Origin: Alphaproteobacteria bacterium
GTDB taxonomy: Bacteria; Pseudomonadota; Alphaproteobacteria; UBA8366
Direction: 5' to 3'
DNA: 64,000 nucleotides
NCBI GenBank assembly: GCA_028281325.1
Contig: JANQKC010000004.1
Location: 1 to 64,000, forward strand
The position numbers were made by a program, and so were the translations under genes. The notes under the pieces are model-generated. The model was not told the DNA's origin. It made no database searches and saw only the letters and a list, made by a program, of their open reading frames with translations. This document shows, piece after piece, positions 1-64,000 of this stretch (within the stretch, counting starts at the first letter, position 1; each line of letters opens with the position of its first letter).

Positions 1-1185
1 GTGTTGAAGACCCAGGGGCAGCCGGGCGGCTGGCCGCCGGTCTTCGCCTTTTGGCTGGCGATCGGCGCCAGCATCCTGATCAAAGGGCCGATCATCTTCC
101 TGATCTGCGGCTTGACGATCCTGTATCTTGTCGTGGCGGAGCGGGAGATCCGGTGGCTCGGCATGCTGCGGCCGCTCGCTGGCGTGCTGATCGCGGCGGT
201 CGTGGTGTTGCCGTGGTTTGTCGCAATCGCGCTGGAAACGGATGGCGCGTTCTTCAAGACATCGCTCGGCGGTGACCTGTTGGCGAAAATCGGCACGGGC
301 CAGGAATCGCACGGGGCGCCGCCCGGGTTCTATTTCATCGCTTTCTGGCCGACCTTTTTCCCGTTCTCCGTCGTTGCGGCGCTCGCCGTGCCGTGGATTT
401 GGAGCCGCCGCAAGGAGCCCCAGGTCCGATACTGCCTCGCTTGGTTCCTGCCGAGTTGGATCGTGTTCGAACTGGTGGCGACGAAGCTGCCGCATTACAT
501 CCTGCCGGTCTATCCGGCCTTGGCCATCATGACGATGGCGGCATGGCGCGATGCGTTTGCCGGCGGCGGACCGCGGTTGCGGAAGGCGTCGGCCTTCGTC
601 GCGTTGGTCGGGTTCGCGATTTGCGGCACGATTCTGGCCGGGCTGTTCGCGGTCGGGACCGCGTTCCTGCAATCCGCGGTCAATATTGCGGGGATCGTCA
701 TGGCTATCGTGACGCTTGGGCTGGTGATCTACATGGTCCGATGGTGGCGCGGACGGGCCGCCCACGCCTTTGCGCCGATGGTCGTGCTGTTTTCCGGCGC
801 GCTGGTTTTCAACGGCGTCCTGTTCCAGTTCTTCTTGCCGTCCCTCGATACGATCTGGCTCAGCAAGCGCAGCGCCGCCGCATTTTCGGAGGTGCGTATT
901 TGTCCGGATACGCGGCTCGCGGCCGCGGGTTTCACCGAGCCGAGCCTCGTCTTCCTGACCGGCACGAATACCCGCCTCGGCAGCGCCGAAATGGTCGCCG
1001 AGCATTTGTTGGCCGATCCGGCCTGTGCCATGGGCTTGGTCGATGAAAAGTCCGAAAAGCGGCTCCTTGCGGCGCTTGAGAAGGCGGGCAAGACGCCGGA
1101 AGCCGTGCGAAAACTGAGCGGCGTGAACTATGCGAAAGGCAGACGCCTGACCTTGACCTTCTATCGGCTTGCGACGGCGGAGTAA
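1..1185 (+). CDS. ArnT/PMT-family glycosyltransferase, 3' part
   Basis: C-terminal 394 residues of a polytopic membrane glycosyltransferase of the ArnT/dolichyl-phosphate-mannose mannosyltransferase type, which moves a sugar from a polyprenyl-phosphate donor to lipid A or a similar acceptor on the periplasmic side. Long hydrophobic segments fill residues 15-275. The family hallmarks ILIKGP (25-30), PWF (71-73) and KLPHYILP (162-169) are visible, followed by a soluble tail. The reading frame is open from base 1, so the true start lies to the left and the first visible GTG is not a reliable start. A PAP2 phosphatase follows after 12 bp, consistent with a small envelope-lipid operon. The acceptor is not determinable. 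Confidence 0.85.
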   Translation: MLKTQGQPGGWPPVFAFWLAIGASILIKGPIIFLICGLTILYLVVAEREIRWLGMLRPLAGVLIAAVVVLPWFVAIALETDGAFFKTSLGGDLLAKIGTGQESHGAPPGFYFIAFWPTFFPFSVVAALAVPWIWSRRKEPQVRYCLAWFLPSWIVFELVATKLPHYILPVYPALAIMTMAAWRDAFAGGGPRLRKASAFVALVGFAICGTILAGLFAVGTAFLQSAVNIAGIVMAIVTLGLVIYMVRWWRGRAAHAFAPMVVLFSGALVFNGVLFQFFLPSLDTIWLSKRSAAAFSEVRICPDTRLAAAGFTEPSLVFLTGTNTRLGSAEMVAEHLLADPACAMGLVDEKSEKRLLAALEKAGKTPEAVRKLSGVNYAKGRRLTLTFYRLATAE

Positions 1186-1197
1186 GGCGGTTTCCGA

Positions 1198-1962
1198 ATG
1201 GCCATGCAGCAATCCACTGAACCAACGGTATGGGCCGACGCCATGCAAGCGTTGAGCTGGCGGGATTGGCGCGTGCTGACGACCGTCGCGGTCATCGCGG
1301 CGCTTATGGTCACCATCGATGGTCCCTTGTCGTCGATCATGCGGGGGATCGATGGCGATGCGCGCCGGATCATCGACTTCCTGTCGTCGTCCGGCGATTC
1401 GAAATACTCGCTCGTCCCAACCGGCGTCGCCGCAATATTGCTGATGGCGTTGTACTTCCTCGACCCGTCGACGCGGCGAGCCCGGTATTATGCGTGGTTT
1501 GCCGGCGCTTCCGGGTTTATTTTCGCGTCCATCGCGGTATCGGGCATCGCCACCAACATCGTGAAGATCCTACTCGGGCGGGCGCGGCCGCATGTGGTCG
1601 ATAACCTGTCCTGGCCGGTGTTCGAGCCGTTCGCCACGCGCGGGGATTTCCATTCTTTCCCGTCGGGCCACGGCAACACGATTTTCTGCATCGCGATCGC
1701 GCTCAGTTTCTTTCTGCCACGGCTGCGGATTCCTCTCCTGATCGTAGCGGCCGCGCTGGCCTTCGGCCGGGTGCTTCAATTCAAGCATTTCGTCAGCGAT
1801 TCCGTCGGGGGCGCGCTTTTGGCGGCTCTGACGACGGTCTGGCTTCGGCAGGTCTTCGCCCGTTACGGAATCGTATTCAGGAAAACGCCGGCAGGGCGTG
1901 TCGGATTTACCGCGCCTGGCCGTATCCTGTTGAACTGGAAACGCGTGCCGGCAAACAGATAG
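1198..1962 (+). CDS. PAP2-family membrane phosphatase
   Basis: 254-residue integral membrane phosphatase of the PAP2/PgpB superfamily, which removes phosphate from lipid phosphates such as undecaprenyl pyrophosphate, phosphatidylglycerol phosphate or lipid A. All three family motifs are present: K(x6)RP as KILLGRARP (123-131), PSGH (155-158) and R(x5)H(x3)D (R191, H197, D201). The usual Ser before the third-motif Arg is Gly. Several hydrophobic helices surround the motifs. It starts 12 bp after the glycosyltransferase stop, so the pair is probably cotranscribed and acts on the same lipid pool. The exact lipid substrate is unknown. Confidence 0.88.
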   Translation: MAMQQSTEPTVWADAMQALSWRDWRVLTTVAVIAALMVTIDGPLSSIMRGIDGDARRIIDFLSSSGDSKYSLVPTGVAAILLMALYFLDPSTRRARYYAWFAGASGFIFASIAVSGIATNIVKILLGRARPHVVDNLSWPVFEPFATRGDFHSFPSGHGNTIFCIAIALSFFLPRLRIPLLIVAAALAFGRVLQFKHFVSDSVGGALLAALTTVWLRQVFARYGIVFRKTPAGRVGFTAPGRILLNWKRVPANR

Positions 1963-2035
1963 TGCTTTCGGCCGCCTGCCGATTTGCCGTCGTCTGAAAT
2001 TTCGCAGGAATAAAGGCCCGTTGCCGGCCCGAAAC

Positions 2036-2245
2036 TCAGAAAGGGCCGCTGCCCAGCCGGAGAATCTGATCGAAGGCTTTGTCGCGCGACCAGTCCGGGT
2101 ACACGGCCAACACTGCTTGGATGGCGGCGCTTGTTGCGACGTCATACGTCGCCCCGACCTCGTCCGCTTCCCGATAGGCCCGATGAATGATGCGCGACAA
2201 GTCCACGTCCGCCACGTCTTCCACTTGCATTAACATATCCACCAC
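2036..2245 (-). CDS. small hypothetical protein
   Basis: About 69 residues, acidic to neutral, predicted soluble and mostly helical, with no motif I recognise. Codon use is normal for the window (G/C-rich third positions), which is the main reason to accept it. The frame opens with GTG at 2245 and has an ATG three codons later (2236). Neither has a strong ribosome binding site, so the start is uncertain. It is convergent with the PAP2 gene and isolated from the genes to its right by an AT-richer spacer. Confidence 0.45.
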   Translation of the reverse strand: MVDMLMQVEDVADVDLSRIIHRAYREADEVGATYDVATSAAIQAVLAVYPDWSRDKAFDQILRLGSGPF

Positions 2246-2601
2246 TCTACCCGGAAACCCTTCCAGATCATGGATTTATCCTGAAATCCAATGTTACTCG
2301 AAACCGCCGTTGCTTTGTATGACGCAAGCGAGACCTTCTTTAGGATAGAAGGCCCATTGTGATTTTTTCATCACAAGGGTTTCGAGAGCGAAAGGGTGGC
2401 TCATTGTTTTCCTAGACATTCAGCCAGGTTTTCGTTTCGGACTAGCCATTTTAGGTAATCCAAAAGTTTCAATTTGGCGCCATCTAGTTCCAAATGGATA
2501 GTCCGAATAGCCGGAAGAATTGAGCCCGTCGGCGCGCTAACGTAGCGGCGTTATCCAGCGTTCGTCGAAACAAAGCTGGAACACAGGGCAAGGTATCTTC
2601 G
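2246..2601. other. intergenic spacer, AT-richer than flanks
   Basis: About 355 bases without a convincing gene. It holds an inverted repeat at 2357-2376 (TTGTGAT, six-base loop, ATCACAA), which could be an operator or a weak hairpin. It presumably contains the promoters of the small gene to the left and of the 2602 gene to the right. I see no other structure. Confidence 0.5.
2357..2376. promoter_or_regulatory. inverted repeat, possible operator
   Basis: A perfect 7-bp inverted repeat (TTGTGAT and ATCACAA) around a T-rich six-base loop. It resembles a CRP/FNR-type half-site pair, but the spacing is 8 bases between TGTGA and TCACA where CRP sites have 6, so no regulator is assigned. Confidence 0.25.
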
Positions 2602-2805
2602 ATGATTATTGAACGCGCGCCGCTTCCGGAACCAGAGATCAGCCCCTATCTTCAACGGCCGCTCCGGTCGTTTGCCGAGGCCAGCCGGGATATCGCCGCC
2701 AAGCGCCAGGCGATCCGGGCCGCACGGACCGCGAACGAAAATGCGCCGATTCACGCGGTGGACTCGGCCAGGGCGCTGCGCCGTGGGGTTGGCCAGACGG
2801 CCTGA
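2602..2805 (+). CDS. small hypothetical protein
   Basis: 67-residue frame starting ATG with a purine-rich stretch (AGGGCAAGG) upstream. Codon use is strongly GC3-biased like neighbouring genes, which supports it as real. The protein is basic, Pro/Arg/Ala-rich, probably soluble, without a recognised domain. It ends 46 bp before the amidohydrolase start, so the two could be cotranscribed. An overlapping open frame from 2609 is only an upstream extension of the amidohydrolase frame. Confidence 0.45.
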   Translation: MIIERAPLPEPEISPYLQRPLRSFAEASRDIAAKRQAIRAARTANENAPIHAVDSARALRRGVGQTA

Positions 2806-2851
2806 CCCGTTCTCCGCGACAGGATGCCGGGCGGACGCTATAGTTTGCCCT

Positions 2852-4072
2852 ATGGCGCACGAAAACTCGTTCCAACTCCAGAATGTCCGTATCGGTTCCG
2901 ACCCTCCCGTAACCGTTTCGGTGCGGGATGGGGTCATTGCGGCGATATCGGAAAACACAACCGATCAGCCCTCCGGCCTTACGATCATCGACGGTGCGGA
3001 CGGGTTGCTGCTGCCCGCGCTGGTCGATGGCCACATGCATGTGGACAAGACGCTGTTCGGGCAGCCTTGGCTGCCGTATCCGGCCGGTCCCGACCGCGAC
3101 AGTCGTATCGAGACGGAGAAGAAGCTGCGGGGTGAGTTCGCCGCCCCGGTCGAGGAACGTGCGGCGGCGCTGCTGCGTCAGGTGATCGGCGTGGGGACGG
3201 GCGCTCTCCGGACTCATGTGGATGTCGATCTTCCGATCGGCCTGGACCATATGCACGCGATCCTCGGGTTGCGGGACCGCTTCAAGGACTTTCTCGATAT
3301 CCAGATCGTCGCCTTCCCGCAAAGCGGCATTGCGCGGTGCCCGGGGATGGCCGACCTGCTTGAGGCCGCCGTCGCGGAAGGCGCGGACCTCGTCGGCGGA
3401 ATCGACCCTATCGGCTTCGACGAAAACCTGACGGTTCACTACGACACGATTTTCGGAATCGCCGAACGTCACGGTGTCGGCATCGATATCCATCTCCATG
3501 ACGCCGGTCCGACCGGCGTTGAGGAGCTTGAGGCGCTTATCGAGCGTACGCGCGCCGCCGGTCTCGAAGGGCAGGTGACGGCGAGCCATGCCTTTTGCGT
3601 CGGCGGCTGCGACGAGCGGACCTTCGAGCGGCTGGCCGCCGCACTTGCCGAGACGGAAATATGCATCGCGACCCATGGCGGCGGCGCGTCGCCGTTGCCG
3701 CCAGTGAAGAAATTGCGCGAACGCGGCGCGTCGATTTTCGCGGGCAACGACAATATCCGCGATACCTGGACCCCCTACGGCAACGGCGACATGTTGGAGC
3801 GCGCGATGCTGACCGCCTGGCGGTCCGGGTTCCGCACCGACACGGACCTGGAAATTGCGCTGGATTTGGCGAGCGGAGCGGGGGCCAAGGCGCTCGGCCT
3901 GGACGGGCATGGTCTCGATGTCGGTTGCGCGGCCGATTTCTTCGTCGTCGACGCCGATACGCCCGCGCATGCCGTCGCGGACCGGCCGGTCCGGCGGATG
4001 GTGTTCAAGCGTGGCCGACTCGTGGCGCGGGACGGGACGTTGACCGAAGCCGCGGAAGCCGGTCTGCGCTAG
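2852..4072 (+). CDS. cytosine-deaminase-like amidohydrolase
   Basis: 406-residue metal-dependent hydrolase of the amidohydrolase superfamily, closest in style to cytosine deaminase/N-isopropylammelide hydrolases, which deaminate or open nitrogen heterocycles in the cytosol. Metal-site features are in the expected order: VDGHMHVDK, the HLHD strand, SHAFC and the late GNDNIRD aspartate. The start at 2852 is preferred because the longer frame upstream has low-complexity, non-homologous sequence and the protein begins with a typical beta-strand (FQLQNVRI). It converges with, and overlaps by 4 bp, the fumarase/aspartase-superfamily gene on the other strand. The substrate is not determinable. Confidence 0.85.
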   Translation: MAHENSFQLQNVRIGSDPPVTVSVRDGVIAAISENTTDQPSGLTIIDGADGLLLPALVDGHMHVDKTLFGQPWLPYPAGPDRDSRIETEKKLRGEFAAPVEERAAALLRQVIGVGTGALRTHVDVDLPIGLDHMHAILGLRDRFKDFLDIQIVAFPQSGIARCPGMADLLEAAVAEGADLVGGIDPIGFDENLTVHYDTIFGIAERHGVGIDIHLHDAGPTGVEELEALIERTRAAGLEGQVTASHAFCVGGCDERTFERLAAALAETEICIATHGGGASPLPPVKKLRERGASIFAGNDNIRDTWTPYGNGDMLERAMLTAWRSGFRTDTDLEIALDLASGAGAKALGLDGHGLDVGCAADFFVVDADTPAHAVADRPVRRMVFKRGRLVARDGTLTEAAEAGLR

Positions 4073-5418
4073 CCGTCGATCAGCGCCAGAACCCGGTCCA
4101 CCATTTGCGGCGCCACGCCCACATAATTGGCTGGGTCGAGCATAGCCTCGATCTCCTCTTCGGAGAGATGACCGCTGATGTTCGGATCGGCGAGCAGGAC
4201 GTCGCGTAACGTGGTGCTGCCGTCGGCGCAGCGCGCGCAAGCCTCGTAGATCACGTCATGCGCCTGGTTGCGGCCGATATGCGGCGCCAACCCCATCATC
4301 ACCGCTTCCGACATGATGAGGCCGTTGAGCATGTCGAGATTTTCCCGCATGCGGTTCTCGTCGACCACGAGCCCGTCCAGGATCGCCAGGGCGTTCTCGA
4401 TCGCGCCGCCGACGATCACGAAGGCCTCGGGCAGGATCGACCATTCCAGATGCATGCCGCCGATGCTGCGTTCGTGATCCTGCACCATGGTGTCGAGGGC
4501 AAGCGCGACCTTCTCGCGCAGCATCCGGCCCGCCGCGACCAGCGGCTGGCATAGGATGGGGTTGCGCTTCTGCGGCAGGGTGCTGCTGGCGCCGCGGCCC
4601 GCAACGAAGGGTTCGCCGACCTCGCCGACCTCGGTCGACATCAGGGTGCCGATTTCCTGGCCGATCTTGGCAAGGGTCGCGCCGACAAGGCCCAGGAGCG
4701 CCGTCGTTTCGGTCCAGGAATCGCGCGAGACATGCCAGGTGATCGGCGCTTCGCCGAGGTCCAGTTCCTTCATCGTTTCGCGCAGCACGTCTAGCCCGCG
4801 GTCGCCCAAGGTCGCGTTCGTGCCGACCGCCCCGGCAATCTGGCCGACCGCCGCGCGCGGACGGATTTCGACGAGGCGTTGTCGGTGGCGATGGATTTCC
4901 GCGAGCCAGATTGCGACCTTGTAGCCGAAGGTGATCGGCGCGGCCTGCTGCCGCATCGTGCGGCCCGCCATGATCGTGTCGCGGTGTTTCCGCGCCAGAC
5001 CGGCAAGGACGGTTTCCAGGTCGCCCAGCATCTCGTCCAACAGGTCGAGCCCGTTGCGAATCTGGATCGCCATACCGCTGTCGATCACGTCCTGCGTCGT
5101 GCTGCCCCAGTGCACATAGCGCGACGCCTCGGGGCTGACCGCTTTCGAGAGTTGGTGGACGATCGGCAGGATCGGAAAGCCGACCTTGTCGAACTCTTGC
5201 TTCATGGCGGCGATATCGATGAACGCGACTTTGGCTTTCTCGCTGATCTCGGCGGCCGCGTCTTCGGGGATGATTCCCAGACGGGCCTGCGCCCGGGCGA
5301 GCCCGGCCTCGAAATCGAGCCAGCCCTGGAAACGGGCTTCGTCGTTGAACAGCGCATGCATTCGCGCCGAGCCATACATGTCCTTGTAATAGACGGAGTC
5401 GATGATCGAGGTGGCCAT
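4069..5418 (-). CDS. PcaB/adenylosuccinate-lyase-family lyase
   Basis: 449 residues of the fumarase/aspartase superfamily, most like 3-carboxy-cis,cis-muconate cycloisomerase (PcaB) and relatives that catalyse beta-elimination or cycloisomerisation via a carbanion. The superfamily signature GASSTLPQKRNP, the early HWGSTTQD loop and the GRTMRQQAAP segment carrying the usual catalytic-region residues are present. The ATG at 5418 is chosen over the TTG at 5427 because an AAGGA lies 9 bp upstream of the ATG. It is followed upstream by two Ldh2-family dehydrogenase genes on the same strand, 28 bp apart, suggesting one catabolic operon. Whether it cycloisomerises muconates or splits another dicarboxylic acid is open. 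Confidence 0.85.
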   Translation of the reverse strand: MATSIIDSVYYKDMYGSARMHALFNDEARFQGWLDFEAGLARAQARLGIIPEDAAAEISEKAKVAFIDIAAMKQEFDKVGFPILPIVHQLSKAVSPEASRYVHWGSTTQDVIDSGMAIQIRNGLDLLDEMLGDLETVLAGLARKHRDTIMAGRTMRQQAAPITFGYKVAIWLAEIHRHRQRLVEIRPRAAVGQIAGAVGTNATLGDRGLDVLRETMKELDLGEAPITWHVSRDSWTETTALLGLVGATLAKIGQEIGTLMSTEVGEVGEPFVAGRGASSTLPQKRNPILCQPLVAAGRMLREKVALALDTMVQDHERSIGGMHLEWSILPEAFVIVGGAIENALAILDGLVVDENRMRENLDMLNGLIMSEAVMMGLAPHIGRNQAHDVIYEACARCADGSTTLRDVLLADPNISGHLSEEEIEAMLDPANYVGVAPQMVDRVLALIDG

Positions 5419-5446
5419 GGTGCGCAATCCTTGAGGGTTGGGTCGG

Positions 5447-6547
5447 TCAGGTCAGGAGGAAGTCCGCGCCGGTCTCTTCCGCGATTTCTTTGATACGGTC
5501 CCGCAGGCCGGGCGGCACCGGGATACCGGCGGTCTCGCGTTCGGCCTCGATCTTGTCCTCGGGCTCGCCCGCGACCATCACCGGCTGCGTCGGATCGACC
5601 GGGGTCGTGGCGTGCAGATCGTCGATCAGCTCGTCCACGGTATCCTCGAATGCGCCATCCGGCCGAAAGAGGGCTGGATCGATGCAAAGGAAGAAATGAC
5701 CCAGATTCATCGTGCCGGGATCGCGCGTGCCGTGGTCGGGACGGGTCACGACGCTTGCCCCCGATAAGGCGGTCGATAGGATTTCGACCATCGCGCCGAG
5801 CCCGTAGCCCTTATAGCTGCCGAGGTCGGCGAGCCCGCCGAGCGGCGTCATCGTTCCGCCGTCCCAATGGGTCGCGGAATCGCTGGTTGGCTTCCCGTGT
5901 TTGTCCAGCGCCCAGCCGAGCGGCAGCGGTTGCTTCTCGACCGCTTTGTTGCGGATCTTGCCGCCGGCAACGGTCGACGTCGCCATGTCCAGGTTGAACG
6001 GCTTGTGGCGTTTTGCCGGTGCGGTGAAGGCGATGGGGTTGGTGCCGAGCCGCGCCTGCGCTGCGTAGGTGGGGACGACCTTGGGACCGGACGTGTTGGT
6101 CATCGCCATCGCCACCAGGCCCTCGCGCGCCGCCATCCGGGTGTAATAACCCGCCGCGCCGTAATGCGCTGAATTGTGCACCGACACGGTCGCCATACCG
6201 TTCCGTTTCGCCTTGCCGATCGCCAATTTCATGGCTCGGACCGACGCGACGTAACCCAAGCCGCCGCCGGCATCGACGAGCGCCGTGACCGGCGTTTCGC
6301 GGACGAGGGTATAGGTTGCATCCAAGGTGATGATGTTGCGTTTCCAGCGGCTGTAGTAATTCGGCACGCAGGAAATGCCGTGCGTATCGATCCCGCGCTT
6401 GTCCGCATCGACCATGACATTCGCCGTGATCTCGACATCGTTTTTCGGCATGCCGAAGGACCGGAGGCAGGCGGCGATCTGATCGCGCACGCAGGCGGCC
6501 GGGAACCGTTTCACGTCGCTGTCTTCTTTGCTGTGTATCGGGGCCAT
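5447..6547 (-). CDS. Ldh2/MDH2-type malate/lactate dehydrogenase, copy 1
   Basis: 366-residue NAD(P)-dependent oxidoreductase of the Ldh2 family (malate, L-lactate, ureidoglycolate, sulfolactate and delta-1-piperideine-2-carboxylate dehydrogenases), a fold distinct from classical malate dehydrogenase. Visible family blocks are DKRGIDTHG near residue 38, [11 protein letters not shown] near 118 and [12 protein letters not shown]. Start ATG at 6547 is chosen because the frame upstream runs into the neighbouring gene and becomes non-homologous. It lies 4 bp after its paralogue (6552-7649) and 28 bp before the PcaB-like lyase. A 2-hydroxy acid is the likely substrate, identity unknown. Confidence 0.88.
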
Positions 6548-6551
6548 GGCG

Positions 6552-7649
6552 TCAATCCAGGAAGAACTCGGCGTTGGAGTTCTTTGCGATGTCGCGGATT
6601 TTTCCGCGCAGCCCCGGCGGCACCGGAATGCCGGTGTCCTCGCGCACGGCGCGGATGATGTTTTCCGGCTCGCCGGCGACCATGACCGGCCGGTCCGGGT
6701 CGACCGGTTGGGTCGCATGCAGGTCGTCGATCAACTCGTCGACCGTTTCCTCGAACGCCCCTTCGGGCCGGAAGGCGGTCGGGTCGATGGCGAGGAAGAA
6801 GTGGCCAATATCCATGGTGCCGGGCCGGCGGTAGCCATGCTCGGGGTGGGTGACCAGGCTGGCGCCCGACAGGCCTGCCGACAAAATCTCGACCATCGCG
6901 CCAAGCCCGTAGCCTTTATGGCTGCCCAGTTCCCGCGTGCCGCCGAGCGGCGTCTGGGTTCCATCGCGGCTGAAATAGAGCGCCGCATCCGTCGTCGGAT
7001 TGCCGTCCGGCCCGTTCGCCCAGCCTTCGGGAAGCGGCAGACCTTCGTTCGCCTTGTTACGGATTTTGCCCGCCGCCACCGTCGTTGTCGCCATATCGAG
7101 ATTGAAGGGCGGGTTCCGCTTTGCCGGTGCGGTAAAGGCAATGGGGTTGGTCGACAGTTTCGCGTCGCGCCCGAAGGTGGGGGCGGTGCGGGGGCCGGAC
7201 CCGTTGGTCGTCGCCATGCCGACCAAGCCTTCGGCCGCCATCATGCGGGTGTAGTAGCCGGTCGCGCCGAAATGGTTGGAATTGCAGACCGCAACGCCGG
7301 CCATGCCCATGTCCTTGGCTTTCTTGATGGCAATTTCCGTTGCCTGCACCGAGGGGACGTAACCGAGGCCGCCGCCCGCATCGATCAGCGCGGAGACCGG
7401 GGTCTCGCGGACAACCTCAATCTTGGCGTCCATCGTGACGATGCCTTCGCGCCGGCGGGAATCGTAGGTCGTCAGCATGGAAAGGCCGTGCGTATCGATG
7501 CCGCATTTGTCTGCGTCGACCATAACGTTGGCCGTGATCTCGACCTGATCGGCGGGCATGCCCCAGGCGGTCAGGCAAGACGCGATCTGATTGCGCAGCG
7601 CCTCGGCCGGGAAATACTTGATGTCGTCGTCTGCGGTTCCGTCGCTCAT
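6552..7649 (-). CDS. Ldh2/MDH2-type malate/lactate dehydrogenase, copy 2
   Basis: 365-residue Ldh2-family oxidoreductase, clearly a paralogue of the next gene on the same strand. Shared blocks include [20 protein letters not shown], the [13 protein letters not shown] segment, [15 protein letters not shown] and the C-terminal [10 protein letters not shown] stretch. ATG at 7649 is preceded by CGGAGAGA. A longer frame reaching 7916 is non-homologous. It is the first gene of the minus-strand set and diverges from the TctC-type binding protein. Two near-identical-length paralogues may act on opposite enantiomers or related 2-hydroxy acids (inference). Confidence 0.88.
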
Positions 7650-7930
7650 CGGCGTCTCTCCGAGTGATTTTGTTGCGCGGAAGGTCCCGTCGGGCCGCTG
7701 TTTGCCGACCAGACAGCGGCCGCGTCGCGCCGTTTGATGATCAATCAGATGTATCGGGAATCGTAATGGCAGGCAAATTGACGCCTTCGATTCGGGAAAA
7801 CACGTCCTCCGTGTTACAGTTTCGAGTCTCGCTACAATAAGAAGAACAAGAAGCGCCCTGCGTGCGATTGCCGCTGGCCGTCTGCGCGCAGGCAGATCGC
7901 CACTGCACAACGTCAAAGGGAGGACTTCTG
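7650..7930. promoter_or_regulatory. divergent intergenic control region
   Basis: 281 bases between the starts of the Ldh2 operon (minus) and the TctC-type gene (plus). It must hold both promoters. No operator repeat strong enough to name was seen. The TctC-type gene has a clear GGGAGGA ribosome binding site at the right edge. Confidence 0.4.
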
Positions 7931-9061
7931 ATGTTCAAAAAATCAGTCCTGAACGGCGCAGCGGGCATGATCGCACTCTCCGCTGCAATCGTTCTGGGTA
8001 CCACCGTTGCCGGCACCGACGCGCAGGCCGCGAATTTCGAAGGGAAGCGAATTCAGATCATCGTGCCCTTCAATGAAGGGGGCGGCACGGACAGTTACAG
8101 CCGGTTTCTGCAGCAATACATGCAGAAATATTTGCCGGGCAATCCGAGGATCCTGATCGTCAACAAGCCAGGGGCCGGCGGTATCCTCGGCACCAACTAT
8201 TTCCAGCAACGCGCGACAACCGACGGCACCTGGGTCATGGCCGTATCGACCTCGGTCATGGCGAATTACATGCTGGGCGATCCGCGGATCAAATTCGACC
8301 TCAAGGATTATATCCCGATCATCCTGTCCCCGCGCAGCAGCATGGTCTATGTCCGCAAGGATCTCGGCCTTCAGGACATCAAGACGTTAAAGGGCAAGGT
8401 GGAGAAGTTGCGGTCGTTTCCGGTCGAGCAGCTTGTGTTCGGCGGCAAGACGCCGACATCCGCCGGTCTGCAATACCGGCTCGGCCTGAGCCTGCTCGGC
8501 GTCGAGGTCAAGAGCGTCTGGGGCATGAAAGGGAACGGCCCTATGGCGTTGGCCTTCGAGCGCGGCGAGTTCCTGGTCAATTACGACAACTCTTTGTCCT
8601 TTCTGAACAACCGAAAGAAGTTGTTGGAGGACGGAACTGCGGTGCCGCTCTACACGCTGGGTATCGTGGACGGGAACGGCAATCCGCAGCGTGACCCGAC
8701 ATGGCCTGACACGCCAAGTTATTTCGAAGCGTATGAAGCGCTCCACGGTAAGAAGCCGTCGGGGCCGGGGTTCGAGGCCTGGCTCGCGCTCATGCAAATG
8801 GGATCAGGGATGAACAAGTCCTGGAACCTGCCGGCCGGTACGCCGAAGGATATTGTCGAAGCGTGGCGTACCGCGGCCCGCAACATGCTGAAGGATCCCG
8901 ATTTCATGAAGAAGCGCGACAAGATCCTTGGCAAATACCCGCAAACCATCGGCGATGAGGCCATCGCCATCCGGGATACGGCGCTGACCCTGTCGCCGGA
9001 AGCGCGCGGATATCTCGAGAACTACGTGAAGGCGCGCTACGGCGTTAACTTGGGCAAGTAG
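7931..9061 (+). CDS. TctC/Bug-type periplasmic solute-binding protein
   Basis: 376-residue periplasmic substrate-binding component of the tripartite tricarboxylate transporter (TTT) class. A typical signal peptide (MFKKS start, hydrophobic core, cleavage around AQAA near residue 36) precedes a mature domain beginning [18 protein letters not shown], where the family binds a carboxylate ligand. A GGGAGGA ribosome binding site precedes ATG 7931. The TctA/TctB membrane partners are not in the window, which is common for expanded Bug families. A perfect hairpin terminator follows. It is divergent from the Ldh2/PcaB-like operon, and a carboxylate or sulfonate ligand is plausible but unproven. Confidence 0.88.
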
Positions 9062-9094
9062 CTTGTCGTCTCCGTGAGGGGGACTTTAGCCCAG

Positions 9095-9130
9095 CAAGGC
9101 TTCGGGGCGATCGCCCCGAAGCCTTGTTTT
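9095..9130 (+). terminator. Rho-independent terminator
   Basis: A perfect 16+16 base palindrome centred between 9110 and 9111 (arms beginning CAAGGCTTCGG and ending CGAAGCCTTG) followed by TTTT. It lies 33 bp after the TctC-type stop codon, so that gene is probably transcribed alone. The GATC at its centre is the only possible loop. Confidence 0.85.
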
Positions 9131-9297
9131 CCCGTGTTTCGCAAGGATTTCGTCCGTCATACAATCTAAGGGGGCGATTTCGGCTTTTTGATTCGCCTGC
9201 ATTTCTGTGCCGGCGGTTGCGTGCTAAGATACCGAGCGGCCGATCCGGCCGAAGCTTCCAGCTAGACCATCACGCGAATACAGAGGAATTTCCATCC

Positions 9298-9801
9298 ATG
9301 CCCTATACGTTAGACGAGTTTGCCGCTGATTGCCGCGAAGCGTTGAAGGCGGATTCCGGCCCGGCCGGACAGGAGAAAGTGCGCCAGCATGTTCAGAAAG
9401 CGCTGAAAGATAAGGAATTCGTTGCGACCCATTTGAAAGACGATCAGCCGCAAGAGCGCGAAATCATCTATGAAGACCCCGACATCGGGTTCTGCATCTG
9501 CGCGCATGTCTACAAGGGCGCCAAGAAGGGATTTCCGCACGATCACGGCCCGACCTGGGCGATTTACGGCCAGGCCATGGGCGAGACCGAGATGACCGAC
9601 TGGAAGGTGGTTACGCCGGCGCAAGGCGAGAAGCCGGCGAAGGTCGAGCTTGAAAAGACCTATAACCTGCAGCCCGGCGACGCGCATCTCTATCCGGCGG
9701 GTGCGATCCATGCGCCGTATCGGGACGGTCCGACGCGGTTGATCCGGATCGAAGGCGTCAACACCGACAACCTGACCCGCACCCGGATCGAGCCCGTCTA
9801 A
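9298..9801 (+). CDS. cysteine-dioxygenase-like cupin
   Basis: 167-residue single-domain cupin, similar in layout to cysteine dioxygenase and the predicted metal-dependent enzymes of the double-stranded beta-helix superfamily. Cupin motif 1 carries HDHGPTWAIYGQAMGETEM (two His) and motif 2 carries PGDAHLYPAGAIHAPY (third His), giving a 3-His iron site as in thiol dioxygenases. An AGAGGA ribosome binding site lies 7 bp before ATG 9298. It is followed 64 bp later by a four-domain rhodanese gene, which supports a role with thiols or sulfane sulfur. Other 3-His cupin oxygenases are possible. Confidence 0.75.
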   Translation: MPYTLDEFAADCREALKADSGPAGQEKVRQHVQKALKDKEFVATHLKDDQPQEREIIYEDPDIGFCICAHVYKGAKKGFPHDHGPTWAIYGQAMGETEMTDWKVVTPAQGEKPAKVELEKTYNLQPGDAHLYPAGAIHAPYRDGPTRLIRIEGVNTDNLTRTRIEPV

Positions 9802-9865
9802 CGGCCGGTACCGGCGCGCGACAACCGACGCGCCTGCGGAAAAAACTTCCAGGGAGGATTTCGCC

Positions 9866-11470
9866 GTGGGCGACACCGTTTCGCGTATCAGCGCAGGGGA
9901 TGTAAAGGCACGGATCAAGGGGGGCGGCGAGTTCGCCATCCTCGACGCCCGCGAGGAGATGACCTTCGGCAAGCGTCATCTGCTGTTGGCGTCCTGCGTG
10001 CCGCTCAGCCGGTTGGAGATCATGGTCGGCGATCTTGTGCCGCGCCGCGATACGCCGGTGGTGTGGTGCGACGACGGCGAAGGCATCGCGGAGACCGCGG
10101 CCGCCCGTACGGCCGCGTTGGGATACGACGACGTGTCGCTCTTGGACGGCGGCATCGCGGCGTGGGAAGCGGCGGGTTACCGCATCTACAGCGGCGTTCA
10201 CGTGCCGAGCAAGGCCTTCGCCGAAGTGGTCGAGCACGAAGCCGCCACGCCCTACATCACCGCGGAAGAGCTGAAGTCGCTGATCGACAGCAAGGCCGAC
10301 ATCGCGATCTACGACAGCCGGTCCTACGAGGAATACAACAACAACAGCATCCCGACCGCGATCAGCGTCCCGGGGGCGGAACTGGTCTATCGGTTCACCG
10401 ATCTGACGCCGTCGTCCGACACGATGGTGATCGTCAATTGCGGCGGGCGTACACGCAGCATCATCGGCGCGCAATCCCTGATCAACGCGGGTTTCCGGAA
10501 CAAGATCGTCTCGTTGAAGGACGGCACGATGGCGTGGCATCTCGCCGGGTTCGACGTGGTGAATGGAGCGACGAAGACTCCGCCGGACGTGTCGGAGAAA
10601 GGGTTCGACGCCGCGCTGAACGGCGCGGCGAAAGTTGCCTCTCTGTGTGACATTCCGAAGATCGACGCGGCGACGCTCGACGCCTGGCGCGGGGAGGCAG
10701 ATAGCAAGACCTTGTATGTCCTGGATGTGCGCACGCCCGAGGAATACGAAGCCGGACACTTGCCCGGCGTCCGGTCCGCGCCGGGGGGCCAATTGGTGCA
10801 GGAGACGGACAGCCATATCGCGGTGTGGGGCGCGCGGGTCGTGCTGGTTGACGACAACGGCGTCCGCGCGACGATGACAGCGTCCTGGCTGAAACAGATG
10901 GGCTGGACGGATGTCGCGACCCTGACGATCGGCAGCGTCGGCGGCTCGTTGGAGACCGGGCCGTATCGTCCCACGGCGCTTGGGTTCGATTCCGGGGCGG
11001 TGTCGACGATCGATGCCGCGGATTTGAAGGCGCGTCTCGACGCGGGTGGCGCCGTGGTTGTCGACGTCGCCGATAGCCGGACCTATCGCGGGGGGCATAT
11101 CCCCGGCGCCCATTTCTCGACCCGTGGCCGGCTTGCGGCCGCGTTGCCGAAACTGCCGCAGGTCGAGGCGTTGGTGTTCACCTCGCCGGACGGGGTGCTG
11201 GCGGGGCTTGCGGCGGCCGATGCGGCGAAAGAAGCGGCTTGTCCAGTCTATCTCTTGTCCGGCGGGACCGATGCCTGGATCGGTGCCGGGTACGCGTTGG
11301 AGGAAGGGCCGACGCATATGGCGGGCGAGGCGGACGATGTGTGGCTGTCGGCGCGCGAACTCGGCAAGAACCGCGAGGAAGCGATGCTCGAGTACCTCGC
11401 CTGGGAGATCGATCTGGTGAACCAGATGGCGACCGACGACGACCATCGGTTCCAAGTCGCCACCGGATGA
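9866..11470 (+). CDS. four-domain rhodanese protein
   Basis: 534-residue cytosolic protein made of four consecutive rhodanese domains (about 8-105, 125-235, 262-350 and 372-470). Rhodaneses carry sulfane sulfur as a cysteine persulfide. Domain 1 has Cys68 in VVWCDDGEG and domain 2 has Cys192 in NCGGRTRS, both at the active-site loop. In domain 3 the equivalent loop reads LVDDNGVRA and in domain 4 FTSPDGVLA, so both lack the cysteine. GTG start at 9866 is supported by AGGGAGGA 7 bp upstream. Its place after a thiol-dioxygenase-like cupin suggests persulfide or thiosulfate handling (inference). Confidence 0.9.
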   Translation: MGDTVSRISAGDVKARIKGGGEFAILDAREEMTFGKRHLLLASCVPLSRLEIMVGDLVPRRDTPVVWCDDGEGIAETAAARTAALGYDDVSLLDGGIAAWEAAGYRIYSGVHVPSKAFAEVVEHEAATPYITAEELKSLIDSKADIAIYDSRSYEEYNNNSIPTAISVPGAELVYRFTDLTPSSDTMVIVNCGGRTRSIIGAQSLINAGFRNKIVSLKDGTMAWHLAGFDVVNGATKTPPDVSEKGFDAALNGAAKVASLCDIPKIDAATLDAWRGEADSKTLYVLDVRTPEEYEAGHLPGVRSAPGGQLVQETDSHIAVWGARVVLVDDNGVRATMTASWLKQMGWTDVATLTIGSVGGSLETGPYRPTALGFDSGAVSTIDAADLKARLDAGGAVVVDVADSRTYRGGHIPGAHFSTRGRLAAALPKLPQVEALVFTSPDGVLAGLAAADAAKEAACPVYLLSGGTDAWIGAGYALEEGPTHMAGEADDVWLSARELGKNREEAMLEYLAWEIDLVNQMATDDDHRFQVATG

Positions 11471-11589
11471 CGCGGCGCTAGCCGCCCAACTCGACGCGGC
11501 GGCAATTTCGCGGGACAATACCGCTGACTTTATAGCGATCCGAAACCGGCCGGTTCCGGCCGGGAATTTCCGAATGGGAGTCTGACAGC

Positions 11590-12792
11590 ATGGACATTCT
11601 CGCGCCGCGCATGAGCCGGTTCAAACCCTCGCCGAGCCAGGTCGCGTCCGCGCGGGTGCGCGAGCTGCAGGCCGAAGGGCATACGATCATCAAGCTCACC
11701 GCCGGCGAACCGGACTTTCCGACGCCGGACAACGCCAAACAGGCGGTCATGGACCTGATGGACCGGAACGAAATCCGGTACGGGCCGATCAACGGCACCC
11801 AGGAGATGCGCGAGGCCGCCCAACTGAAGTTCAAGCGCGAAAACGGTCTTCACTACGATCTCGATCAGATCACGGTCTGCGCCGGGACCAAGCAAATTCT
11901 CTTCAACGCGCTGATGGCGACGGTGCACGAGGGCGACGAAGTGGTCATACCGGGGCCCTATTGGGCGTCCTATCCGGACATGACCCGGCTGGCGGGCGGC
12001 ACACCGGTGATCGTCAGCGCCGGTCAGAACAACCAGTTCAAGATTCGGCCGGAGCAGCTCGCAGAAGCGATCACCGACAAGACAAAATGGCTAATCTTCT
12101 GTTCGCCGGGCAACCCGACGGGTGCAACCTATTCGCCCGAGGAAATGCGCGCACTCGCCGACGTATTGGTGAAACACCCGCATGTCCATATCCTGACCGA
12201 CGATGTGTATGAGCATTTGATCTACGACGGGCGGGAGTTCTCCACCTTCGCGCAGGTCGAGCCCCAGCTTTATGACCGCACGGTGACGTGTAACGGCGTC
12301 TCCAAGGCGTATTCGATGACCGGCTGGCGGCTCGGCTATGCCGGCGGACCGAAGGAGATCATCTCGGCGATGGCGAAACTCCAATCGCAAAGCGCGTCGG
12401 GCGTTAGCGTCGTGGGCCAGGCGGCGGCCGTCGCTGCCTTGACCGGACCGCAGGAGTTCGTGAAGGAACGCACCGCCAACCTGCAACGCCGCCGTGACAT
12501 GCTGTTCGAGAAGTTGAGCGCGGCCGAAGGGTTGAGCTGCGATCTGCCGGAGGGTGCGATGTACATCTTCTGCTGCTGCGCCGGTACGATCGGCAAGCGG
12601 GCGCCGGATGGACGGGTGATCGAGAACGATACGGATTTCGCGCTGTATCTGCTGGATTCGGTCGGGGTCGCGGTCGTACAGGGTGTTGCCTACGGCCTGT
12701 CGCCGTATTTCCGGGCCAGCTTCGTCGCGCCGGAAGAGGATATCGAGAAAGGCGGCGATCTGATCCAGGAGGCCTGCGCCGCCTTGCGGTGA
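11590..12792 (+). CDS. class I aminotransferase (AspB-like)
   Basis: 400-residue PLP-dependent aminotransferase of fold type I, subgroup of bacterial aspartate aminotransferases. The PLP lysine lies in NGVSKAYSMTGWRLGYA, with SPGNPTGA and the GPINGTQEMREA loop earlier and the substrate-carboxylate Arg in YFRASF near the C terminus. GGGAG lies about 10 bp before ATG 11590. Its neighbours (cupin, rhodanese, acyl-CoA dehydrogenase) suggest a catabolic rather than general role, for example deaminating an amino acid or cysteine-sulfinate-like compound, but the sequence alone cannot tell. Confidence 0.9.
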   Translation: MDILAPRMSRFKPSPSQVASARVRELQAEGHTIIKLTAGEPDFPTPDNAKQAVMDLMDRNEIRYGPINGTQEMREAAQLKFKRENGLHYDLDQITVCAGTKQILFNALMATVHEGDEVVIPGPYWASYPDMTRLAGGTPVIVSAGQNNQFKIRPEQLAEAITDKTKWLIFCSPGNPTGATYSPEEMRALADVLVKHPHVHILTDDVYEHLIYDGREFSTFAQVEPQLYDRTVTCNGVSKAYSMTGWRLGYAGGPKEIISAMAKLQSQSASGVSVVGQAAAVAALTGPQEFVKERTANLQRRRDMLFEKLSAAEGLSCDLPEGAMYIFCCCAGTIGKRAPDGRVIENDTDFALYLLDSVGVAVVQGVAYGLSPYFRASFVAPEEDIEKGGDLIQEACAALR

Positions 12793-12907
12793 CGATGCAC
12801 CGCCCCGGTATTCCTAGCCCATCCCGAACCGTTGCCATGCGGTGCGATGGGCCTAGGTTTCTGCCGACAACCGCTAAGAACATCCACGAAGAAAAGGACC
12901 AGCCGTC

Positions 12908-14074
12908 ATGCCTGTCGAATTCGCCGAAGAAGAGCGGATGCTGATCGATCTCGTCGAGAAATTCGTCGAGAACGAATTGATGCCATTGGAAAAGGCCGTT
13001 ATGGCGCGGGAAGCGGCCGGCGAGGCTTGGTCGCTGTTGCCGGAAGAGGAAGAGCCGCTTCTGGCGAAGTGCAAGGAACTCGGGCTCTGGGCGCTCGACG
13101 CGCCGGAGGAGGCCGGAGGCATGGGCTTGCCGTCGACGGTCATGCTGGCGTTGCAGGAGCGGTTGAAGCGCACGGTGACGCCGTTCATCTTTCCGCCGGA
13201 CTCGCCGAACCTCCATATGCTCGAAGCGGTCGCGTCGCCCGAGCAGAAGAAGAAATACATGGAGCCGTATGCCCAGGGCGAGATGAAATCCTGCATCGGC
13301 ATTTCCGAGCCGGGGGCGGGCGGTGACCCCGCGCAGATGAAGACCCGCGCGATCCGCGACGGAGATGAGTGGGTCATCAACGGCCGGAAAATCTGGGTCT
13401 CCAACGTCCCGAAGGCCGATTTCATCATCCTTATGGCGGTGACCGATCCGGACAAGGGCGCGCGTGGGGGCATCACCGCCTTCATTCTGGAGAAGGACAC
13501 GCCCGGCTTCTCGATCGAACGCGAGATTCCGATGCTGGGCGGGTCGCGCACCTATGAATTGGTGTTGGACGACGTGCGCCTGAAAGACAGCCAGGTCCTC
13601 GGCGAGGTCGGGCAAGGCTTCGCGCCGATGCAGCAGCGGTTGACGGTCCGGCGGCTGGAAATCGGCGCGATGGGCGTCGGCATGGCGTCCCGCGCACTGG
13701 CGATGATGTGCGAGCATACCCAACAGCGCGAGACCTTCGGCACGCTGCTGTCCGACCGGCAGGCGATCCAATGGTGGATCGCCGATGCGGCCACCAAGAT
13801 TCATGCGACACGGTTGATGGTGATGGACGCCGCGGAGAAGCAGGACCGCGGCGAGGACGTGCGCACGGAAGCATCGATGATCAAGGTCTTCGCGACGGAA
13901 ATGGCCACCGAAGTCCTGGATCACGCGATGCAGAGTTTCGGCGCGATGGGGATGACCCGCGAACTGCCCTTCGCCATTATGTCGCAGCGTCTTCGCCTGT
14001 CCCGGATCTACGAGGGGCCGACCGAGGTGCACCGCATGGTCATCGCCCGCCGCACGCTTCGACAATACGCCTAA
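12908..14074 (+). CDS. acyl-CoA dehydrogenase
   Basis: 388-residue flavoprotein of the acyl-CoA dehydrogenase family, which introduces a 2,3 double bond into an acyl-CoA and passes electrons to ETF. The helical N domain, the middle beta domain (GISEPGAGGDPAQMKTRA at about 128-145, ending WVSN for FAD binding) and the C-terminal catalytic segment RIYEGPTEVHRMVIARR with the expected Glu are all present. It is followed 17 bp later by the Fe-ADH-like gene. Substrate unknown; the family also includes desulfinases acting on sulfinopropionyl-CoA, worth considering given the sulfur-type neighbours. Confidence 0.9.
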   Translation: MPVEFAEEERMLIDLVEKFVENELMPLEKAVMAREAAGEAWSLLPEEEEPLLAKCKELGLWALDAPEEAGGMGLPSTVMLALQERLKRTVTPFIFPPDSPNLHMLEAVASPEQKKKYMEPYAQGEMKSCIGISEPGAGGDPAQMKTRAIRDGDEWVINGRKIWVSNVPKADFIILMAVTDPDKGARGGITAFILEKDTPGFSIEREIPMLGGSRTYELVLDDVRLKDSQVLGEVGQGFAPMQQRLTVRRLEIGAMGVGMASRALAMMCEHTQQRETFGTLLSDRQAIQWWIADAATKIHATRLMVMDAAEKQDRGEDVRTEASMIKVFATEMATEVLDHAMQSFGAMGMTRELPFAIMSQRLRLSRIYEGPTEVHRMVIARRTLRQYA

Positions 14075-14091
14075 GCACGACGGGAACAGCG

Positions 14092-15306
14092 ATGAGCCGA
14101 CAGGCATTCAGGGCAGCCGGATATCCGTGGCGCTTGTTTTGCGGACCGCGGGTCATCGAGCAGCGGTTGACGGAAGCGGTGGACCGGACCGGCGCGAAGC
14201 GCGCGATGGTGATCTGTTCGCCGTCGATCAACCGGCGTACCGACACGGTTCACCGCATCGAAGCGGCGCTGGGCGAGCGTTTCGTCGGCGTTTTCGACGG
14301 GATCGAAAAGGATTCGACCTACGCATCGGTCGACGCCGCCCGGCAGGCGGCCGTGGACGCCAAGGCGGACCTGCTGATCGCGGCCGGCGGCGGCAGCGTC
14401 ATCGTGGCGGTGCGCGCCGTGGCGATTTTCCTGGCCGAGGTGGGCGATCCCTTCGAGATCATGACGCAATACCCGGACGGTAAGCCCGCCTATAGCCCGC
14501 GTCTCATGGCCCCGAAACCGCCGATCATCAACATCCCGACCACGCCGACCAGCGCGATGAACCGGGCCGGGACAGGGTTGAAGAATCCCGACCTGGATCA
14601 CCGGATGGAGTATTTCGATCCCAAGACGCGCCCGAGCGCGATCTTCCTCGATGACGATGCACTGCTTTCCGCGCCGAAAGGTGTCCTCCGGTCCACCGCG
14701 ACCACGGTCTTCGCCAGCGCCGTCAGCGCGTTGTCGCAGGTCGATCTCAATCCCCTGGTGGCGGGGAACAGGGATCATGCGTTCAAGTTGGCGCATGGCG
14801 CGTATCTGCGCCTGATGGACAATCTCGACGATCCGGCGTTGCGCACCGATCTCTGCCTCGCGGCCTTCCTGCAGAACCGGGCGGAGGACGACGGGCGTGG
14901 GCGGTTTGCCGGCGGCCCGTTTTCGGGGAACTACGCGGTGTCGACGGCGCTGCACATCCGCTATCCGGCGGTCGGGCAGGGGGAATCGACCTCGGTCGTC
15001 CATGCGCCTGCGATGCGGTTGGCCGAAGATGTCGATCCAAGGGCCGCCCGGCAGGTCGCCGAAGGACTAGGCGTTTGGTCCGATGGCATGGACGCGGCGC
15101 AATCGACCGGCGCCGTGGCCGAAGCCGTCGAGAATATCTACGGCCGGATCGGCGTGCCGACGCGGCTTCGCCAATTGGACATCCCGAAGGACGATCTGAT
15201 CAACATCGCCAAGGAAACGGTGAAGAACTTCAACGCCAACGCGGGCGCGCGATCCGAAGAGCAGCAAATCCAGAACGCACTGAGATTGCTCGAAGCCGCT
15301 TGGTAA
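14092..15306 (+). CDS. divergent iron-containing-alcohol-dehydrogenase-family protein
   Basis: 404-residue protein of the group III (iron-dependent) alcohol dehydrogenase/maleylacetate reductase family. The dinucleotide-binding GGGS (AAGGGSVIVAV) and the PTTPTSAMNRAGTG loop are recognisable. The usual GxDALTHAxE helix that supplies an Asp and a His to iron reads TTVFASAVSALS here, so both ligands are missing, and the Asp after GGGS is also replaced. Two later histidines (ALHIRYP and VVHAPAM) remain. ATG 14092 is chosen because the frame further upstream overlaps the acyl-CoA dehydrogenase without homology. Either a metal-independent reductase (maleylacetate reductases are in this family) or a repurposed fold. 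Confidence 0.78.
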   Translation: MSRQAFRAAGYPWRLFCGPRVIEQRLTEAVDRTGAKRAMVICSPSINRRTDTVHRIEAALGERFVGVFDGIEKDSTYASVDAARQAAVDAKADLLIAAGGGSVIVAVRAVAIFLAEVGDPFEIMTQYPDGKPAYSPRLMAPKPPIINIPTTPTSAMNRAGTGLKNPDLDHRMEYFDPKTRPSAIFLDDDALLSAPKGVLRSTATTVFASAVSALSQVDLNPLVAGNRDHAFKLAHGAYLRLMDNLDDPALRTDLCLAAFLQNRAEDDGRGRFAGGPFSGNYAVSTALHIRYPAVGQGESTSVVHAPAMRLAEDVDPRAARQVAEGLGVWSDGMDAAQSTGAVAEAVENIYGRIGVPTRLRQLDIPKDDLINIAKETVKNFNANAGARSEEQQIQNALRLLEAAW

Positions 15307-15364
15307 CGCCGAGGCGCAGGTGCGCTAGTGCAGAGCGAGATATCAACCGTGGGAGCAACACGTC

Positions 15365-15982
15365 ATGATCCTTGTAGGCCGTAACCTGTCGCCTTTCGTG
15401 CGGCGCAGCGCGATCGTCCTGAAGACCTTGGGAATGGATTTTGAACCCAAGGGGTTGTCGACGGCGGACGACACCGACGAAATCATGAAGATCAATCCGG
15501 TGGGCCGGGTGCCGTCGCTGATCCTGGAGGATGGCGAGACCATCGTCGACAGTCAGGCGATCATCGATCACGCGCTGGAGGTGGGTGACCCCGACAACCG
15601 ATTGCTCGCGGCGTCGGGGGCGGAGCGGCGGGCGGTGTTGCGGATTTCCGCTATTGCCCAGGGCGCGATGGAGAAGGCGGTGGCGTCCAGCTATGAGCGG
15701 AACCGCCGTCCCAAGGACAAGGTGTATACGGGCTGGGTCGAGCAGGTCGACGCGCAGAATGCATCGGCATTGGCGTCGCTGGACGCGATGGCCAGGGCCG
15801 GCGGCGAGTGGATACACGGCGGTCACATGACGCTGGCGGATATCAACGCGGCCGTCGCCTATGACTTCGTCGGCATCGCGGAGCCCTATCTCGTCAAGGA
15901 TGACGCATACCCCGCGTTGGCGGCGTTATCCCAGCGCTGCAATGCGTTACCGGCCTTTGCCGAGACGCAGTGGAAGGGTTGA
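15365..15982 (+). CDS. glutathione S-transferase-like protein
   Basis: 205 residues with an N-terminal thioredoxin-fold GST domain (NLSPFVRRSAIVLKTLG, cis-Pro in GRVPSL, and EDGETIVDSQAI binding the gamma-glutamyl part) and an all-helical C-terminal domain. The Ser/Pro at residues 9-10 sits where Ser- or Cys-type GSTs have their glutathione-activating residue. A GGGAG ribosome binding site precedes ATG 15365. It lies 58 bp after the Fe-ADH-like gene and 78 bp before the thioredoxin-fold partner of the UGSC selenoprotein, adding to the redox/thiol theme of this cluster. Confidence 0.85.
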   Translation: MILVGRNLSPFVRRSAIVLKTLGMDFEPKGLSTADDTDEIMKINPVGRVPSLILEDGETIVDSQAIIDHALEVGDPDNRLLAASGAERRAVLRISAIAQGAMEKAVASSYERNRRPKDKVYTGWVEQVDAQNASALASLDAMARAGGEWIHGGHMTLADINAAVAYDFVGIAEPYLVKDDAYPALAALSQRCNALPAFAETQWKG

Positions 15983-16060
15983 GCCGATTGCTGGGACCGA
16001 TCGCCGGTGCTAGCCTGAATCGTTGGCGCACCGACCGCGCACCTTCCCTTGGAGACAAGA

Positions 16061-17500
16061 ATGGCTGACACGGACAATGGCATCATCGCGGTCGTCAAAC
16101 GCGATTGCCCGACTTGCGAACTCGTGGAGCCGGTTCTGAAGCGGCTTGAAGAGGCCGGGACCCTGGTGCGCGTCTATTCGCAGGACGATCCGGCCTTCCC
16201 GGCGAGCATTGCCGATGTCCAGGACGACCGGTCGCTCGAACGGTCCTTTCATCTGAACGTGGAGTTCGTGCCGACGCTGATCCGCCTGGAAGACCGGCGG
16301 GAATCCGGCCGCGTGTTCGGTTGGAACCGGGAGGAGTGGGAGCGGTTCACCGGCATTCAGGGCATCGGCGAAGGATTGCCCGCGAACCAGCCGGGCTGTG
16401 GGTCGAAATCGGTCGAGCCCGGGATTCCCGAGCAGCTACAGGCGCGCTACGGCGAGGTGCCGTTCAAGTCGCGGAAGGTCGAGTATTCCGACTGGGACGA
16501 TGTGATGGAGCAGGCGTTCGACCGGGGCTGGACCGATGGTCTGCCGGTCGTGCCGCCGACCGATGCCCGCATTCTGCGCATGCTGACGGGCACCGACCGG
16601 GCGCCGGACGAGGTCGTCGGTATCATGCCGCCGGACCTGAAGGAATGCACGGTCGAGAAGATTGCGGTGAACGCGGTCATGGCCGGGGCGCGGCCGGAGT
16701 ACATGCCGGTGATCCTGGCGGTCGTCGAAGCCGCGCTGAAACCGAAATTTACGCTGCACGGCGTGTTGTGCACGCTCAACTTTGCGGGGCCGGTCATCAT
16801 GGTCAACGGGCCGGTCACCAAGTCGATCGGGATGAACTGGGGCGGCAACTGCCTGGGCCAGGGCAACCGCGCGAACGCCACCATCGGGCGGACCCTGCAA
16901 TTGCTGGTGCGGAATGTCGGCGGCGGGCGGCCCGGCGAAATCGACCGCGCGGTCTTCGGCAACCCGGGGAAATACACCTATTGTTTCGCCGAGGACGAGA
17001 CCGACCCGGATTGGGAGCCGCTGCACGTATCGCGCGGCTGCACCCCGGGGTCCAACGCGGTGACGCTGCATCACGGCCATGGCGTGACCGGCTTCTCGGA
17101 CTCTGCGGCCCGCGGGGCGGACGAACTCGCGCGGTCGCTGTCGCTGATGCTCGTCAACGAGATGCATCCGAAGAAGACGCAATGCGCCAACGTCATCGTC
17201 GCGATCTCGCCGGAGCACTACCGTATCTACAAGGATGACGGTTGGGGCCGGAAGGAGATCGAGGAAGCGCTGCACCATTACACGACCCGGCCCGGCAAGG
17301 ACCTGATCAAGGGCGCGCAAGGCATCAACGAAGGGATCGACCCGGCGCTGGCCGAGGAGATGGTGCCCAAATTCTGGCGCGATCACGGTATACTGTTGGT
17401 GCGCGCGGGCGGCCCCGGCGGCCTGCAGACCGCGATCATCGGCGGTTGGAGCGGCGGCCGGAACCATGACGAGATTCAGCCGGTCACGCACCAGTTCTAG
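16061..17500 (+). CDS. thioredoxin-fold protein with large uncharacterised C-terminal domain, partner of UGSC selenoprotein
   Basis: 479 residues. Residues 7-95 form a thioredoxin-like domain with CPTC at 16-19 and a cis-proline in FVPTLI. Residues about 120-479 form a domain I do not recognise, rich in Gly and conserved-looking blocks (SDWDDVMEQAFDRGWTDG, GIMPPDLKE, NWGGNCLGQGNRANATIGR, HHGHGVTGFSD), which look enzymatic or ligand-binding. It also holds a PGCGSKS segment just after the thioredoxin domain. There is no signal peptide or membrane helix, so it is cytosolic. The start is set by TTGGAGAC before ATG 16061. The UGSC selenoprotein begins 42 bp downstream, so a selenol-disulfide relay between the two is a natural hypothesis. 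Confidence 0.8.
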   Translation: MADTDNGIIAVVKRDCPTCELVEPVLKRLEEAGTLVRVYSQDDPAFPASIADVQDDRSLERSFHLNVEFVPTLIRLEDRRESGRVFGWNREEWERFTGIQGIGEGLPANQPGCGSKSVEPGIPEQLQARYGEVPFKSRKVEYSDWDDVMEQAFDRGWTDGLPVVPPTDARILRMLTGTDRAPDEVVGIMPPDLKECTVEKIAVNAVMAGARPEYMPVILAVVEAALKPKFTLHGVLCTLNFAGPVIMVNGPVTKSIGMNWGGNCLGQGNRANATIGRTLQLLVRNVGGGRPGEIDRAVFGNPGKYTYCFAEDETDPDWEPLHVSRGCTPGSNAVTLHHGHGVTGFSDSAARGADELARSLSLMLVNEMHPKKTQCANVIVAISPEHYRIYKDDGWGRKEIEEALHHYTTRPGKDLIKGAQGINEGIDPALAEEMVPKFWRDHGILLVRAGGPGGLQTAIIGGWSGGRNHDEIQPVTHQF

Positions 17501-17542
17501 AAACGGCATCCTGCCCGTAACCGAAAAGGAGGACTGTCCGAC

Positions 17543-18061
17543 ATGAGATTCGTTCGAGACCCGACCAGCGAAGCGTCCGCGACCAAACGGCCGCCGCGGG
17601 CCTTACCCGCCGACATTACGGGCAAGACGATCGCGCTGCTTGATATCTCCAAGGAACGCAGCGACGAATTCCTCGATCATCTCGAAGTCAAATTCTCGGA
17701 AGCCGGTTTCCCGGTGAAGCGCTACCGCAAGCCGAGCAATTCCAAGAATGCGACGCCCGAGCTGATCCAGGCGATTGTCCAGGACGCGGATATCGTCGTC
17801 GAAAGCCTCGCCGATTGAGGCTCGTGCACGTCGTGCAGTCTGCATGACATGAATGCACTGGATAACTTGGGCGTTCCCGGATTGATGGTCGCGACGACCG
17901 AATTCAAGGTCGCGGCGTCGTCGCAGGCGAAATCGCTGGGTTTCGAACCGCATATCGTTTGGGTCGAGCATCCGATTCAGAACCGCACGGCGGACGAATT
18001 GCGGGATATCGCCTATAATGCGTTCACGCCGATCATGGAGACGCTGCAGAACGGCGCTTGA
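17543..18061 (+). CDS. UGSC-motif selenoprotein (in-frame TGA = Sec92)
   Basis: Read through TGA at 17816-17818 the frame gives 172 residues: 91 before it, then Sec-Gly-Ser-Cys-Thr-Ser-Cys and 74 more, ending at TGA 18059-18061. The segment after the TGA is in the same frame, has the same codon bias and folds on naturally (beta-strand VVESLAD, redox loop, helix MNALDNLG, strand GLMVATTEF). A hairpin at 17830-17848 matches a bacterial SECIS. A UGSC-containing (seleno)protein family is known to me from marine metagenomes, with no established function. AAAAGGAGG lies before ATG 17543. Ordinary annotation would give a 91-residue fragment plus a second false start at 17849. Confidence 0.93.
17830..17848 (+). 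promoter_or_regulatory. bacterial SECIS element of the UGSC gene
   Basis: Hairpin with arms GTCGTGCA and TGCATGAC (one G-T pair) and loop GTC, starting 11 nt after the TGA. The E. coli fdhF SECIS also starts 11 nt after its UGA and has the apical sequence TGCAGGTCTGCA; here the apex is TGCAGTCTGCA, one G shorter. The G and T that SelB reads in the loop are kept. It lies inside the coding sequence, so its bases also encode Ser-Cys-Ser-Leu-His-Asp. Confidence 0.88.
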
Positions 18062-18205
18062 TTCGCAAGGCTGGCTTGCGGACCAAATTAGCGGGCTGTC
18101 TCTCGCTGATTCTAGGGTAGTATCGCCGCAGTTTTCGTGTGGGATGTGTTGCCGGTCGACTCCGCTCGGCCGTATCGGTTTGAATTGATCGGGGAAGGCC
18201 GCGAC

Positions 18206-19210
18206 ATGGCGTTTATGTTCGACGAATTGGCGATTTTCGTCATCGTCTTCTTGTTCCTGGTGGTTCTCGTCATCTTCATGGGGGTGAAGACGGTGCCGCA
18301 GGGCGAGGAATTCACGGTCGAGCGGTTCGGCCGGTACACCAAGACACTGAATCCCGGACTGAACCTGATCGTGCCTTTCGTCGATCGGGTCGGCTCCCGG
18401 ATGAACATGCGCGAACAAGTGCTCGACGTTCAGAGTCAGGAGGTCATCACCAAGGACAACGCCATGGTGACGGCCGATGGTGTCGTGTTCTTTCAGGTCA
18501 TCGACGCGGCCAAGGCCGCCTACGAGGTGAACGATCTGGAGCGCGCGATCCTCAACCTGACCATGACCAATATCCGGACGGTGATGGGGTCGATGGACCT
18601 CGATATGGTCCTGTCCGAGCGCGATTCGATCAACGCGAACCTGTTGCGTGTCGTGGACGAGGCGACCAATCCCTGGGGCGTCAAGGTGACGCGGATCGAG
18701 ATCAAGGACATCGCGCCGCCGCTTGATCTGGTCGAAGCGATGGCCCGGCAGATGAAGGCGGAGCGTGAGAAGCGCGCCAACATCCTGGATGCGGAAGGCG
18801 AGCGGCAGTCCGATATTCTTCGTGCGGAGGGCCGTAAGCAGTCCGCGATCCTTGAGGCCGAGGGACGGAAGGAAGCCGCGTTCCGCGATGCCGAGGCGCG
18901 CGAACGCGAGGCCGAGGCGGAAGGCAAGGCGACGGCCATGGTCTCCGAGGCGATCGCGAAGGGCAACGTGCAGGCGCTGAACTACTTCGTCGCCCAGAAA
19001 TATGTCGATGCGTTGGGCCAGTTTGCGGAGTCGCCGAACCAGAAGACCTTTTTCCTGCCGGTCGAGGCGACCGGCGTGATCGGCGCCATCGGCGGCATCA
19101 CGGAGATTGCGAAGGAAGCCTTCAAGAAGCCGGGCGGCGAGCCGGGTACCGCGCCTACCACGCCTACCACCCCCGCTGCCCCGGCTGGCGGGCCTTGGGA
19201 TCGGACATAG
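18206..19210 (+). CDS. SPFH/band-7 membrane protein (QmcA-like)
   Basis: 334-residue stomatin/prohibitin-family protein, inner-membrane anchored by an N-terminal hydrophobic segment (about 6-28) and forming oligomeric microdomain scaffolds. The SPFH domain ([22 protein letters not shown] onwards) spans about 32-210, followed by a long charged coiled coil full of AEG repeats (210-265) and a Pro/Thr-rich tail. ATG 18206 is chosen because it starts just before the membrane segment; a longer upstream frame lacks homology. It is paired with an NfeD-like gene 4 bp downstream, the classic arrangement of qmcA with its NfeD partner. Confidence 0.92.
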
Positions 19211-19214
19211 CGCA

Positions 19215-19694
19215 ATGGATGCGGTCTTTCAGTTTTCCGAGGATATCCGGTTCTGGCATTGGTGGATCTTCGGTCTTCTGCTGTTGGGGCTCGAGATCAT
19301 GGTGCCCGGCAGTTTCTTCCTGTGGATGGGTGTCGCGGCCGGCATCATCGGGCTCATATTGCTGGTTTATCCGGACTTTGCCTGGCAGAGCCAAATCCTC
19401 ACCTTCGCCGTTGTCTCGATGGTCGCGGTGGTCGGCTGGCGGTTCTGGTTGCGCCGGCATCCGATAGAGACGGAGGACGCCACGCTCAATGTGCGCGGCG
19501 CGCGGTATAACGGCCGTGTCCTGACGTTGAGCGAACCGCTGGTCAACGGCGTCGGCAAGGTCAAGGTGGACGACAGCATTTGGCGCGTGTCGACCGGGGA
19601 CGCCACGTCCCTCCCGGAAGGCGCGCGGATTCGCGTTACCGGCGTCGATGGCGCGACGCTGGTCGTCGAGGAATTAGGAGACGAGTCGACCTAA
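19215..19694 (+). CDS. NfeD-like membrane protein
   Basis: 159 residues: three or so membrane helices in the first 75 residues (FGLLLLGLEIMVPGSFFLWMG block) followed by a C-terminal OB-fold domain (about 85-155, GRVLTLSEPLVNGVGKVKVDD). NfeD proteins are partners of SPFH proteins and this one follows the SPFH gene by 4 bp, so the two are surely cotranscribed and act together in the inner membrane. It lacks the ClpP-class protease domain of long NfeD proteins. It converges with the DUF2189 gene. Confidence 0.9.
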   Translation: MDAVFQFSEDIRFWHWWIFGLLLLGLEIMVPGSFFLWMGVAAGIIGLILLVYPDFAWQSQILTFAVVSMVAVVGWRFWLRRHPIETEDATLNVRGARYNGRVLTLSEPLVNGVGKVKVDDSIWRVSTGDATSLPEGARIRVTGVDGATLVVEELGDEST

Positions 19695-19732
19695 GCGTCG
19701 ATGCCTCCCCATCGCCCTGAATTGTGAGACGG

Positions 19733-20551
19733 TTACGCGGATTCGGCGCCTTGCGCCGGCGCGATCGCGCGGCGGTACAGATGCCACGATGCATGCCCCA
19801 GAATCGGCAAGATCACCAGCAATCCGATTAGTCCGGAGAGCAGGCACACGGCGATCAGCAACGCGATCGTGACGCACCAGATGATCATGGTGACCTTGTT
19901 CTGCACGACGACCTTGACGCTTGTGATCATGGCGGTAACGAAATCGACCCGTCGATCGAAGAGCATCGGATAGGACGTCACCGAGAAGGAGAAGACGGCG
20001 AAGGCGATCAGCGCGCCGACGCTGTTGCCGATCAGCAGGAACATCAGGCCCATCGGCGTGGTGAAGATCACCTCCAGCAGTTCCCGCGCGCTAAGCGACG
20101 AGAAGCCAAGAAAACCGAAGAACAGCAGCGCCGCGATGTCCATCCAGATGAACAGGGAGAAGCCCGCGACCAAGGCCATCCAGCCGAGATCGCTGCTCGC
20201 GGCGTCGTGCACCGATCCGAAAATCCGGCCCCACGACAGCGATTCGCCCCGTTCGAGGCAACGGCTGATGGCGTAGAACGCGGCCGCGATAAACGGGGCG
20301 ATCAGCGCGAATCCGGCCGCCAGCGGATATACGAGAAAGGGCAGGTCGAACTGCACCAGCAGCAGAATGAGTATCCATCCGCCGGCTGTATAGACGCCGC
20401 TGACGCCGAGGGCGTAAAGCGGTGCGGCCCGGAAATCGCGCAATCCCGCCGCCAGGACCTCAAGAATGTCGGATGTCGTGAGGGGGAGGATGACCGGCGC
20501 GGCCGGCGCGGCCTGACCTGCGGTTTCGCCTGTGGTTGCTGTCTCGTTCAT
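19733..20551 (-). CDS. DUF2189 integral membrane protein
   Basis: 272-residue polytopic membrane protein with about six hydrophobic helices and the DUF2189 layout (LRDFRAAPLYALGVSGVY near residue 40, then CLERGESLSWGRIFG). The family occurs across Alphaproteobacteria and is sometimes annotated as cytochrome c oxidase associated, but its biochemical role is not established. ATG 20551 is supported by GGGAGGG 5 bp upstream. The N-terminal 25 residues are Ala/Thr/Gly-rich and probably disordered. It is isolated from its neighbours, converging with the SPFH/NfeD pair. Confidence 0.85.
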   Translation of the reverse strand: MNETATTGETAGQAAPAAPVILPLTTSDILEVLAAGLRDFRAAPLYALGVSGVYTAGGWILILLLVQFDLPFLVYPLAAGFALIAPFIAAAFYAISRCLERGESLSWGRIFGSVHDAASSDLGWMALVAGFSLFIWMDIAALLFFGFLGFSSLSARELLEVIFTTPMGLMFLLIGNSVGALIAFAVFSFSVTSYPMLFDRRVDFVTAMITSVKVVVQNKVTMIIWCVTIALLIAVCLLSGLIGLLVILPILGHASWHLYRRAIAPAQGAESA

Positions 20552-20760
20552 GTTTCCCTCCCAGTTTTGGATACTCACAACCCTATCGGTTTAAGTGCCG
20601 ATTCATCAAAAAAAACCGGCATCGTTAATGCAAAACCGGCCCAGTTGTCAGGTTAAGGCCGAAAAAGCAAGCGATCCGTGATCTAGATCATTTTGGAGAC
20701 TTTTTTGATCCGGATAGGAGCGCTGAGTCGCCAGCGCAAGTATAGGGTTTCCTGGCCCTC

Positions 20761-21555
20761 CTACGTCAACTCGATCGAAACCGATCCTAGGCCGGCAATT
20801 TCGTGGTCGATCCGGTCGCCCGCCGCCATCCAGTGGGTCGGGATCACCGATCCAAGCGTCACGAACTCACTCTTTCGCAGAGAACGGCCCCGTTCGGCGA
20901 GCCGGTTGGCGAGCCAAGCCAGCGCTTCGAGCGGGTGCCCCATGATCAAGGATCCTCGCCCGCGCCCGAGGTCACTGCCGTTCAGGGTGACTGTCGCTTC
21001 CGCCTCGGCCAGATCGATCTCCCGCCACGCTTCGACGGGATCGCCGAGGACAACGGCGGCGTTGAAGAAGTTGTCGGCCACCATCGTCGGCGTGTCGAGG
21101 TCGCGGTAATCGCGATAACGGGCATCCACCAGTTCGATCGAGATCATGACGGCGCCGACCGCGTCGCGCACGCTGTCGCGGGTGTAGGGTGCGCCGGCGG
21201 CGGGCAGGTCCGATGCCAGGGACACCGCGATCTCGGTTTCGACCCCGGGCTCGACGAAATCCGCATGGGACAACGCCGCCTGGCTGCGATGCACCGTGGT
21301 TTGGAACACGGCCCCGAATGCCGGCTCGCGGATATTCATGTATTCCTGCATGACCGGTGTGGTGCAGCCGATCTTGTACCCGACAGGGTCGCCGAACCCT
21401 TTCGCCATAAGGATTTCGTTGGCGACTTCCTGGACGGCGTAGGCATCGTGCAGATCGGCCGGTTGGATGTCCGCTGCCATCGTGTCCAGACGCGTTCGGT
21501 TCAGCCGATTTTCAGCGACGACCGTCGCTGCCTGTTGGATCGCGTCGGGGGTCAT
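20761..21555 (-). CDS. 2-keto-4-pentenoate hydratase/fumarylacetoacetase-fold hydratase
   Basis: 264 residues of the MhpD-like hydratase/decarboxylase family, which add water to 2-hydroxypenta-2,4-dienoate or related products of aromatic meta-cleavage using a divalent metal. VGYKIGCTT near residue 60, EPGVETEIAVSL with two acidic metal ligands (about 105-115) and the late GSVIPTHWMAAGD segment are typical. ATG 21555 is the first start after the neighbouring SDR stop; the longer frame is an overlap shadow. It is 17 bp downstream of the SDR gene and cotranscribed with it. A link to ring-cleavage catabolism is likely, but no dioxygenase is nearby. Confidence 0.88.
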   Translation of the reverse strand: MTPDAIQQAATVVAENRLNRTRLDTMAADIQPADLHDAYAVQEVANEILMAKGFGDPVGYKIGCTTPVMQEYMNIREPAFGAVFQTTVHRSQAALSHADFVEPGVETEIAVSLASDLPAAGAPYTRDSVRDAVGAVMISIELVDARYRDYRDLDTPTMVADNFFNAAVVLGDPVEAWREIDLAEAEATVTLNGSDLGRGRGSLIMGHPLEALAWLANRLAERGRSLRKSEFVTLGSVIPTHWMAAGDRIDHEIAGLGSVSIELT

Positions 21556-21572
21556 GCAGGCCACATGGTCGG

Positions 21573-22319
21573 TTAAAACTGATTGATCACGCCGCCGTTG
21601 ATCTGCAGCATCTGGCCGTTGATGAAACCGCCCTGGTCCGAAACCAGCAGGTCGACCAACGCGCCGATGTCGTCGGGATTGCCCAGCCGGCCGACCGGGT
21701 TGGCGTCGAGCAGTTTCTGGAATCGCGGCTCTGAGATGTCCCGGTCTTCGTCGGGAAAGGTGCCCGGCGAGATGATGTTGCAGGTGACGCCCTGGCGTCC
21801 GAACTCCTTCGACAGCGACTTCGTCAGACCCCAAAGCGCATGCTTGGAGACGCTGACCGCCGCCTTGCCCGCATAGCCCTGCTGCGCGTTCATGCCGGTG
21901 AAATGGATGATACGGCCCCAGCCTTTCTCCAGCATGCCGGGGACGCAGGCGCGTGCGAGGTGGAAGGCGGAATAGAAGTTGATGTCCATGACCCGGTTCC
22001 ATTCTTCCTCGGTCGTCTTGAGGAAGTCGCCGTCGGGCCGCACCGCCGCGTTGACGACCAGCACGTCGACGCTGCCGAATTTGTCGATGGCGGACTTGGC
22101 CATGGCCTGAACCTTGTCGCGGTCGCCCACGTTGCACATCTCGATCATCGCTTCCGCGCCGAGGTCGCCGATCTTCGCCGCCACCTCTTCGCAGGCCGCC
22201 CGGTCGCTCGACCCGTTCAGGACGATGTTGTACCCGGATGCCGCGAGATGGAGGGCGATGCCGCGCCCGATGTTCTTGCCCGATCCCGTGATCAGCGCGG
22301 TTCGTTTTTCTTGAGCCAT
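21573..22319 (-). CDS. short-chain dehydrogenase/reductase, catalytic Tyr absent
   Basis: 248-residue Rossmann-fold SDR. The cofactor motif is present (TGSGKNIGRG, residues 11-20) and the C-terminal NGQMLQINGG is typical of 3-oxoacyl-ACP reductase/3-hydroxybutyrate dehydrogenase types. The NNAG strand reads VNAAV. The active-site helix is AVSVSKHALWGLTK, with Lys in place but Val where the catalytic Tyr of YxxxK normally sits, and the usual Ser-Ser is Thr-Gly. It may use a different acid, or not be an oxidoreductase. ATG 22319 starts the operon with the hydratase and is divergent from hyuB. Confidence 0.82.
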   Translation of the reverse strand: MAQEKRTALITGSGKNIGRGIALHLAASGYNIVLNGSSDRAACEEVAAKIGDLGAEAMIEMCNVGDRDKVQAMAKSAIDKFGSVDVLVVNAAVRPDGDFLKTTEEEWNRVMDINFYSAFHLARACVPGMLEKGWGRIIHFTGMNAQQGYAGKAAVSVSKHALWGLTKSLSKEFGRQGVTCNIISPGTFPDEDRDISEPRFQKLLDANPVGRLGNPDDIGALVDLLVSDQGGFINGQMLQINGGVINQF

Positions 22320-22484
22320 GTGTGTGTCCTTTTTGGAATGGGGTTGGTTAGCAACGGCTGCTCTATTTTAGCAGAAGCGGACGGCCGGGTTGAAATGACA
22401 TCCGCGCGCTTAGCCGGTTTGCCGGGGTTTCGGTCCGGCCCCTATACTCGATGGGATTCCCGCTCAACCCCGCGAGTTCCCGCC

Positions 22485-24221
22485 ATGGCCGACGATATCG
22501 ACCCGATCCGCCTCGAACTCATCAAGAATTCGTTGGTGATGATTTCCGACAACCTGATGGTGTCGGTGTTGCGGACGTCGCGGTCAACGCTGGTCAAGGC
22601 GAATATGGATTTTTCCGCGTCGATCTGCGATGCGGCGGGCAACATGGTCGGGCAAGGGCTGGCGCTGCCGGGCCATCTGGGCGCAACCATGCCGGCGCTC
22701 CGGGGATGCCTCGATTACTTCCAAGAGGATATCGAGCCGGGCGACATCTTCGCCAATAACGATCCCTATGCCGGCGGCAGCCATCTCAACGACATCTTCA
22801 TGTTCAAGCCGGTCTTCCGTGACGGCGAGTGCATCTGCTTCCTCGGGTTGATCCTGCATCACACCGACCTGGGCGGGCGCGTTGCCGGAGGGCAGGCGGC
22901 GGACAGCGACGAGATATTCCAGGAAGGGCTGCGCATCCCACCCAGCAAGATCTACCAGGCGGGCAAACCGAACGACACGCTGATGCGCATCATCGAGCAC
23001 AACACCCGCGTGCCGGACACGGTATTGGGCGACGTGCGGGCGCAGATCGCGGCCTTGAACGCCGGCGCAATCGAGATCGAGAAGCTTGTCGATCTCTACG
23101 GCGTCGCCGAACTGAAGAAATACATGAACGAGTTGGTCGACTATACCGAGCGGCTCGTGCGCAGCTACATCCGCGATCTGCCCGACGGCGAAGCCGAGTT
23201 TACGGATTACAATGATGACGATGGCGTCGGCGGCGGTCCGGTCACGCTGCACGTCAAGTTGACGGTGAAAGGCGATGAAATCGTTGCGGATTTCACTGGC
23301 ACGTCACCGCAGATGGGCGGCGCGCTGCATACCAATTACTGGTTCACCGCCTCGTTGACCTATGCCGCGCTGCGCGCGGTCATGCCGCCGGACACGCCGA
23401 ACAATGCTGGCTTCTACCGGCCCATCACCGTGATCGCGCCGGAAGGCAGTTGGGTCAATCCGCGCTTTCCGGCGGCGTTGGGCGCGCGCGGGCAGGGCGG
23501 CTACCGTATCCGCACCTTGGTGTCGGGCGCGATCGCCAAACTGATGCCGGGGCGCATGCCGGCTTGCCCGGGCGGCAACGAGTTCGGCCTGTCGGTCACC
23601 GGCCTGACGCCGGAACGGCGGCGCTTCCTGCATGTGGAATTCCACAATGTGACGGGCCGCGGCGGCGGCCCCGATGCGGACGGACAGGACGGCGGCCCCT
23701 ATTGGTTGGGCAATCTGTCCAACACGCCGGTCGAGGTCATCGAGGCGGAGAACCCGCTGCTGATCGAGGAATACGGGTTCCTGCCCGATACCGGAGGGCC
23801 CGGAAAGTACCGCGGCGGGCTGGGCGTCGTGCGGCAATACCGGTTGCTGAACGAGACGGCGATTGTGCAGCAGCGCGCGGACCGGCATGTCTACCCGTGC
23901 TGGGGCTTGTTCGGCGGTAAACCGGGGGCGCTCTCCAAATCCTATTTCGTGAAGGACGGCGTGCGCGAGGAGTCGCCGGCGAAATTCGTCCGGACGATGG
24001 TGAAGGACGAGATCTTCCGGTCGGAAATGGCCGGTTCGGGCGGATACGGCGAGCCGTTCGAACGCGATCCCGATGCCGTCGCGGAGGACGTGCGCCAGGA
24101 CAAGATGTCGTTGGCGCATGCGGAAGCGGAATACGGCGTCGTCCTCGACCCGGGCACGTTCGCCGTCGACCGGGACCGCACGGCGGAACGGCGCGCGGCC
24201 GGCGGGACCGCCGCGCCATGA
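22485..24221 (+). CDS. hyuB: hydantoinase B/oxoprolinase beta subunit
   Basis: 578-residue HyuB-family subunit, which with HyuA forms ATP-dependent hydantoinase, 5-oxoprolinase or acetone-carboxylase-type enzymes. It starts with IDPIRLELIKNSLVMISDNL and holds the family block GDIFANNDPYAGGSHLND (about 86-103) and LHHTDLGGRVAG. ATG 22485 is chosen because the long upstream frame is antisense to the SDR gene. It overlaps hyuA by ATGA (24218-24221), showing translational coupling. The substrate among N-methylhydantoin, oxoproline or similar cyclic amides is undetermined. Confidence 0.9.
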   Translation: MADDIDPIRLELIKNSLVMISDNLMVSVLRTSRSTLVKANMDFSASICDAAGNMVGQGLALPGHLGATMPALRGCLDYFQEDIEPGDIFANNDPYAGGSHLNDIFMFKPVFRDGECICFLGLILHHTDLGGRVAGGQAADSDEIFQEGLRIPPSKIYQAGKPNDTLMRIIEHNTRVPDTVLGDVRAQIAALNAGAIEIEKLVDLYGVAELKKYMNELVDYTERLVRSYIRDLPDGEAEFTDYNDDDGVGGGPVTLHVKLTVKGDEIVADFTGTSPQMGGALHTNYWFTASLTYAALRAVMPPDTPNNAGFYRPITVIAPEGSWVNPRFPAALGARGQGGYRIRTLVSGAIAKLMPGRMPACPGGNEFGLSVTGLTPERRRFLHVEFHNVTGRGGGPDADGQDGGPYWLGNLSNTPVEVIEAENPLLIEEYGFLPDTGGPGKYRGGLGVVRQYRLLNETAIVQQRADRHVYPCWGLFGGKPGALSKSYFVKDGVREESPAKFVRTMVKDEIFRSEMAGSGGYGEPFERDPDAVAEDVRQDKMSLAHAEAEYGVVLDPGTFAVDRDRTAERRAAGGTAAP

Positions 24222-26308
24222 CCCGATACCGTCTCGGCATCGATATCGGCGGCACGTTCACGGATATCGTGCTGCTCGGCGAGGACGGGGTCGTCCACAC
24301 CAAGAAGATCCTCTCGACGCCGGACGACTACAGCCTGGCCATCGAGGCGGGGACGCGGGCGCTGCTCGCGGAAACGGGTATTGCGGCGGACGCAATCGCC
24401 GAGGTGTCACACGGCACGACGGTAGCGACCAACGCCATCATCGAACGCAAGGGCGTGCGCGTGGCCCTGGTCACCACGCAGGGATTCCGCGACATCTTGG
24501 AGATTGCCCGGTATCGCGCGCCGCAGCTCTACGACGTGTATTTCCGCAAGCCCGATCCGTTGGTCGAGCGGCGGCTGCGGTTTCAGGTGCCGGAGCGGAT
24601 GGCCGCGACCGGCCAAGTGGTGACGCCGTTGGATGCGGAGGCGGTGCATGCCGTGGCGGACAGATGCGTCGCCGAGGGTGTCGACGCGGTCGCCATCTGT
24701 TTCATCAACGCCTATGCGAACGGCGCGCACGAGGAAGAGGCGGCGGCGCTGTTCCGGGCACGCCATCCCGATTTGCCGGTCACCGTGTCGAGCGAATTGG
24801 TGCCGCAGATCCAGGAATACGAGCGGACCAGCACGACCGTCGTGAACGCCTATATCCGGCCCGTGATCGAACGCTACGCGCGGAGATTGGAGGAACGGCT
24901 TAATTCGATCGGCATTTCGGTGCCGCTGAACATCATGCAGTCGAACGGGGGCGTCCTGCCCGGGGCGCTGGCGGCGCGCAAGCCGATCTTCATCATCGAA
25001 TCCGGTCCGGCGGCCGGGGTGGTGGGCGCGCAACGGCTCGGCGACCGTCTTGGCCTCGGTGATACGATCGTCTTCGACATGGGCGGCACCACCGCGAAGG
25101 CGTCGATCATCGTCGGCGGCGAATATGGAACGGCCCCGGAAACCGAGGTCGGCGGCGGCGCGGCGCTCGGCCATCGCATGATCCGGGGCGGCGGCTACGT
25201 GGTCCAGGCGCCGACCATCGACATCGCCGAAGTGGGCGCGGGCGGCGGCAGCATCGCCTGGGTCGACGCGGGGGGCGGTATTCAGGTCGGCCCGCACAGC
25301 GCGGGCGCGGCGCCGGGTCCGGTCTGTTACGGTCAGGGGGGGACGGAGCCGACGGTCACCGACGCCAATCTGCTGTTGGGGTACTTGAACCCGGATGTCT
25401 TGGTCGGCGGCGACCTGGCGCTCGACCGCGACGCGGCGGAGCGCGCGGTCGCCGGGATCGGCGACACGCTGGGGCAATCCACGATCGATACCGCCTACGG
25501 CATCCACCTCATCGCGAACGCGCGGATGATGCGGGCGTTGAGCGCGGTGTCCTCCGAGCGCGGCCTCGATCCCGCCGGGTTCGGCGCCGTCGCCTTCGGC
25601 GGGAACGGCGGCGTGCATGTCTGCGGCTTGGCGGAGTCGCTCGGCTTGCCCGAGGTCGTTGTGCCGCCGGCGGCCGGGTTGTTCAGCGCGCTTGGTCTGA
25701 TCTTCGCGGACGTGGAACACCAGTGCATCCGCGCCTACTACCAGCCGATCGATTCGGTGGACCTGGACGCGCTGAACGGGAGCTTCGAGGCCCTGCGCAC
25801 CGAGGCGATCGAGCTTCTGACCGCGGACGGCTATCCGGAGGAACGCCGGACGCTGACCTGTTCCGCCGAGGTGAAGTATATCGGGCAAAATGCGGCGCTG
25901 GTGGTGCCGATCGATCGCTTGCCGATTACGGATAGCGATCTGGAATCACTGTCTGAGTCTTTCGCCGTCGCGCATGACAAGACCTTCGGATACCGGTCCG
26001 ACGAGGAACGCCTGCAATTCGTGTCGCTCAAGGTGGTCGGACGCGGGGTGCCGGATGCGCCGCGGCTGCCGGAAGCGGTGCATGTTGGCAGCGATCACGC
26101 GGCGTCGATGGCGCACCGGCGGGCCTATTTCGGGCCGGAGCATGGATGGATGGAAACGCCGGTGCTCCGCCGCATCGATTTGGACGAGACGCCGCGGGTC
26201 GGCCCGTTGATCGTCGAGGAATACGACACGACCACCGTCGTGCGCCCCGGATGGGCCGCGTCCCGAGATAGCTGGAACAATATCCGTCTGGTCAGCGCCG
26301 GCGGTTGA
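24218..26308 (+). CDS. hyuA: hydantoinase A/oxoprolinase alpha subunit
   Basis: 696-residue HyuA-family subunit with the ASKHA-type ATP-binding start LGIDIGGTFTDIVLL, VSHGTTVATNAIIERKG (about 66-82), the central ESGPAAGVVGA (about 262-272) and DMGGTTAKASI (about 287-297). Full length for the family. Translation is coupled to hyuB by a 4-bp overlap. HyuA activates the amide with ATP and HyuB completes ring opening in the cytosol. It converges with the NIPSNAP-like gene 11 bp later. Confidence 0.92.
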   Translation: MTRYRLGIDIGGTFTDIVLLGEDGVVHTKKILSTPDDYSLAIEAGTRALLAETGIAADAIAEVSHGTTVATNAIIERKGVRVALVTTQGFRDILEIARYRAPQLYDVYFRKPDPLVERRLRFQVPERMAATGQVVTPLDAEAVHAVADRCVAEGVDAVAICFINAYANGAHEEEAAALFRARHPDLPVTVSSELVPQIQEYERTSTTVVNAYIRPVIERYARRLEERLNSIGISVPLNIMQSNGGVLPGALAARKPIFIIESGPAAGVVGAQRLGDRLGLGDTIVFDMGGTTAKASIIVGGEYGTAPETEVGGGAALGHRMIRGGGYVVQAPTIDIAEVGAGGGSIAWVDAGGGIQVGPHSAGAAPGPVCYGQGGTEPTVTDANLLLGYLNPDVLVGGDLALDRDAAERAVAGIGDTLGQSTIDTAYGIHLIANARMMRALSAVSSERGLDPAGFGAVAFGGNGGVHVCGLAESLGLPEVVVPPAAGLFSALGLIFADVEHQCIRAYYQPIDSVDLDALNGSFEALRTEAIELLTADGYPEERRTLTCSAEVKYIGQNAALVVPIDRLPITDSDLESLSESFAVAHDKTFGYRSDEERLQFVSLKVVGRGVPDAPRLPEAVHVGSDHAASMAHRRAYFGPEHGWMETPVLRRIDLDETPRVGPLIVEEYDTTTVVRPGWAASRDSWNNIRLVSAGG

Positions 26309-26319
26309 TCCGGGCGGCG

Positions 26320-27021
26320 CTATCGAATCCGGCTGTAGTCCATCGGCCGCATCAGCACGCTTTCCACTCGGTCGATGGTTTCGAGCCATTCGTTTTTGAC
26401 GAGACGCGCCAGGTCTGGGCGGTTCTCTTGCGCCTCCCGCCAACGTTGCCACGACGCCATGTCCGGGAAGCGGCGGATTTCGACGCTGCGGTGCGACCCG
26501 GTGTTGGTGGTGCCGTCGCCGATGACCGTATCGAAAAAGGCGATGAGCGAGCCGCCCTCTTGCTCCAGTGCGGGGACGACCTTGTCGAAATACACGGCGT
26601 GATGGTCGGCGGCGCGATGCGGCCGCAGATAGAGAATGCGCTGTTCGATGAAGCAGCGCGGCTGGCCGCGAACCGCGTCGATGGCCGGCCACGTCGGCGG
26701 GAATCCGGGCGATCCCTCCGCCAATTTCAGGATCGACGTGTTCACGAAGTCCAGGGTGGGGTAGAGCGACGCGGATTGCCCTTTCAGCAGCGTCGCATCC
26801 TGACTCGCCCGCGCCCGGTGCTGTTCCCACGTGGCGAGGCTTTCGTGCTCGCGGAGTTGCCAGAGGGCGCAACCCGCCTCCGCACCGATCCAGATTTCCC
26901 ACGCGCCGACCAGGGTCGAGCCGTGGGCGTCGAGCGCGGCCAGGGCCACGCTTTGAAACTGCTCGTGACGCTGTTCGAGCCGGCCGCCCCGCGCGACGAC
27001 CAATCGGTGTTGGTAGATCAA
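26320..27021 (-). CDS. NIPSNAP-like double ferredoxin-fold protein
   Basis: 233 residues that look like two tandem dimeric alpha-beta barrel (NIPSNAP/ABM-like) domains: about 1-110 (MIYQHRLVVARGGRLEQRHEQF, ending FVNTSIL) and 118-233 (CFIEQRILYLRPHRAADHHAVYF, ending SVLMRPM). Each has the beta-alpha-beta pattern with a Trp-rich helix (LATWEQH, ASWQRW). Such proteins are small-molecule or heme binding or act as monooxygenase-like scaffolds; no reaction can be assigned. It lies between hyuA and the enoyl-CoA isomerase gene and shares the strand of the latter, 78 bp away. Confidence 0.7.
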   Translation of the reverse strand: MIYQHRLVVARGGRLEQRHEQFQSVALAALDAHGSTLVGAWEIWIGAEAGCALWQLREHESLATWEQHRARASQDATLLKGQSASLYPTLDFVNTSILKLAEGSPGFPPTWPAIDAVRGQPRCFIEQRILYLRPHRAADHHAVYFDKVVPALEQEGGSLIAFFDTVIGDGTTNTGSHRSVEIRRFPDMASWQRWREAQENRPDLARLVKNEWLETIDRVESVLMRPMDYSRIR

Positions 27022-27099
27022 GGTATTGCCCTCGTGACGCTTGTCGTTGGACCAGTGCTTACAACGCGCCCTGCGCAGTCTGCCGTCTGTGGGACGGCG

Positions 27100-27903
27100 T
27101 TACGTCGTCAGCGTTTCCCAATCGTAGAGCGGCGGTTCCTTGTCCTTGAACCGGCGCACGGCTTCGCGGTGGAAGTCGGTGTCCCGCACCAGGCTCTGGC
27201 CCATGGCTTCCATCTCCATCAGGGTTCGGAAATCCTGGTTGAAGGATTGGTTCAGGATGTTCTTGGAGACGCCGATGGCGGTCGTCGAGGCTTGGCACAG
27301 ACGGCCGGCTAGGTCGCGGGCTTCCTCCATCGCGGTGTCTTGGCCCACCGTGTCCAGGATCAACCCGATCTCCTTCGCTTCCTCGCCGTAGACGCGCCGG
27401 CCGGTATAGATCAACTCTCGGGCGCGCTGCAGGCCGACCAGCCGAGGCAGGAGGTAGAACCCGGCCCAATCCGGCACGAGGCCGATCCGCGCGAAGGCCT
27501 GGGAGAAGAATGCGCGTGGGGTCGCGAGCACGAAGTCCGCGAGGAGCGCCAAGTTACAGCCGGCGCCGGCGGCGGCGCCGTCGACGAGGCTGATCACCGG
27601 CACTTCCACATGCATTAGGTCGTAGATCAGGTTGTGGCCGAGGCGCATGCGTTTGCGCTGGTCCATTCCCGTAACCGCCTTGCTGCCCATGCTCTTGACG
27701 TCGCCGCCGGCGCAGAACGCGCCGTCCGCCCCGGTCAGGATGACCGCCTTCACGTCCTCGCCCGCCGATTCCTTGATGATCTCGAACGCCTTCTTCAGGT
27801 CCGCCCGCATTTCGAGGCTCAGGGCGTTTCGGGCTTCGGGCCGGTTCAAGGTGACGGTCGCGATATGGTCTTTCACCTCGAACAGGATGTGATGGTAGGT
27901 CAT
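27100..27903 (-). CDS. enoyl-CoA hydratase/isomerase, PaaG-like
   Basis: 267-residue crotonase-fold protein with the oxyanion-hole segments CAGGDVKSM (about 64) and GAAAGAGCNLALLADF (about 109). The second catalytic Glu loop of hydratases is replaced by FSQAFARIGLVPDWAG, the pattern of PaaG-type ring-oxepin isomerases and related enoyl isomerases, where an Asp (in VPD) is the acid. So an isomerase is more likely than a hydratase. ATG 27903 is chosen from homology of MTYHHILFEV; upstream frame is non-homologous. Its partner genes are not clear; the NIPSNAP-like gene follows on the same strand. Confidence 0.85.
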   Translation of the reverse strand: MTYHHILFEVKDHIATVTLNRPEARNALSLEMRADLKKAFEIIKESAGEDVKAVILTGADGAFCAGGDVKSMGSKAVTGMDQRKRMRLGHNLIYDLMHVEVPVISLVDGAAAGAGCNLALLADFVLATPRAFFSQAFARIGLVPDWAGFYLLPRLVGLQRARELIYTGRRVYGEEAKEIGLILDTVGQDTAMEEARDLAGRLCQASTTAIGVSKNILNQSFNQDFRTLMEMEAMGQSLVRDTDFHREAVRRFKDKEPPLYDWETLTT

Positions 27904-28166
27904 ATGGAGAATCTCGCCTTTCGTTGTCTGCGCCAAACGGGAGGCCCCGCGACTCTGAGTCGGACGCGTTCCCGGTCGCGCCAGTGTAGACGACAATCCC
28001 GGTCACGTTAATTCGGCGGAAAACCCGCTGTTATGGGACATTCACGCGGTTCTTCGGATCGCGGAATTTGCAAAATGGCCGATGATGGTAATGTCTGGAT
28101 CGGGTGCCGCGCCGCGCCGCCGTCTCAATGATCCCCACCCGCCGATCCTTCTCAGCAATAAGAGCG

Positions 28167-30038
28167 ATGACCATGAACGCCAAAGAAATCGAACATCTGT
28201 TTCGGGGTAGCGGAACCCCGCCCAGCCAAGTCCTGCCCGGAGAGCCGCCGTTCTCGACGCGGCCCGTCATCAGCGGCACCTTCGGGATGGTCGCGTCCAC
28301 GCATTGGCTGGGCACGGCGGCGGGTATGGCGATGCTTGAGAAGGGCGGCAATGCCTTCGACGCGGCGGTCGCGACCGGCTTCACGTTGCAGGTGGTGGAA
28401 CCCAGTATGGCGGGGCCGGGCGGCGACGTGCCGATCATTCTCTACGATGCGAAGACCGACAGCGTGAGGTCGATCTGCGGGCAAGGCGTCGCCCCGGCGG
28501 CGGCCACGGTCGAGGCCTATCGCGGCTTGGGGCTCGACATCATGCCGGGTGCCGGTTTGTTGCCGTTGGTCGTGCCCGGCGCGTTCGATGCCTTCATGCT
28601 GATGCTGCGCGATTGGGGCAGCCTGCGGGTGCGCGACGTGCTCGAACCCGCCATCGGCCACGCGCGGAACGGGTATCCGATCGCCGCCCGCGTGGTCGCG
28701 ACGATCGACGCCTTGAAGGACTTGTTCGTCGAGCATTGGCCCAGTTCGGCGGCGGTCTATTGCCCGGACGGCAACGTCCCGAAACCGAACCAATTGTTTG
28801 CCAACCCGGTGCTGGCCGACACGTTCGAGCGGATCGTGCAAGAAGCCGAAGCCGTGGGCGGCGACCGGGAAAAGCAGATCGAGGCGGCGCGCAACGCTTT
28901 CTATCGCGGGTTCGTCGCCGAGAGCATCGACGGTTTCTGCCGCGACAACGCGTTTCTCGACACGTCCGGCCGCAAGCATGCCGGATTCCTGCGCGGCGAC
29001 GACCTCGCGTCCTGGTCGGCGCGCGTCGAGACCCCGCTGTCGCTGGACTATGGCGACTACACGGTCTTCAAATGCGGACCTTGGAGCCAGGGGCCGGTCT
29101 TCCTGCAGCAGCTCGCCTTGCTGCGGGGGTTCGATCTCGACGCAATGGACTCGAACGGCGCGGAATTCGTCCATTTGGTCGCGGAATGCACGAAACTTGC
29201 CTTTGCCGACCGCGAGAAATTCTATGGCGATCCGGATTTCGTCGACGTGCCGGTCGAGACGTTGTTGTCCGACGAGTACAACGCGGCGCGGCGCGGCCTG
29301 ATCGGCGACACGGCATCGGACGCGATCCGGCCGGGGTCCATTCCGGGTCACGGCGGCCCGGTGGTCTATGGGCTGGCGGACGGTGGGCGTTACGCCCTCG
29401 CTGACGACGGCACGCCATCGGTATTGGCCGATCCCGCGCCCGCCGTCTCGATTGCGACCGGCGACACGGTGCATCTGGATGTGGCCGACCGGTTCGGGAA
29501 CATGGTGTCGGTCACGCCGAGCGGTGGCTGGCTGCGCAGCTCCCCGACGATTCCGGACCTCGGCTTCGCCTTGTCGAACCGGGGACAGATCTTCACGCTG
29601 GAGGAGGGCACGCCGGGCGGACTTGCGCCGGGTAAGCGTCCCCGGACGACCTTGAGTCCCGGCTTCGCGATGCGGGACGGCAAGCCGTATATGGCCTTCG
29701 GCACGCCCGGGGCGGACCGGCAGGACCAATGGGCGTTGCAGTTCTTCCTGCGCCACGTGCATCACGGCAAGAATTTGCAGGAGGCTGTCGACGCACCGAG
29801 TTTCAACACATCGCATTTTCCGGGATCCTTCTATCCGAAACGCGCCGAGTTGCGCTCGCTCGCCGTGGAAGGCCGGTTCTCCGATGCGGTGGTTGATGAC
29901 CTGCGGCGGCGGGGGCATGACGTGTCCGCGGGGGACGATTGGTCGCAAGGCCGGATGTGCGCGGTCGCCCGGGAGGACGGCTTGTTGAAGGCGGCGGCCA
30001 CCGCGCGCTTCATGCAAGGGTACGCCTTCGGCCGATGA
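28167..30038 (+). CDS. gamma-glutamyltransferase-family protein
   Basis: 623-residue Ntn-hydrolase of the gamma-glutamyltranspeptidase family, made as a precursor that self-cleaves to two subunits. The large-subunit blocks (MVASTHWLGTAAGMAMLEKGGNA split over two segments, VEPSMAGPGGD) and the small-subunit start are visible: the nucleophile Thr lies in GDTVHLDVADRFGNMVS near residue 434, where the usual TTH is TVH. PGKRPRTTLSP is also typical. No clear signal peptide, so it may be cytosolic, unlike periplasmic GGTs. ATG 28167 or 28173 are equally possible starts. Substrates could be glutathione-like, cephalosporin-like or other gamma-glutamyl amides. Confidence 0.88.
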   Translation: MTMNAKEIEHLFRGSGTPPSQVLPGEPPFSTRPVISGTFGMVASTHWLGTAAGMAMLEKGGNAFDAAVATGFTLQVVEPSMAGPGGDVPIILYDAKTDSVRSICGQGVAPAAATVEAYRGLGLDIMPGAGLLPLVVPGAFDAFMLMLRDWGSLRVRDVLEPAIGHARNGYPIAARVVATIDALKDLFVEHWPSSAAVYCPDGNVPKPNQLFANPVLADTFERIVQEAEAVGGDREKQIEAARNAFYRGFVAESIDGFCRDNAFLDTSGRKHAGFLRGDDLASWSARVETPLSLDYGDYTVFKCGPWSQGPVFLQQLALLRGFDLDAMDSNGAEFVHLVAECTKLAFADREKFYGDPDFVDVPVETLLSDEYNAARRGLIGDTASDAIRPGSIPGHGGPVVYGLADGGRYALADDGTPSVLADPAPAVSIATGDTVHLDVADRFGNMVSVTPSGGWLRSSPTIPDLGFALSNRGQIFTLEEGTPGGLAPGKRPRTTLSPGFAMRDGKPYMAFGTPGADRQDQWALQFFLRHVHHGKNLQEAVDAPSFNTSHFPGSFYPKRAELRSLAVEGRFSDAVVDDLRRRGHDVSAGDDWSQGRMCAVAREDGLLKAAATARFMQGYAFGR

Positions 30039-30130
30039 GCGGTCTGAGTGCCGGCGATGGCGCGGAGATACGCTACGCTGCGTTTCAGGCCAGCCGGTTT
30101 TGGCGCCGAAGCAACGTGGGATAAAAAAAA

Positions 30131-31747
30131 ATGTCCGATCAGTATGACTTCATCATCATCGGCGCCGGGACATCCGGCTGCGTGCTTGCGAACCGGTTGA
30201 GCGCCGACAGCCGCTACCGGGTTCTTCTGTTGGAGGCGGGAGGAGAGGATGCGCATCCGTGGGTCCGCATGCCGCTCGGCGTCGGCAAGATGCTGATGAA
30301 TCCGAAATTCGTGTGGCCCTTCAGCACCGACAAGGAGAACGAGTTGAAGGACCAGAAGGTCTATTGGCCGCGCGGCCGCATGATCGGCGGGTCCAGTTCG
30401 GTCAACGGGATGATCTATGCGCGCGGCGGGGCGCATCGCTATGACGACTGGCGGGACGGCAACAATCCGGGATGGGGCTTCGACGACCTGCTGCCGTATT
30501 TCAAGCAGATCGAGGATCGCCCCGGCGGCGATCCAGCATGGCGCGGGCAGGGCGGTCCGCTGACGGTAAGCGATGGTGCCTATCGCGATCCGTTGTCGGT
30601 CGCCTTCAAGGATGCCTGCGTCGAGGCCGGAACCTTCGAGAATCCGGATTATAACGGCGAGAAATTCGAAGGGGTGGGCTGGCTCCAGTATTCCATTCGC
30701 AACGGACGCCGCTGGTCCGCGGCAAACGCCTATCTGCATCCGGTGCGGTCCCGGCCTAACCTGGAGATCGTTGTCCAGGCGCCGGTCAGCCGGTTGTTGT
30801 TCGACGGCACCCGCGCGACGGGCGTCGCCTATGCGAAGGACGGTGAGGAACGCATCGCCGAAGCCCGGCACGAGGTCATCCTGTCCGCCGGCCCGATCGT
30901 CTCGCCCAAGCTGTTGGAACTGTCCGGTGTCGGCAACGGCGATATCCTGCGCCCGCTCGGCATCGACGTTTTGCATCATCTGCCGGGGGTGGGCGAGAAC
31001 CTGCAGGACCATCTGCAGAACCGCATTACCTACGAAACCACGATGCACGGCACGGTCAACGACATCCTGAACAGCCGGGTAAAGGGTGCGATGGCGATGC
31101 TGCGCTATCTGACGTTCAAGGACGGCCTGATGGCCACGTCCTCGACCACGGTGCACGCGATCATGCGAAGCGGCGATGACGTGGTGCATCCGGACGTCAA
31201 GATCCAGCTCGCGCTGGTTTCCGGCAAGGACCGCTACGCCCGCAGCAAGGAACTCGGCGTCGATCCCTTCTCCGGTTTCAATCTCGGTTTGTTCCAGATC
31301 TATCCGGAATCCCGGGGATCGCTGCATATCGCGTCGACCGACCCGAGCGAGCCGCCGGTGATCAAGGCAAACTACCTGACGCATCCGACCGATATCGACG
31401 TGGTGCTGCGCGGCATGCGGCTGGTCCGGAAGATCGCCAAGCAGCCGGCGTTGGCGCCCTTCATCGTCCGCGAGGTGCGGCCGGGGCCGGAGGTGGCGTC
31501 CGACAAAGACATGCTCGACTATGTGCGGGAAACCGGACAGACGTCCTTCCATCCGATCAGCACCTGCCGGATGGGCCGGGGGTCGAACGATGTCGTCGAC
31601 CCGGGCCTGCGGGTCCACGGATTGCAGAACCTCCGCGTCGTCGACTCGTCCATCATGCCCAACATGCCGTCGTCGAACACCAACGCCCCGTCCTTCATCA
31701 TCGGGGAAAAGGGGGCCGAGCTGATCCTGAAGGCCGCATCCGGATGA
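30131..31747 (+). CDS. GMC-family FAD oxidoreductase (choline-dehydrogenase-like)
   Basis: 538-residue FAD enzyme of the glucose-methanol-choline family, oxidising an alcohol. The FAD Rossmann motif is at the N terminus ([18 protein letters not shown]), [18 protein letters not shown] follows near residue 80 and the C-terminal catalytic block is [11 protein letters not shown]...[23 protein letters not shown]. An A-rich stretch directly precedes ATG 30131 and the ribosome binding site is weak. It lies 92 bp after the gamma-glutamyltransferase-like gene and 69 bp before a PhyH dioxygenase, which may form a plus-strand catabolic run. Confidence 0.93.
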
Positions 31748-31816
31748 GCCCGTCGGGCTCGGCAAGACGCCGGGCATCATGCTAGATTTGATGCACCACT
31801 ACAGAGCGAGGATGAC

Positions 31817-32989
31817 GTGACAACCGTAAACCTGCCGCTGCCCGAGGTGCCCGCCGTCGATTTCGGCGAAGAGGAAGCCGAGATGGCCCGCTACAAGGAA
31901 GAAGGCACCGCCCGGGCGCTGGCCATGGAAAACCGGGGACCGATCGTCCTGGACGAGGATGGAAAGCTCGATCCCGCGATCCTAGAGGCGTACTGGCATT
32001 ACGGGTTTTACATCTTCGAGAATGTCATAAGCGCGGAAGAACGCGCGGACTTGGAGCGCGATGTGGCGGATGTTCTCGAGCGCGTGCCGGTGGCGCCGGA
32101 CGCCAAGGTCGACAGGCACGGCCGCCCGGCGCTAGGCATCGACCTGAAGGGGCGGACGGTCCGGTTGACCAAGCCGCTGGCCGACCCGCTCGGCGGCAGC
32201 GACCAAAGCTATGGCCGCCATCAGGTCAAAATGGCCGAGCCGGAAGCGCCGGAAGGCGCGCCGGACTATGTGCTACAGGTCCTGTTGGGATCCTTGCAGC
32301 ATTCCGACGCCTGCCTGCGCCTCTACGCGCATCCGAAGCTGTTGGCCGTGGCGGAAGCGGTCAATGGGCCGGACTTCACGCCGTTCAACGAGGGTCTGTG
32401 GGTAAAGCATCCGCGGCTCGGCGGGTCGGTGTCCTGGCATCAGGACGGCTGGACGCATTGGGACAGCCCGGACCTAGATGCCGGCACGCATGGATTCAAC
32501 TTCATGGCGCAGCTATACGGCTGCGACGCGGCGAACGGCCTTTGGGTCGTGCCGGGCACGCATAAACAGGGCAAGGTCGATATCGCCGCAATGATGGATG
32601 CGGAAGGGTCGGACCGGCTACCCGGCGCGGTGCCGTATATCTGCGGGCCGGGCGATGTGGCGATCACCAACCGGCAGATCGTGCATGGCTCCTTCGCGAA
32701 CACCAGCCCCAATATCCGGGTTACGTTGAACGCCGGCTTCCACCGCCGGAAATCCGTCTACGGGATCGAGAGCGGCGGCGTCCACAACCCGGTTTCGTTC
32801 TACGACGACGCGTACATCACGCGCCGTGCCCGCCTGCTCATGTATGGTATCGACGCAAGACGGCAGCGGTTCCCGGAGGAGACGCCCTATGTCTACGCGC
32901 CGCTCGCCGACCGGGCCGACGAATACCGCTGGGACGCGGCGGCGAAGGCCGATATCAAGGACTACAACCTCCAGGATATCGGCATCTAG
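31817..32989 (+). CDS. phytanoyl-CoA-dioxygenase-family oxygenase
   Basis: 390-residue non-heme iron, 2-oxoglutarate-dependent dioxygenase of the PhyH family. The facial triad is visible as HQD in SWHQDGWTHW (His and Asp, near 213) and the distal His in IVHGSFANTSPNIRVTLNAG with the 2-oxoglutarate-binding Arg. GTG start at 31817 follows a short GAGG. Slightly longer than typical bacterial PhyH proteins because of an N-terminal extension of about 40 residues. The hydroxylated substrate is unknown. It converges with the NMT1-like gene. Confidence 0.88.
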   Translation: MTTVNLPLPEVPAVDFGEEEAEMARYKEEGTARALAMENRGPIVLDEDGKLDPAILEAYWHYGFYIFENVISAEERADLERDVADVLERVPVAPDAKVDRHGRPALGIDLKGRTVRLTKPLADPLGGSDQSYGRHQVKMAEPEAPEGAPDYVLQVLLGSLQHSDACLRLYAHPKLLAVAEAVNGPDFTPFNEGLWVKHPRLGGSVSWHQDGWTHWDSPDLDAGTHGFNFMAQLYGCDAANGLWVVPGTHKQGKVDIAAMMDAEGSDRLPGAVPYICGPGDVAITNRQIVHGSFANTSPNIRVTLNAGFHRRKSVYGIESGGVHNPVSFYDDAYITRRARLLMYGIDARRQRFPEETPYVYAPLADRADEYRWDAAAKADIKDYNLQDIGI

Positions 32990-33001
32990 ACCCGCGTTCG
33001 T

Positions 33002-33892
33002 TCAGTCGGTCGCCGGCGGCAGGGCGCAGACCTGCTCGTAGGCGTAGCGCTCGTTCAGCAGCCCATTGTACTCGTAGATGTCGAGCGTCACCTCGTAGGC
33101 TTCCTGCGTGATCTCCGCGTGCGGCGTCCAACAGCCGAGTTTCTGATAGGTGCCGATGCAATCGGCCAGCACCGTCTCGTCGATCTTCGGGAAGTAGGGC
33201 TTCTCCGCCTTGGCGATCTCGGCGGCGGGCGTCTCGTTCATGTAGAGGCGGGTTTTGCGGTAGGCGCGCATGAAGGCCTTCGCCATATCCGTTTCCAGCC
33301 AGGCGGGCAGTGCCGCGAGGCTGGAGAATCCGCACGGGCCGATCTGCGGCCCGACTTGCGCCACCACGTGACCGACGCCGTCGGCTTCCAACTGCTGCGG
33401 GAAGGGGCCCTGCTGCTGGACATAGGCGCCTTGGCCGTCGCGGAAGGCCTTGTCGATATCGGCCGCGCCGCCGGGCGTGATCGCGTTGATCTTATCGAAG
33501 TCGATCCCCGCCTTGTGGCAGGCGTATTTGAACATCATCAGCGGCTGGCCGCCGCCGAAGATGACGACGTCGCTGCCTTCCAGCTTGTCCCAACTGAAAT
33601 CCGGGTCGGCCTCGCGCCCGGTCAGGAAGAAGCCGTCCATCTCGTTCACCTGCGCGAAGTGAACGGTCTTCGGGGTCTCGCCGGAGTTGAGCGTCGTGAA
33701 CCCTTGGCTCAACGCCGACTGCACCACATGGGCCGTCCCGTTCTCCAAGGCCGCGAGCGCAGAGACGCCCGGTTCGGCGACCGACCAATCCGGGTCGAGT
33801 CCCTCGGCCTGCAAGAAGCCCCCCGACATCGTCGAGATCAGCGGCGAGTAGAAGGCGGAAAACAACGTGAACTGAATGTTGATCTTTTCCAA
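33002..33892 (-). CDS. NMT1/THI5-like (ABC-type) substrate-binding protein without obvious signal peptide
   Basis: 296 residues resembling ABC nitrate/sulfonate/taurine-type binding proteins (INIQFTLFSAFYSPLISTMSGGFLQAEGLD, then SALSQGFTTLNSG). The TTG at 33892 gives a protein that starts directly with the first beta-strand, preceded by AGGGG; a longer TTG-started frame adds seven residues. Neither gives a signal peptide, so it is either cytosolic, like THI5-type enzymes, or the true export signal is missing. It is the last gene of the minus-strand set with amidase, LeuB-like and HTD2-like genes. No permease or ATPase is nearby. Confidence 0.75.
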   Translation of the reverse strand: MEKINIQFTLFSAFYSPLISTMSGGFLQAEGLDPDWSVAEPGVSALAALENGTAHVVQSALSQGFTTLNSGETPKTVHFAQVNEMDGFFLTGREADPDFSWDKLEGSDVVIFGGGQPLMMFKYACHKAGIDFDKINAITPGGAADIDKAFRDGQGAYVQQQGPFPQQLEADGVGHVVAQVGPQIGPCGFSSLAALPAWLETDMAKAFMRAYRKTRLYMNETPAAEIAKAEKPYFPKIDETVLADCIGTYQKLGCWTPHAEITQEAYEVTLDIYEYNGLLNERYAYEQVCALPPATD

Positions 33893-33954
33893 AGCGATAC
33901 ACCCCTGTTGCAAATTCTGGCGTTAGTTCGTCGGACGTAAGGACGACACGATTT

Positions 33955-35349
33955 TCAGTCGACCGGCGGCCGCCGGCTCGTCCAATCCGTCGCGTCTTCG
34001 TAGGCTTGCGCGACGCGATACAGCATCGCTTCCTCGAACGGCCGGCCGACAATCTGCATGGCCAACGGCAACCCGGACGCGGAGAAGCCGGTCGGCACGG
34101 CGAGCGCTGGGTCACCCGTGACGTTGAACGGTGCGCGGGCCTGCCTCGGGTAGGTCAGGTCGACCTTGTCGTCGTCGTCGATCTCGCAGGCGGGTTCCAT
34201 GCTGCTGACGGTGAGGACTGCGTCCAGGCCGTCCATCGCCGCGTGGAAACCGTCGATGAGCTTCCGCTTCATCCGCGTGGCGTTGACGTAATCCGCCGCG
34301 CGGATGAAGGCGCCGCCCAGCAACCGCTCGCGCGTGCGGTCGCCGTAGTCTTCGGGCCGTTCCTGCAGCCATTTTTCGTGGATCGCATAGGCCTCGCTGA
34401 GCAGGATCGTCCGGTTGCAGGCCGCGTAGACCTGTAACGGTTCGACCTGGATCTCGCGGACCTCCGCGCCCAACCCTTCGAGCACGCCGGCGGCATCCTC
34501 AATGCTTTGCGCCATTTCGGGATCGGCCTGTTCGTCCTTGGTGTAGAAATGCCGGATGATGCCGATTTTCAGGCCCTTCACCCCGTCGTCGATCCCGGCA
34601 GTGTAGTCGGGCACGGCGACGTCGGCGCTGCCCGGGTCGCGCGGATCGTGCCCCGCGATCACGTTCAGCAGCATTGCGTTGTCCCGCACCGTGCGGGTCA
34701 TCGGGCCGATATGGTCGAGCGAGAAGGAGAGGGGCAGCACGCCGCGGCGGCTGGTCCGCCCGTAGGTCGCTTTCATGCCGACGATGCCGCACATGGAAGC
34801 AGGATTGCGCACCGAGCCGCCGGTATCCGTGCCCAGCGCCGCCGGCAGCATGCCGGCCGCAACGGCGGATCCGGACCCGCTCGACGAGCCGCCGGGGTGA
34901 TGGTTGCGGTTCCAGGGGTTGCGCGCCGGGGGCCAGGGCAGGTCGAAACAGGGCCCGCCGATGGCGAATTCATGGGTCGACAACTTGCCCATCAGGACAC
35001 CGCCCGCCGCGCGCAGTTTCGCGGCGACCGGCGCATCGTTCTTGGCGACGTTGTCTTCCAGGATTTTCGAATGGCCCGTCGTCGGCAGGCCCTCGTGGTC
35101 GATGATGTCTTTCAGGCCATAGGGCATGCCATGCATCGGCCCGCGCCAATCGCCTTTCTGGATTTCGTCCTCGGCGCGCTTCGCGTCGGCCAGGGCGATG
35201 TCGGGGGTGAGTTTGAGGAAGGCGTCGAGCTGCGTGTCCAGCCTATCGATGCGGTCCAGCAGCGCCTGGGTGTATTCGACCGGCGACAGCTTCTTGTCGC
35301 GCAGCAGCGCCGACGCTTCGGCCATCGAGAGATAGTGCAGGTCGGTCAT
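33955..35349 (-). CDS. amidase-signature-family hydrolase (AtzE/GatA-like)
   Basis: 464-residue amidase. The Ser-cisSer-Lys triad is placed in AAKLRAAGGVLMGKLSTHEFA (Lys near 90) and in GGSSSGSGSAVAAGMLPAALGTDTGGSVRNPA (Ser-rich loop near 150-185). Cytosolic, no signal peptide. Two bases upstream ends a 61-residue gene of the GatC/AtzG-like type, which in known pairs binds this kind of amidase. It is likely part of an operon with the LeuB-like and HTD2-like genes. The amide substrate is unknown. Confidence 0.92.
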   Translation of the reverse strand: MTDLHYLSMAEASALLRDKKLSPVEYTQALLDRIDRLDTQLDAFLKLTPDIALADAKRAEDEIQKGDWRGPMHGMPYGLKDIIDHEGLPTTGHSKILEDNVAKNDAPVAAKLRAAGGVLMGKLSTHEFAIGGPCFDLPWPPARNPWNRNHHPGGSSSGSGSAVAAGMLPAALGTDTGGSVRNPASMCGIVGMKATYGRTSRRGVLPLSFSLDHIGPMTRTVRDNAMLLNVIAGHDPRDPGSADVAVPDYTAGIDDGVKGLKIGIIRHFYTKDEQADPEMAQSIEDAAGVLEGLGAEVREIQVEPLQVYAACNRTILLSEAYAIHEKWLQERPEDYGDRTRERLLGGAFIRAADYVNATRMKRKLIDGFHAAMDGLDAVLTVSSMEPACEIDDDDKVDLTYPRQARAPFNVTGDPALAVPTGFSASGLPLAMQIVGRPFEEAMLYRVAQAYEDATDWTSRRPPVD

Positions 35350-35351
35350 GG

Positions 35352-35537
35352 CTATTCCCCCTTCGCGCGGAAGATGTGACTGGGCTCGTCGGCGATCTCA
35401 AGGTCGACCGTGAGCTGTTGCTTGCGCTGCGCCGCCGACTGCGTCGCCTTGGCCAATTGCGCGAGATGCTTGTCGGTCAGCTTGGTGAGGCCGATGGCCT
35501 CGGCCCGCTGTTTGATGTCGGAAGAGTCGGTGCTCAT
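35352..35537 (-). CDS. AtzG/GatC-like small amidase-associated protein
   Basis: 61-residue acidic-to-neutral helical protein. Its C-terminal DEPSHIFRAKGE matches the tail pattern of DUF4089/AtzG-like proteins, which wrap around amidase subunits in the manner of GatC. The amidase start lies 2 bp downstream of its stop, so the two are cotranscribed. ATG 35537 is preceded by GGGAGG. Family assignment is by position and short similarity, so moderate. Confidence 0.62.
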   Translation of the reverse strand: MSTDSSDIKQRAEAIGLTKLTDKHLAQLAKATQSAAQRKQQLTVDLEIADEPSHIFRAKGE

Positions 35538-35563
35538 GGCAGCCTCCCGTTGTGAGGACGTAA

Positions 35564-36679
35564 TTATGAAGCCAAACGGTTCAACGAGTCGATCACGGCA
35601 TCGGTCATTTTGGTGGTCGACACCGCTTGCGTGACGTCGCCCTTGATGTCCGCCGTCCGGTTGCCGCCCGCGACGGCGTTGCGGACCGCCGACTCAAGCA
35701 GTTGCGCCTCGGCTTCCGCGTCGAAGGAGTGCCGCAAGGACATGGCGAAGCTCAGGATCGCCGCCAGCGGATTGGCGATGTCGTTGCCGGCGATGTCCGG
35801 CGCCGCGCCGTGGACGGGCTCATAGAAGGCGTTGCGGCGGCCGCTCGCATCCTCCTCGCTCAACGACGCGGAGGGCAGCATGCCGAGCGATCCGGTCAGC
35901 ATCGCGGCGGCGTCGGAGAGGATGTCGCCGAACATGTTGCCGGTGACGATGACGTCGAACTGCTTCGGATTGCGGATCAACTCCATCGCGCCCGCATCGA
36001 CGATCAGTTCCTTGAACTCTACGTCCGAATACTCGCCTTGATGCAGTTTCCGGACCTCGGCGCGCCACAGCTTGCTGGTTTCCAGCACGTTGGATTTCTC
36101 AATCGAACAAAGCTGGTTGCGGCGGCCGCGCGCCAATTCGAAAGATAGGCGTGCGACCCGCTGAATCTCCGGCGTCGTGTACTGCATCGTGTTGAAGCCG
36201 CGCTGGATGCCGTTGCCCAGATCCTCGATGCCGCGCGGCTCGCCGAAATAGATGCCGCTGCTCAACTCGCGGACGATGATCAGGTCGACGCCGCGCACCA
36301 CCTCGGGTTTCAGCGAACTGGCGTCGAGCAGTTCGTCGAAGGCGACGGCGGGGCGGATGTTGGCGAACAGGCCGAGCTTCTTGCGCAGCGCGAGCAGCCC
36401 GTCCTCGCGGCGCACCTCGATCGGGATATCCTCGTATCCGTCGCCGCCGATGGCGCCGAACAGGATCGCGTCCGCCGTGCGGGCTTTGTCCAGCGTATCG
36501 TCCGGTGTCATCGCGCCGGTGTCGTAATAGGCGGCGACCCCGAGTTGGCCGTGGGTGATGTCGAAGGTCACCTTGCGGTTCGCCTCGAACCAGTCGATGA
36601 CCCGCGACGTTTCCCGGATCACTTCCGGTCCGATGCCGTCGCCCGGGATGACCAGCAAATTCGGTTTGTTGTCTGGCAT
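35564..36679 (-). CDS. leuB: 3-isopropylmalate-dehydrogenase-family protein
   Basis: 371-residue NAD-dependent beta-decarboxylating dehydrogenase of the isocitrate/isopropylmalate family. It starts NLLVIPGDGIGPEV and has the substrate/metal signature NMFGDILSDAAAMLTGSLGMLPSASL. ATG 36679. Length and motifs fit LeuB, but no leuC, leuD or leuA is nearby. It sits among catabolic genes (HTD2-like hydratase upstream by 21 bp, amidase downstream), so it could be a paralogue acting on a 3-substituted malate, such as tartrate or another 2-hydroxy acid, rather than the leucine enzyme. Confidence 0.82.
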   Translation of the reverse strand: MPDNKPNLLVIPGDGIGPEVIRETSRVIDWFEANRKVTFDITHGQLGVAAYYDTGAMTPDDTLDKARTADAILFGAIGGDGYEDIPIEVRREDGLLALRKKLGLFANIRPAVAFDELLDASSLKPEVVRGVDLIIVRELSSGIYFGEPRGIEDLGNGIQRGFNTMQYTTPEIQRVARLSFELARGRRNQLCSIEKSNVLETSKLWRAEVRKLHQGEYSDVEFKELIVDAGAMELIRNPKQFDVIVTGNMFGDILSDAAAMLTGSLGMLPSASLSEEDASGRRNAFYEPVHGAAPDIAGNDIANPLAAILSFAMSLRHSFDAEAEAQLLESAVRNAVAGGNRTADIKGDVTQAVSTTKMTDAVIDSLNRLAS

Positions 36680-36700
36680 GGTTGGTTGCGCCTCCGTTGC

Positions 36701-37561
36701 CTACGCGAAGGTCGCTGTCGCGAGTGTGCCCAGGTTGCCTTCCGGCGTGACCGACCACAGCTCGGCGGTGTTGCCGTTCTCGCCCGGCTTGCCGGCAACC
36801 TTGAACGGCGCGATGTCGAACAGCGGCGCGCGGGCCTGGAACCGAAAGCCCGTGAGTTTCTTGCCCGGATTGTTGTCCAGCGCCAGTTCGAGCAACAGGC
36901 CCGCGGTTAATGGGCCGTGCACGATCAATCCCGGATATCCCTCGACCTCGGTCACATAGGTGCGGTCGTAGTGGATACGGTGACCGTTGAAGGTGATCGC
37001 CGAGTAGCGGAACAGCATGACCGGATCGGGCGTGATCTCCTTGACCCAAGCGTGGTCGTCCGGCGCGGTATTCGTCTTGCCGCTGTTGCCGCCCTTGGCG
37101 TCCGCCGGCGGGTTGTCGCGGTAGACGATGTCGTGTTCCTCTTCGAGCGCCAACCCGTTCTCGCCGTGAAACTCGTTCTTCACCGTACAGAAGACCAAAG
37201 TGCCGGTGCGCCCTTCCTTGATCGTCACGTCGGCGATGCGGGCCTCGCGGCGCATCTTCTCGCCGATGATCAGGTCCTTGTGATAGGTGGTCCGCGCGCC
37301 CGCGAACATGCGGCGGGGCAGGGGGACCGGCGGCATGAAGCCGCCGCGCGCCGGATGGCCGTCGGGGCCGATCTGCGAGGCGGGGGCGACTGGCTTGAAG
37401 AAGAACCAATGCCCCATCGGCCCGATCGGGTCGCCTTCCTTCGGCACGTCCGGCTTGTCCAGCAAGGCGGCGTAGCCATGGATTGGCAATACGGAAGCGC
37501 GATCCTCGAAGGTTTCGGTGTTGCCGATCCAGTCTTTCAGTTTTTCCAGGTCCTGGGGCAT
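36701..37561 (-). CDS. HTD2/mesaconyl-C4-CoA-hydratase-like hot-dog dehydratase
   Basis: 286-residue double hot-dog fold protein of the MaoC/FAS1-like dehydratase group. The C-terminal half carries AITFNGHRIHYDRTY, the family's Asn/His-bearing hydratase helix, followed by GLIVHGPLTAGLLLEL; the N-terminal half has the PLPRRMFAGARTTYHKDL block. These features match mesaconyl-C4-CoA hydratases and mitochondrial HTD2. It is between the D-threonine-aldolase-like gene (40 bp) and LeuB-like gene. Acts on a CoA ester in the cytosol; which one is unknown. Confidence 0.82.
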   Translation of the reverse strand: MPQDLEKLKDWIGNTETFEDRASVLPIHGYAALLDKPDVPKEGDPIGPMGHWFFFKPVAPASQIGPDGHPARGGFMPPVPLPRRMFAGARTTYHKDLIIGEKMRREARIADVTIKEGRTGTLVFCTVKNEFHGENGLALEEEHDIVYRDNPPADAKGGNSGKTNTAPDDHAWVKEITPDPVMLFRYSAITFNGHRIHYDRTYVTEVEGYPGLIVHGPLTAGLLLELALDNNPGKKLTGFRFQARAPLFDIAPFKVAGKPGENGNTAELWSVTPEGNLGTLATATFA

Positions 37562-37600
37562 GTCGGTGTTCCTGTTTTCGTTTTGACTTTTGGGTGTGGG

Positions 37601-38740
37601 TTAGGTCGCGCCGCGGGCGTCGACCGGCCAGATATCGACCAGCGTGTCGCCGCGCACCATGTGGTAGCAATCGTAGAGATTCACCGTCGGATCGCAGTGC
37701 GGCGTCAGGCATTCCAGCACCGTGCCCACCGGCAGGTCGGACATCCCATCCGGCAGGACCACCGCGCCATGCTCGTCGCCCTTGAACATATAGGTCGATC
37801 CGTCCGGCGCGCCGCGCGCGATCTCGGGGAGTGGCCCGTCGGTCGCGAACCGTTTCAGCCCGCCGTCGGTGATGGCGAGGCCGTCGCCGTTCGAACTGAT
37901 GACCGTGATCCCGACGAAGAGAGAGGACTCGAACGGGTGCGCGGCCGATTCCCGCAGCGGGCAGGCGTTGTACTGCACGTCGGTGAAGATGTAGCTGCCG
38001 CACTGCATCTCGGTGTAGTTGCCGCGCAAGGCGTCGATCTCGTGGGTGCCGGTGCCCGCGCCCGAGACGATCGGCGGCAGGATGCCCTCGCGGTCGAGCA
38101 GGTCGGTGAAAACCGCGAGCGGTTCCGCAACTGCGTCGGCCGTCTTGCGTCGTTCGGCATAGTCTTCGATATGCTGGACATGGCCCGCATAGGCATGGAT
38201 GCCGGCGAGGGTCAGGCTGTTCGATTGGGCCACTTGCCGCGCCACGGCGAGCGCTGCCTCGGGTGTGCGGGCGCCGGTCCGCTTCGTGCCGATGTCGAGT
38301 TCGACGAACACGTCCAGCGGCTTGCCGGACCCGCCCGCGGCGTTGGACAGCGTATCGATGATCGTCGCGTTGTCGGCCACCGTCTTGAAGCCGTCGGCGC
38401 GCTCGTTCAAGGCGATCAGCCGCTCGATCTTCGCGGCCCCGGCGACCGGCGAGGTCAGCAACACGCCGGGAATGCCGGCATCGGCCAAGGCTTCGGCTTC
38501 GCTCAATGTCGCGGCGCAGACGCCGACCGCGCCCGCCTCGATCTGCAGCTTCGCGATCCGCACCGATTTGTGGGATTTCGCGTGCGGCCGCAGCGCGACG
38601 GCGTGCTTTGCGCAATGATCCGCCATGGCGGCGATGTTCCGCTCCATCGCGTCGAGATCGACGATCAGGGCCGGGGTGGTGAGGGATTGGCGTGACTTGG
38701 GTTTCCCGATGAGCGGTTCGTTCGGGCCGAGGTTGGGCAT
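37601..38740 (-). CDS. D-threonine-aldolase/D-serine-dehydratase-like PLP enzyme
   Basis: 379-residue fold-type III PLP enzyme of the alanine-racemase N-terminal/DSD1 family. PLP lysine is in LRPHAKSHKS (near 52-56), metal-dependent C-terminal features include CLTPHCDPTVNLYDCYH, whose His and Cys bind the cofactor metal in D-serine dehydratase and 3-hydroxy-D-aspartate aldolase. ATG 38740 is preceded by CGGAG. It heads the minus-strand gene set to 33002. The beta-hydroxyaspartate-cycle partners are absent, so a stand-alone aldolase or dehydratase on D-beta-hydroxy amino acids is more likely. Confidence 0.87.
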   Translation of the reverse strand: MPNLGPNEPLIGKPKSRQSLTTPALIVDLDAMERNIAAMADHCAKHAVALRPHAKSHKSVRIAKLQIEAGAVGVCAATLSEAEALADAGIPGVLLTSPVAGAAKIERLIALNERADGFKTVADNATIIDTLSNAAGGSGKPLDVFVELDIGTKRTGARTPEAALAVARQVAQSNSLTLAGIHAYAGHVQHIEDYAERRKTADAVAEPLAVFTDLLDREGILPPIVSGAGTGTHEIDALRGNYTEMQCGSYIFTDVQYNACPLRESAAHPFESSLFVGITVISSNGDGLAITDGGLKRFATDGPLPEIARGAPDGSTYMFKGDEHGAVVLPDGMSDLPVGTVLECLTPHCDPTVNLYDCYHMVRGDTLVDIWPVDARGAT

Positions 38741-38801
38741 GGCGTACTCCGTGTTTCGCGGGAGTATATCGCAGCCCTGACGCGGCGACAGCCGGACGCA
38801 T

Positions 38802-38827
38802 AAAAAAGGCGGGGCCGAAGCCCCGCC
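38802..38827 (-). terminator. Rho-independent terminator
   Basis: GC-rich hairpin (GGCGGGGC, loop CGAA, GCCCCGCC) preceded on the plus strand by six A, which read as a T-run on the minus strand. It terminates the lipoprotein gene that ends at 38857 and separates it from the aldolase operon. Confidence 0.85.
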
Positions 38828-38856
38828 AGTCGTCCGGACCGAAGGGGATCGGTCCG

Positions 38857-39324
38857 TTAGATGATTTTCCAGCTGCCGTCCGGTTGGCGGCAGGCCTGGC
38901 CATAGCCTTCCTGCCTGCGGCCCCCGACGGTGATGTCCTGTTGATACTCGCGGCAATACGCGCCGGTTTCGGAATGCACCCCCTCGCGAGTCGGCGTAAT
39001 GGTGCCGTAGTTGCCCGATTGCGGATTGCTCCAGGTGATCGTCTCGCCGATCGGCGCGGAAGATGCCTTGTAGGTCGCGTTCTGCAGATAAGCCCGGTCA
39101 GCCCGGTCGAGCGAGCTGCCGATCTCGTTGCCGAGCAACCCGCCGGCGAAGACGCCGAGCGCGGTGGCCGCGAGTTTGCCGCTGCCCGACCCGAATTGCG
39201 ATCCGAGCAGTCCCCCGAGACCGGCGCCGATCAGGGTGCCGCCGGCTTGCTTCTGGCCGTAATGCTGGCAAGCGCCGAGCGACACGGCAACGATCGCAAC
39301 AAGTGCAAGTTTCTTAACGTTCAT
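38857..39324 (-). CDS. glycine-zipper outer-membrane lipoprotein (17 kDa antigen family)
   Basis: 155-residue lipoprotein. Signal peptide MNVKKLALVAIVAVSLGAC ends in a lipobox with Cys19. A glycine-zipper segment (GGTLIGAGLGGLLGSQFGSG and GVFAGGLLGNEIG, about 27-72) is typical of rickettsial 17-kDa antigen-type outer membrane proteins, followed by a soluble beta-rich C-terminal domain with a disulfide-ready pair (CREYQQD and ACRQPDGSW). Common in Alphaproteobacteria, envelope role not precisely known. Confidence 0.9.
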   Translation of the reverse strand: MNVKKLALVAIVAVSLGACQHYGQKQAGGTLIGAGLGGLLGSQFGSGSGKLAATALGVFAGGLLGNEIGSSLDRADRAYLQNATYKASSAPIGETITWSNPQSGNYGTITPTREGVHSETGAYCREYQQDITVGGRRQEGYGQACRQPDGSWKII

Positions 39325-39432
39325 TGTTCAACTCCTTTCGGTCGTCTTAGACGCGCGGTGCCGAAGCGACCTTAGACCAATCCGCGTCTACTTGGTTGTT
39401 CAAGTAATTGAGTCCGGAATTATTTTATTGTT

Positions 39433-40035
39433 TCAGTAGTAGTGAATGATGTGCCGGCTTTTCCTCAAAATATAACCATGGCCATATTTGTCGTAACACA
39501 TGGTCCCGCCGAATTTTACTTTACGGCCATAACGGTCGTAGCCGAGACGACTCACCGGATGGCAGCGGTTGTGCCGGTAATGGCGCACGCGCTTATGGTG
39601 TCTGTACCCATGCGGCGCCCAAGATCCGTAGCCGGGAAAGCCGAAAGTGAAGTTATAGACCGGCTTACGATGCTTGTAGCCGTGGGTATGGCGCGGCTTA
39701 TGCTTGTAGGCGTGCTTACGGCCGTGCTTGTAGCCCTTGTCATAGCCGTTTCTGTAGCCGCGCTTATACGCGTGCTTTTTAGCGTGTTTCCGGTGGCCGT
39801 GCCGGTTCGCGTGCCTGTGCCCGTGCTTGCGGCCTTTGTGATAGCCATGCTCGAAGCCTTTCTTATAGGCGTGCTTCTTGCCGTGGCCCTTATGGCTGCC
39901 GTGACGTTCGGTATCGTAGATGATCCGTCCGCCCGCCGCCGCGGGGGCGGTGGCGATTGTGATCCCGACCGTGAGGCCGATGACCAAGCCGCTTACTTTG
40001 AGGAACATTGTCGTTCGGCTGGCTTGTCCTGGCAT
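39433..40035 (-). CDS. secreted His/Lys/Tyr-rich repetitive protein
   Basis: 200-residue exported protein. A signal peptide (hydrophobic core around residues 12-33, cleavage after AAA near 35) precedes a highly basic low-complexity region of about 165 residues with 28 histidines, many Lys, Arg, Gly and Tyr in KHAYKKG, HGYHKG, KHGHRHAN, NGYDKGYKHG-type repeats. A more ordered tail has two Cys and KYGHGYILRKSRHIIHYY. GAGAGGAC precedes ATG 40035. Such composition suggests metal ion (Ni, Zn, Cu) binding or sequestration in the periplasm or envelope. No homologue recognised. Confidence 0.8.
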   Translation of the reverse strand: MPGQASRTTMFLKVSGLVIGLTVGITIATAPAAAGGRIIYDTERHGSHKGHGKKHAYKKGFEHGYHKGRKHGHRHANRHGHRKHAKKHAYKRGYRNGYDKGYKHGRKHAYKHKPRHTHGYKHRKPVYNFTFGFPGYGSWAPHGYRHHKRVRHYRHNRCHPVSRLGYDRYGRKVKFGGTMCYDKYGHGYILRKSRHIIHYY

Positions 40036-40386
40036 TTGTCCTCTCCCTTAGGGGTCACTAGAAACGGTGACCGGGTTGGGTTGGGGCCCTTGACGTCAGA
40101 CCACGGTGCTCATCAACCGAGGCAGTTACCATGGAATAACATCATAGATGTATGCATAAATGATGTTAAATCTAATGTCAAAACTAAATTCAAAATTTTA
40201 ATAAGAATGTTATTGGATAAATTAATGATTGAAAATCAATGGAATAGAGTCTATAACTCTACGCGTTAGAATAGGCCTCGTGGAAATTCGCATCAAACCG
40301 TTGCATCTAATTGTAAATTTGAATGCAAAGCGGTGAGGATTGCTGCCTGACGTTTGCGCCCCGAGGCCTTGGGGAGAGGCGGAGTA
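40036..40386. other. AT-rich intergenic spacer
   Basis: 351 bases between the His-rich gene (minus) and the MarR-like gene (plus). The middle part, about 40130-40330, is far more AT-rich than anything else nearby. It contains no convincing open frame and is probably the divergent promoter region, perhaps bound by nucleoid proteins. No clear operator was found. Confidence 0.55.
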
Positions 40387-40794
40387 ATGATGAAATACAA
40401 CTTAAATCAACGTAAAGAATACCTGAGGATGACGCACCGACTTGGCAGTGAATGGCTGACTGTATTTGCGGGAGATGAAGAGTTTTACTCGGCAGCGTAC
40501 TGGGATCTTCTCACGAATATTTGGGACAAGGATTTGCCCGTTCGCAAGACCGATGCTTTGCGCTTCATGACCGGCATTAAAAGCCCTCATACAGCGGGTA
40601 AATACATCGAAACGGCGATCCGCAAAGGCATTCTGATCGAAGAAGACAATCCGGACGATGCCCGTTCCAAGCTGCTGCGGTTGTCGCCGGACATGCGGAC
40701 CCGTCTCGACACGTTTTTCGATTCGGCGGTCGGGCAGGTCCGGCGCACGAGCAGTGAGATGGACCAGCTTGGGCCGTCGCCGCAGGATCCTTGA
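40387..40794 (+). CDS. MarR-like winged-helix regulator
   Basis: About 135 residues predicted to form a small winged-helix protein in the MarR style: helix-rich start, WDLLTNIWDKD, then LRFMTGIKSPHTAGKYIETAIRKGILIEEDNPDDARSKLLRLS with recognition helix and beta-wing (DARSK is typical for the wing). ATG 40387 and ATG 40390 are both behind GGAG, the second better spaced. It is divergent from the His-rich protein and may regulate it or itself. Codons in the first third are less GC-rich than in neighbouring genes. Confidence 0.72.
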   Translation: MMKYNLNQRKEYLRMTHRLGSEWLTVFAGDEEFYSAAYWDLLTNIWDKDLPVRKTDALRFMTGIKSPHTAGKYIETAIRKGILIEEDNPDDARSKLLRLSPDMRTRLDTFFDSAVGQVRRTSSEMDQLGPSPQDP

Positions 40795-40977
40795 TCCTCT
40801 CCTGAAGCTTTCGGGCCGGTTTCGATCCGCTTCCGAGTTTCCGCTACACTAACCCCGCATTCCCAACGCAGCGCTTTTCCGCGGCCGTCGGTCGGCTGTC
40901 CGTATGCTCGGCGGCCGATATGTCCGAGCGGCCTTGTCGGAAGGATTGCGGCGGTTCAGAAGAAGGAGAGGAGTCCC

Positions 40978-42150
40978 ATGAAAATCGCAGACATCGAGGC
41001 CATCGCCATGGCCGTTCCCATGGAGGAGCAAATTGCCGCGCCGATCAGCATGCCGCGCGCCGACGAGGTCGCGAGCGTCGTGTTTAAGGAATACCGCACG
41101 ACGATGGTGCGGATCACCACCGACGACGGCATCACCGGCGTGGGCGAATGCATGACGCGCCTGTCGGGGACCGCGCTGCGGGATATCGTGCATTACATCA
41201 AGCCGGCCCTGATTGGGCGCGACCCGCGCGACGTGGAGAGCATTTGGGACCTGATGTGGTCGATCATGATGAACCGCGGCCACGTCAAAGGCTTCTATCA
41301 GGAAGCGATGGCCGGGATCGATACCGCGCTGTGGGATATCTGGGGCAAGTCGCTCGGGCTGCCGGTCTGGCGGCTGCTGGGCGGGAAGACCAATCCGAAG
41401 ATCTGGTGCTATGCGTCGTCGCTGCGGCTGCGCGATATCGCGATCCTGCGGGACGAGATCGACAAGCATAAGGAAAACGGCTTCAACGCGATGAAGTTCA
41501 AGATCGGCAAGGATCCGATGAACTGGCGCGGCGAGATGAAGCTGGTCGAGCAGATTCGCGCGCATGCCGGCGACGACATCACGCTGATGTCGGATGTGAA
41601 CTGCGGCTATAGCGGCGACCTGAAGACCGCCTATGAGGTCGGTCGGGCGCTCGAAGGGCAGGGCATCTACTGGTACGAGGAGCCGCTGGCGCCGGATGAT
41701 ATCGACGGCTACGCCTATCTTCGGGACAAGCTGAACATCCGCATCGCGACCGGGGAGGCGGACTTCAACAAATTCAGCTTCGCGCGTTTCTTCAAGCGCG
41801 ACGCCATCGATATCGTCCAGCACGACGCCGCCCGGTCCGCCGGGATCACCGAATCGCGCAAGATCGCCGACATGGCGGATGCCTTCCGCGTTGCCTACGC
41901 GCCGCATAACGGCAGTTCGTCGAACATCATCATGACGGTGTCGCTGCACCTCGCGACCTATGCGCCGAACTTCCTGATCTATGAGTATATGCAGAGCGAT
42001 TGGAACAAGGAGCAGCGAAACCCGTTGCGCTGGGACCTGTGCCAGATGCCGATCAAGGAATTCAAGGACAGCCACATCGTTCTGGAAGAAAAGCCGGGCC
42101 TCGGAATCGATATCAACGAGGAGATCGTCGAGCGATACCGGCTTCCCTAA
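40978..42150 (+). CDS. mandelate-racemase-subgroup enolase-superfamily enzyme
   Basis: 390 residues with an N-terminal capping domain and TIM-like barrel. Catalytic residues are in order: KFKIG (KxK, about 172-174), metal ligands Asp in SDVNCGY, Glu in YEEP, Glu in TGEAD, then the dyad Asp in QHDAARSAG and His in APHNG. Presence of both the KxK lysine and the His/Asp dyad places it in the mandelate racemase subgroup, acting on sugar acids or hydroxy acids by alpha-proton abstraction. AGAAGGAGAGG precedes ATG 40978. The exact acid is not readable. Confidence 0.93.
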   Translation: MKIADIEAIAMAVPMEEQIAAPISMPRADEVASVVFKEYRTTMVRITTDDGITGVGECMTRLSGTALRDIVHYIKPALIGRDPRDVESIWDLMWSIMMNRGHVKGFYQEAMAGIDTALWDIWGKSLGLPVWRLLGGKTNPKIWCYASSLRLRDIAILRDEIDKHKENGFNAMKFKIGKDPMNWRGEMKLVEQIRAHAGDDITLMSDVNCGYSGDLKTAYEVGRALEGQGIYWYEEPLAPDDIDGYAYLRDKLNIRIATGEADFNKFSFARFFKRDAIDIVQHDAARSAGITESRKIADMADAFRVAYAPHNGSSSNIIMTVSLHLATYAPNFLIYEYMQSDWNKEQRNPLRWDLCQMPIKEFKDSHIVLEEKPGLGIDINEEIVERYRLP

Positions 42151-42462
42151 GACGAAACTCGGATTCCGCGAAACACGGTGACGGTTTAACACGCGGGCTG
42201 ACGTTGCGGCGTTGGCCGGGGCGTGAGAAGAATAGCCTGGGTGTCGGTCGTCGCATCCGGGCGGTATTCGCACCGCATGACGATGATTGGGCCGCCCCAT
42301 CAGACTGTCGAAACACCGCGCCCGCGGCCTATTCTCGCGTCGGCGCAGGATCATGGTAAAAAACAGGCCCTAGACCGGTGTGCCAGTCCCTCAAGAGGCT
42401 GGCGCGGTGCTCGTCAAGCACGGCATACGCACCGATACGCAGTAGAAGGAGGATCGGCTGAT
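42151..42462. other. intergenic spacer before carboxyltransferase
   Basis: About 312 bases that hold no convincing gene; open frames here are short or antisense. GC content is high, like coding DNA. AGAAGGAGG near the right end is the ribosome binding site for the carboxyltransferase. Confidence 0.5.
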
Positions 42463-44001
42463 ATGCCGTTTGAAGAGACCCTGAAGGATTTGGAGAAGCG
42501 TCGCGCGAAGGCGCTCAAGATGGGGAAACCCGAAATCCTCGAGCGCATGAAAAAGGCGGGGCTTCTCAACGCGCGGCAGCGCCTTGACTACTTCTTGGAT
42601 GAAGGCAGTTTCGTCGAGACCGGCGCGCTGGCCTCCGCGGCGCGGCCCGAGGTTCGCGACAAGGCGCCGGCGGACGGCAAGGTCGGCGGGTTCGGCAAGG
42701 TGGATGGCCGGATGGTCGGCGTGGTCTCCAACGACTTTTCGGTGATGGGGGCGTCCAGCGCGCTCAACAATCTGAAAAAGATGAAACATGTGAAGGACAC
42801 GGGCAACAAGCGCGGGTTCCCGCTCGTCTTTCTCGGCGAATCGTCCGGATCGCGGATGCCCGATCGGATGGGCGCGCAGGGCCGGTTGATCATCGCGCAG
42901 GATCCGAACGAGTATCGCCGGCTTCGGGAGACGCCTTGGGCGGTCGCGCAGCTCGGCGACTGCTACGGGTCGTCCACCTGGTACGCCTGTATGTCGGATT
43001 TCGTGGTCATGCGGAAGGGCGCGACAATGGCGGTTGCCAGCAGCCGCGTCACCTCGCTGGCGATCAACCAGCCGGTCACGAACGAGGAACTCGGCGGGTG
43101 GCGGTTGCACACCCGGGTCAGCGGGCTGGTCGACATGGCGGTCGATACCGACGAAGAGGCGTTGGATGCGATCAAGCGGTTCCTGTCCTATCTGCCGAGC
43201 AACAATCAGGAGGCGCCGCCGGTCGCCGAGGTGCCCGCCGGGTCCGATGAGGCGATCGAGAAGATCCTCGATATCGTCCCGGAAGAGCGGCAGCGCGTCT
43301 ACAACATGCGCCATGTGATCGAGGCGATCGCCGACAAGGACAGCGTTTTCGAAATGAAGCCGTTCTTCGGCCGCTCTGTGCTGACCGCGTTGACAAAGCT
43401 CAATGGCCGAACCGTCGGGTTTCTGTGCAGCAATCCGCTCTACAAGGGCGGGGCCGCCGATCCCGATGGCTGCAGCAAGGCGACCAGCTTCCTGGTTTTC
43501 TGCGATTCCTTCAACATCCCCATCGTCATGCTGGTGGACGTTCCCGGATTTCTGATCGGCGTCGAGGGCGAAAGAAAGGCCGCGCCGGGGAAGATCATCA
43601 ATTGGATGAACGCGCTGTCGCTCTGCACCGTGCCGAAGATCTCGATCATCCTGCGGAAGAGCTACGGGCAAGCCTATATCAACATGGGCGGCAACAAGAA
43701 CTCGGACGAAATGGCGGTATGGCCGACGGCGGATGTCGGTTTTATGGACCCTCGGACGGCCGTAAATGTCGTCTTCGGCCTCAAGCGGGAGGACGACCCC
43801 GAAGAATACGAACGCAGGGTTGAAGAGCTGGCGCGCGACGCGGGTCCTTGGGAGTTGGCGACGATGTATGAGGCGCATGATGTGCTGGACCCGCGGGAAA
43901 CGCGCCAATACCTCATAAACATGCTCGAAATCCACACCATGCGTATGGAAAACGGCGTTGGACAGCATTTGATGCGGACCTGGCCCACCAGCATCGTCTA
44001 G
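42463..44001 (+). CDS. acyl-CoA carboxylase, carboxyltransferase subunit
   Basis: 512-residue biotin-dependent carboxyltransferase of the propionyl/methylcrotonyl-CoA carboxylase beta type. Both halves of the crotonase-like fold are present: the first with VVSNDFSVMGASSALNNLKKM and FLGESSGSRMPDRMG, the second with GFLCSNPLYKGGAADPDGCSKATSFLVFCD and VDVPGFLIGVEGERKAAPGK. No biotin carboxylase or biotin carrier gene is adjacent, so its alpha subunit must be elsewhere, or it works with another decarboxylase partner. Strong AGAAGGAGG site before ATG 42463. Confidence 0.9.
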   Translation: MPFEETLKDLEKRRAKALKMGKPEILERMKKAGLLNARQRLDYFLDEGSFVETGALASAARPEVRDKAPADGKVGGFGKVDGRMVGVVSNDFSVMGASSALNNLKKMKHVKDTGNKRGFPLVFLGESSGSRMPDRMGAQGRLIIAQDPNEYRRLRETPWAVAQLGDCYGSSTWYACMSDFVVMRKGATMAVASSRVTSLAINQPVTNEELGGWRLHTRVSGLVDMAVDTDEEALDAIKRFLSYLPSNNQEAPPVAEVPAGSDEAIEKILDIVPEERQRVYNMRHVIEAIADKDSVFEMKPFFGRSVLTALTKLNGRTVGFLCSNPLYKGGAADPDGCSKATSFLVFCDSFNIPIVMLVDVPGFLIGVEGERKAAPGKIINWMNALSLCTVPKISIILRKSYGQAYINMGGNKNSDEMAVWPTADVGFMDPRTAVNVVFGLKREDDPEEYERRVEELARDAGPWELATMYEAHDVLDPRETRQYLINMLEIHTMRMENGVGQHLMRTWPTSIV

Positions 44002-44300
44002 CGGCGAGAATGCGGGATAATCGGTGTTTCGCGGTGCGTTGGATAACGGCGCGCCACCAATTCGACGTTGTGAGTCGATAGAATTTCCCTTATGGGGTTC
44101 TCGTAAAAATAGATAGGCCGGGAAAAGCGAACTTGCATAGGTACGTGGAATCTCAAGGAAATCATGGCAACTCGTTGTCTGTCCAAGGATTTTCGTTTAC
44201 GGCGCGTTAAACATATTCGTTGCACAATCGTCAGGTTGCAGGCCCGCGGCCTCGGCAAGAGACCGCGAATTCGCATTTTCAAGAGATTGGCTATTTGACG

Positions 44301-45377
44301 ATGACAGCAACCGCCGAAGCCGTTGACGACGCTCAGAAAGGGGAAGGGCGCAACGATCTCGAATTCCAGATGGATTCGCTGCATATTCTTCCCCTCAAGA
44401 TTGTACCGTTCAAAGTTCAGGCGCTGAATTCAGCCTGTCTGATCAAGAACTCGCGGCTCGAGACCGTCGTCGAACTGTTCCGGTATGAAGAGGGTACAAG
44501 CGGCCAGGTGGACGTCAACGAGGTGTGGACGGTCCTGGGCTGCGATCCGGAAGATCCGGAATTGGCGACGGATCGCGGCATCCTCTCGAACCTCTCGGCG
44601 CTCTACAGTTACGACGTCTATTCGTTACGCCGCCTCTTGCGGGATTTGGGGATTCCACTGCATGACAACGACGCGCTGAAACTGTCGCCGCAGAAAGCCG
44701 CCGAACTTGCCGACTACATGGGCGCGTTCACGCGGCCGCTTTTGTCGCAGGTCTATAGCGGCATGGAGACCGAGATCAAGGATTTCGACGAACTCATCGG
44801 TCTGTTCCGGTCGCCGGACAAGGAAAGCGCGATCAAGAACCTGCAGGTCATGGCGGAAAAGCTGGAAATCGAGCTGAACGAAATCCCGAAATTCCTCGAA
44901 GACTACGGCGATATCTTCATGTCCTTGGCCTATTTCCGCGAATGCCTCGACAGGTTGATCCCTCAGATTACGGAACTGCTCGAAAACCTCGATGACATCC
45001 GCGACAATCATCAACTCCGGTCCGATCGCAATCTCATGAAGACCTGCGACTTCATGGAAGAGAAGCTGACCGACATCACCACCTCGCTGACCGGCCGGTT
45101 CGAGAGCTTTCATCAGCATTCGAACAAGATGTGGGAAAACGTCACCGCGGACTCCTTCAAATCGGTGCGGGACATGATCGCCGGACATCACATGACGCTC
45201 GGCGGCGTCTTATGCGGGCTCGCCGTCAAGATGGACCTGTGGGAAACGAAATTCTCAAAGGGCCGCGGCGGTCTCGTCAAGCGGGCGGAATTCATCATGG
45301 TCGAAATGCGCCACGGCATAGAGATCATCAACCGGATCGAGCAGTCGGCGCCGAGCATCGTCGGTATGCAGCAGTAA
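44301..45377 (+). CDS. conserved-looking hypothetical protein, helical
   Basis: 358 residues, soluble, mostly predicted helical, with normal codon use, so real. No recognised domain. Visible features: an N-terminal stretch LPLKIVPFKVQALNSACLIKNSRLETVVELFRY, a long amphipathic middle (LSPQKAAELADYMGAFTRPLL) and a C-terminal helical region with heptads. The 299-base upstream gap (44002-44300) contains an AT-rich promoter-like stretch. It is convergent with 45383 by 5 bp. Function unknown; a cytoplasmic scaffold or signalling role is possible, but not supported. Confidence 0.75.
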   Translation: MTATAEAVDDAQKGEGRNDLEFQMDSLHILPLKIVPFKVQALNSACLIKNSRLETVVELFRYEEGTSGQVDVNEVWTVLGCDPEDPELATDRGILSNLSALYSYDVYSLRRLLRDLGIPLHDNDALKLSPQKAAELADYMGAFTRPLLSQVYSGMETEIKDFDELIGLFRSPDKESAIKNLQVMAEKLEIELNEIPKFLEDYGDIFMSLAYFRECLDRLIPQITELLENLDDIRDNHQLRSDRNLMKTCDFMEEKLTDITTSLTGRFESFHQHSNKMWENVTADSFKSVRDMIAGHHMTLGGVLCGLAVKMDLWETKFSKGRGGLVKRAEFIMVEMRHGIEIINRIEQSAPSIVGMQQ

Positions 45378-45382
45378 GGAGC

Positions 45383-46420
45383 CTACCCGGAGAGACGCCA
45401 TCGCCACCCGGTATCGGCCGCGTCTTGCCCGGTTTCGATTTCGAGCGCCAGACGGCGGTCATGAACCGCGCCGGCGCCCTCCCAAATCCCGTTCCAGGCG
45501 CGCAGCAGTTCCGGCTGGCGCGGCTCCATCAACCGCCAGCTTTTATTCGCAATGACGGTCGCGCCGCCGTCGGCCGCGCGGGCGGGGCCGTTGCCCATCG
45601 CATTGCTCATTCGCGCCAGATAGTCGGCGAAGCCGTCGCGCGACGGATCGGTGATACCCAGCATGTCGCGCGTGACGTCGTAAAACTGCATCCCGACCAA
45701 CCGGGCCGTCAAATGCACCAGCGCGGCGGCGTCGGCCGTGTCGAACACGTCGAGGAGAACGGCGAACATCGACCGGACATAGTAGAGCGCGTAATTGCGC
45801 TCGGCCTTGGCGAGGCGCAGCGCGGGCCAGTCCGCGGAATCGACTTTCGGCGCCGCGTCGGGGTCGAAGGCGGGCGCTTCCTCGTCGGGCGCGAAGCGCA
45901 GCCGGTCTTCCGGCGCAAGCGGCGCGTCATAGTCGTAGAAATACCCTTCGAGCCCGGGGTCGCCGTTCGTCGTCATGCCGGTGCAGACGAAACCGAGATT
46001 CGGATTGCCCAACGCCTCGCCGTTGTGGGCGTGCCAGCCGCGCATCATGGCGATCGTGACCGCGTTGGTGACGCCGCAGATGGCGGTGCCGTCGAAGATC
46101 CAGCGCGGCGGCGGATAGCGTATCCAGGCCTTGCGGTCGGAGTCGGGCATGAACTCGACTTTGACCGTACCGATCGCGTTGCTGAGATAGTGGTACTGCG
46201 CGGACGCGACCGCGTCGGGCAGGCCGGTCAGGTTCAGTTTCTCCAGCCCCGGCAGGAAAGTTTCCGTATGCTGACGCCGGAACAGGCGGTAGACGACATC
46301 GGCCGCGATCTTTTCGCCTTTCCGCGTCATCAGGGAGAGGATCAACCCGGTGGTCATCCGGTGGTGCAGTTCGGCCACCGCCCGAAAGTCGGAAAGCGGC
46401 GGCGTGGTTTCGTGGGTCAT
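45383..46420 (-). CDS. hypothetical protein
   Basis: 345 residues with good codon bias, no signal peptide or transmembrane segment and no domain I recognise. Features are PPLSDFRAVAELHHRMTTGLI at the start, an RYPPPRWIFDGTAIC segment near 105, and a helical C-terminal part. It starts 4 bp after the DHA2 transporter stop on the same strand, so the two are probably cotranscribed; the protein may support or use the transported compound. Function unknown. Confidence 0.7.
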   Translation of the reverse strand: MTHETTPPLSDFRAVAELHHRMTTGLILSLMTRKGEKIAADVVYRLFRRQHTETFLPGLEKLNLTGLPDAVASAQYHYLSNAIGTVKVEFMPDSDRKAWIRYPPPRWIFDGTAICGVTNAVTIAMMRGWHAHNGEALGNPNLGFVCTGMTTNGDPGLEGYFYDYDAPLAPEDRLRFAPDEEAPAFDPDAAPKVDSADWPALRLAKAERNYALYYVRSMFAVLLDVFDTADAAALVHLTARLVGMQFYDVTRDMLGITDPSRDGFADYLARMSNAMGNGPARAADGGATVIANKSWRLMEPRQPELLRAWNGIWEGAGAVHDRRLALEIETGQDAADTGWRWRLSG

Positions 46421-46424
46421 CGGA

Positions 46425-47945
46425 TCAATCCTCCACCTGTTTCGGAATGCGGACCAGCAGGATCAGCGGCAGCACGATCACGCATGCCGCGGTATACAGG
46501 CCGAAGGCGTTGAGGTAGCCCAGCATCGCGGCCTGGCGGCCGATCTCGCCGCCCATCGCGGCCAATCCTTCCAAGTTCTCGATATCCCAGGCGTTGGGCA
46601 GATTGGGGAAGGCCAAGGTCTCGTTGAAGGGCGAAATGTTCTCGGTCAGAAACGCGTGGTTCATCTGCCCGGTGCGGACCAGTGTCGTGACGCTGGCGGA
46701 TATGAAGATGCTGCTCCCGAGGTTTCGCAGCAGATGGAACACGCCCGTGGATTCCGATAGGAAACGCCGGTCGAGCGTCGAGAACGTGGCGACGACCAGG
46801 GGCACCCAGATCAGCCCCACGGCGCTGCCTTGCATGATGCTGGTCACCGCGACCTCGGCATTGGTGACGGTCATGTCGAACTGCATCATCATCAGGCCGG
46901 ACACCGCTTGCACCCCGAAGCCGATGGTCATGCCGATACGGGGGTCGAGCTTGCTGATCCACATGGCGAGGAAGAACCCGATCACCGCGCCGATGCCGCG
47001 GCATGCGATGAGGAATCCAATAATGGAATCAGGGTATTCCATCAAATCCTTCAGCATCGGCGGCAGCATCACCATCGGCGTGAAGTTCAGCATGCCGTAG
47101 ACCAGGACGATGATCAGGCCCAGGCTGTAGTTCCGGTCGAGCAGGTGGCGCGGATTCAGGAACGGGGTTCGGGCGGTCAGGCTGTGCACCACGAAAATGT
47201 ACAATGCGCCGATGGCGATCGCGGTTTCGACGACGATCTCGCGCGAATCGAACCAGTCTTCCTGTTGGCCGCGGTCGAGAATGAGTTGAAGGCAGGTCAC
47301 CGCCAGCGAAAGGGATAGGAATCCGGTCCAGTCGAACCGAACGCCCCGCTCGCGGCCGCCGTCGACCAGGGACGCCCAAAGGCCGGCCCAGGCGACGGCG
47401 CTGATCGGCACGATCAGCCAGAACGTCCAGCGCCAGTCGTAGAGTTCGCTCAGCGCGCCGCCGAACACCGGCCCGAAGATGGGGCCGACCACAACCCCCA
47501 TGCCGAAAATGGCGGTAACGGTCCCATGCTGTTTCTTCGGGTAGATGGCCAGCAGGATCGCGTTCGACAGCGGCGTCATCGGCGCGCCGAACCCGCCCTG
47601 GAGGATGCGGTAGATGACCAGCGACTCCAGGGATTCCGCCATGCCGCAGAGGACGGTCGCGATGGTGAAACCGGCGAGGCAGAACAGCATCACGTTGCGC
47701 CAGCCGAAGGTGGCGCTCAGCCAGCCGGCCATCGGCGTCATGATGGCGGTCGCCAGGATGTTCAGCGTCACGATCCAGGAAATCTGGTCCTGCGTCGCCG
47801 ATAGGCTTCCCTGCATCTGCGGCAGGATGACGGTGACCATCAGGAAGGTCATGCCGTAGAGCGTCTGCGACAGCGTCACCGACGCCAGAATCGCGGCCCG
47901 GCGGAAGGGCGTGTATTCGGCTGGCGTGACGACGTCTGCGGTCAT
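46425..47945 (-). CDS. DHA2-family (EmrB/QacA) MFS efflux transporter
   Basis: 506-residue proton-driven MFS transporter with about 14 transmembrane segments, the DHA2 layout. The MFS loop motif between helices 2 and 3 (GWLSATFGWRNVMLF) and motif C-like region in helix 5 (GMGVVVGPIFGPVFGG) are typical of drug exporters. No EmrA-type membrane fusion partner is adjacent. An uncharacterised gene follows after 4 bp. ATG 47945 is divergent from the enoyl-CoA hydratase gene. Confidence 0.92.
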   Translation of the reverse strand: MTADVVTPAEYTPFRRAAILASVTLSQTLYGMTFLMVTVILPQMQGSLSATQDQISWIVTLNILATAIMTPMAGWLSATFGWRNVMLFCLAGFTIATVLCGMAESLESLVIYRILQGGFGAPMTPLSNAILLAIYPKKQHGTVTAIFGMGVVVGPIFGPVFGGALSELYDWRWTFWLIVPISAVAWAGLWASLVDGGRERGVRFDWTGFLSLSLAVTCLQLILDRGQQEDWFDSREIVVETAIAIGALYIFVVHSLTARTPFLNPRHLLDRNYSLGLIIVLVYGMLNFTPMVMLPPMLKDLMEYPDSIIGFLIACRGIGAVIGFFLAMWISKLDPRIGMTIGFGVQAVSGLMMMQFDMTVTNAEVAVTSIMQGSAVGLIWVPLVVATFSTLDRRFLSESTGVFHLLRNLGSSIFISASVTTLVRTGQMNHAFLTENISPFNETLAFPNLPNAWDIENLEGLAAMGGEIGRQAAMLGYLNAFGLYTAACVIVLPLILLVRIPKQVED

Positions 47946-48074
47946 GCGGTGCGCGGCCCACGAAAGTGTGGCTCGGAATTCGAACCGGCCTGGAGGAAAG
48001 CCGTTTTCTTACGGGCCGAGCCGTGGTTTGTTCGGGCGCAGGGTAGGAAAAGAACGAAGCGATGGAAACCACCC

Positions 48075-48881
48075 ATGAGCGACTCTCGCGATATCGTCCT
48101 GGTGGAGCGCCGCGACGCGGTTTTATGGCTGACGATCAACCGGCCGGACCGTCGGAACGCCTTGAACGGCGTGGTGTTCGACGCCCTTCTTGAGGCGTTG
48201 GCGGCGGCCGATGCGGATGCGTCGATCCGGGCGGCCGTCTTGACGGGGGCGGGCGAGAAGGCGTTTTCCGCCGGGGCGGACCTCAAACCCGACACGGAGT
48301 ATACGGCGCTGACCCTCGACGAGGCCGCCTTGGAGCATCCCTATGTGCAGTTCGCCCGCGGCGTCCGGAAGTTCAGCAAGCCGCTGATCGCCCGGGTCAA
48401 CGGCGATGCGCTGGCGGGCGGCCTTGGTGTCGTGTCGTTATGCGACATGGCGGTTGCGGCGGATCACGCGCGGTTCGGCCTGCCCGAGGTCAGGATCGGG
48501 CTTTTCCCGTTGCTGATCGTCGCGTCGCTTCGCCGGTTGATCCCCCGCCGGGTTCTGATGGAAATGGCGATTACCGGAGAATTCGTCGATGTCGCCGAGG
48601 CCAAGACAATGGGGCTCGTGAACCACGTCGCGCCCGCGTCCGACCTGGACGCCAAGGTGCAGTGGCTGCTTCACCGTATTCTCGACAAGTCGCCGACATC
48701 GGTCCGCCGTGGCAAGGTCGCGTTGTGCCGTATGTGGGAGATGACCGAGGACGACTCGCTCGCCCATGCGCAATCCGAACTCGCGCTGTTGTTCGCCACC
48801 GCCGATCACAGGGAAGGGCTGGCGGCGTTCAACGAGAAGCGGTTGCCGGACTGGCCCAGCCTGCTGGGCCCGAAGGAATAG
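48075..48881 (+). CDS. enoyl-CoA hydratase/isomerase family protein
   Basis: 268-residue crotonase-fold enzyme. Oxyanion-hole segments FSAGADLK (about 69-76) and GDALAGGLGVVSLCDM (about 106-121) are present; the Glu in LPEVRIGLFP (about 134) is conserved, while the first catalytic Glu position is Gly-like. Likely a hydratase acting on a short or branched enoyl-CoA, comparable with methylglutaconyl-type enzymes. ATG 48075 is chosen over the upstream frame because homology starts at IVLVERRDAVLWLTINRP. The ribosome binding site is weak. Confidence 0.87.
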   Translation: MSDSRDIVLVERRDAVLWLTINRPDRRNALNGVVFDALLEALAAADADASIRAAVLTGAGEKAFSAGADLKPDTEYTALTLDEAALEHPYVQFARGVRKFSKPLIARVNGDALAGGLGVVSLCDMAVAADHARFGLPEVRIGLFPLLIVASLRRLIPRRVLMEMAITGEFVDVAEAKTMGLVNHVAPASDLDAKVQWLLHRILDKSPTSVRRGKVALCRMWEMTEDDSLAHAQSELALLFATADHREGLAAFNEKRLPDWPSLLGPKE

Positions 48882-48893
48882 GGGCCGGCGTCC

Positions 48894-49373
48894 TTATCGT
48901 CGGTTCGTCAGGGTTTCCGCGAAGCTATGGACGGCGCCGGACAGGGCGTCGCCGTTGACGTCGCCGCTGCTGAGATGCAGCGTCGCCTCGGCCTGGCGCG
49001 GCAAGAGCGCCGCCAGCATCTCGACCGCTTTTTCCGGTGGCGAATGCCCGCCATGCGTCAGAAACACGGCGATGCGGGCCGGCAAACCCGGCATGTTGGC
49101 GAGAAACGCGCGGACGGGGGTCGCCGGATAGCTCGTCCAGACCGGCGCGCCAATCAGGATCAGGTCGTAGTCCGAGCCGGATTTTTGCGGCATGTCAATT
49201 GGGGGCAGGTTGCCGCGGACGCTGTCATAGCCCGCCCGGAGATACCGGAATCCCCCCGGCCTGTATCGGTCGCAGCGGATTTCCTCGATATCTGCGCTTA
49301 GTTCCGTTGCCAATGCTTCTGCGAGCTTCCGGGTCGTGCCCGAACGGGAATAATAGATGATCAGCGTCCGCAT
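48894..49373 (-). CDS. flavodoxin-like protein
   Basis: 159-residue FMN-binding flavodoxin-fold protein. The phosphate-binding loop YYSRSGTTRKLAEAL (residues 7-21) is followed by the YDLILIGAPVWTSYPATPVRAFL stretch and HGGHSPP, which normally bind the isoalloxazine. Short enough to be an electron carrier or a small NAD(P)H:quinone-type reductase. It is convergent with the enoyl-CoA hydratase gene and about 190 bp from the divergent symporter gene. Confidence 0.85.
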   Translation of the reverse strand: MRTLIIYYSRSGTTRKLAEALATELSADIEEIRCDRYRPGGFRYLRAGYDSVRGNLPPIDMPQKSGSDYDLILIGAPVWTSYPATPVRAFLANMPGLPARIAVFLTHGGHSPPEKAVEMLAALLPRQAEATLHLSSGDVNGDALSGAVHSFAETLTNRR

Positions 49374-49560
49374 GGCGGCGTCCTCTTTTGCTTGAATGCA
49401 GAGTGGACCGGTCCGTCGCCGATCGCGTTGATGCGGATCAATCGTCGTCGCCTCGCGGTCCGATCACGAACCTGTAGGTTGTTTCCGGCGGCAAAGCTTT
49501 GTAAGCAGCGGTATCTAGGCACGTCCGGTTTATGCCCGCCCATCGGTTTGGAGACTGAAA

Positions 49561-50940
49561 TTGGAGAATTTCGCCCTCATCGGGTTTTGCGGATTGCTGG
49601 CGTTGGCCAGTTATCTGATTTCACCGCGCGTCAAGACGGTGCAGGCGTTCTTCCGCGGCTATTCTGACACCGGGGAAGCACCTGGGCTGCTGACGCTGAT
49701 CCTCTCCCAGGTCACCACCTGGATTTTCGCCCGGTCGCTGATGAATGCCGGCATCTTGGGGTATCACTTCGGCATTTCCGGGGCGCTTGCGTATACCGCC
49801 TACTATCTGTCCTTCGTGACCGGGGCCTATATCGTCGACGGAATCCGTTTCCGGCACGGGTTCGACAACGTGCAGGAATTCCTGGTGTCGCGGTTCGGCC
49901 GGCTCGGGTCGGGGGCCTATAACTGCGTTGCCGCCATTCGCCTGCTGAGTGAGGTATTCGCCAATCTTCTCGTGATCGGCATCATCTTCGGCGTCGCCGG
50001 GTCGACGGCTTACATCGTTTCGATCCTGGCGGTGGCGGCGATCACCCTCGGCTATTCGATGATGGGCGGGTTGCGTGCGTCGTTGCGTACCGACGTCATG
50101 CAGATGGTCCTGTTGATCGTCGTTCTGGCGATCCTGTTCATTCAGACACTGGGGATCGACGGGTTCGCCTTCCCGGCGATTGTGGCGAGCAGTCCCGATT
50201 TGACCGGGCCTGGCTGGATTTTGCTCGCCGTCGCGCTGCTGCAAATCTGGAGTTATCCGATGCATGACCCGGTCATGATGGACCGGGGTTTCGTCGCCGA
50301 CCGCGACACCACCCGGCGCAGTTTCCTGCATGCGTGGTGGCTCTCGTCGATCTGTATCCTGGTGTTCGGACTGCTCGGCGTGCAGGCGGGGCTGGTCAGG
50401 CTGGACGGCGAGACGATGGTCGTCACCCTGATGCGCATCTTCGGCGACACGACCATGCTGCTGTTCAACGTCGCGTTGATCCTGTCTGCGGTCTCGACGC
50501 TCGACTCCACCTTTTCCAGCTCGGCGAAGCTCAGCATCGTCGACATGCGGCTGGCCGACCCGACGCCCCGGAACGGGCGGATCGCGATGGCGCTGTTCTT
50601 CGTCGGTGGGCTGGCCTTCCTGTTCTTCGGCGGCCGCGACTTATTCGCCGCCGTCGCGGTCAGCGGCACCGCCTCGATGTTCCTGGCGCCGGTCGTCTTC
50701 TTCTGCGTCTGGGGCGGTCGGCAGGTCGCGACCTGGGCCTTCGCCGTCGCCTTCGTCGCCGCGATCGGCGGGGCGGGGCTCTATATGGTCGAAAGCAGCG
50801 GCTATCTCTCGGTGATGGAACCGATTTTCGGCGTCTCCCATAAATACGCCAAGCTGCTGATCATCTCGGCCGGGGTGATGGTGATCGGTTGCGGCGCCTT
50901 CGCGTTGGGGCTCCGGCGCGACGTTGACGCCTCCGCCTGA
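49561..50940 (+). CDS. sodium:solute symporter (SSS family)
   Basis: 459-residue membrane transporter with about 12 hydrophobic helices, SSS-family sodium-coupled uptake type. The segments SRFGRLGSGAYNCVAAIRLLSEVFANLLV and ILSAVSTLDSTFSSSAKLSIVD are where the family binds sodium and substrate. TTG start at 49561 is supported by GGAG 9 bp upstream and no in-frame ATG before the first helix. Substrate unknown. Slightly short for the family. Confidence 0.88.
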   Translation: MENFALIGFCGLLALASYLISPRVKTVQAFFRGYSDTGEAPGLLTLILSQVTTWIFARSLMNAGILGYHFGISGALAYTAYYLSFVTGAYIVDGIRFRHGFDNVQEFLVSRFGRLGSGAYNCVAAIRLLSEVFANLLVIGIIFGVAGSTAYIVSILAVAAITLGYSMMGGLRASLRTDVMQMVLLIVVLAILFIQTLGIDGFAFPAIVASSPDLTGPGWILLAVALLQIWSYPMHDPVMMDRGFVADRDTTRRSFLHAWWLSSICILVFGLLGVQAGLVRLDGETMVVTLMRIFGDTTMLLFNVALILSAVSTLDSTFSSSAKLSIVDMRLADPTPRNGRIAMALFFVGGLAFLFFGGRDLFAAVAVSGTASMFLAPVVFFCVWGGRQVATWAFAVAFVAAIGGAGLYMVESSGYLSVMEPIFGVSHKYAKLLIISAGVMVIGCGAFALGLRRDVDASA

Positions 50941-51026
50941 GCCGCTACATCTCTTTCTAACAGTGGCGCGCGCCGCCCTGCATCCGTACAATCCGGCGCA
51001 ACGAACAAGGATGTAGGGAACACCGG

Positions 51027-52193
51027 ATGGATTTCGTACTCACGCCCGAGCAGGAGGCGATCCGCGAGAATGTGGAGCGCCTGTGCGCGCGTTTCGACGA
51101 CGATTACTGGCTGGACCGGGACGAAACCGGCGATTTCCCGGCCGATTTCCACAAGGCGATGGCGGAGGCCGGGTGGCTCGGCGTCGCCATGCCCGAGGAA
51201 TACGGCGGCGCGGACCTGGGCGTGACCGAAGCCGCGATCCTCATGCATACGGTGGCGAACTCTTCCGGCGCGATGAGCGCGGCCTCCGCGATCCACATCA
51301 ACATCTTCGGACCGCATCCGATCGTCGTTTTCGGCAACGACGAGCAGAAGGCGCGCTGGCTGCCAGACCTGATCCAGGGCAAGACGATCTCCTGCTTCGG
51401 CGTAACCGAGCCGGACGCGGGCCTCAATACTACCAAGATCAAGACCAAGGCCGAGCGCAGCGGCAACGGCTATGTCGCTAACGGCAAGAAGATCTGGACC
51501 ACGACGGCGCAGGAAGCCAAGAAGATCATGCTGCTGGCCCGGACCACGCCGATCGAGGACTGCGCCAAGCCGACCGAAGGGCTGAGCCTGTTCTACACCG
51601 ACCTGGACCGGAACCATTGCGACGTGTGCGAGATCCCGAAAATGGGGCGGAAGGCGGTGGACTCCAACGAGGTGTTTATCGACGGTCTGCCGATCCCGTT
51701 GGAGGACCGGATCGGAGAAGAGGGGATGGGCTTTCGCTATCTGCTGCACAGCCTTAATCCCGAACGCATCCTGGTCGGCGTCGAAGGCATCGGCATCGGG
51801 CAGAACGCGCTTGACCGCGCGGTGCAATACGCCAAGGACCGGGTCGTGTTCGACCGGCCGATCGGGGCCAACCAGGCGATCCAGCACCCGCTGGCGGAAA
51901 TCTGGTGCGAGCTGGAAGCGGCCTACCTGATGGCGATGCAGGCCGCGTCGCTCTACGACAAGGGGCTGCCCTGCGGCGCGCAGGCCAACGCGGCGAAGTA
52001 TCTCGGCGGCGAGGTGGGTTTCAAGGCCTGCCAACAGGCGGTCATGACCCACGGCGGCATGGGCTACGCCAAGGAATTCCACGTGGAGCGGCTGCTGCGC
52101 GAAGTGCTGATCTGCCGCATCGCGCCGGTCAGCCCGCAACTGATCCTGAACTATATTTCCGAACGCGTGCTCGGCCTGCCGCGCTCCTACTAG
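51027..52193 (+). CDS. acyl-CoA dehydrogenase
   Basis: 388-residue flavoprotein of the acyl-CoA dehydrogenase family. N-terminal helical domain, FAD/substrate middle domain (CFGVTEPDAGLNTTKIKTKA, KIWTTTAQEAKK) and C-terminal helical domain with GGMGYAKEFHVERLLREVLICRIAPVSPQ are visible. The usual catalytic YEG Glu motif at the end is replaced by ICRIAPVSPQ, so this protein belongs to a subgroup with a differently placed base or an altered reaction. A MaoC-like gene follows after 41 bp. Confidence 0.9.
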   Translation: MDFVLTPEQEAIRENVERLCARFDDDYWLDRDETGDFPADFHKAMAEAGWLGVAMPEEYGGADLGVTEAAILMHTVANSSGAMSAASAIHINIFGPHPIVVFGNDEQKARWLPDLIQGKTISCFGVTEPDAGLNTTKIKTKAERSGNGYVANGKKIWTTTAQEAKKIMLLARTTPIEDCAKPTEGLSLFYTDLDRNHCDVCEIPKMGRKAVDSNEVFIDGLPIPLEDRIGEEGMGFRYLLHSLNPERILVGVEGIGIGQNALDRAVQYAKDRVVFDRPIGANQAIQHPLAEIWCELEAAYLMAMQAASLYDKGLPCGAQANAAKYLGGEVGFKACQQAVMTHGGMGYAKEFHVERLLREVLICRIAPVSPQLILNYISERVLGLPRSY

Positions 52194-52234
52194 GCGCGGC
52201 CGTCGAACGCATAATCAAAATGGGAGACAGCTAA

Positions 52235-52711
52235 ATGAGCGATATGCCGACCGTCGGCATCGGCTTCTACTTCGATGAATTGGAAGTGGGGCAGAAATTC
52301 AAGACCCTGGGCCGCACGATCACGGTGGCGGACATTGTCAATTTCGTCGGCGCGACGGGGGCCGTCGAGGTCCTGTTCACCGACGAGGAATACCTGCGGA
52401 ACGAGACGAATTTCGAGGGCCGGTTGGTGCCGGGCGCGTTGGTGTATTGCATGGCCGAGGGCCTGCTGATGCAGTCGACGATGCAGAAGACGGGCCTGGC
52501 CTTTCTCGGCATGGAATTCAACATCGAGGGCCCGTGCTTCGCTGGCGACACCATCCACGTGGAACTCGAGGTAACGGAGATCAAGAAGACCTCGAAGGGC
52601 AACCGCGCGCTGGTGCGGACCAAGAACACGATCAAGAACCAGAAGGGCGACACGCTGATTGTCTACACCCCGCTGCGCATGATGAAGGGGAGTCCGGCGT
52701 CGGAGTCCTGA
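52235..52711 (+). CDS. MaoC-like hot-dog protein, catalytic dyad missing
   Basis: 158-residue hot-dog fold protein of the MaoC type (ITVADIVNFVGATGAVEVLFTDEEYL, GRLVPGALVY). Active MaoC hydratases have an Asp and His in a DxNxxH pattern on that helix; here the corresponding residues are Ala, Val and Phe (TGAVEVLF). It therefore may bind a CoA ester without hydrating it. Start ATG 52235 follows TGGGAGACAG. It is in the same direction as and 41 bp after the acyl-CoA dehydrogenase, so both act in one pathway. Confidence 0.8.
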   Translation: MSDMPTVGIGFYFDELEVGQKFKTLGRTITVADIVNFVGATGAVEVLFTDEEYLRNETNFEGRLVPGALVYCMAEGLLMQSTMQKTGLAFLGMEFNIEGPCFAGDTIHVELEVTEIKKTSKGNRALVRTKNTIKNQKGDTLIVYTPLRMMKGSPASES

Positions 52712-52853
52712 CCGGACCGAAATCTGGCCTTACGTCTCCCGACCAAGCCGGTGGCTTTCGAATGCCGCCGGACGTCCGGGTTCGGCGCGTCGGCACCCTT
52801 CGACAGACAAGGGTGAGGCTGGTCTATTGCCGGAATGGGGTCGAAGAGATTAC

Positions 52854-52890
52854 ACGACATCCTCATGCTGAGCGTGTCGAAGCATGTCGT
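52854..52890. repeat. palindromic dispersed repeat (TGAGCGTGTCGAAG type)
   Basis: Nested inverted repeats: ACGACAT (52854-52860) pairs with ATGTCGT (52884-52890), and CATGCT (52864-52869) pairs with AGCATG (52881-52886), around a TGAGCGTGTCGA centre. This is the pattern of a very common intergenic repeat in Alphaproteobacteria; a partial relative (CCTTCGACAGACAAGGGTGAGG) occurs at about 52798-52819. Confidence 0.7.
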
Positions 52891-52953
52891 TGATGACAGG
52901 TGGGTACGGTCGGTAGTTCCGCTGATTTTGGCCGATGAAAACACCCCCTCCAC

Positions 52954-53022
52954 CGTCATTCCCGCGGAAGCGGGAATCCAGAGATACTTGATGCCTGGAC
53001 CCCGCTGGTTCACGGGGGTGAC
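52954..53022. repeat. dispersed palindromic repeat (CGTCATTCCCGC type)
   Basis: A 69-base unit bounded by CGTCA and TGACG. It contains hairpin ATTCCCGC-GGAA-GCGGGAAT (52958-52977) and a second arm pair ACCCCG/CGGGGGT (52999-53004, 53013-53019). This matches the widespread GTCATTCCCGC...GGGGATGACG intergenic repeat of many proteobacteria, probably a REP-like or MITE-like element. Function, if any, unknown. Confidence 0.75.
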
Positions 53023-53060
53023 GCTGTGGTTTGCTGCGTGCCTTACCGGACAAATCCACC

Positions 53061-53930
53061 TCAAATCTTGAAATAGTCGGGCCGGCCGGTGGGCCAGGGG
53101 TCGCCCCACATCTGCTGGCCGCCGTCGACGGTGACCACTTCGCCGGTGACGAACTTGCCGGAGGACGCGGCGAGGTAGACGCAGGCCTCGGCGATGTCGT
53201 GGGCGTCCCCGTGGCGGCGCATCGGGTTGGATTCCTTGTAGGTGGCGGCACCTTCCTCGGGATAGACGTTGAAACCCTCGGTCTCGCAGCAGCCGGGGGC
53301 GACGCAGTTCACCCGGATGTTCAGCGGCGCCCATTCCACCGCGATGCTCTTCGACAGATAGATCACGCCCGCCCGCGCCGCGGCGGTATGGGCGATGCCC
53401 GGCATGCCGCGCCAGATGTCGGCGACGATGTTGACGATGTTGCCGGGCTTGCCCTCGTCGCGCCACCGCCGGGCGGCCGCCTGCATCATGTACCAACTGC
53501 CGTTCAGGTTGGTGTCGATCACCGCGTTGAAACCCTTGGGCGAGAAGTCGATGGCCGGCTGCGGGAATTGTCCGCCCGCGTTGTTCACCAGCACGTCGAG
53601 CCCGCCGCAGGTATCCCAGGCGGTGTCGATCAGCGCCTTGACCTGATCGGGATCGCGGATGCTCATGGCTTGATATTCCACGCGGCCGCCGAAGGAGCGG
53701 AAGAACTCGGCCGCGCCGGCGATCTTCTCCTTGTCGCGGCCGCAGACCAGCAAGGTCGCGCCGAGCCGGGCGAACAGGGTGGCGATCGCCTTGCCGAGGC
53801 CGCTGCCCGCGCCGGAGACCACGACGGTCCGGTCCTTGAACAGGTCGTCCCGGTAGACCGTTTCCTGCGCTCTGAGGTCAGACTCGGTGAACCCGAATTT
53901 CTGCTCCTGATCCGGCGTATCCTTGGTCAT
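53061..53930 (-). CDS. 2,4-dienoyl-CoA-reductase-like SDR
   Basis: 289-residue short-chain dehydrogenase with cofactor motif SGAGSGLGKA (about 42-51), NNAGGQF and C-terminal GEVVTVDGGQQMWGDPWP. The active-site helix reads HTAAARAGVIYLSKSIAVEW, with His at the Tyr position and Arg at the Lys position. His at this place is known in 2,4-dienoyl-CoA reductase relatives that reduce enoyl-CoA double bonds, so that role is likely. ATG 53930 is chosen by homology; the frame extends further up without it. Divergent from the following acyl-CoA dehydrogenase. Confidence 0.85.
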   Translation of the reverse strand: MTKDTPDQEQKFGFTESDLRAQETVYRDDLFKDRTVVVSGAGSGLGKAIATLFARLGATLLVCGRDKEKIAGAAEFFRSFGGRVEYQAMSIRDPDQVKALIDTAWDTCGGLDVLVNNAGGQFPQPAIDFSPKGFNAVIDTNLNGSWYMMQAAARRWRDEGKPGNIVNIVADIWRGMPGIAHTAAARAGVIYLSKSIAVEWAPLNIRVNCVAPGCCETEGFNVYPEEGAATYKESNPMRRHGDAHDIAEACVYLAASSGKFVTGEVVTVDGGQQMWGDPWPTGRPDYFKI

Positions 53931-54070
53931 GCTGCGGTGTCCTCGAAAACGAAGGGCGGAAACGGGGGACCCGAACGAAGCCCGAATGTGAAGCGGCGTC
54001 AACATTCCGTTGCGGCGATCCGTGGTGCGCCGATCTTTCCCCACCGCTGCGGACTGGATATGGTCGGCGG

Positions 54071-55231
54071 ATGGACTTTGCACTGACCCCGGAACAGGAG
54101 GCGATCCGCGAGACGGCGGACCGCTTCGCCCGCGAAAAACTCGCCCCGCGTTATCTCGACTGCGCCGCCAGCGGGCGGCTCGACCGCGATCTGTTGCGGG
54201 AGATGGGATCGCTCGGCCTGATCGCGCCGGACCTGCCGGAGGAACACGGCGGCTACGGGCTGGACGGCATGACCAGCGGTCTGATCGTCGAGGCGTTGGC
54301 CTATGGCGATTTCAACATGTCCTATGTGCCTTTGTTGACCGGTTTGTGCGGGCAGATTCTCTGCGACCACGGCAAGCCCGAGTTGGTCGGGCAGTGGGTG
54401 CCGAAGCTGGTCGGCGGCGAGGCGTTGATCGGTCTGGCGCTGACCGAACCGCGCGGCGGCACCGACGCGGCCAACCTGCAGCTTCGCGCGGAGAAACAGG
54501 GCAACAGCGGCTACCGGTTGAATGGGGAGAAGACGTCGATCTCTTTGTCCGATCAGGCGGATGCGTTCGTCGTGTTCGCGCGGACCGGCGACCCGGACGA
54601 GGGGGCCAAGGGCGTGAGCGCGTTCCTGGTGCCGACGGACCTGCCGGGGATTTCTCGCTCGCAGTTCGACGATTTCGGCTCCGAGTCGGTCGGGCGCGGG
54701 TCGCTGTTCTTCGACGACGTGGAGATACCGTCCGAGAATCTGCTGGGCCGGGAAGGCGGCGGCTTCTATCAGGTGATGCAGGGCTTCGACTACAGCCGCG
54801 CGTTGATCGGCCTGCAATGCGTCGGCGCGGCGCAGGCCTCGCTCGACGAAAGCTGGGCGCATGTGCAGGAACGCCGCGCCTTCGACCGGCCGCTCGCCGA
54901 GTTCCAGGGGGTGAGCTTCCCGCTCTCCGAGGGGGAGACCTTCATGCATGCGGCGCGGCTGATGTGTTACGAGACGCTGTGGCTGCGCGACAACGGCAAG
55001 CCGCATACGGACAAGGCGGCGATGTGCAAGTGGTATGCGCCGAAGATGGCGGTGGACGTGATCCACAACTGCCTGCTGATCCATGGGCATGCCGGGTATG
55101 CCAAGGACTCGCCCCACCAACAGCGCTTGCGCGATGTCATCGGCCTGGAGATCGGCGATGGGACGGCGCAGATTTCGAAACTGATCATCGCGCGGGAAAG
55201 GGTCGGCAACGCCGCGGTGCAGTATCGCTAG
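54071..55231 (+). CDS. acyl-CoA dehydrogenase
   Basis: 386-residue acyl-CoA dehydrogenase family flavoprotein. ALTEPRGGTDAANLQLRA and KTSISLSDQADAF in the middle domain, then HGHAGYAKDSPHQQRLRDVIGLEIGDGTAQISKLIIARE at the end. The usual catalytic YEG Glu triplet is IGDG here, with Asp where Glu normally is. It is divergent from the dienoyl-CoA reductase-like gene (141 bp between starts), suggesting shared control of an unsaturated acyl-CoA pathway. Confidence 0.9.
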   Translation: MDFALTPEQEAIRETADRFAREKLAPRYLDCAASGRLDRDLLREMGSLGLIAPDLPEEHGGYGLDGMTSGLIVEALAYGDFNMSYVPLLTGLCGQILCDHGKPELVGQWVPKLVGGEALIGLALTEPRGGTDAANLQLRAEKQGNSGYRLNGEKTSISLSDQADAFVVFARTGDPDEGAKGVSAFLVPTDLPGISRSQFDDFGSESVGRGSLFFDDVEIPSENLLGREGGGFYQVMQGFDYSRALIGLQCVGAAQASLDESWAHVQERRAFDRPLAEFQGVSFPLSEGETFMHAARLMCYETLWLRDNGKPHTDKAAMCKWYAPKMAVDVIHNCLLIHGHAGYAKDSPHQQRLRDVIGLEIGDGTAQISKLIIARERVGNAAVQYR

Positions 55232-55462
55232 GCGCAAATTGCGATGGGGCCGGTACTTTCGCGACAAGCGATGGTCCGCCGGATTTTCTCCGGTGGCTTA
55301 TGGCATGCGGGGTCGTTTTCCTAACGCACTAGGATAACAAACGAAACTCGACATTGGTTCAATTGTCACAAGGCGTCGATAATAAATTATAAGTAGTAAT
55401 TAGCGAATAATTTACTATAGGATGTGCTTTCTGGTTCGTTTCTATCCTAGATGGAATGATCC

Positions 55463-56941
55463 ATGGCGCTGCGCGAAGAGTACCGAGTTGCCCTTGAGGC
55501 GTGTCCGACGCCGCTCATGTTGGTTTCGAAGGATGGCGAGATCCTCCTGTCGAATTCACGGCTTGACGATTTATTCGGCTACGAGGAAGGCGAATTGCTG
55601 AACCAATCCGTGGAAACGTTGGTTCCGCAAGAGATTCGTCGCGATCATCCGGATTTGCGCGAAGCCTTTTTCGAAGTCCCGACCAGCCGAAGCATGGGGA
55701 CGGGACGGGATCTGTTCGGCGCGCGCAAGGACGGCGAACTGATTCCGGTGGAGATCGGTCTGGATCCGATCGAATCGGATGGCGTCCCGTTGGTGATGGT
55801 TTCGGTGCTGGATATCCGCGAGCGCAAGGCCGGAGAGGCCAAGATTCGCCATGCCCTGGATGCTGCATCCAGCGCGATTGTCATGATCGACGATCACGGC
55901 AAGATCGAGTTGGTCAACGTGCAGACCGGGAAAATGTTCGGGTACGAGCCCGACGAGTTGATCGGACGGCCGATCGAATGCCTGGTCCCGGAGCGGTACC
56001 GGCGAAAGCATTCGGTCTATCGCGTGAGTTACCAGAATGCGCGGGCCAACCGTTCGATGGGTGTGGGCCGTGACCTGTTCGGGGTCAGAAAGGACGGTAC
56101 GGAGTTTCCGGTGGAGATTGGCCTGACGCCGCTTGACGGCGTGGGCGGCCGGCAGATCATGGCGACGGTTATCGACATCACGGAACGCAAGTTAACCGAG
56201 GAAGCCATCCAACATAAAAATGCAGAACTGGAGCGCCTCAATCACGAGTTATCGGAGTTTGCGTATAGCGCCTCGCACGATCTGAAAGCGCCGCTGGCGT
56301 CGATGGCCGGAATCCTCGCGTTAAGTCATGACGACTTGTCGGCCGGCGACCATGAAGAGGCGCGTGCCAATCTCGGTCGGGCGCGCGAGCTAGCGGAACG
56401 GCTGGCCGGCCGCATCGAGGATATGTTGACGCTGGCGAAAACCGACAGCCTCGACGAAACGTGGGAAGACGTCGCGGTTTGCGACGCGGTCGTCGAGGTA
56501 TGGCAATTGCTGGATATCGACCATGCTTCCGGGATCGCGTTTTCGACCGCGTTCAATCATACGGATCCGGTTCGGACCGTGGCGCCGCGATTGCTCATCA
56601 TCTTGGAAAATTTGTTGTCGAACGCGATCAATTATCGCGACCCGAAAAAAGCGGACCCGACGGTTTGTGTCGAAACCTCCGACGAGGGCGGTGTTTTTCG
56701 GTTGGCGGTGCGGGACAACGGAATCGGCATTGCGAAAGAGTATCATCAGCGCATTTTCCAAGCCTTCAAACGGGTCTCGGATAACAATGCCCCGGGGAAC
56801 GGCCTCGGCTTGGCGCTGGTCAAGAAGAACGTGCTCCACCTCGGTGGGGAAATTGCGGTCGAGAGTGACGCCGACGGCACGGTTTTCACGCTGACGCTTC
56901 CACGACGTTTTGAGGTCGACAGACAAGACGCAGCCGATTGA
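55463..56941 (+). CDS. cytosolic two-PAS histidine kinase
   Basis: 492-residue soluble sensor kinase without membrane segments. PAS domains at about 5-122 and 125-245 are very similar to each other (both contain NRSMG/SRSMG, GRDLFG, RKDG, PVEIGL), pointing to recent duplication. A HisKA domain with phospho-acceptor His272 (SASHDLKAP) and an HATPase domain with N box (ENLLSNAIN), DNGIGI and GNGLGLAL follow. Upstream 55232-55462 is AT-rich and probably holds its promoter. The response regulator gene follows 18 bp later. The signal sensed is unknown; a redox or small ligand is possible. Confidence 0.93.
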   Translation: MALREEYRVALEACPTPLMLVSKDGEILLSNSRLDDLFGYEEGELLNQSVETLVPQEIRRDHPDLREAFFEVPTSRSMGTGRDLFGARKDGELIPVEIGLDPIESDGVPLVMVSVLDIRERKAGEAKIRHALDAASSAIVMIDDHGKIELVNVQTGKMFGYEPDELIGRPIECLVPERYRRKHSVYRVSYQNARANRSMGVGRDLFGVRKDGTEFPVEIGLTPLDGVGGRQIMATVIDITERKLTEEAIQHKNAELERLNHELSEFAYSASHDLKAPLASMAGILALSHDDLSAGDHEEARANLGRARELAERLAGRIEDMLTLAKTDSLDETWEDVAVCDAVVEVWQLLDIDHASGIAFSTAFNHTDPVRTVAPRLLIILENLLSNAINYRDPKKADPTVCVETSDEGGVFRLAVRDNGIGIAKEYHQRIFQAFKRVSDNNAPGNGLGLALVKKNVLHLGGEIAVESDADGTVFTLTLPRRFEVDRQDAAD

Positions 56942-56959
56942 TCCAATGAGGAGCGGACA

Positions 56960-57388
56960 ATGACGATACCGATCGTGGTGGTGGATGATGAACAGGTGGA
57001 TCGGTACATCGTGCGCCGTTTGGTGAAAAAGGCGGGGATCGATGGAAAAGTCGTCGAATTTCAAGCGGGCGACGAGTTTCTAGAGGTGATCATGGACCAA
57101 CAGCGGCGCACCGAGGAAATCGGCAGCGCGCCGCCGCCGATGCTGGTCCTGCTCGACATCAACATGCCGCGCATTACGGGGTTCGAGGTGCTGGAGGCGA
57201 TCGACGAAGGGTTCGGCGACGGCGGATCGGACGCGGACTGTATGATTATCCTGATGTTTTCTTCGTCCAACCATGCGGAGGACAAGCAAGAGGCGTTTTC
57301 GTACGGTTTCGTGAAAGACTACATTATCAAACCGATCACCGTGCCGGTGCTTCAGCGCATCGTCGATCAATATTACGAAGAGAACTAA
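56960..57388 (+). CDS. CheY-like response regulator (Rcp1 type)
   Basis: 142-residue single-domain receiver. Acidic pocket VVVDDEQVD (8-14), phospho-acceptor Asp66 in LLDINMP, Ser101 in MFSSSNH and Lys124 in IIKPIT are all present. There is no output domain, as in Rcp1/CheY-type regulators that pass the signal by protein contact. AGGAG precedes ATG 56960. It is the cognate partner of the adjacent two-PAS kinase; the target is unknown, and the seleno-glutaredoxin gene is next, after 150 bp. Confidence 0.93.
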   Translation: MTIPIVVVDDEQVDRYIVRRLVKKAGIDGKVVEFQAGDEFLEVIMDQQRRTEEIGSAPPPMLVLLDINMPRITGFEVLEAIDEGFGDGGSDADCMIILMFSSSNHAEDKQEAFSYGFVKDYIIKPITVPVLQRIVDQYYEEN

Positions 57389-57538
57389 AAGACCCGAATT
57401 CGGCGCCGATGCCGTATCGCAGTCGTTGATCCGGTGCGGTTGCGACGGGTCGGGTCGCTTGACGTCTTGCGCCGCCAGGTGCTCGGCGTTTTGCAACGAT
57501 GGCCGGTTGGCGGTAGTTTGGGGCCAAAGGAGAAACCG

Positions 57539-58300
57539 ATGACCGTTGGCTACAAAGTTTTCTGGCGCCCTGGGTGAACAAGCTGCCTTCGCACGAAAGA
57601 GTTTCTTTCGTCTCACAACATCCCGTTCGAATCCGTTGATATCCAGGCCGACCCGGGCGGCATGGCCGAACTGCAGGCGCTTGGCGTGCGGTCCGTTCCT
57701 GTCGTCACGCGCGGCAAGGAATATGTCTTCGGCCAGATGCTCAAGGATCTGGCGGAATTCCTGGGCGTCGATTACGACACGAAGCCCAAGCTGTCGCCGC
57801 AGGAGCTGATCGACAAGCTGGACATGGTGACCAGCGCGGCGTTGCGTTTCGTCGCGCAGATTCCGGAAGAGAAACTGGATCAGGATTTGCGCAACCGGAA
57901 ACGGCCGATCCGCGACCTGTGCTACCACATCTTCCGCCTGACCGAGGTGTTCATCGACGTGGTCGAGAAGGACATCTATCTCACCCGCGATCTGTTGAAC
58001 ATTCCCGCGCCCGACGACGTGCGGACGACGGCGGACCTCGTCGCCTACGGCACGGCCGTACAACAGCGTCTGCATAACTGGTGGGACGGCTTCGCCGATA
58101 AGGACTGCGAGCAGGAAGTCGACAGTTATTACGGCAAGCAGCCGCTGCACAACGTGCTGGAACGCCATACCTGGCATCCGGCGCAGCATATGCGGCAGTT
58201 GATGATGTTGCTGTGCGAGTGCGGGATCGAACCGGACGGGCCGGTTCCCGACTCCGATCTCGACGGGCTGCCCATTCCCGAAAAGGTCTGGGATGAGTAG
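57539..58300 (+). CDS. seleno-glutaredoxin-DinB fusion (in-frame TGA = Sec13)
   Basis: Read through TGA at 57575-57577 the frame gives 253 residues starting MTVGYKVFWRPG-U-TSC. The first 75 residues form a glutaredoxin domain with U13-T-S-C16 at the redox site and cis-Pro54 in RSVPVV. Residues about 85-225 form a DinB-like four-helix domain with metal-binding-type histidines H130, H213 and H217 (HTWHPAQH). AAGGAG lies 6 bp before ATG 57539. The downstream frame is in phase and continuous, and a perfect hairpin (57593-57611) serves as SECIS. Without Sec a caller would start at ATG 57662 and lose the active site. DinB-type domains often use thiol cofactors, which fits a selenol partner. Confidence 0.93.
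57593..57611 (+). promoter_or_regulatory. bacterial SECIS element of the seleno-glutaredoxin gene
   Basis: Perfect 8-bp hairpin, arms ACGAAAGA and TCTTTCGT, loop GTT, starting 15 nt after the TGA. The loop keeps G followed by T as SelB requires. It lies inside the frame and codes Thr-Lys-Glu-Phe-Leu-Ser. Confidence 0.85.
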
Positions 58301-58317
58301 GCCATAAAGTTGAAGCG

Positions 58318-58344
58318 AAAAAGGCGCCTCCGGGCGCCTTTTTT
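58318..58344. terminator. bidirectional Rho-independent terminator
   Basis: Hairpin GGCGCC, loop TCCG, GGCGCC, flanked by five A on the left and six T on the right, so it can end both the seleno-glutaredoxin gene (plus) and the metallophosphoesterase gene (minus). It lies between the two convergent stop codons. Confidence 0.9.
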
Positions 58345-58348
58345 GTCG

Positions 58349-60451
58349 CTAGCGCTCGATCATCAGCAAAGACGGCGCATTTACCGTCGCCGCCCGTTGC
58401 AGGCCGATGCCCTTGCCGGATTTGGGTTTCCGCCAGGGAATGAGGGCAATCTCGCCGGTTTCCAGGTTGATGACCCGCGCATCGCCCTTTTGACCGGTGA
58501 CCTGGGCCGTCGTAATCGCCGGTTTGGCCTTTCCGGCCTTGCCGGGTTTGGGCAGATACAGCACGCAGAAATGGGTTTTGGTGGCGAAGGCGCGGGCCTG
58601 AATGCCGGTTTCGCGCCATGACGGCCCCAGCGTGATCTTCCCGGGATGCTCGTTCAGCACGCCGACGAGATGCCGGAAGACGAAGCTGCCCGGCCGGGGG
58701 TTGAACCGCCGGTCGAACAGGCCATGGCGCGGGAAGTAGCCGCGGTCCAGGTCCATGAAGGTGTCGAGGAAAACCTCCACATTGGGCGTGCCGGCCGCGG
58801 CGATCATGCCTTCGGCCACCCGGTTTGCGATTTCCGAATCGTCCGTGTTGTAGCTTGCCGGGTTCTCGGAGGCGAGGCGGATGTTCACGACCGCGCTGAC
58901 TTCGCGGTCGGCGGCGATCTTTCCGAATTCCTGCACGGCGTCCCAGACCGAGCCCCCAAGCCCGACCCGGAAGACGAACCCGTCCGTCGCCTCTCGCGCG
59001 CCGCGCCGGCGCAGGAAGCCGTCGACCAGATCGACCTCCGGCGCCTGGAACCCGTAGCTGACGAAATGCGAGAATTTCGAGCCTTCGGATTCCTTATGCG
59101 CCGAGCTTTCGATATTGGCGACGTTGACGCGGATGCCGGTCTTTTTCTTCAGGGCCTGTAGGGCGGGGATGCTCTTCTGCGAGTCCTGCCACGGCAGGAT
59201 GACCTCGTAGGAATCGACCAGCGTGCGGGTTTTCTGAAGGGTCGAGAGCACCTTCTTGTCGGGCACGCCGAAGCTGAAGAAGGTGAAGCGGTGGCCGATC
59301 GCCTTCAGCGCCTGCATGCGCTTGCGCCGCCCGTCGTCCATCAGGTCGCTGACCGGCGTGCGGATCTTGCGGATGCCGAGTTCCCACAGCGCCATCAGCG
59401 TGTAGTCGTTGCGCACGCGTTTGCGTTCGAACTCGTCCATCGGCCCGTTGTAGGGAAACTCGGTAATCTCGGCCCAGGGATGGCGGATATGCACGCCGAG
59501 CGGCGAGACGACCGCCTCCTTCGTATGGCGGCTGCGCACCTTGGGCTTCGCCGCCGGCAGCTTCTGGTTCCTGCCGAGCGTGCGGCCCGCCGTGCGATAG
59601 ATGCGCGGCACATGGGTGTTGGGATAGACGTCGACCATGAAGAAGCCGAGCTTGTCGGCATCGTTTCGGCCGTGTTCCGGGGCCGCCTCGATGCGGAACA
59701 GTTCGCTGTAATCTTGCCGGAAGAAGGAGGTGGCGGGCAGCAGGTAGCACTCGGTCCGCCCTTCGATGTTGTAGAAGAAGTTGTGCACGTGCCCGGCGAA
59801 CAGCGCCTCGATCCGGTTCTTGCGGATCAGCGACAGCAGCCAGGACCGCTTCGGCTCGTCGATATTGTCGTAGTTCCACGCTTCGTCGTCCGCCATGATG
59901 TAGGGCGGGTAGTGCGTGAAAAAGAAGATCCGCTTGCCCTTGTTCGCTTCGAGGTCCTTGGTCAGCCACTTTTCTTGCGCCCGCTCGCTGCGCAGGCCCG
60001 AATTCAGGATTTGCGCATTGATGAAGGTGAAGTGGCAGTCCTGATGGTCGAAGGAATAATAGTCGCGGCCGAAATGCTCGCGGTACAGCTTCACGCCGTA
60101 GTCGCTGACCGACGCGGCGGGCATCGACGGGTTCGGCTTGTCGCCGACGTCGTGGTTGCCGGGGATCATGTGCAGCGGCGCGTTCAATTTCTTGAGTTCG
60201 CGGTTGGCGACCTTGGCCGCCGGGCCGTAGGTCGGCAGGACCGGCACCGGATGGACGATGTCGCCGAGATGGACCACGAAGTCGGGGTTGAGCCGGTTGA
60301 CCTGTTGGATGACGTAGCGCGCGCGGCCGTTCGCAAGCTTGTTCACCGCCCAGGGCGATGAGTTGTCGCCTTTCTCGGGCCGCATATGGGTGTCCGCGAT
60401 AACGGCGAAACTGAACAACGGGTCGCGATGCGACCGCAGAAAACGCGCCAT
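58349..60451 (-). CDS. metallophosphoesterase with large C-terminal extension
   Basis: 700-residue protein. The N-terminal 280 residues are a calcineurin-like metallophosphoesterase with the classic metal motifs IADTHMR, GDIVHP, GNHDVG, and later HYPPYI and GHVHNF. The remaining 400 residues are not recognised; they contain ELGIRKIRTP, FSFGVPDKK, and an ETGIQARAFATKTHFCVLYLPKPGKAGK-rich end region and look like a second, TIM-barrel-like domain (alternating strands and helices). No signal peptide. The phosphoester substrate is unknown. Confidence 0.85.
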   Translation of the reverse strand: MARFLRSHRDPLFSFAVIADTHMRPEKGDNSSPWAVNKLANGRARYVIQQVNRLNPDFVVHLGDIVHPVPVLPTYGPAAKVANRELKKLNAPLHMIPGNHDVGDKPNPSMPAASVSDYGVKLYREHFGRDYYSFDHQDCHFTFINAQILNSGLRSERAQEKWLTKDLEANKGKRIFFFTHYPPYIMADDEAWNYDNIDEPKRSWLLSLIRKNRIEALFAGHVHNFFYNIEGRTECYLLPATSFFRQDYSELFRIEAAPEHGRNDADKLGFFMVDVYPNTHVPRIYRTAGRTLGRNQKLPAAKPKVRSRHTKEAVVSPLGVHIRHPWAEITEFPYNGPMDEFERKRVRNDYTLMALWELGIRKIRTPVSDLMDDGRRKRMQALKAIGHRFTFFSFGVPDKKVLSTLQKTRTLVDSYEVILPWQDSQKSIPALQALKKKTGIRVNVANIESSAHKESEGSKFSHFVSYGFQAPEVDLVDGFLRRRGAREATDGFVFRVGLGGSVWDAVQEFGKIAADREVSAVVNIRLASENPASYNTDDSEIANRVAEGMIAAAGTPNVEVFLDTFMDLDRGYFPRHGLFDRRFNPRPGSFVFRHLVGVLNEHPGKITLGPSWRETGIQARAFATKTHFCVLYLPKPGKAGKAKPAITTAQVTGQKGDARVINLETGEIALIPWRKPKSGKGIGLQRAATVNAPSLLMIER

Positions 60452-60495
60452 GGAAATTCCCCCTCGTTACGGTGCGCCGGACAAGCCGGTCGTCG

Positions 60496-60765
60496 TTAGA
60501 ATGCAAACCGGCGCATGCCGCCGTCCACGTGAATCACTTCGCCATTGATATAACGTGCGAGCGGGGATGCAAGGAAGGTGATGAGATATCCCATGTCTTC
60601 CGGCTCGCCGAAGTAACCGGCCGCGAGATTTTCCAGCAATCCCCGGCTTCGGGCAAGGATCGCGACGCGGCACCCTTCGGCCGCGAAGATTTTCGCCGTT
60701 CCGTTGCCGATGCCCTGACTCGCGCCGGTGACCAGCGCCGTCCGGTTCGTTAGATGCAGATTCAT
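60496..60765 (-). pseudogene. SDR gene with large in-frame internal deletion
   Basis: 89 residues in which a normal SDR N terminus (NRTALVTGASQGIGNGTAKIF, cofactor loop) runs straight into a normal SDR C terminus (FGEPEDMGYLITFLASP, NGEVIHVDGGMRR). The joint is near residue 44-50 (LLENLAAGYFGEP). About 150-160 residues, including NNAG and the Ser-Tyr-Lys active site, are missing. The frame is intact and starts with ATG 60765 behind GGGAGG, so it may still be translated as a miniature fold, but it cannot be an oxidoreductase. Divergent from the sulfatase gene. Confidence 0.8.
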
Positions 60766-60906
60766 TGACGGGCCTCCCTTTTTTGCTTTTGTTGTAGCGT
60801 GCCGCCCGAAGCGAGGCTTGCTTGTGTGCGCCAGCTATCTTGCTCTACGGCCGCGGTAAATTCAATTCGGTTCCGGAATGGAATGACGAAAAAGGAAAAG
60901 GAAACC

Positions 60907-62376
60907 ATGGTCAAACCGGCGAACATGATCTTCTTCATGTCGGACAATCACACGCGCGACCTGCTCGGCGCGGCCGGGCATCCGGTCGTGCAGACGCCGA
61001 CACTGGACAAGATCGCGACCGGCGGCGTGCGCTTCGCGAACGCCTATTCGACGAGCCCGCTGTGTTGTCCGTCGCGGGCTGCCCTGGCGACCGGCCGCTA
61101 CCCGCATCAGACGGGGTTTTGGGACAACGCGCTCGCCTATGACGGCAAGACGCCGACCTGGCACGGTCGGGTTCGCGACCAGGGTCACACCGCAGTCTCG
61201 GTCGGCAAGCTACATTTCATGTCCGGCGAGAACGACAACGGCTTCTCCGAAGAGATCGTCCCGATGCATATCGTCGAAGGGAAGGGCGCGCTGATCGGGT
61301 TGCTGCGCGCGACGCAGGAAGGGGTGCCGCCGCGCAGCGGACCGCGCGCGATGTACGACAAGTCGGGCATCGGCGAAGCGGACTACCAGCGCTACGACCT
61401 CGTGGTCACCGAGAACGCGGTCAAGTGGCTGCAGGACCATGGCGCGACGCAGGAAAAGCCCTGGGTGCTGTTCGTGTCCTACGCCAGCCCGCATCCGCCC
61501 TTTGCCGTGCCCAAGCGTTTCTACGATCTGTATCCCGAAGCGGACATGCCGCTGCCGGTCCGGTTCGACGCGGCGACGCGGCCGAATCATCCGTCGGTCG
61601 CGCATATCCGCCAGGTGGATGGTCTCGAAGAACCCGTCGACGAGGCCTATGTGCGCCGCACGGTGGCCGGCTATTGCGGTCTCGTCACCCATCTCGACGA
61701 GCAGATCGGCCGGGTCATGAAAACCGCCGAGGATTTGGGCCTGCTCGACACCACCCGGATTCTCTACACCAGCGACCATGGCGAGGCCGCGGGCAATCAC
61801 GGCCTGTTCGGCAAGTCGAACCTGTACGAGCATTCCATCGGCGTGCCCTTGCTGATGAGCGGGCCGGGCATTTCCGCCGGCGGTGTCGTCTCGCAACTCG
61901 CGTCGCATGTCGACCTGTTCCCGACCGTGGTCGAGGCGCTCGGTGCGTCGCTCGCCGACGAGGACGCGGACCTGCCGGGCGTGTCGCTGTGGCCCGCCGT
62001 TGCCGGACAGGAAACGGATCGGCTCGCCTTCGCCGAGTTCCACGCGCAGTCGTCCAAGACCGCCGGCTTCCTGTTGCGCGATGGCGCGGACAAGTTGGTC
62101 TATCACGTGAATATGCCGCGCCAACGTTTCGATCTGGAAGCCGATCCACAAGAGACGAATGATCTACTCAAGGATGGCGGAGCGGACTCGACGGCCGACG
62201 CGTTGGAAGCGAAACTGCGCGGGATGCTCGATCCGGAAGCGGTGAACCAGCGCGCGATGGCCGATCAATTGGCCCATGCGGACCGGCATGGCGGTGTCGA
62301 TGCGGTGCGCGACCGCGGCACCTTCAGCTACACGCCGGTACCGGGCGACGATTTGAACCTGGAGAAGGTCGGCTAG
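60907..62376 (+). CDS. sulfatase (formylglycine type)
   Basis: 489-residue alkaline-phosphatase-superfamily sulfatase, probably a choline-sulfatase or arylsulfatase relative. The sulfatase signature CCPSRAALATGRYPHQTG has Cys53 as the residue that is oxidised to formylglycine (C-x-P-S-R) and metal ligands D13/N14 (MSDNH) and TSDHGE further on. No signal peptide, so cytosolic. ATG 60907 is chosen because an AAGGAAA lies just upstream; earlier ATGs (60883) are possible. It overlaps the stop of the D-cysteine desulfhydrase-like gene by 4 bp, tail to tail. Confidence 0.9.
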   Translation: MVKPANMIFFMSDNHTRDLLGAAGHPVVQTPTLDKIATGGVRFANAYSTSPLCCPSRAALATGRYPHQTGFWDNALAYDGKTPTWHGRVRDQGHTAVSVGKLHFMSGENDNGFSEEIVPMHIVEGKGALIGLLRATQEGVPPRSGPRAMYDKSGIGEADYQRYDLVVTENAVKWLQDHGATQEKPWVLFVSYASPHPPFAVPKRFYDLYPEADMPLPVRFDAATRPNHPSVAHIRQVDGLEEPVDEAYVRRTVAGYCGLVTHLDEQIGRVMKTAEDLGLLDTTRILYTSDHGEAAGNHGLFGKSNLYEHSIGVPLLMSGPGISAGGVVSQLASHVDLFPTVVEALGASLADEDADLPGVSLWPAVAGQETDRLAFAEFHAQSSKTAGFLLRDGADKLVYHVNMPRQRFDLEADPQETNDLLKDGGADSTADALEAKLRGMLDPEAVNQRAMADQLAHADRHGGVDAVRDRGTFSYTPVPGDDLNLEKVG

Positions 62377-63395
62377 GCCGGTTTCGCGAAGGCCGAGCGG
62401 TAGGCGAAGAGGGCGGGCGTGCCGCCGGTGTGGATGAACAGCACCCGATCGGACGGCTTGAACCGTCCGGCGCGGATCAGTCCGATCAACCCAGCGAATC
62501 CCTTGCCCGAATAAACCGGATCGAGCAGCAGCCCTTCCAGCCGGCCCGCCAGATCGACCGCTTCCGTCATGCTGTCGGTGATTAGCCCATACCCGTCGCC
62601 CGCATAGCCGGCGACCACCTCGATCCGGTCCGGCGGAAGGCGCTCGGCAATGCCGAGATAGTCGCAGGTGTCGTGGTAAAGCCGGGTGACATCCGCGTGC
62701 ACCCGGTCGGGTTCCGCGTCGATGTCGATGCCGATGACCGGCAGGTCCGGCGCCAAGGCGGTGATGCCCGCCAGAATGCCCGCCTGCGTCCCGGCGCTGC
62801 CCGATGCATGCACGATGGCGTCGATTTTCAGGTCCGCCTCGTCCAACTGCCGCAGGAGTTCGACGACGAACCGCACGTAGCCCATCGTGCCCAGCACGTT
62901 CGAGCCGCCATACGGCACGATGTAAGGCTTCTTTCCGGCCTCGGTCAGACGGTCGGCGATACCCGGCAGGAGGGCGTTACGGTCTGCGCCCCAGGCGATG
63001 GGTTCGAGGTCCGCGCCGAAAAGGCCATCGAGGAAGATGTTGCCCGTCTCATAGTAATCCGCATCGACGGCCGGCACGCGGCCGTCCATCACCGCCAAGT
63101 GGCATCCCAGCCCCAGCTTGGCGCAGGCTGCCGCCGTTTGCCGGATGTGGTTCGACTGCGTGACGCCGCCCGACAAGACGGTGTCCGCACCCTTGGCGAG
63201 CGCGTCGGCCAACAGGAATTCCAGTTTCCGTACCTTGTTGCCGCCCATGCCGAGACCGGTGCAGTCGTCGCGCTTTACGATGATCGACGGCCCGCCGATT
63301 GTGGCGGTGAGACGGTCCAGCCGCTCGATCGGCGTCGGCAGGTGCGCCAGTTCGGCCCGCGGCAGGGCGGATAAGGCCGTCGCGATGTCGGTCAT
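62373..63395 (-). CDS. D-cysteine-desulfhydrase/ACC-deaminase-like PLP enzyme
   Basis: 340-residue fold-type II PLP enzyme of the D-cysteine desulfhydrase/1-aminocyclopropane-1-carboxylate deaminase group. PLP Lys lies in GGNKVRKLEF (about 52-61), GGVTQSNHIRQTAA follows, and a late HTGGTPALFAYRSAF is typical of the family. Such enzymes release sulfide, ammonia and pyruvate from D-cysteine, or open the cyclopropane ring. Its ATG overlaps the upstream acyl-CoA dehydrogenase stop by ATGA, so they are coupled. Confidence 0.88.
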   Translation of the reverse strand: MTDIATALSALPRAELAHLPTPIERLDRLTATIGGPSIIVKRDDCTGLGMGGNKVRKLEFLLADALAKGADTVLSGGVTQSNHIRQTAAACAKLGLGCHLAVMDGRVPAVDADYYETGNIFLDGLFGADLEPIAWGADRNALLPGIADRLTEAGKKPYIVPYGGSNVLGTMGYVRFVVELLRQLDEADLKIDAIVHASGSAGTQAGILAGITALAPDLPVIGIDIDAEPDRVHADVTRLYHDTCDYLGIAERLPPDRIEVVAGYAGDGYGLITDSMTEAVDLAGRLEGLLLDPVYSGKGFAGLIGLIRAGRFKPSDRVLFIHTGGTPALFAYRSAFAKPA

Positions 63396-64000
63396 GCGTC
63401 GGCGCTGTTCTGCGCGCCCCTGATCATCTCGCGGGCGATGATGAACTGATGAATCTGCGACGTGCCCTCGTAGATGCGGAAGAGGCGGGCGTCGCGGAAC
63501 AGCCGCTCGACGTCGTGATTCGCCAGGTAGCCGGCGCCGCCGAGGATCTGCACGGCGCGGTCGGCGACCCGGCTGACCATTTCGCTGCCGAAATACTTAC
63601 AGCAGGACATATCGCCGAGCGGCCGCTCGCCGGCGTCGATGCGGCGCGCGGTCTCCAAGGTCATCGCGCGGGCGGCGAGCATTTCGGCGCGGCTGTCGGC
63701 CAGCATCATCTGGATCGCCTGGAAGTCCGCGATCGGCTGGTCGAACTGCTTGCGGTCGACCGCATAGGTCAGCGCCTCGTCGATCAGACGCATCGCCTGC
63801 CCGACGCAGGTGGCCGCCACGTGCATACGCGCGACGTTGATACCGTCCATCGCACATTTGAATCCGATGCCTTCCGTGTGGCCGACGAGCATGTCGGCCT
63901 CGACGCGACACTCCTCGAAATACATCTCGCTGGTGTTCGATCCGTGCTGGCCCAGTTTGAGATCCGGCTCGCCGATGCGCAGGCCGGGCGTGCCGGCTTC
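63392..64000 (-). CDS. acyl-CoA dehydrogenase, C-terminal part (runs off window)
   Basis: Last 203 or so residues of an acyl-CoA dehydrogenase. The frame continues past 64000, so the start is outside. Contains the helix RVADRAVQILGGAGYLANHDVERLFRDARLFRIYEGTSQIHQFIIARE with the catalytic Glu in YEGTSQI, so it looks active. It overlaps the D-cysteine-desulfhydrase-like gene by 4 bases. Confidence 0.9.
   Translation of the reverse strand, partial: EAGTPGLRIGEPDLKLGQHGSNTSEMYFEECRVEADMLVGHTEGIGFKCAMDGINVARMHVAATCVGQAMRLIDEALTYAVDRKQFDQPIADFQAIQMMLADSRAEMLAARAMTLETARRIDAGERPLGDMSCCKYFGSEMVSRVADRAVQILGGAGYLANHDVERLFRDARLFRIYEGTSQIHQFIIAREMIRGAQNSADA

Follow-up and report, generated by a model that had tools for sequence, protein, structure and literature searches.

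Sequence comparison suggests that a UGSC-family selenoprotein gene and the gene ahead of it, both located in a window of 64,000 nucleotides (the whole stretch of DNA analysed here), probably encode a two-subunit, thioredoxin-driven selenocysteine reductase that would be like the proline and glycine reductases without being a member of that group. What appears to be new, beyond the known UGSC family, is the system itself, i.e. the constant partner gene and its electron source. The features concerned are as follows.

16049..17500, plus strand: partner gene of 483 aa with a TTG start (in-frame ATG at 16061); an N-terminal thioredoxin-fold domain with C20-P-T-C23 is followed by a conserved domain
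16496..17449, plus strand: the conserved partner domain (residues 150-467, from sequence alignment), used as the query of the partner searches
17526..17533, plus strand: Shine-Dalgarno-like AAGGAGGA ahead of the UGSC start (from sequence)
17543..18061, plus strand: UGSC-family selenoprotein gene of 172 aa, predicted Sec at residue 92 (from the reading frame, the PF24696 match and relatives)
17816..17818, plus strand: in-frame TGA, the predicted selenocysteine codon and first residue of U-G-S-C (from sequence)
17830..17848, plus strand: predicted apical hairpin of a bacterial SECIS, 8 bp with a GTC loop, just 3' of the TGA (from folding and a synonymous-codon control)

The UGSC gene and its in-frame TGA

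The UGSC frame opens at ATG 17543, passes through TGA 17816-17818 and ends at TGA 18059-18061 without any further stop, and 17543-18061 is a single coding frame across the TGA. The initial annotation had described this frame as coding on both sides of the TGA, which is confirmed by the closest relative found (L011, JAJFJD010000040.1; 95% identity to the window over the best segment). Loss of the frame in relatives was looked for, and L011 keeps both frame and TGA. The changes between the two are mostly synonymous on each side (13 synonymous and 4 non-synonymous upstream of the TGA; 18 and 3 downstream), and by this comparison purifying selection persists downstream of the TGA.

Residues 4-169 of the read-through protein match PF24696 (E 1.7e-36; 126.4 bits, Pfam cut-off 25), and its length and the place of the Sec agree with this family too. 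It is filed there and not under NF041046 because its score is half a bit below the equivalog cut-off of the latter (124.5 versus 125 bits, with C substituted for U). The match and the predicted Sec support the earlier assignment to the UGSC selenoproteins with a redox-type U-x-x-C site. In the window this site reads U92-G-S-C95, with C98 as a third thiol. All 80 UGSC genes of our table have U or C at the first position and C at +3, and 54 have C at +6; the second Cys pair (C95/C98) noted earlier is hence present in the window but is no invariant of the family, as C98 is absent from 26 of 26 genes of one architecture. Two rows, residues 218-278 of L075 (a second, motif-like fragment) and the N-terminal piece of L095, were excluded from the counts, and a further class copy (G205:C26, in L167), with two partner domains behind UGSC, lies outside the 80-gene table.

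UGSC was found in 28 of the 289 genomes sampled from the class, taken to be Alphaproteobacteria, in at least 75 copies, a lower bound because no more than 11 candidates were scored per genome. One TGA is present in 74 of these 75 copies, while the single TGA-free copy is a Cys form (L096); the window's genome has five UGSC genes. Among 39 homologues in the protein database, the 22 full-length ones were all aligned and have Cys at the Sec column (22/22), the remaining 17 (95-133 aa) being left out of the alignment. Homologues with U and with C at residue 92, for which a search had been advised, therefore both exist, the former as TGA in class copies and the latter as Cys in the database.

The selenium machinery, also named as a check, is entirely present in the window's genome: selA (TIGR00474, 601 bits), selB (TIGR00475, 453 bits), tRNA-Sec (selC, anticodon TCA) and a selD carrying one in-frame TGA. 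The genome has two selD genes (C17:10982-11911 and C33:123515-124432), one with the in-frame TGA and the other within an 819-residue frame. selA, selB and selC occupy one stretch of contig C24, with a second UGSC gene and its own partner 2 kb away. In this locus (L010; G000:C24:184000-197000) the UGSC gene with in-frame TGA lies at about 1190-1736 on the minus strand, beside selB, selA and tRNA-Sec, and its partner, at 1790-2989, is without a Trx domain. Across the class sample, full-length SelA (E < 1e-100) occurs in 27 of the 28 UGSC genomes versus 14 of the 261 others; the sole UGSC genome without it (G011) is 77% complete.

For the SECIS hairpin, the 48 nt from the TGA were folded and compared with versions in which synonymous codons were permuted. 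The natural sequences are more stable than these controls (mean z -1.69, n = 79; 57 below -1 and 72 below 0), whereas control windows upstream and downstream give means of -0.30 and -0.26; the window's own hairpin has z = -1.21. The inner pair is C-G or G-C in 62 of 62 sequences. Third-position covariation is non-significant for two of three pairs, and the third pair (62/62) reflects mainly a Cys-to-Trp plus a Leu-to-Phe change, which may be one event. An Rfam scan of 17400-18200, hairpin included, gave no match.

It is very improbable that the TGA is a genuine terminator, an error of sequencing or a sign of gene decay, with a 91-residue protein as the only product. A standard gene caller does end the gene there, and three short database proteins that were inspected (P0023, P0026 and P0029) terminate just ahead of the TGA position; but the retention of the same TGA in nearly all copies across 28 genomes, the purifying selection beyond it, the downstream hairpin signal, the co-occurrence with SelA and the Cys of the aligned full-length homologues all speak for selenocysteine.

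The partner gene, its pairing and the thioredoxin link

The partner of the window matched none of the Pfam and NCBIfam models at E 0.001. In its conserved domain, D163, R281 and E315 are invariant in 94 of 94 aligned copies. For 77 of the 80 UGSC genes, a partner is either fused or encoded on the same strand no more than 400 nt away. The three UGSC genes lacking an adjacent partner are in G065, G080 and G195; in each of these genomes a partner without neighbouring UGSC exists elsewhere, and the one of G065 is placed in the clade that corresponds to its UGSC type. The partner domain occurs in every UGSC genome (28/28), and one other genome gave a weak hit (E 1e-4). Moreover, UGSC and partner distances are strongly correlated over the 77 pairs (r 0.94; shuffles up to 0.12 over all pairs and up to 0.38 within genomes), and by this measure the paralogous pairs co-evolve pair by pair. 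Diverged pairs number five in the window's genome and reach eight in one other; such multiplicity suggests a division of substrates among the pairs.

No recognised fold was found for the main domain of the partner, and its profile matched neither the PrdB-like nor the UGSC profile. Class I fumarase, the top Foldseek row (7xky_A; E 7e-4, TM 0.2-0.3), was considered as the partner fold and set aside, the partner profile scoring 11.7 and 12.8 against fumarase subunits of the same genome while the best random proteins reached 20.7-23.5.

Two architectures can be distinguished. In the order partner-UGSC, the type of the window (51 genes), the third thiol is kept in all genes, while in the order UGSC-partner (26 genes) it is missing at that place in all. 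A Trx-like CxxC domain is found in the partner of 31 of the 51 genes with the former order and of none of the 26 with the latter. Conversely, a thioredoxin reductase-like gene (TIGR01292, CAxC) occurs within 5 kb of 13 of the 26 UGSC-partner genes (11 on the same strand) and of none of the 51 partner-UGSC genes (Fisher 6e-8, kinship ignored). Neither the domain nor such a gene within 5 kb is seen for 20 of the 51 and 13 of the 26, respectively. A second partner domain is located near 17 of the 26 UGSC-partner genes, first and second copies forming separate clades. Tandem, diverged partner-domain copies stand behind fused UGSC-partner genes in L105, L107, L108, L109 and others, as two stable clades reminiscent of alpha and beta subunits.

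These distributions also bear on a quite improbable reading, in which the U-x-x-C(-x-x-C) motif serves as a metal site or as a carrier of selenium or sulfur, with a role in metal or selenium handling and no reductase activity. A surface motif rich in U and C is a conceivable ligand for soft metals, and UGSC is nearly confined to SelA-bearing genomes; against this stand the loss of the third thiol in 26 of 80 genes, the replacement of Sec by Cys in one sampled copy and the recurring thioredoxin or thioredoxin-reductase links.

Among 129 same-strand neighbours of the pairs, 99 were scanned (short ones were left out), and only thioredoxin reductase is clearly recurrent (7/99). Common neighbours were also considered as a clue to the substrate, but window-type pairs are flanked by mixed, unrelated genes that indicate no pathway. 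Just upstream of the window's partner is a glutathione S-transferase gene (15365-15982), retained in L011. A hydantoinase/caprolactamase-like B and A pair, under the equivalog cut-offs, lies at 22458-26308, and hydantoinase A-like genes recur near some other UGSC pairs; a single protein with four rhodanese domains is encoded at 9866-11470. Some copies of the second architecture adjoin ABC transport, amidohydrolase, formamidase-like and monooxygenase genes.

A stress-defence role, with the pair acting as a peroxidase or protein-disulfide reductase, is unlikely though less so than metal handling. The Sec would then reduce hydroperoxides or oxidised protein thiols, with the partner as a dedicated thioredoxin-like reductant or scaffold. 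Such a role is compatible with the thioredoxin link and the U-x-x-C site, with the occurrence of window-type pairs as two-gene units amid unrelated neighbours, and with aerobic life, which is plausible because the window's genome encodes two COX1 proteins. Substrate-specific enzymes, however, are a better fit to five and up to eight diverged, co-evolving pairs and to a partner domain of 300 residues in which D/R/E are invariant, and the transport and enzyme genes named above beside some second-architecture copies likewise count against a defence role.

The initial annotation had spoken of an undescribed selenium-dependent system. This does not hold for the UGSC gene itself, since it is catalogued (PF24696, NF041046) and the family was reported in 2008, as the available part of PMC2398784 states; an undescribed system is plausible only with the constant partner gene and the thioredoxin or thioredoxin-reductase link, which were absent from that annotation. 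The same part of PMC2398784 places UGSC among the more abundant selenoprotein families of ocean and freshwater metagenomes and mentions its fusion to an 'Unknown_1' domain, which we infer is probably the partner domain. The parts of the UGSC literature at hand (PMC2398784, PMC13188914, PMC9312934 and PMC5029168) name no function, electron donor, partner operon or PrdB kinship, although other papers may; the family entries PF24696 and NF041046 name no partner operon, electron donor or function.

UGSC fold and similarity to PrdB-like selenoproteins

The window's UGSC was modelled (pLDDT 91) as an alpha/beta domain in which five strands alternate with helices and the Sec comes directly after strand 84-90; the model matches flavodoxin-like, receiver-like and B12-type domains. 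This predicted arrangement may differ from the Trx-like fold suggested in the available part of PMC2398784.

UGSC was aligned by hhalign with 27 PrdB-like sequences, chosen by a motif rule that may have admitted a few wrong frames (e.g. L124, L128), giving a score of 37 (P 1.2e-4) over 113 columns with U on U. A smaller set of 12 sequences, under other program options, gave a weaker score of 25.7 against decoys of up to 7.8 (26 decoys, after three clusters that proved to be UGSC halves were set aside). Single PrdB-like sequences scored 39.1, 36.2, 27.0 and 12.4 against UGSC, where the highest score among 80 random single proteins was 24.6. At the profile level the similarity of UGSC and PrdB is a distant one. 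PF07355 was not listed up to E 10 in Pfam scans of the window's UGSC, and a search for a solved-structure relative of the PrdB-like proteins gave none under E 0.05.

PrdB-like selenoproteins were found in 31 of the 289 genomes of the class, with five loci in the window's genome; one such protein matched TIGR04483 in NCBIfam (E 4.5e-31), under its cut-off. Two tandem PrdB-like genes, each with an in-frame TGA, are seen in L165 (G000:C14:366000-376000). In another locus of the same genome (G000:C26; L159:5583-8879), which is without UGSC, about 30-80 nt separate the end of a PrdB-like gene, which has an in-frame TGA, from a downstream Trx-type partner whose domain falls inside the UGSC-linked Trx clade. 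This single case possibly represents a swap of the selenoprotein subunit.

Proposed reaction and comparison with known systems

In the two-subunit reductase that we favour, electrons would pass from NADPH through thioredoxin reductase to free thioredoxin or to the built-in CPTC domain, either of which would reduce a U92-C95 selenenylsulfide of UGSC. The selenolate would then attack a substrate held by the partner, with D163, R281 and E315 as candidate substrate-site residues, and cleave or reduce it. In the D-proline and glycine/betaine/sarcosine reductases, selenocysteine is thought to attack and cleave or reduce the substrate likewise.

A broader proposal, which we put forward only tentatively, is that aerobic-type bacteria possess, in UGSC and its partner, a large class of selenoenzymes driven by thioredoxin. 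This class would have many members and would correspond to the proline and glycine reductases of anaerobes; the pyruvoyl subunit would be replaced by a substrate subunit with a new fold, and the compound cleaved would differ from one paralogous pair to another. With the partner gene and a putative electron source, the orphan motif becomes an enzyme that can be put to the test. If the proposal is true, these bacteria would use selenium for a group of reductive reactions powered by thioredoxin; chemistry of this type is best known from strict anaerobes.

Compared with thioredoxin systems, the window's partner has a thioredoxin fold with CPTC at residues 4-103, and thioredoxin reductase-like genes stand near half of the pairs of the second architecture. 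The thioredoxin part of the partner is distinct, however, in being joined to a further domain, 300 residues long and unlike any recognised family, and in its apparent dedication to one selenoprotein.

The likeness to PrdB and selenoprotein B (PF07355, TIGR04483, TIGR01918) lies in a Sec followed by x-x-C between a strand and a helix, the motif of GrdB being U-x-x-C-x-x-C (available part of PMC13188914). Thioredoxin or a dithiol as reductant would be a further shared trait, and PrdB-like proteins share the window's genome, one of them paired with a UGSC-type partner. UGSC nevertheless falls short of PF07355, and its partner, often with a built-in thioredoxin domain, matches no known subunit, including any pyruvoyl-type (PrdA/GrdE-type) proprotein in the Pfam scan at E 0.001; the two COX1 proteins of the host genome are another difference. 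Since PF07355 is unmatched and the putative substrate subunit is of another kind, the UGSC system is best placed outside the proline and glycine reductases, as a probable analogue of them.
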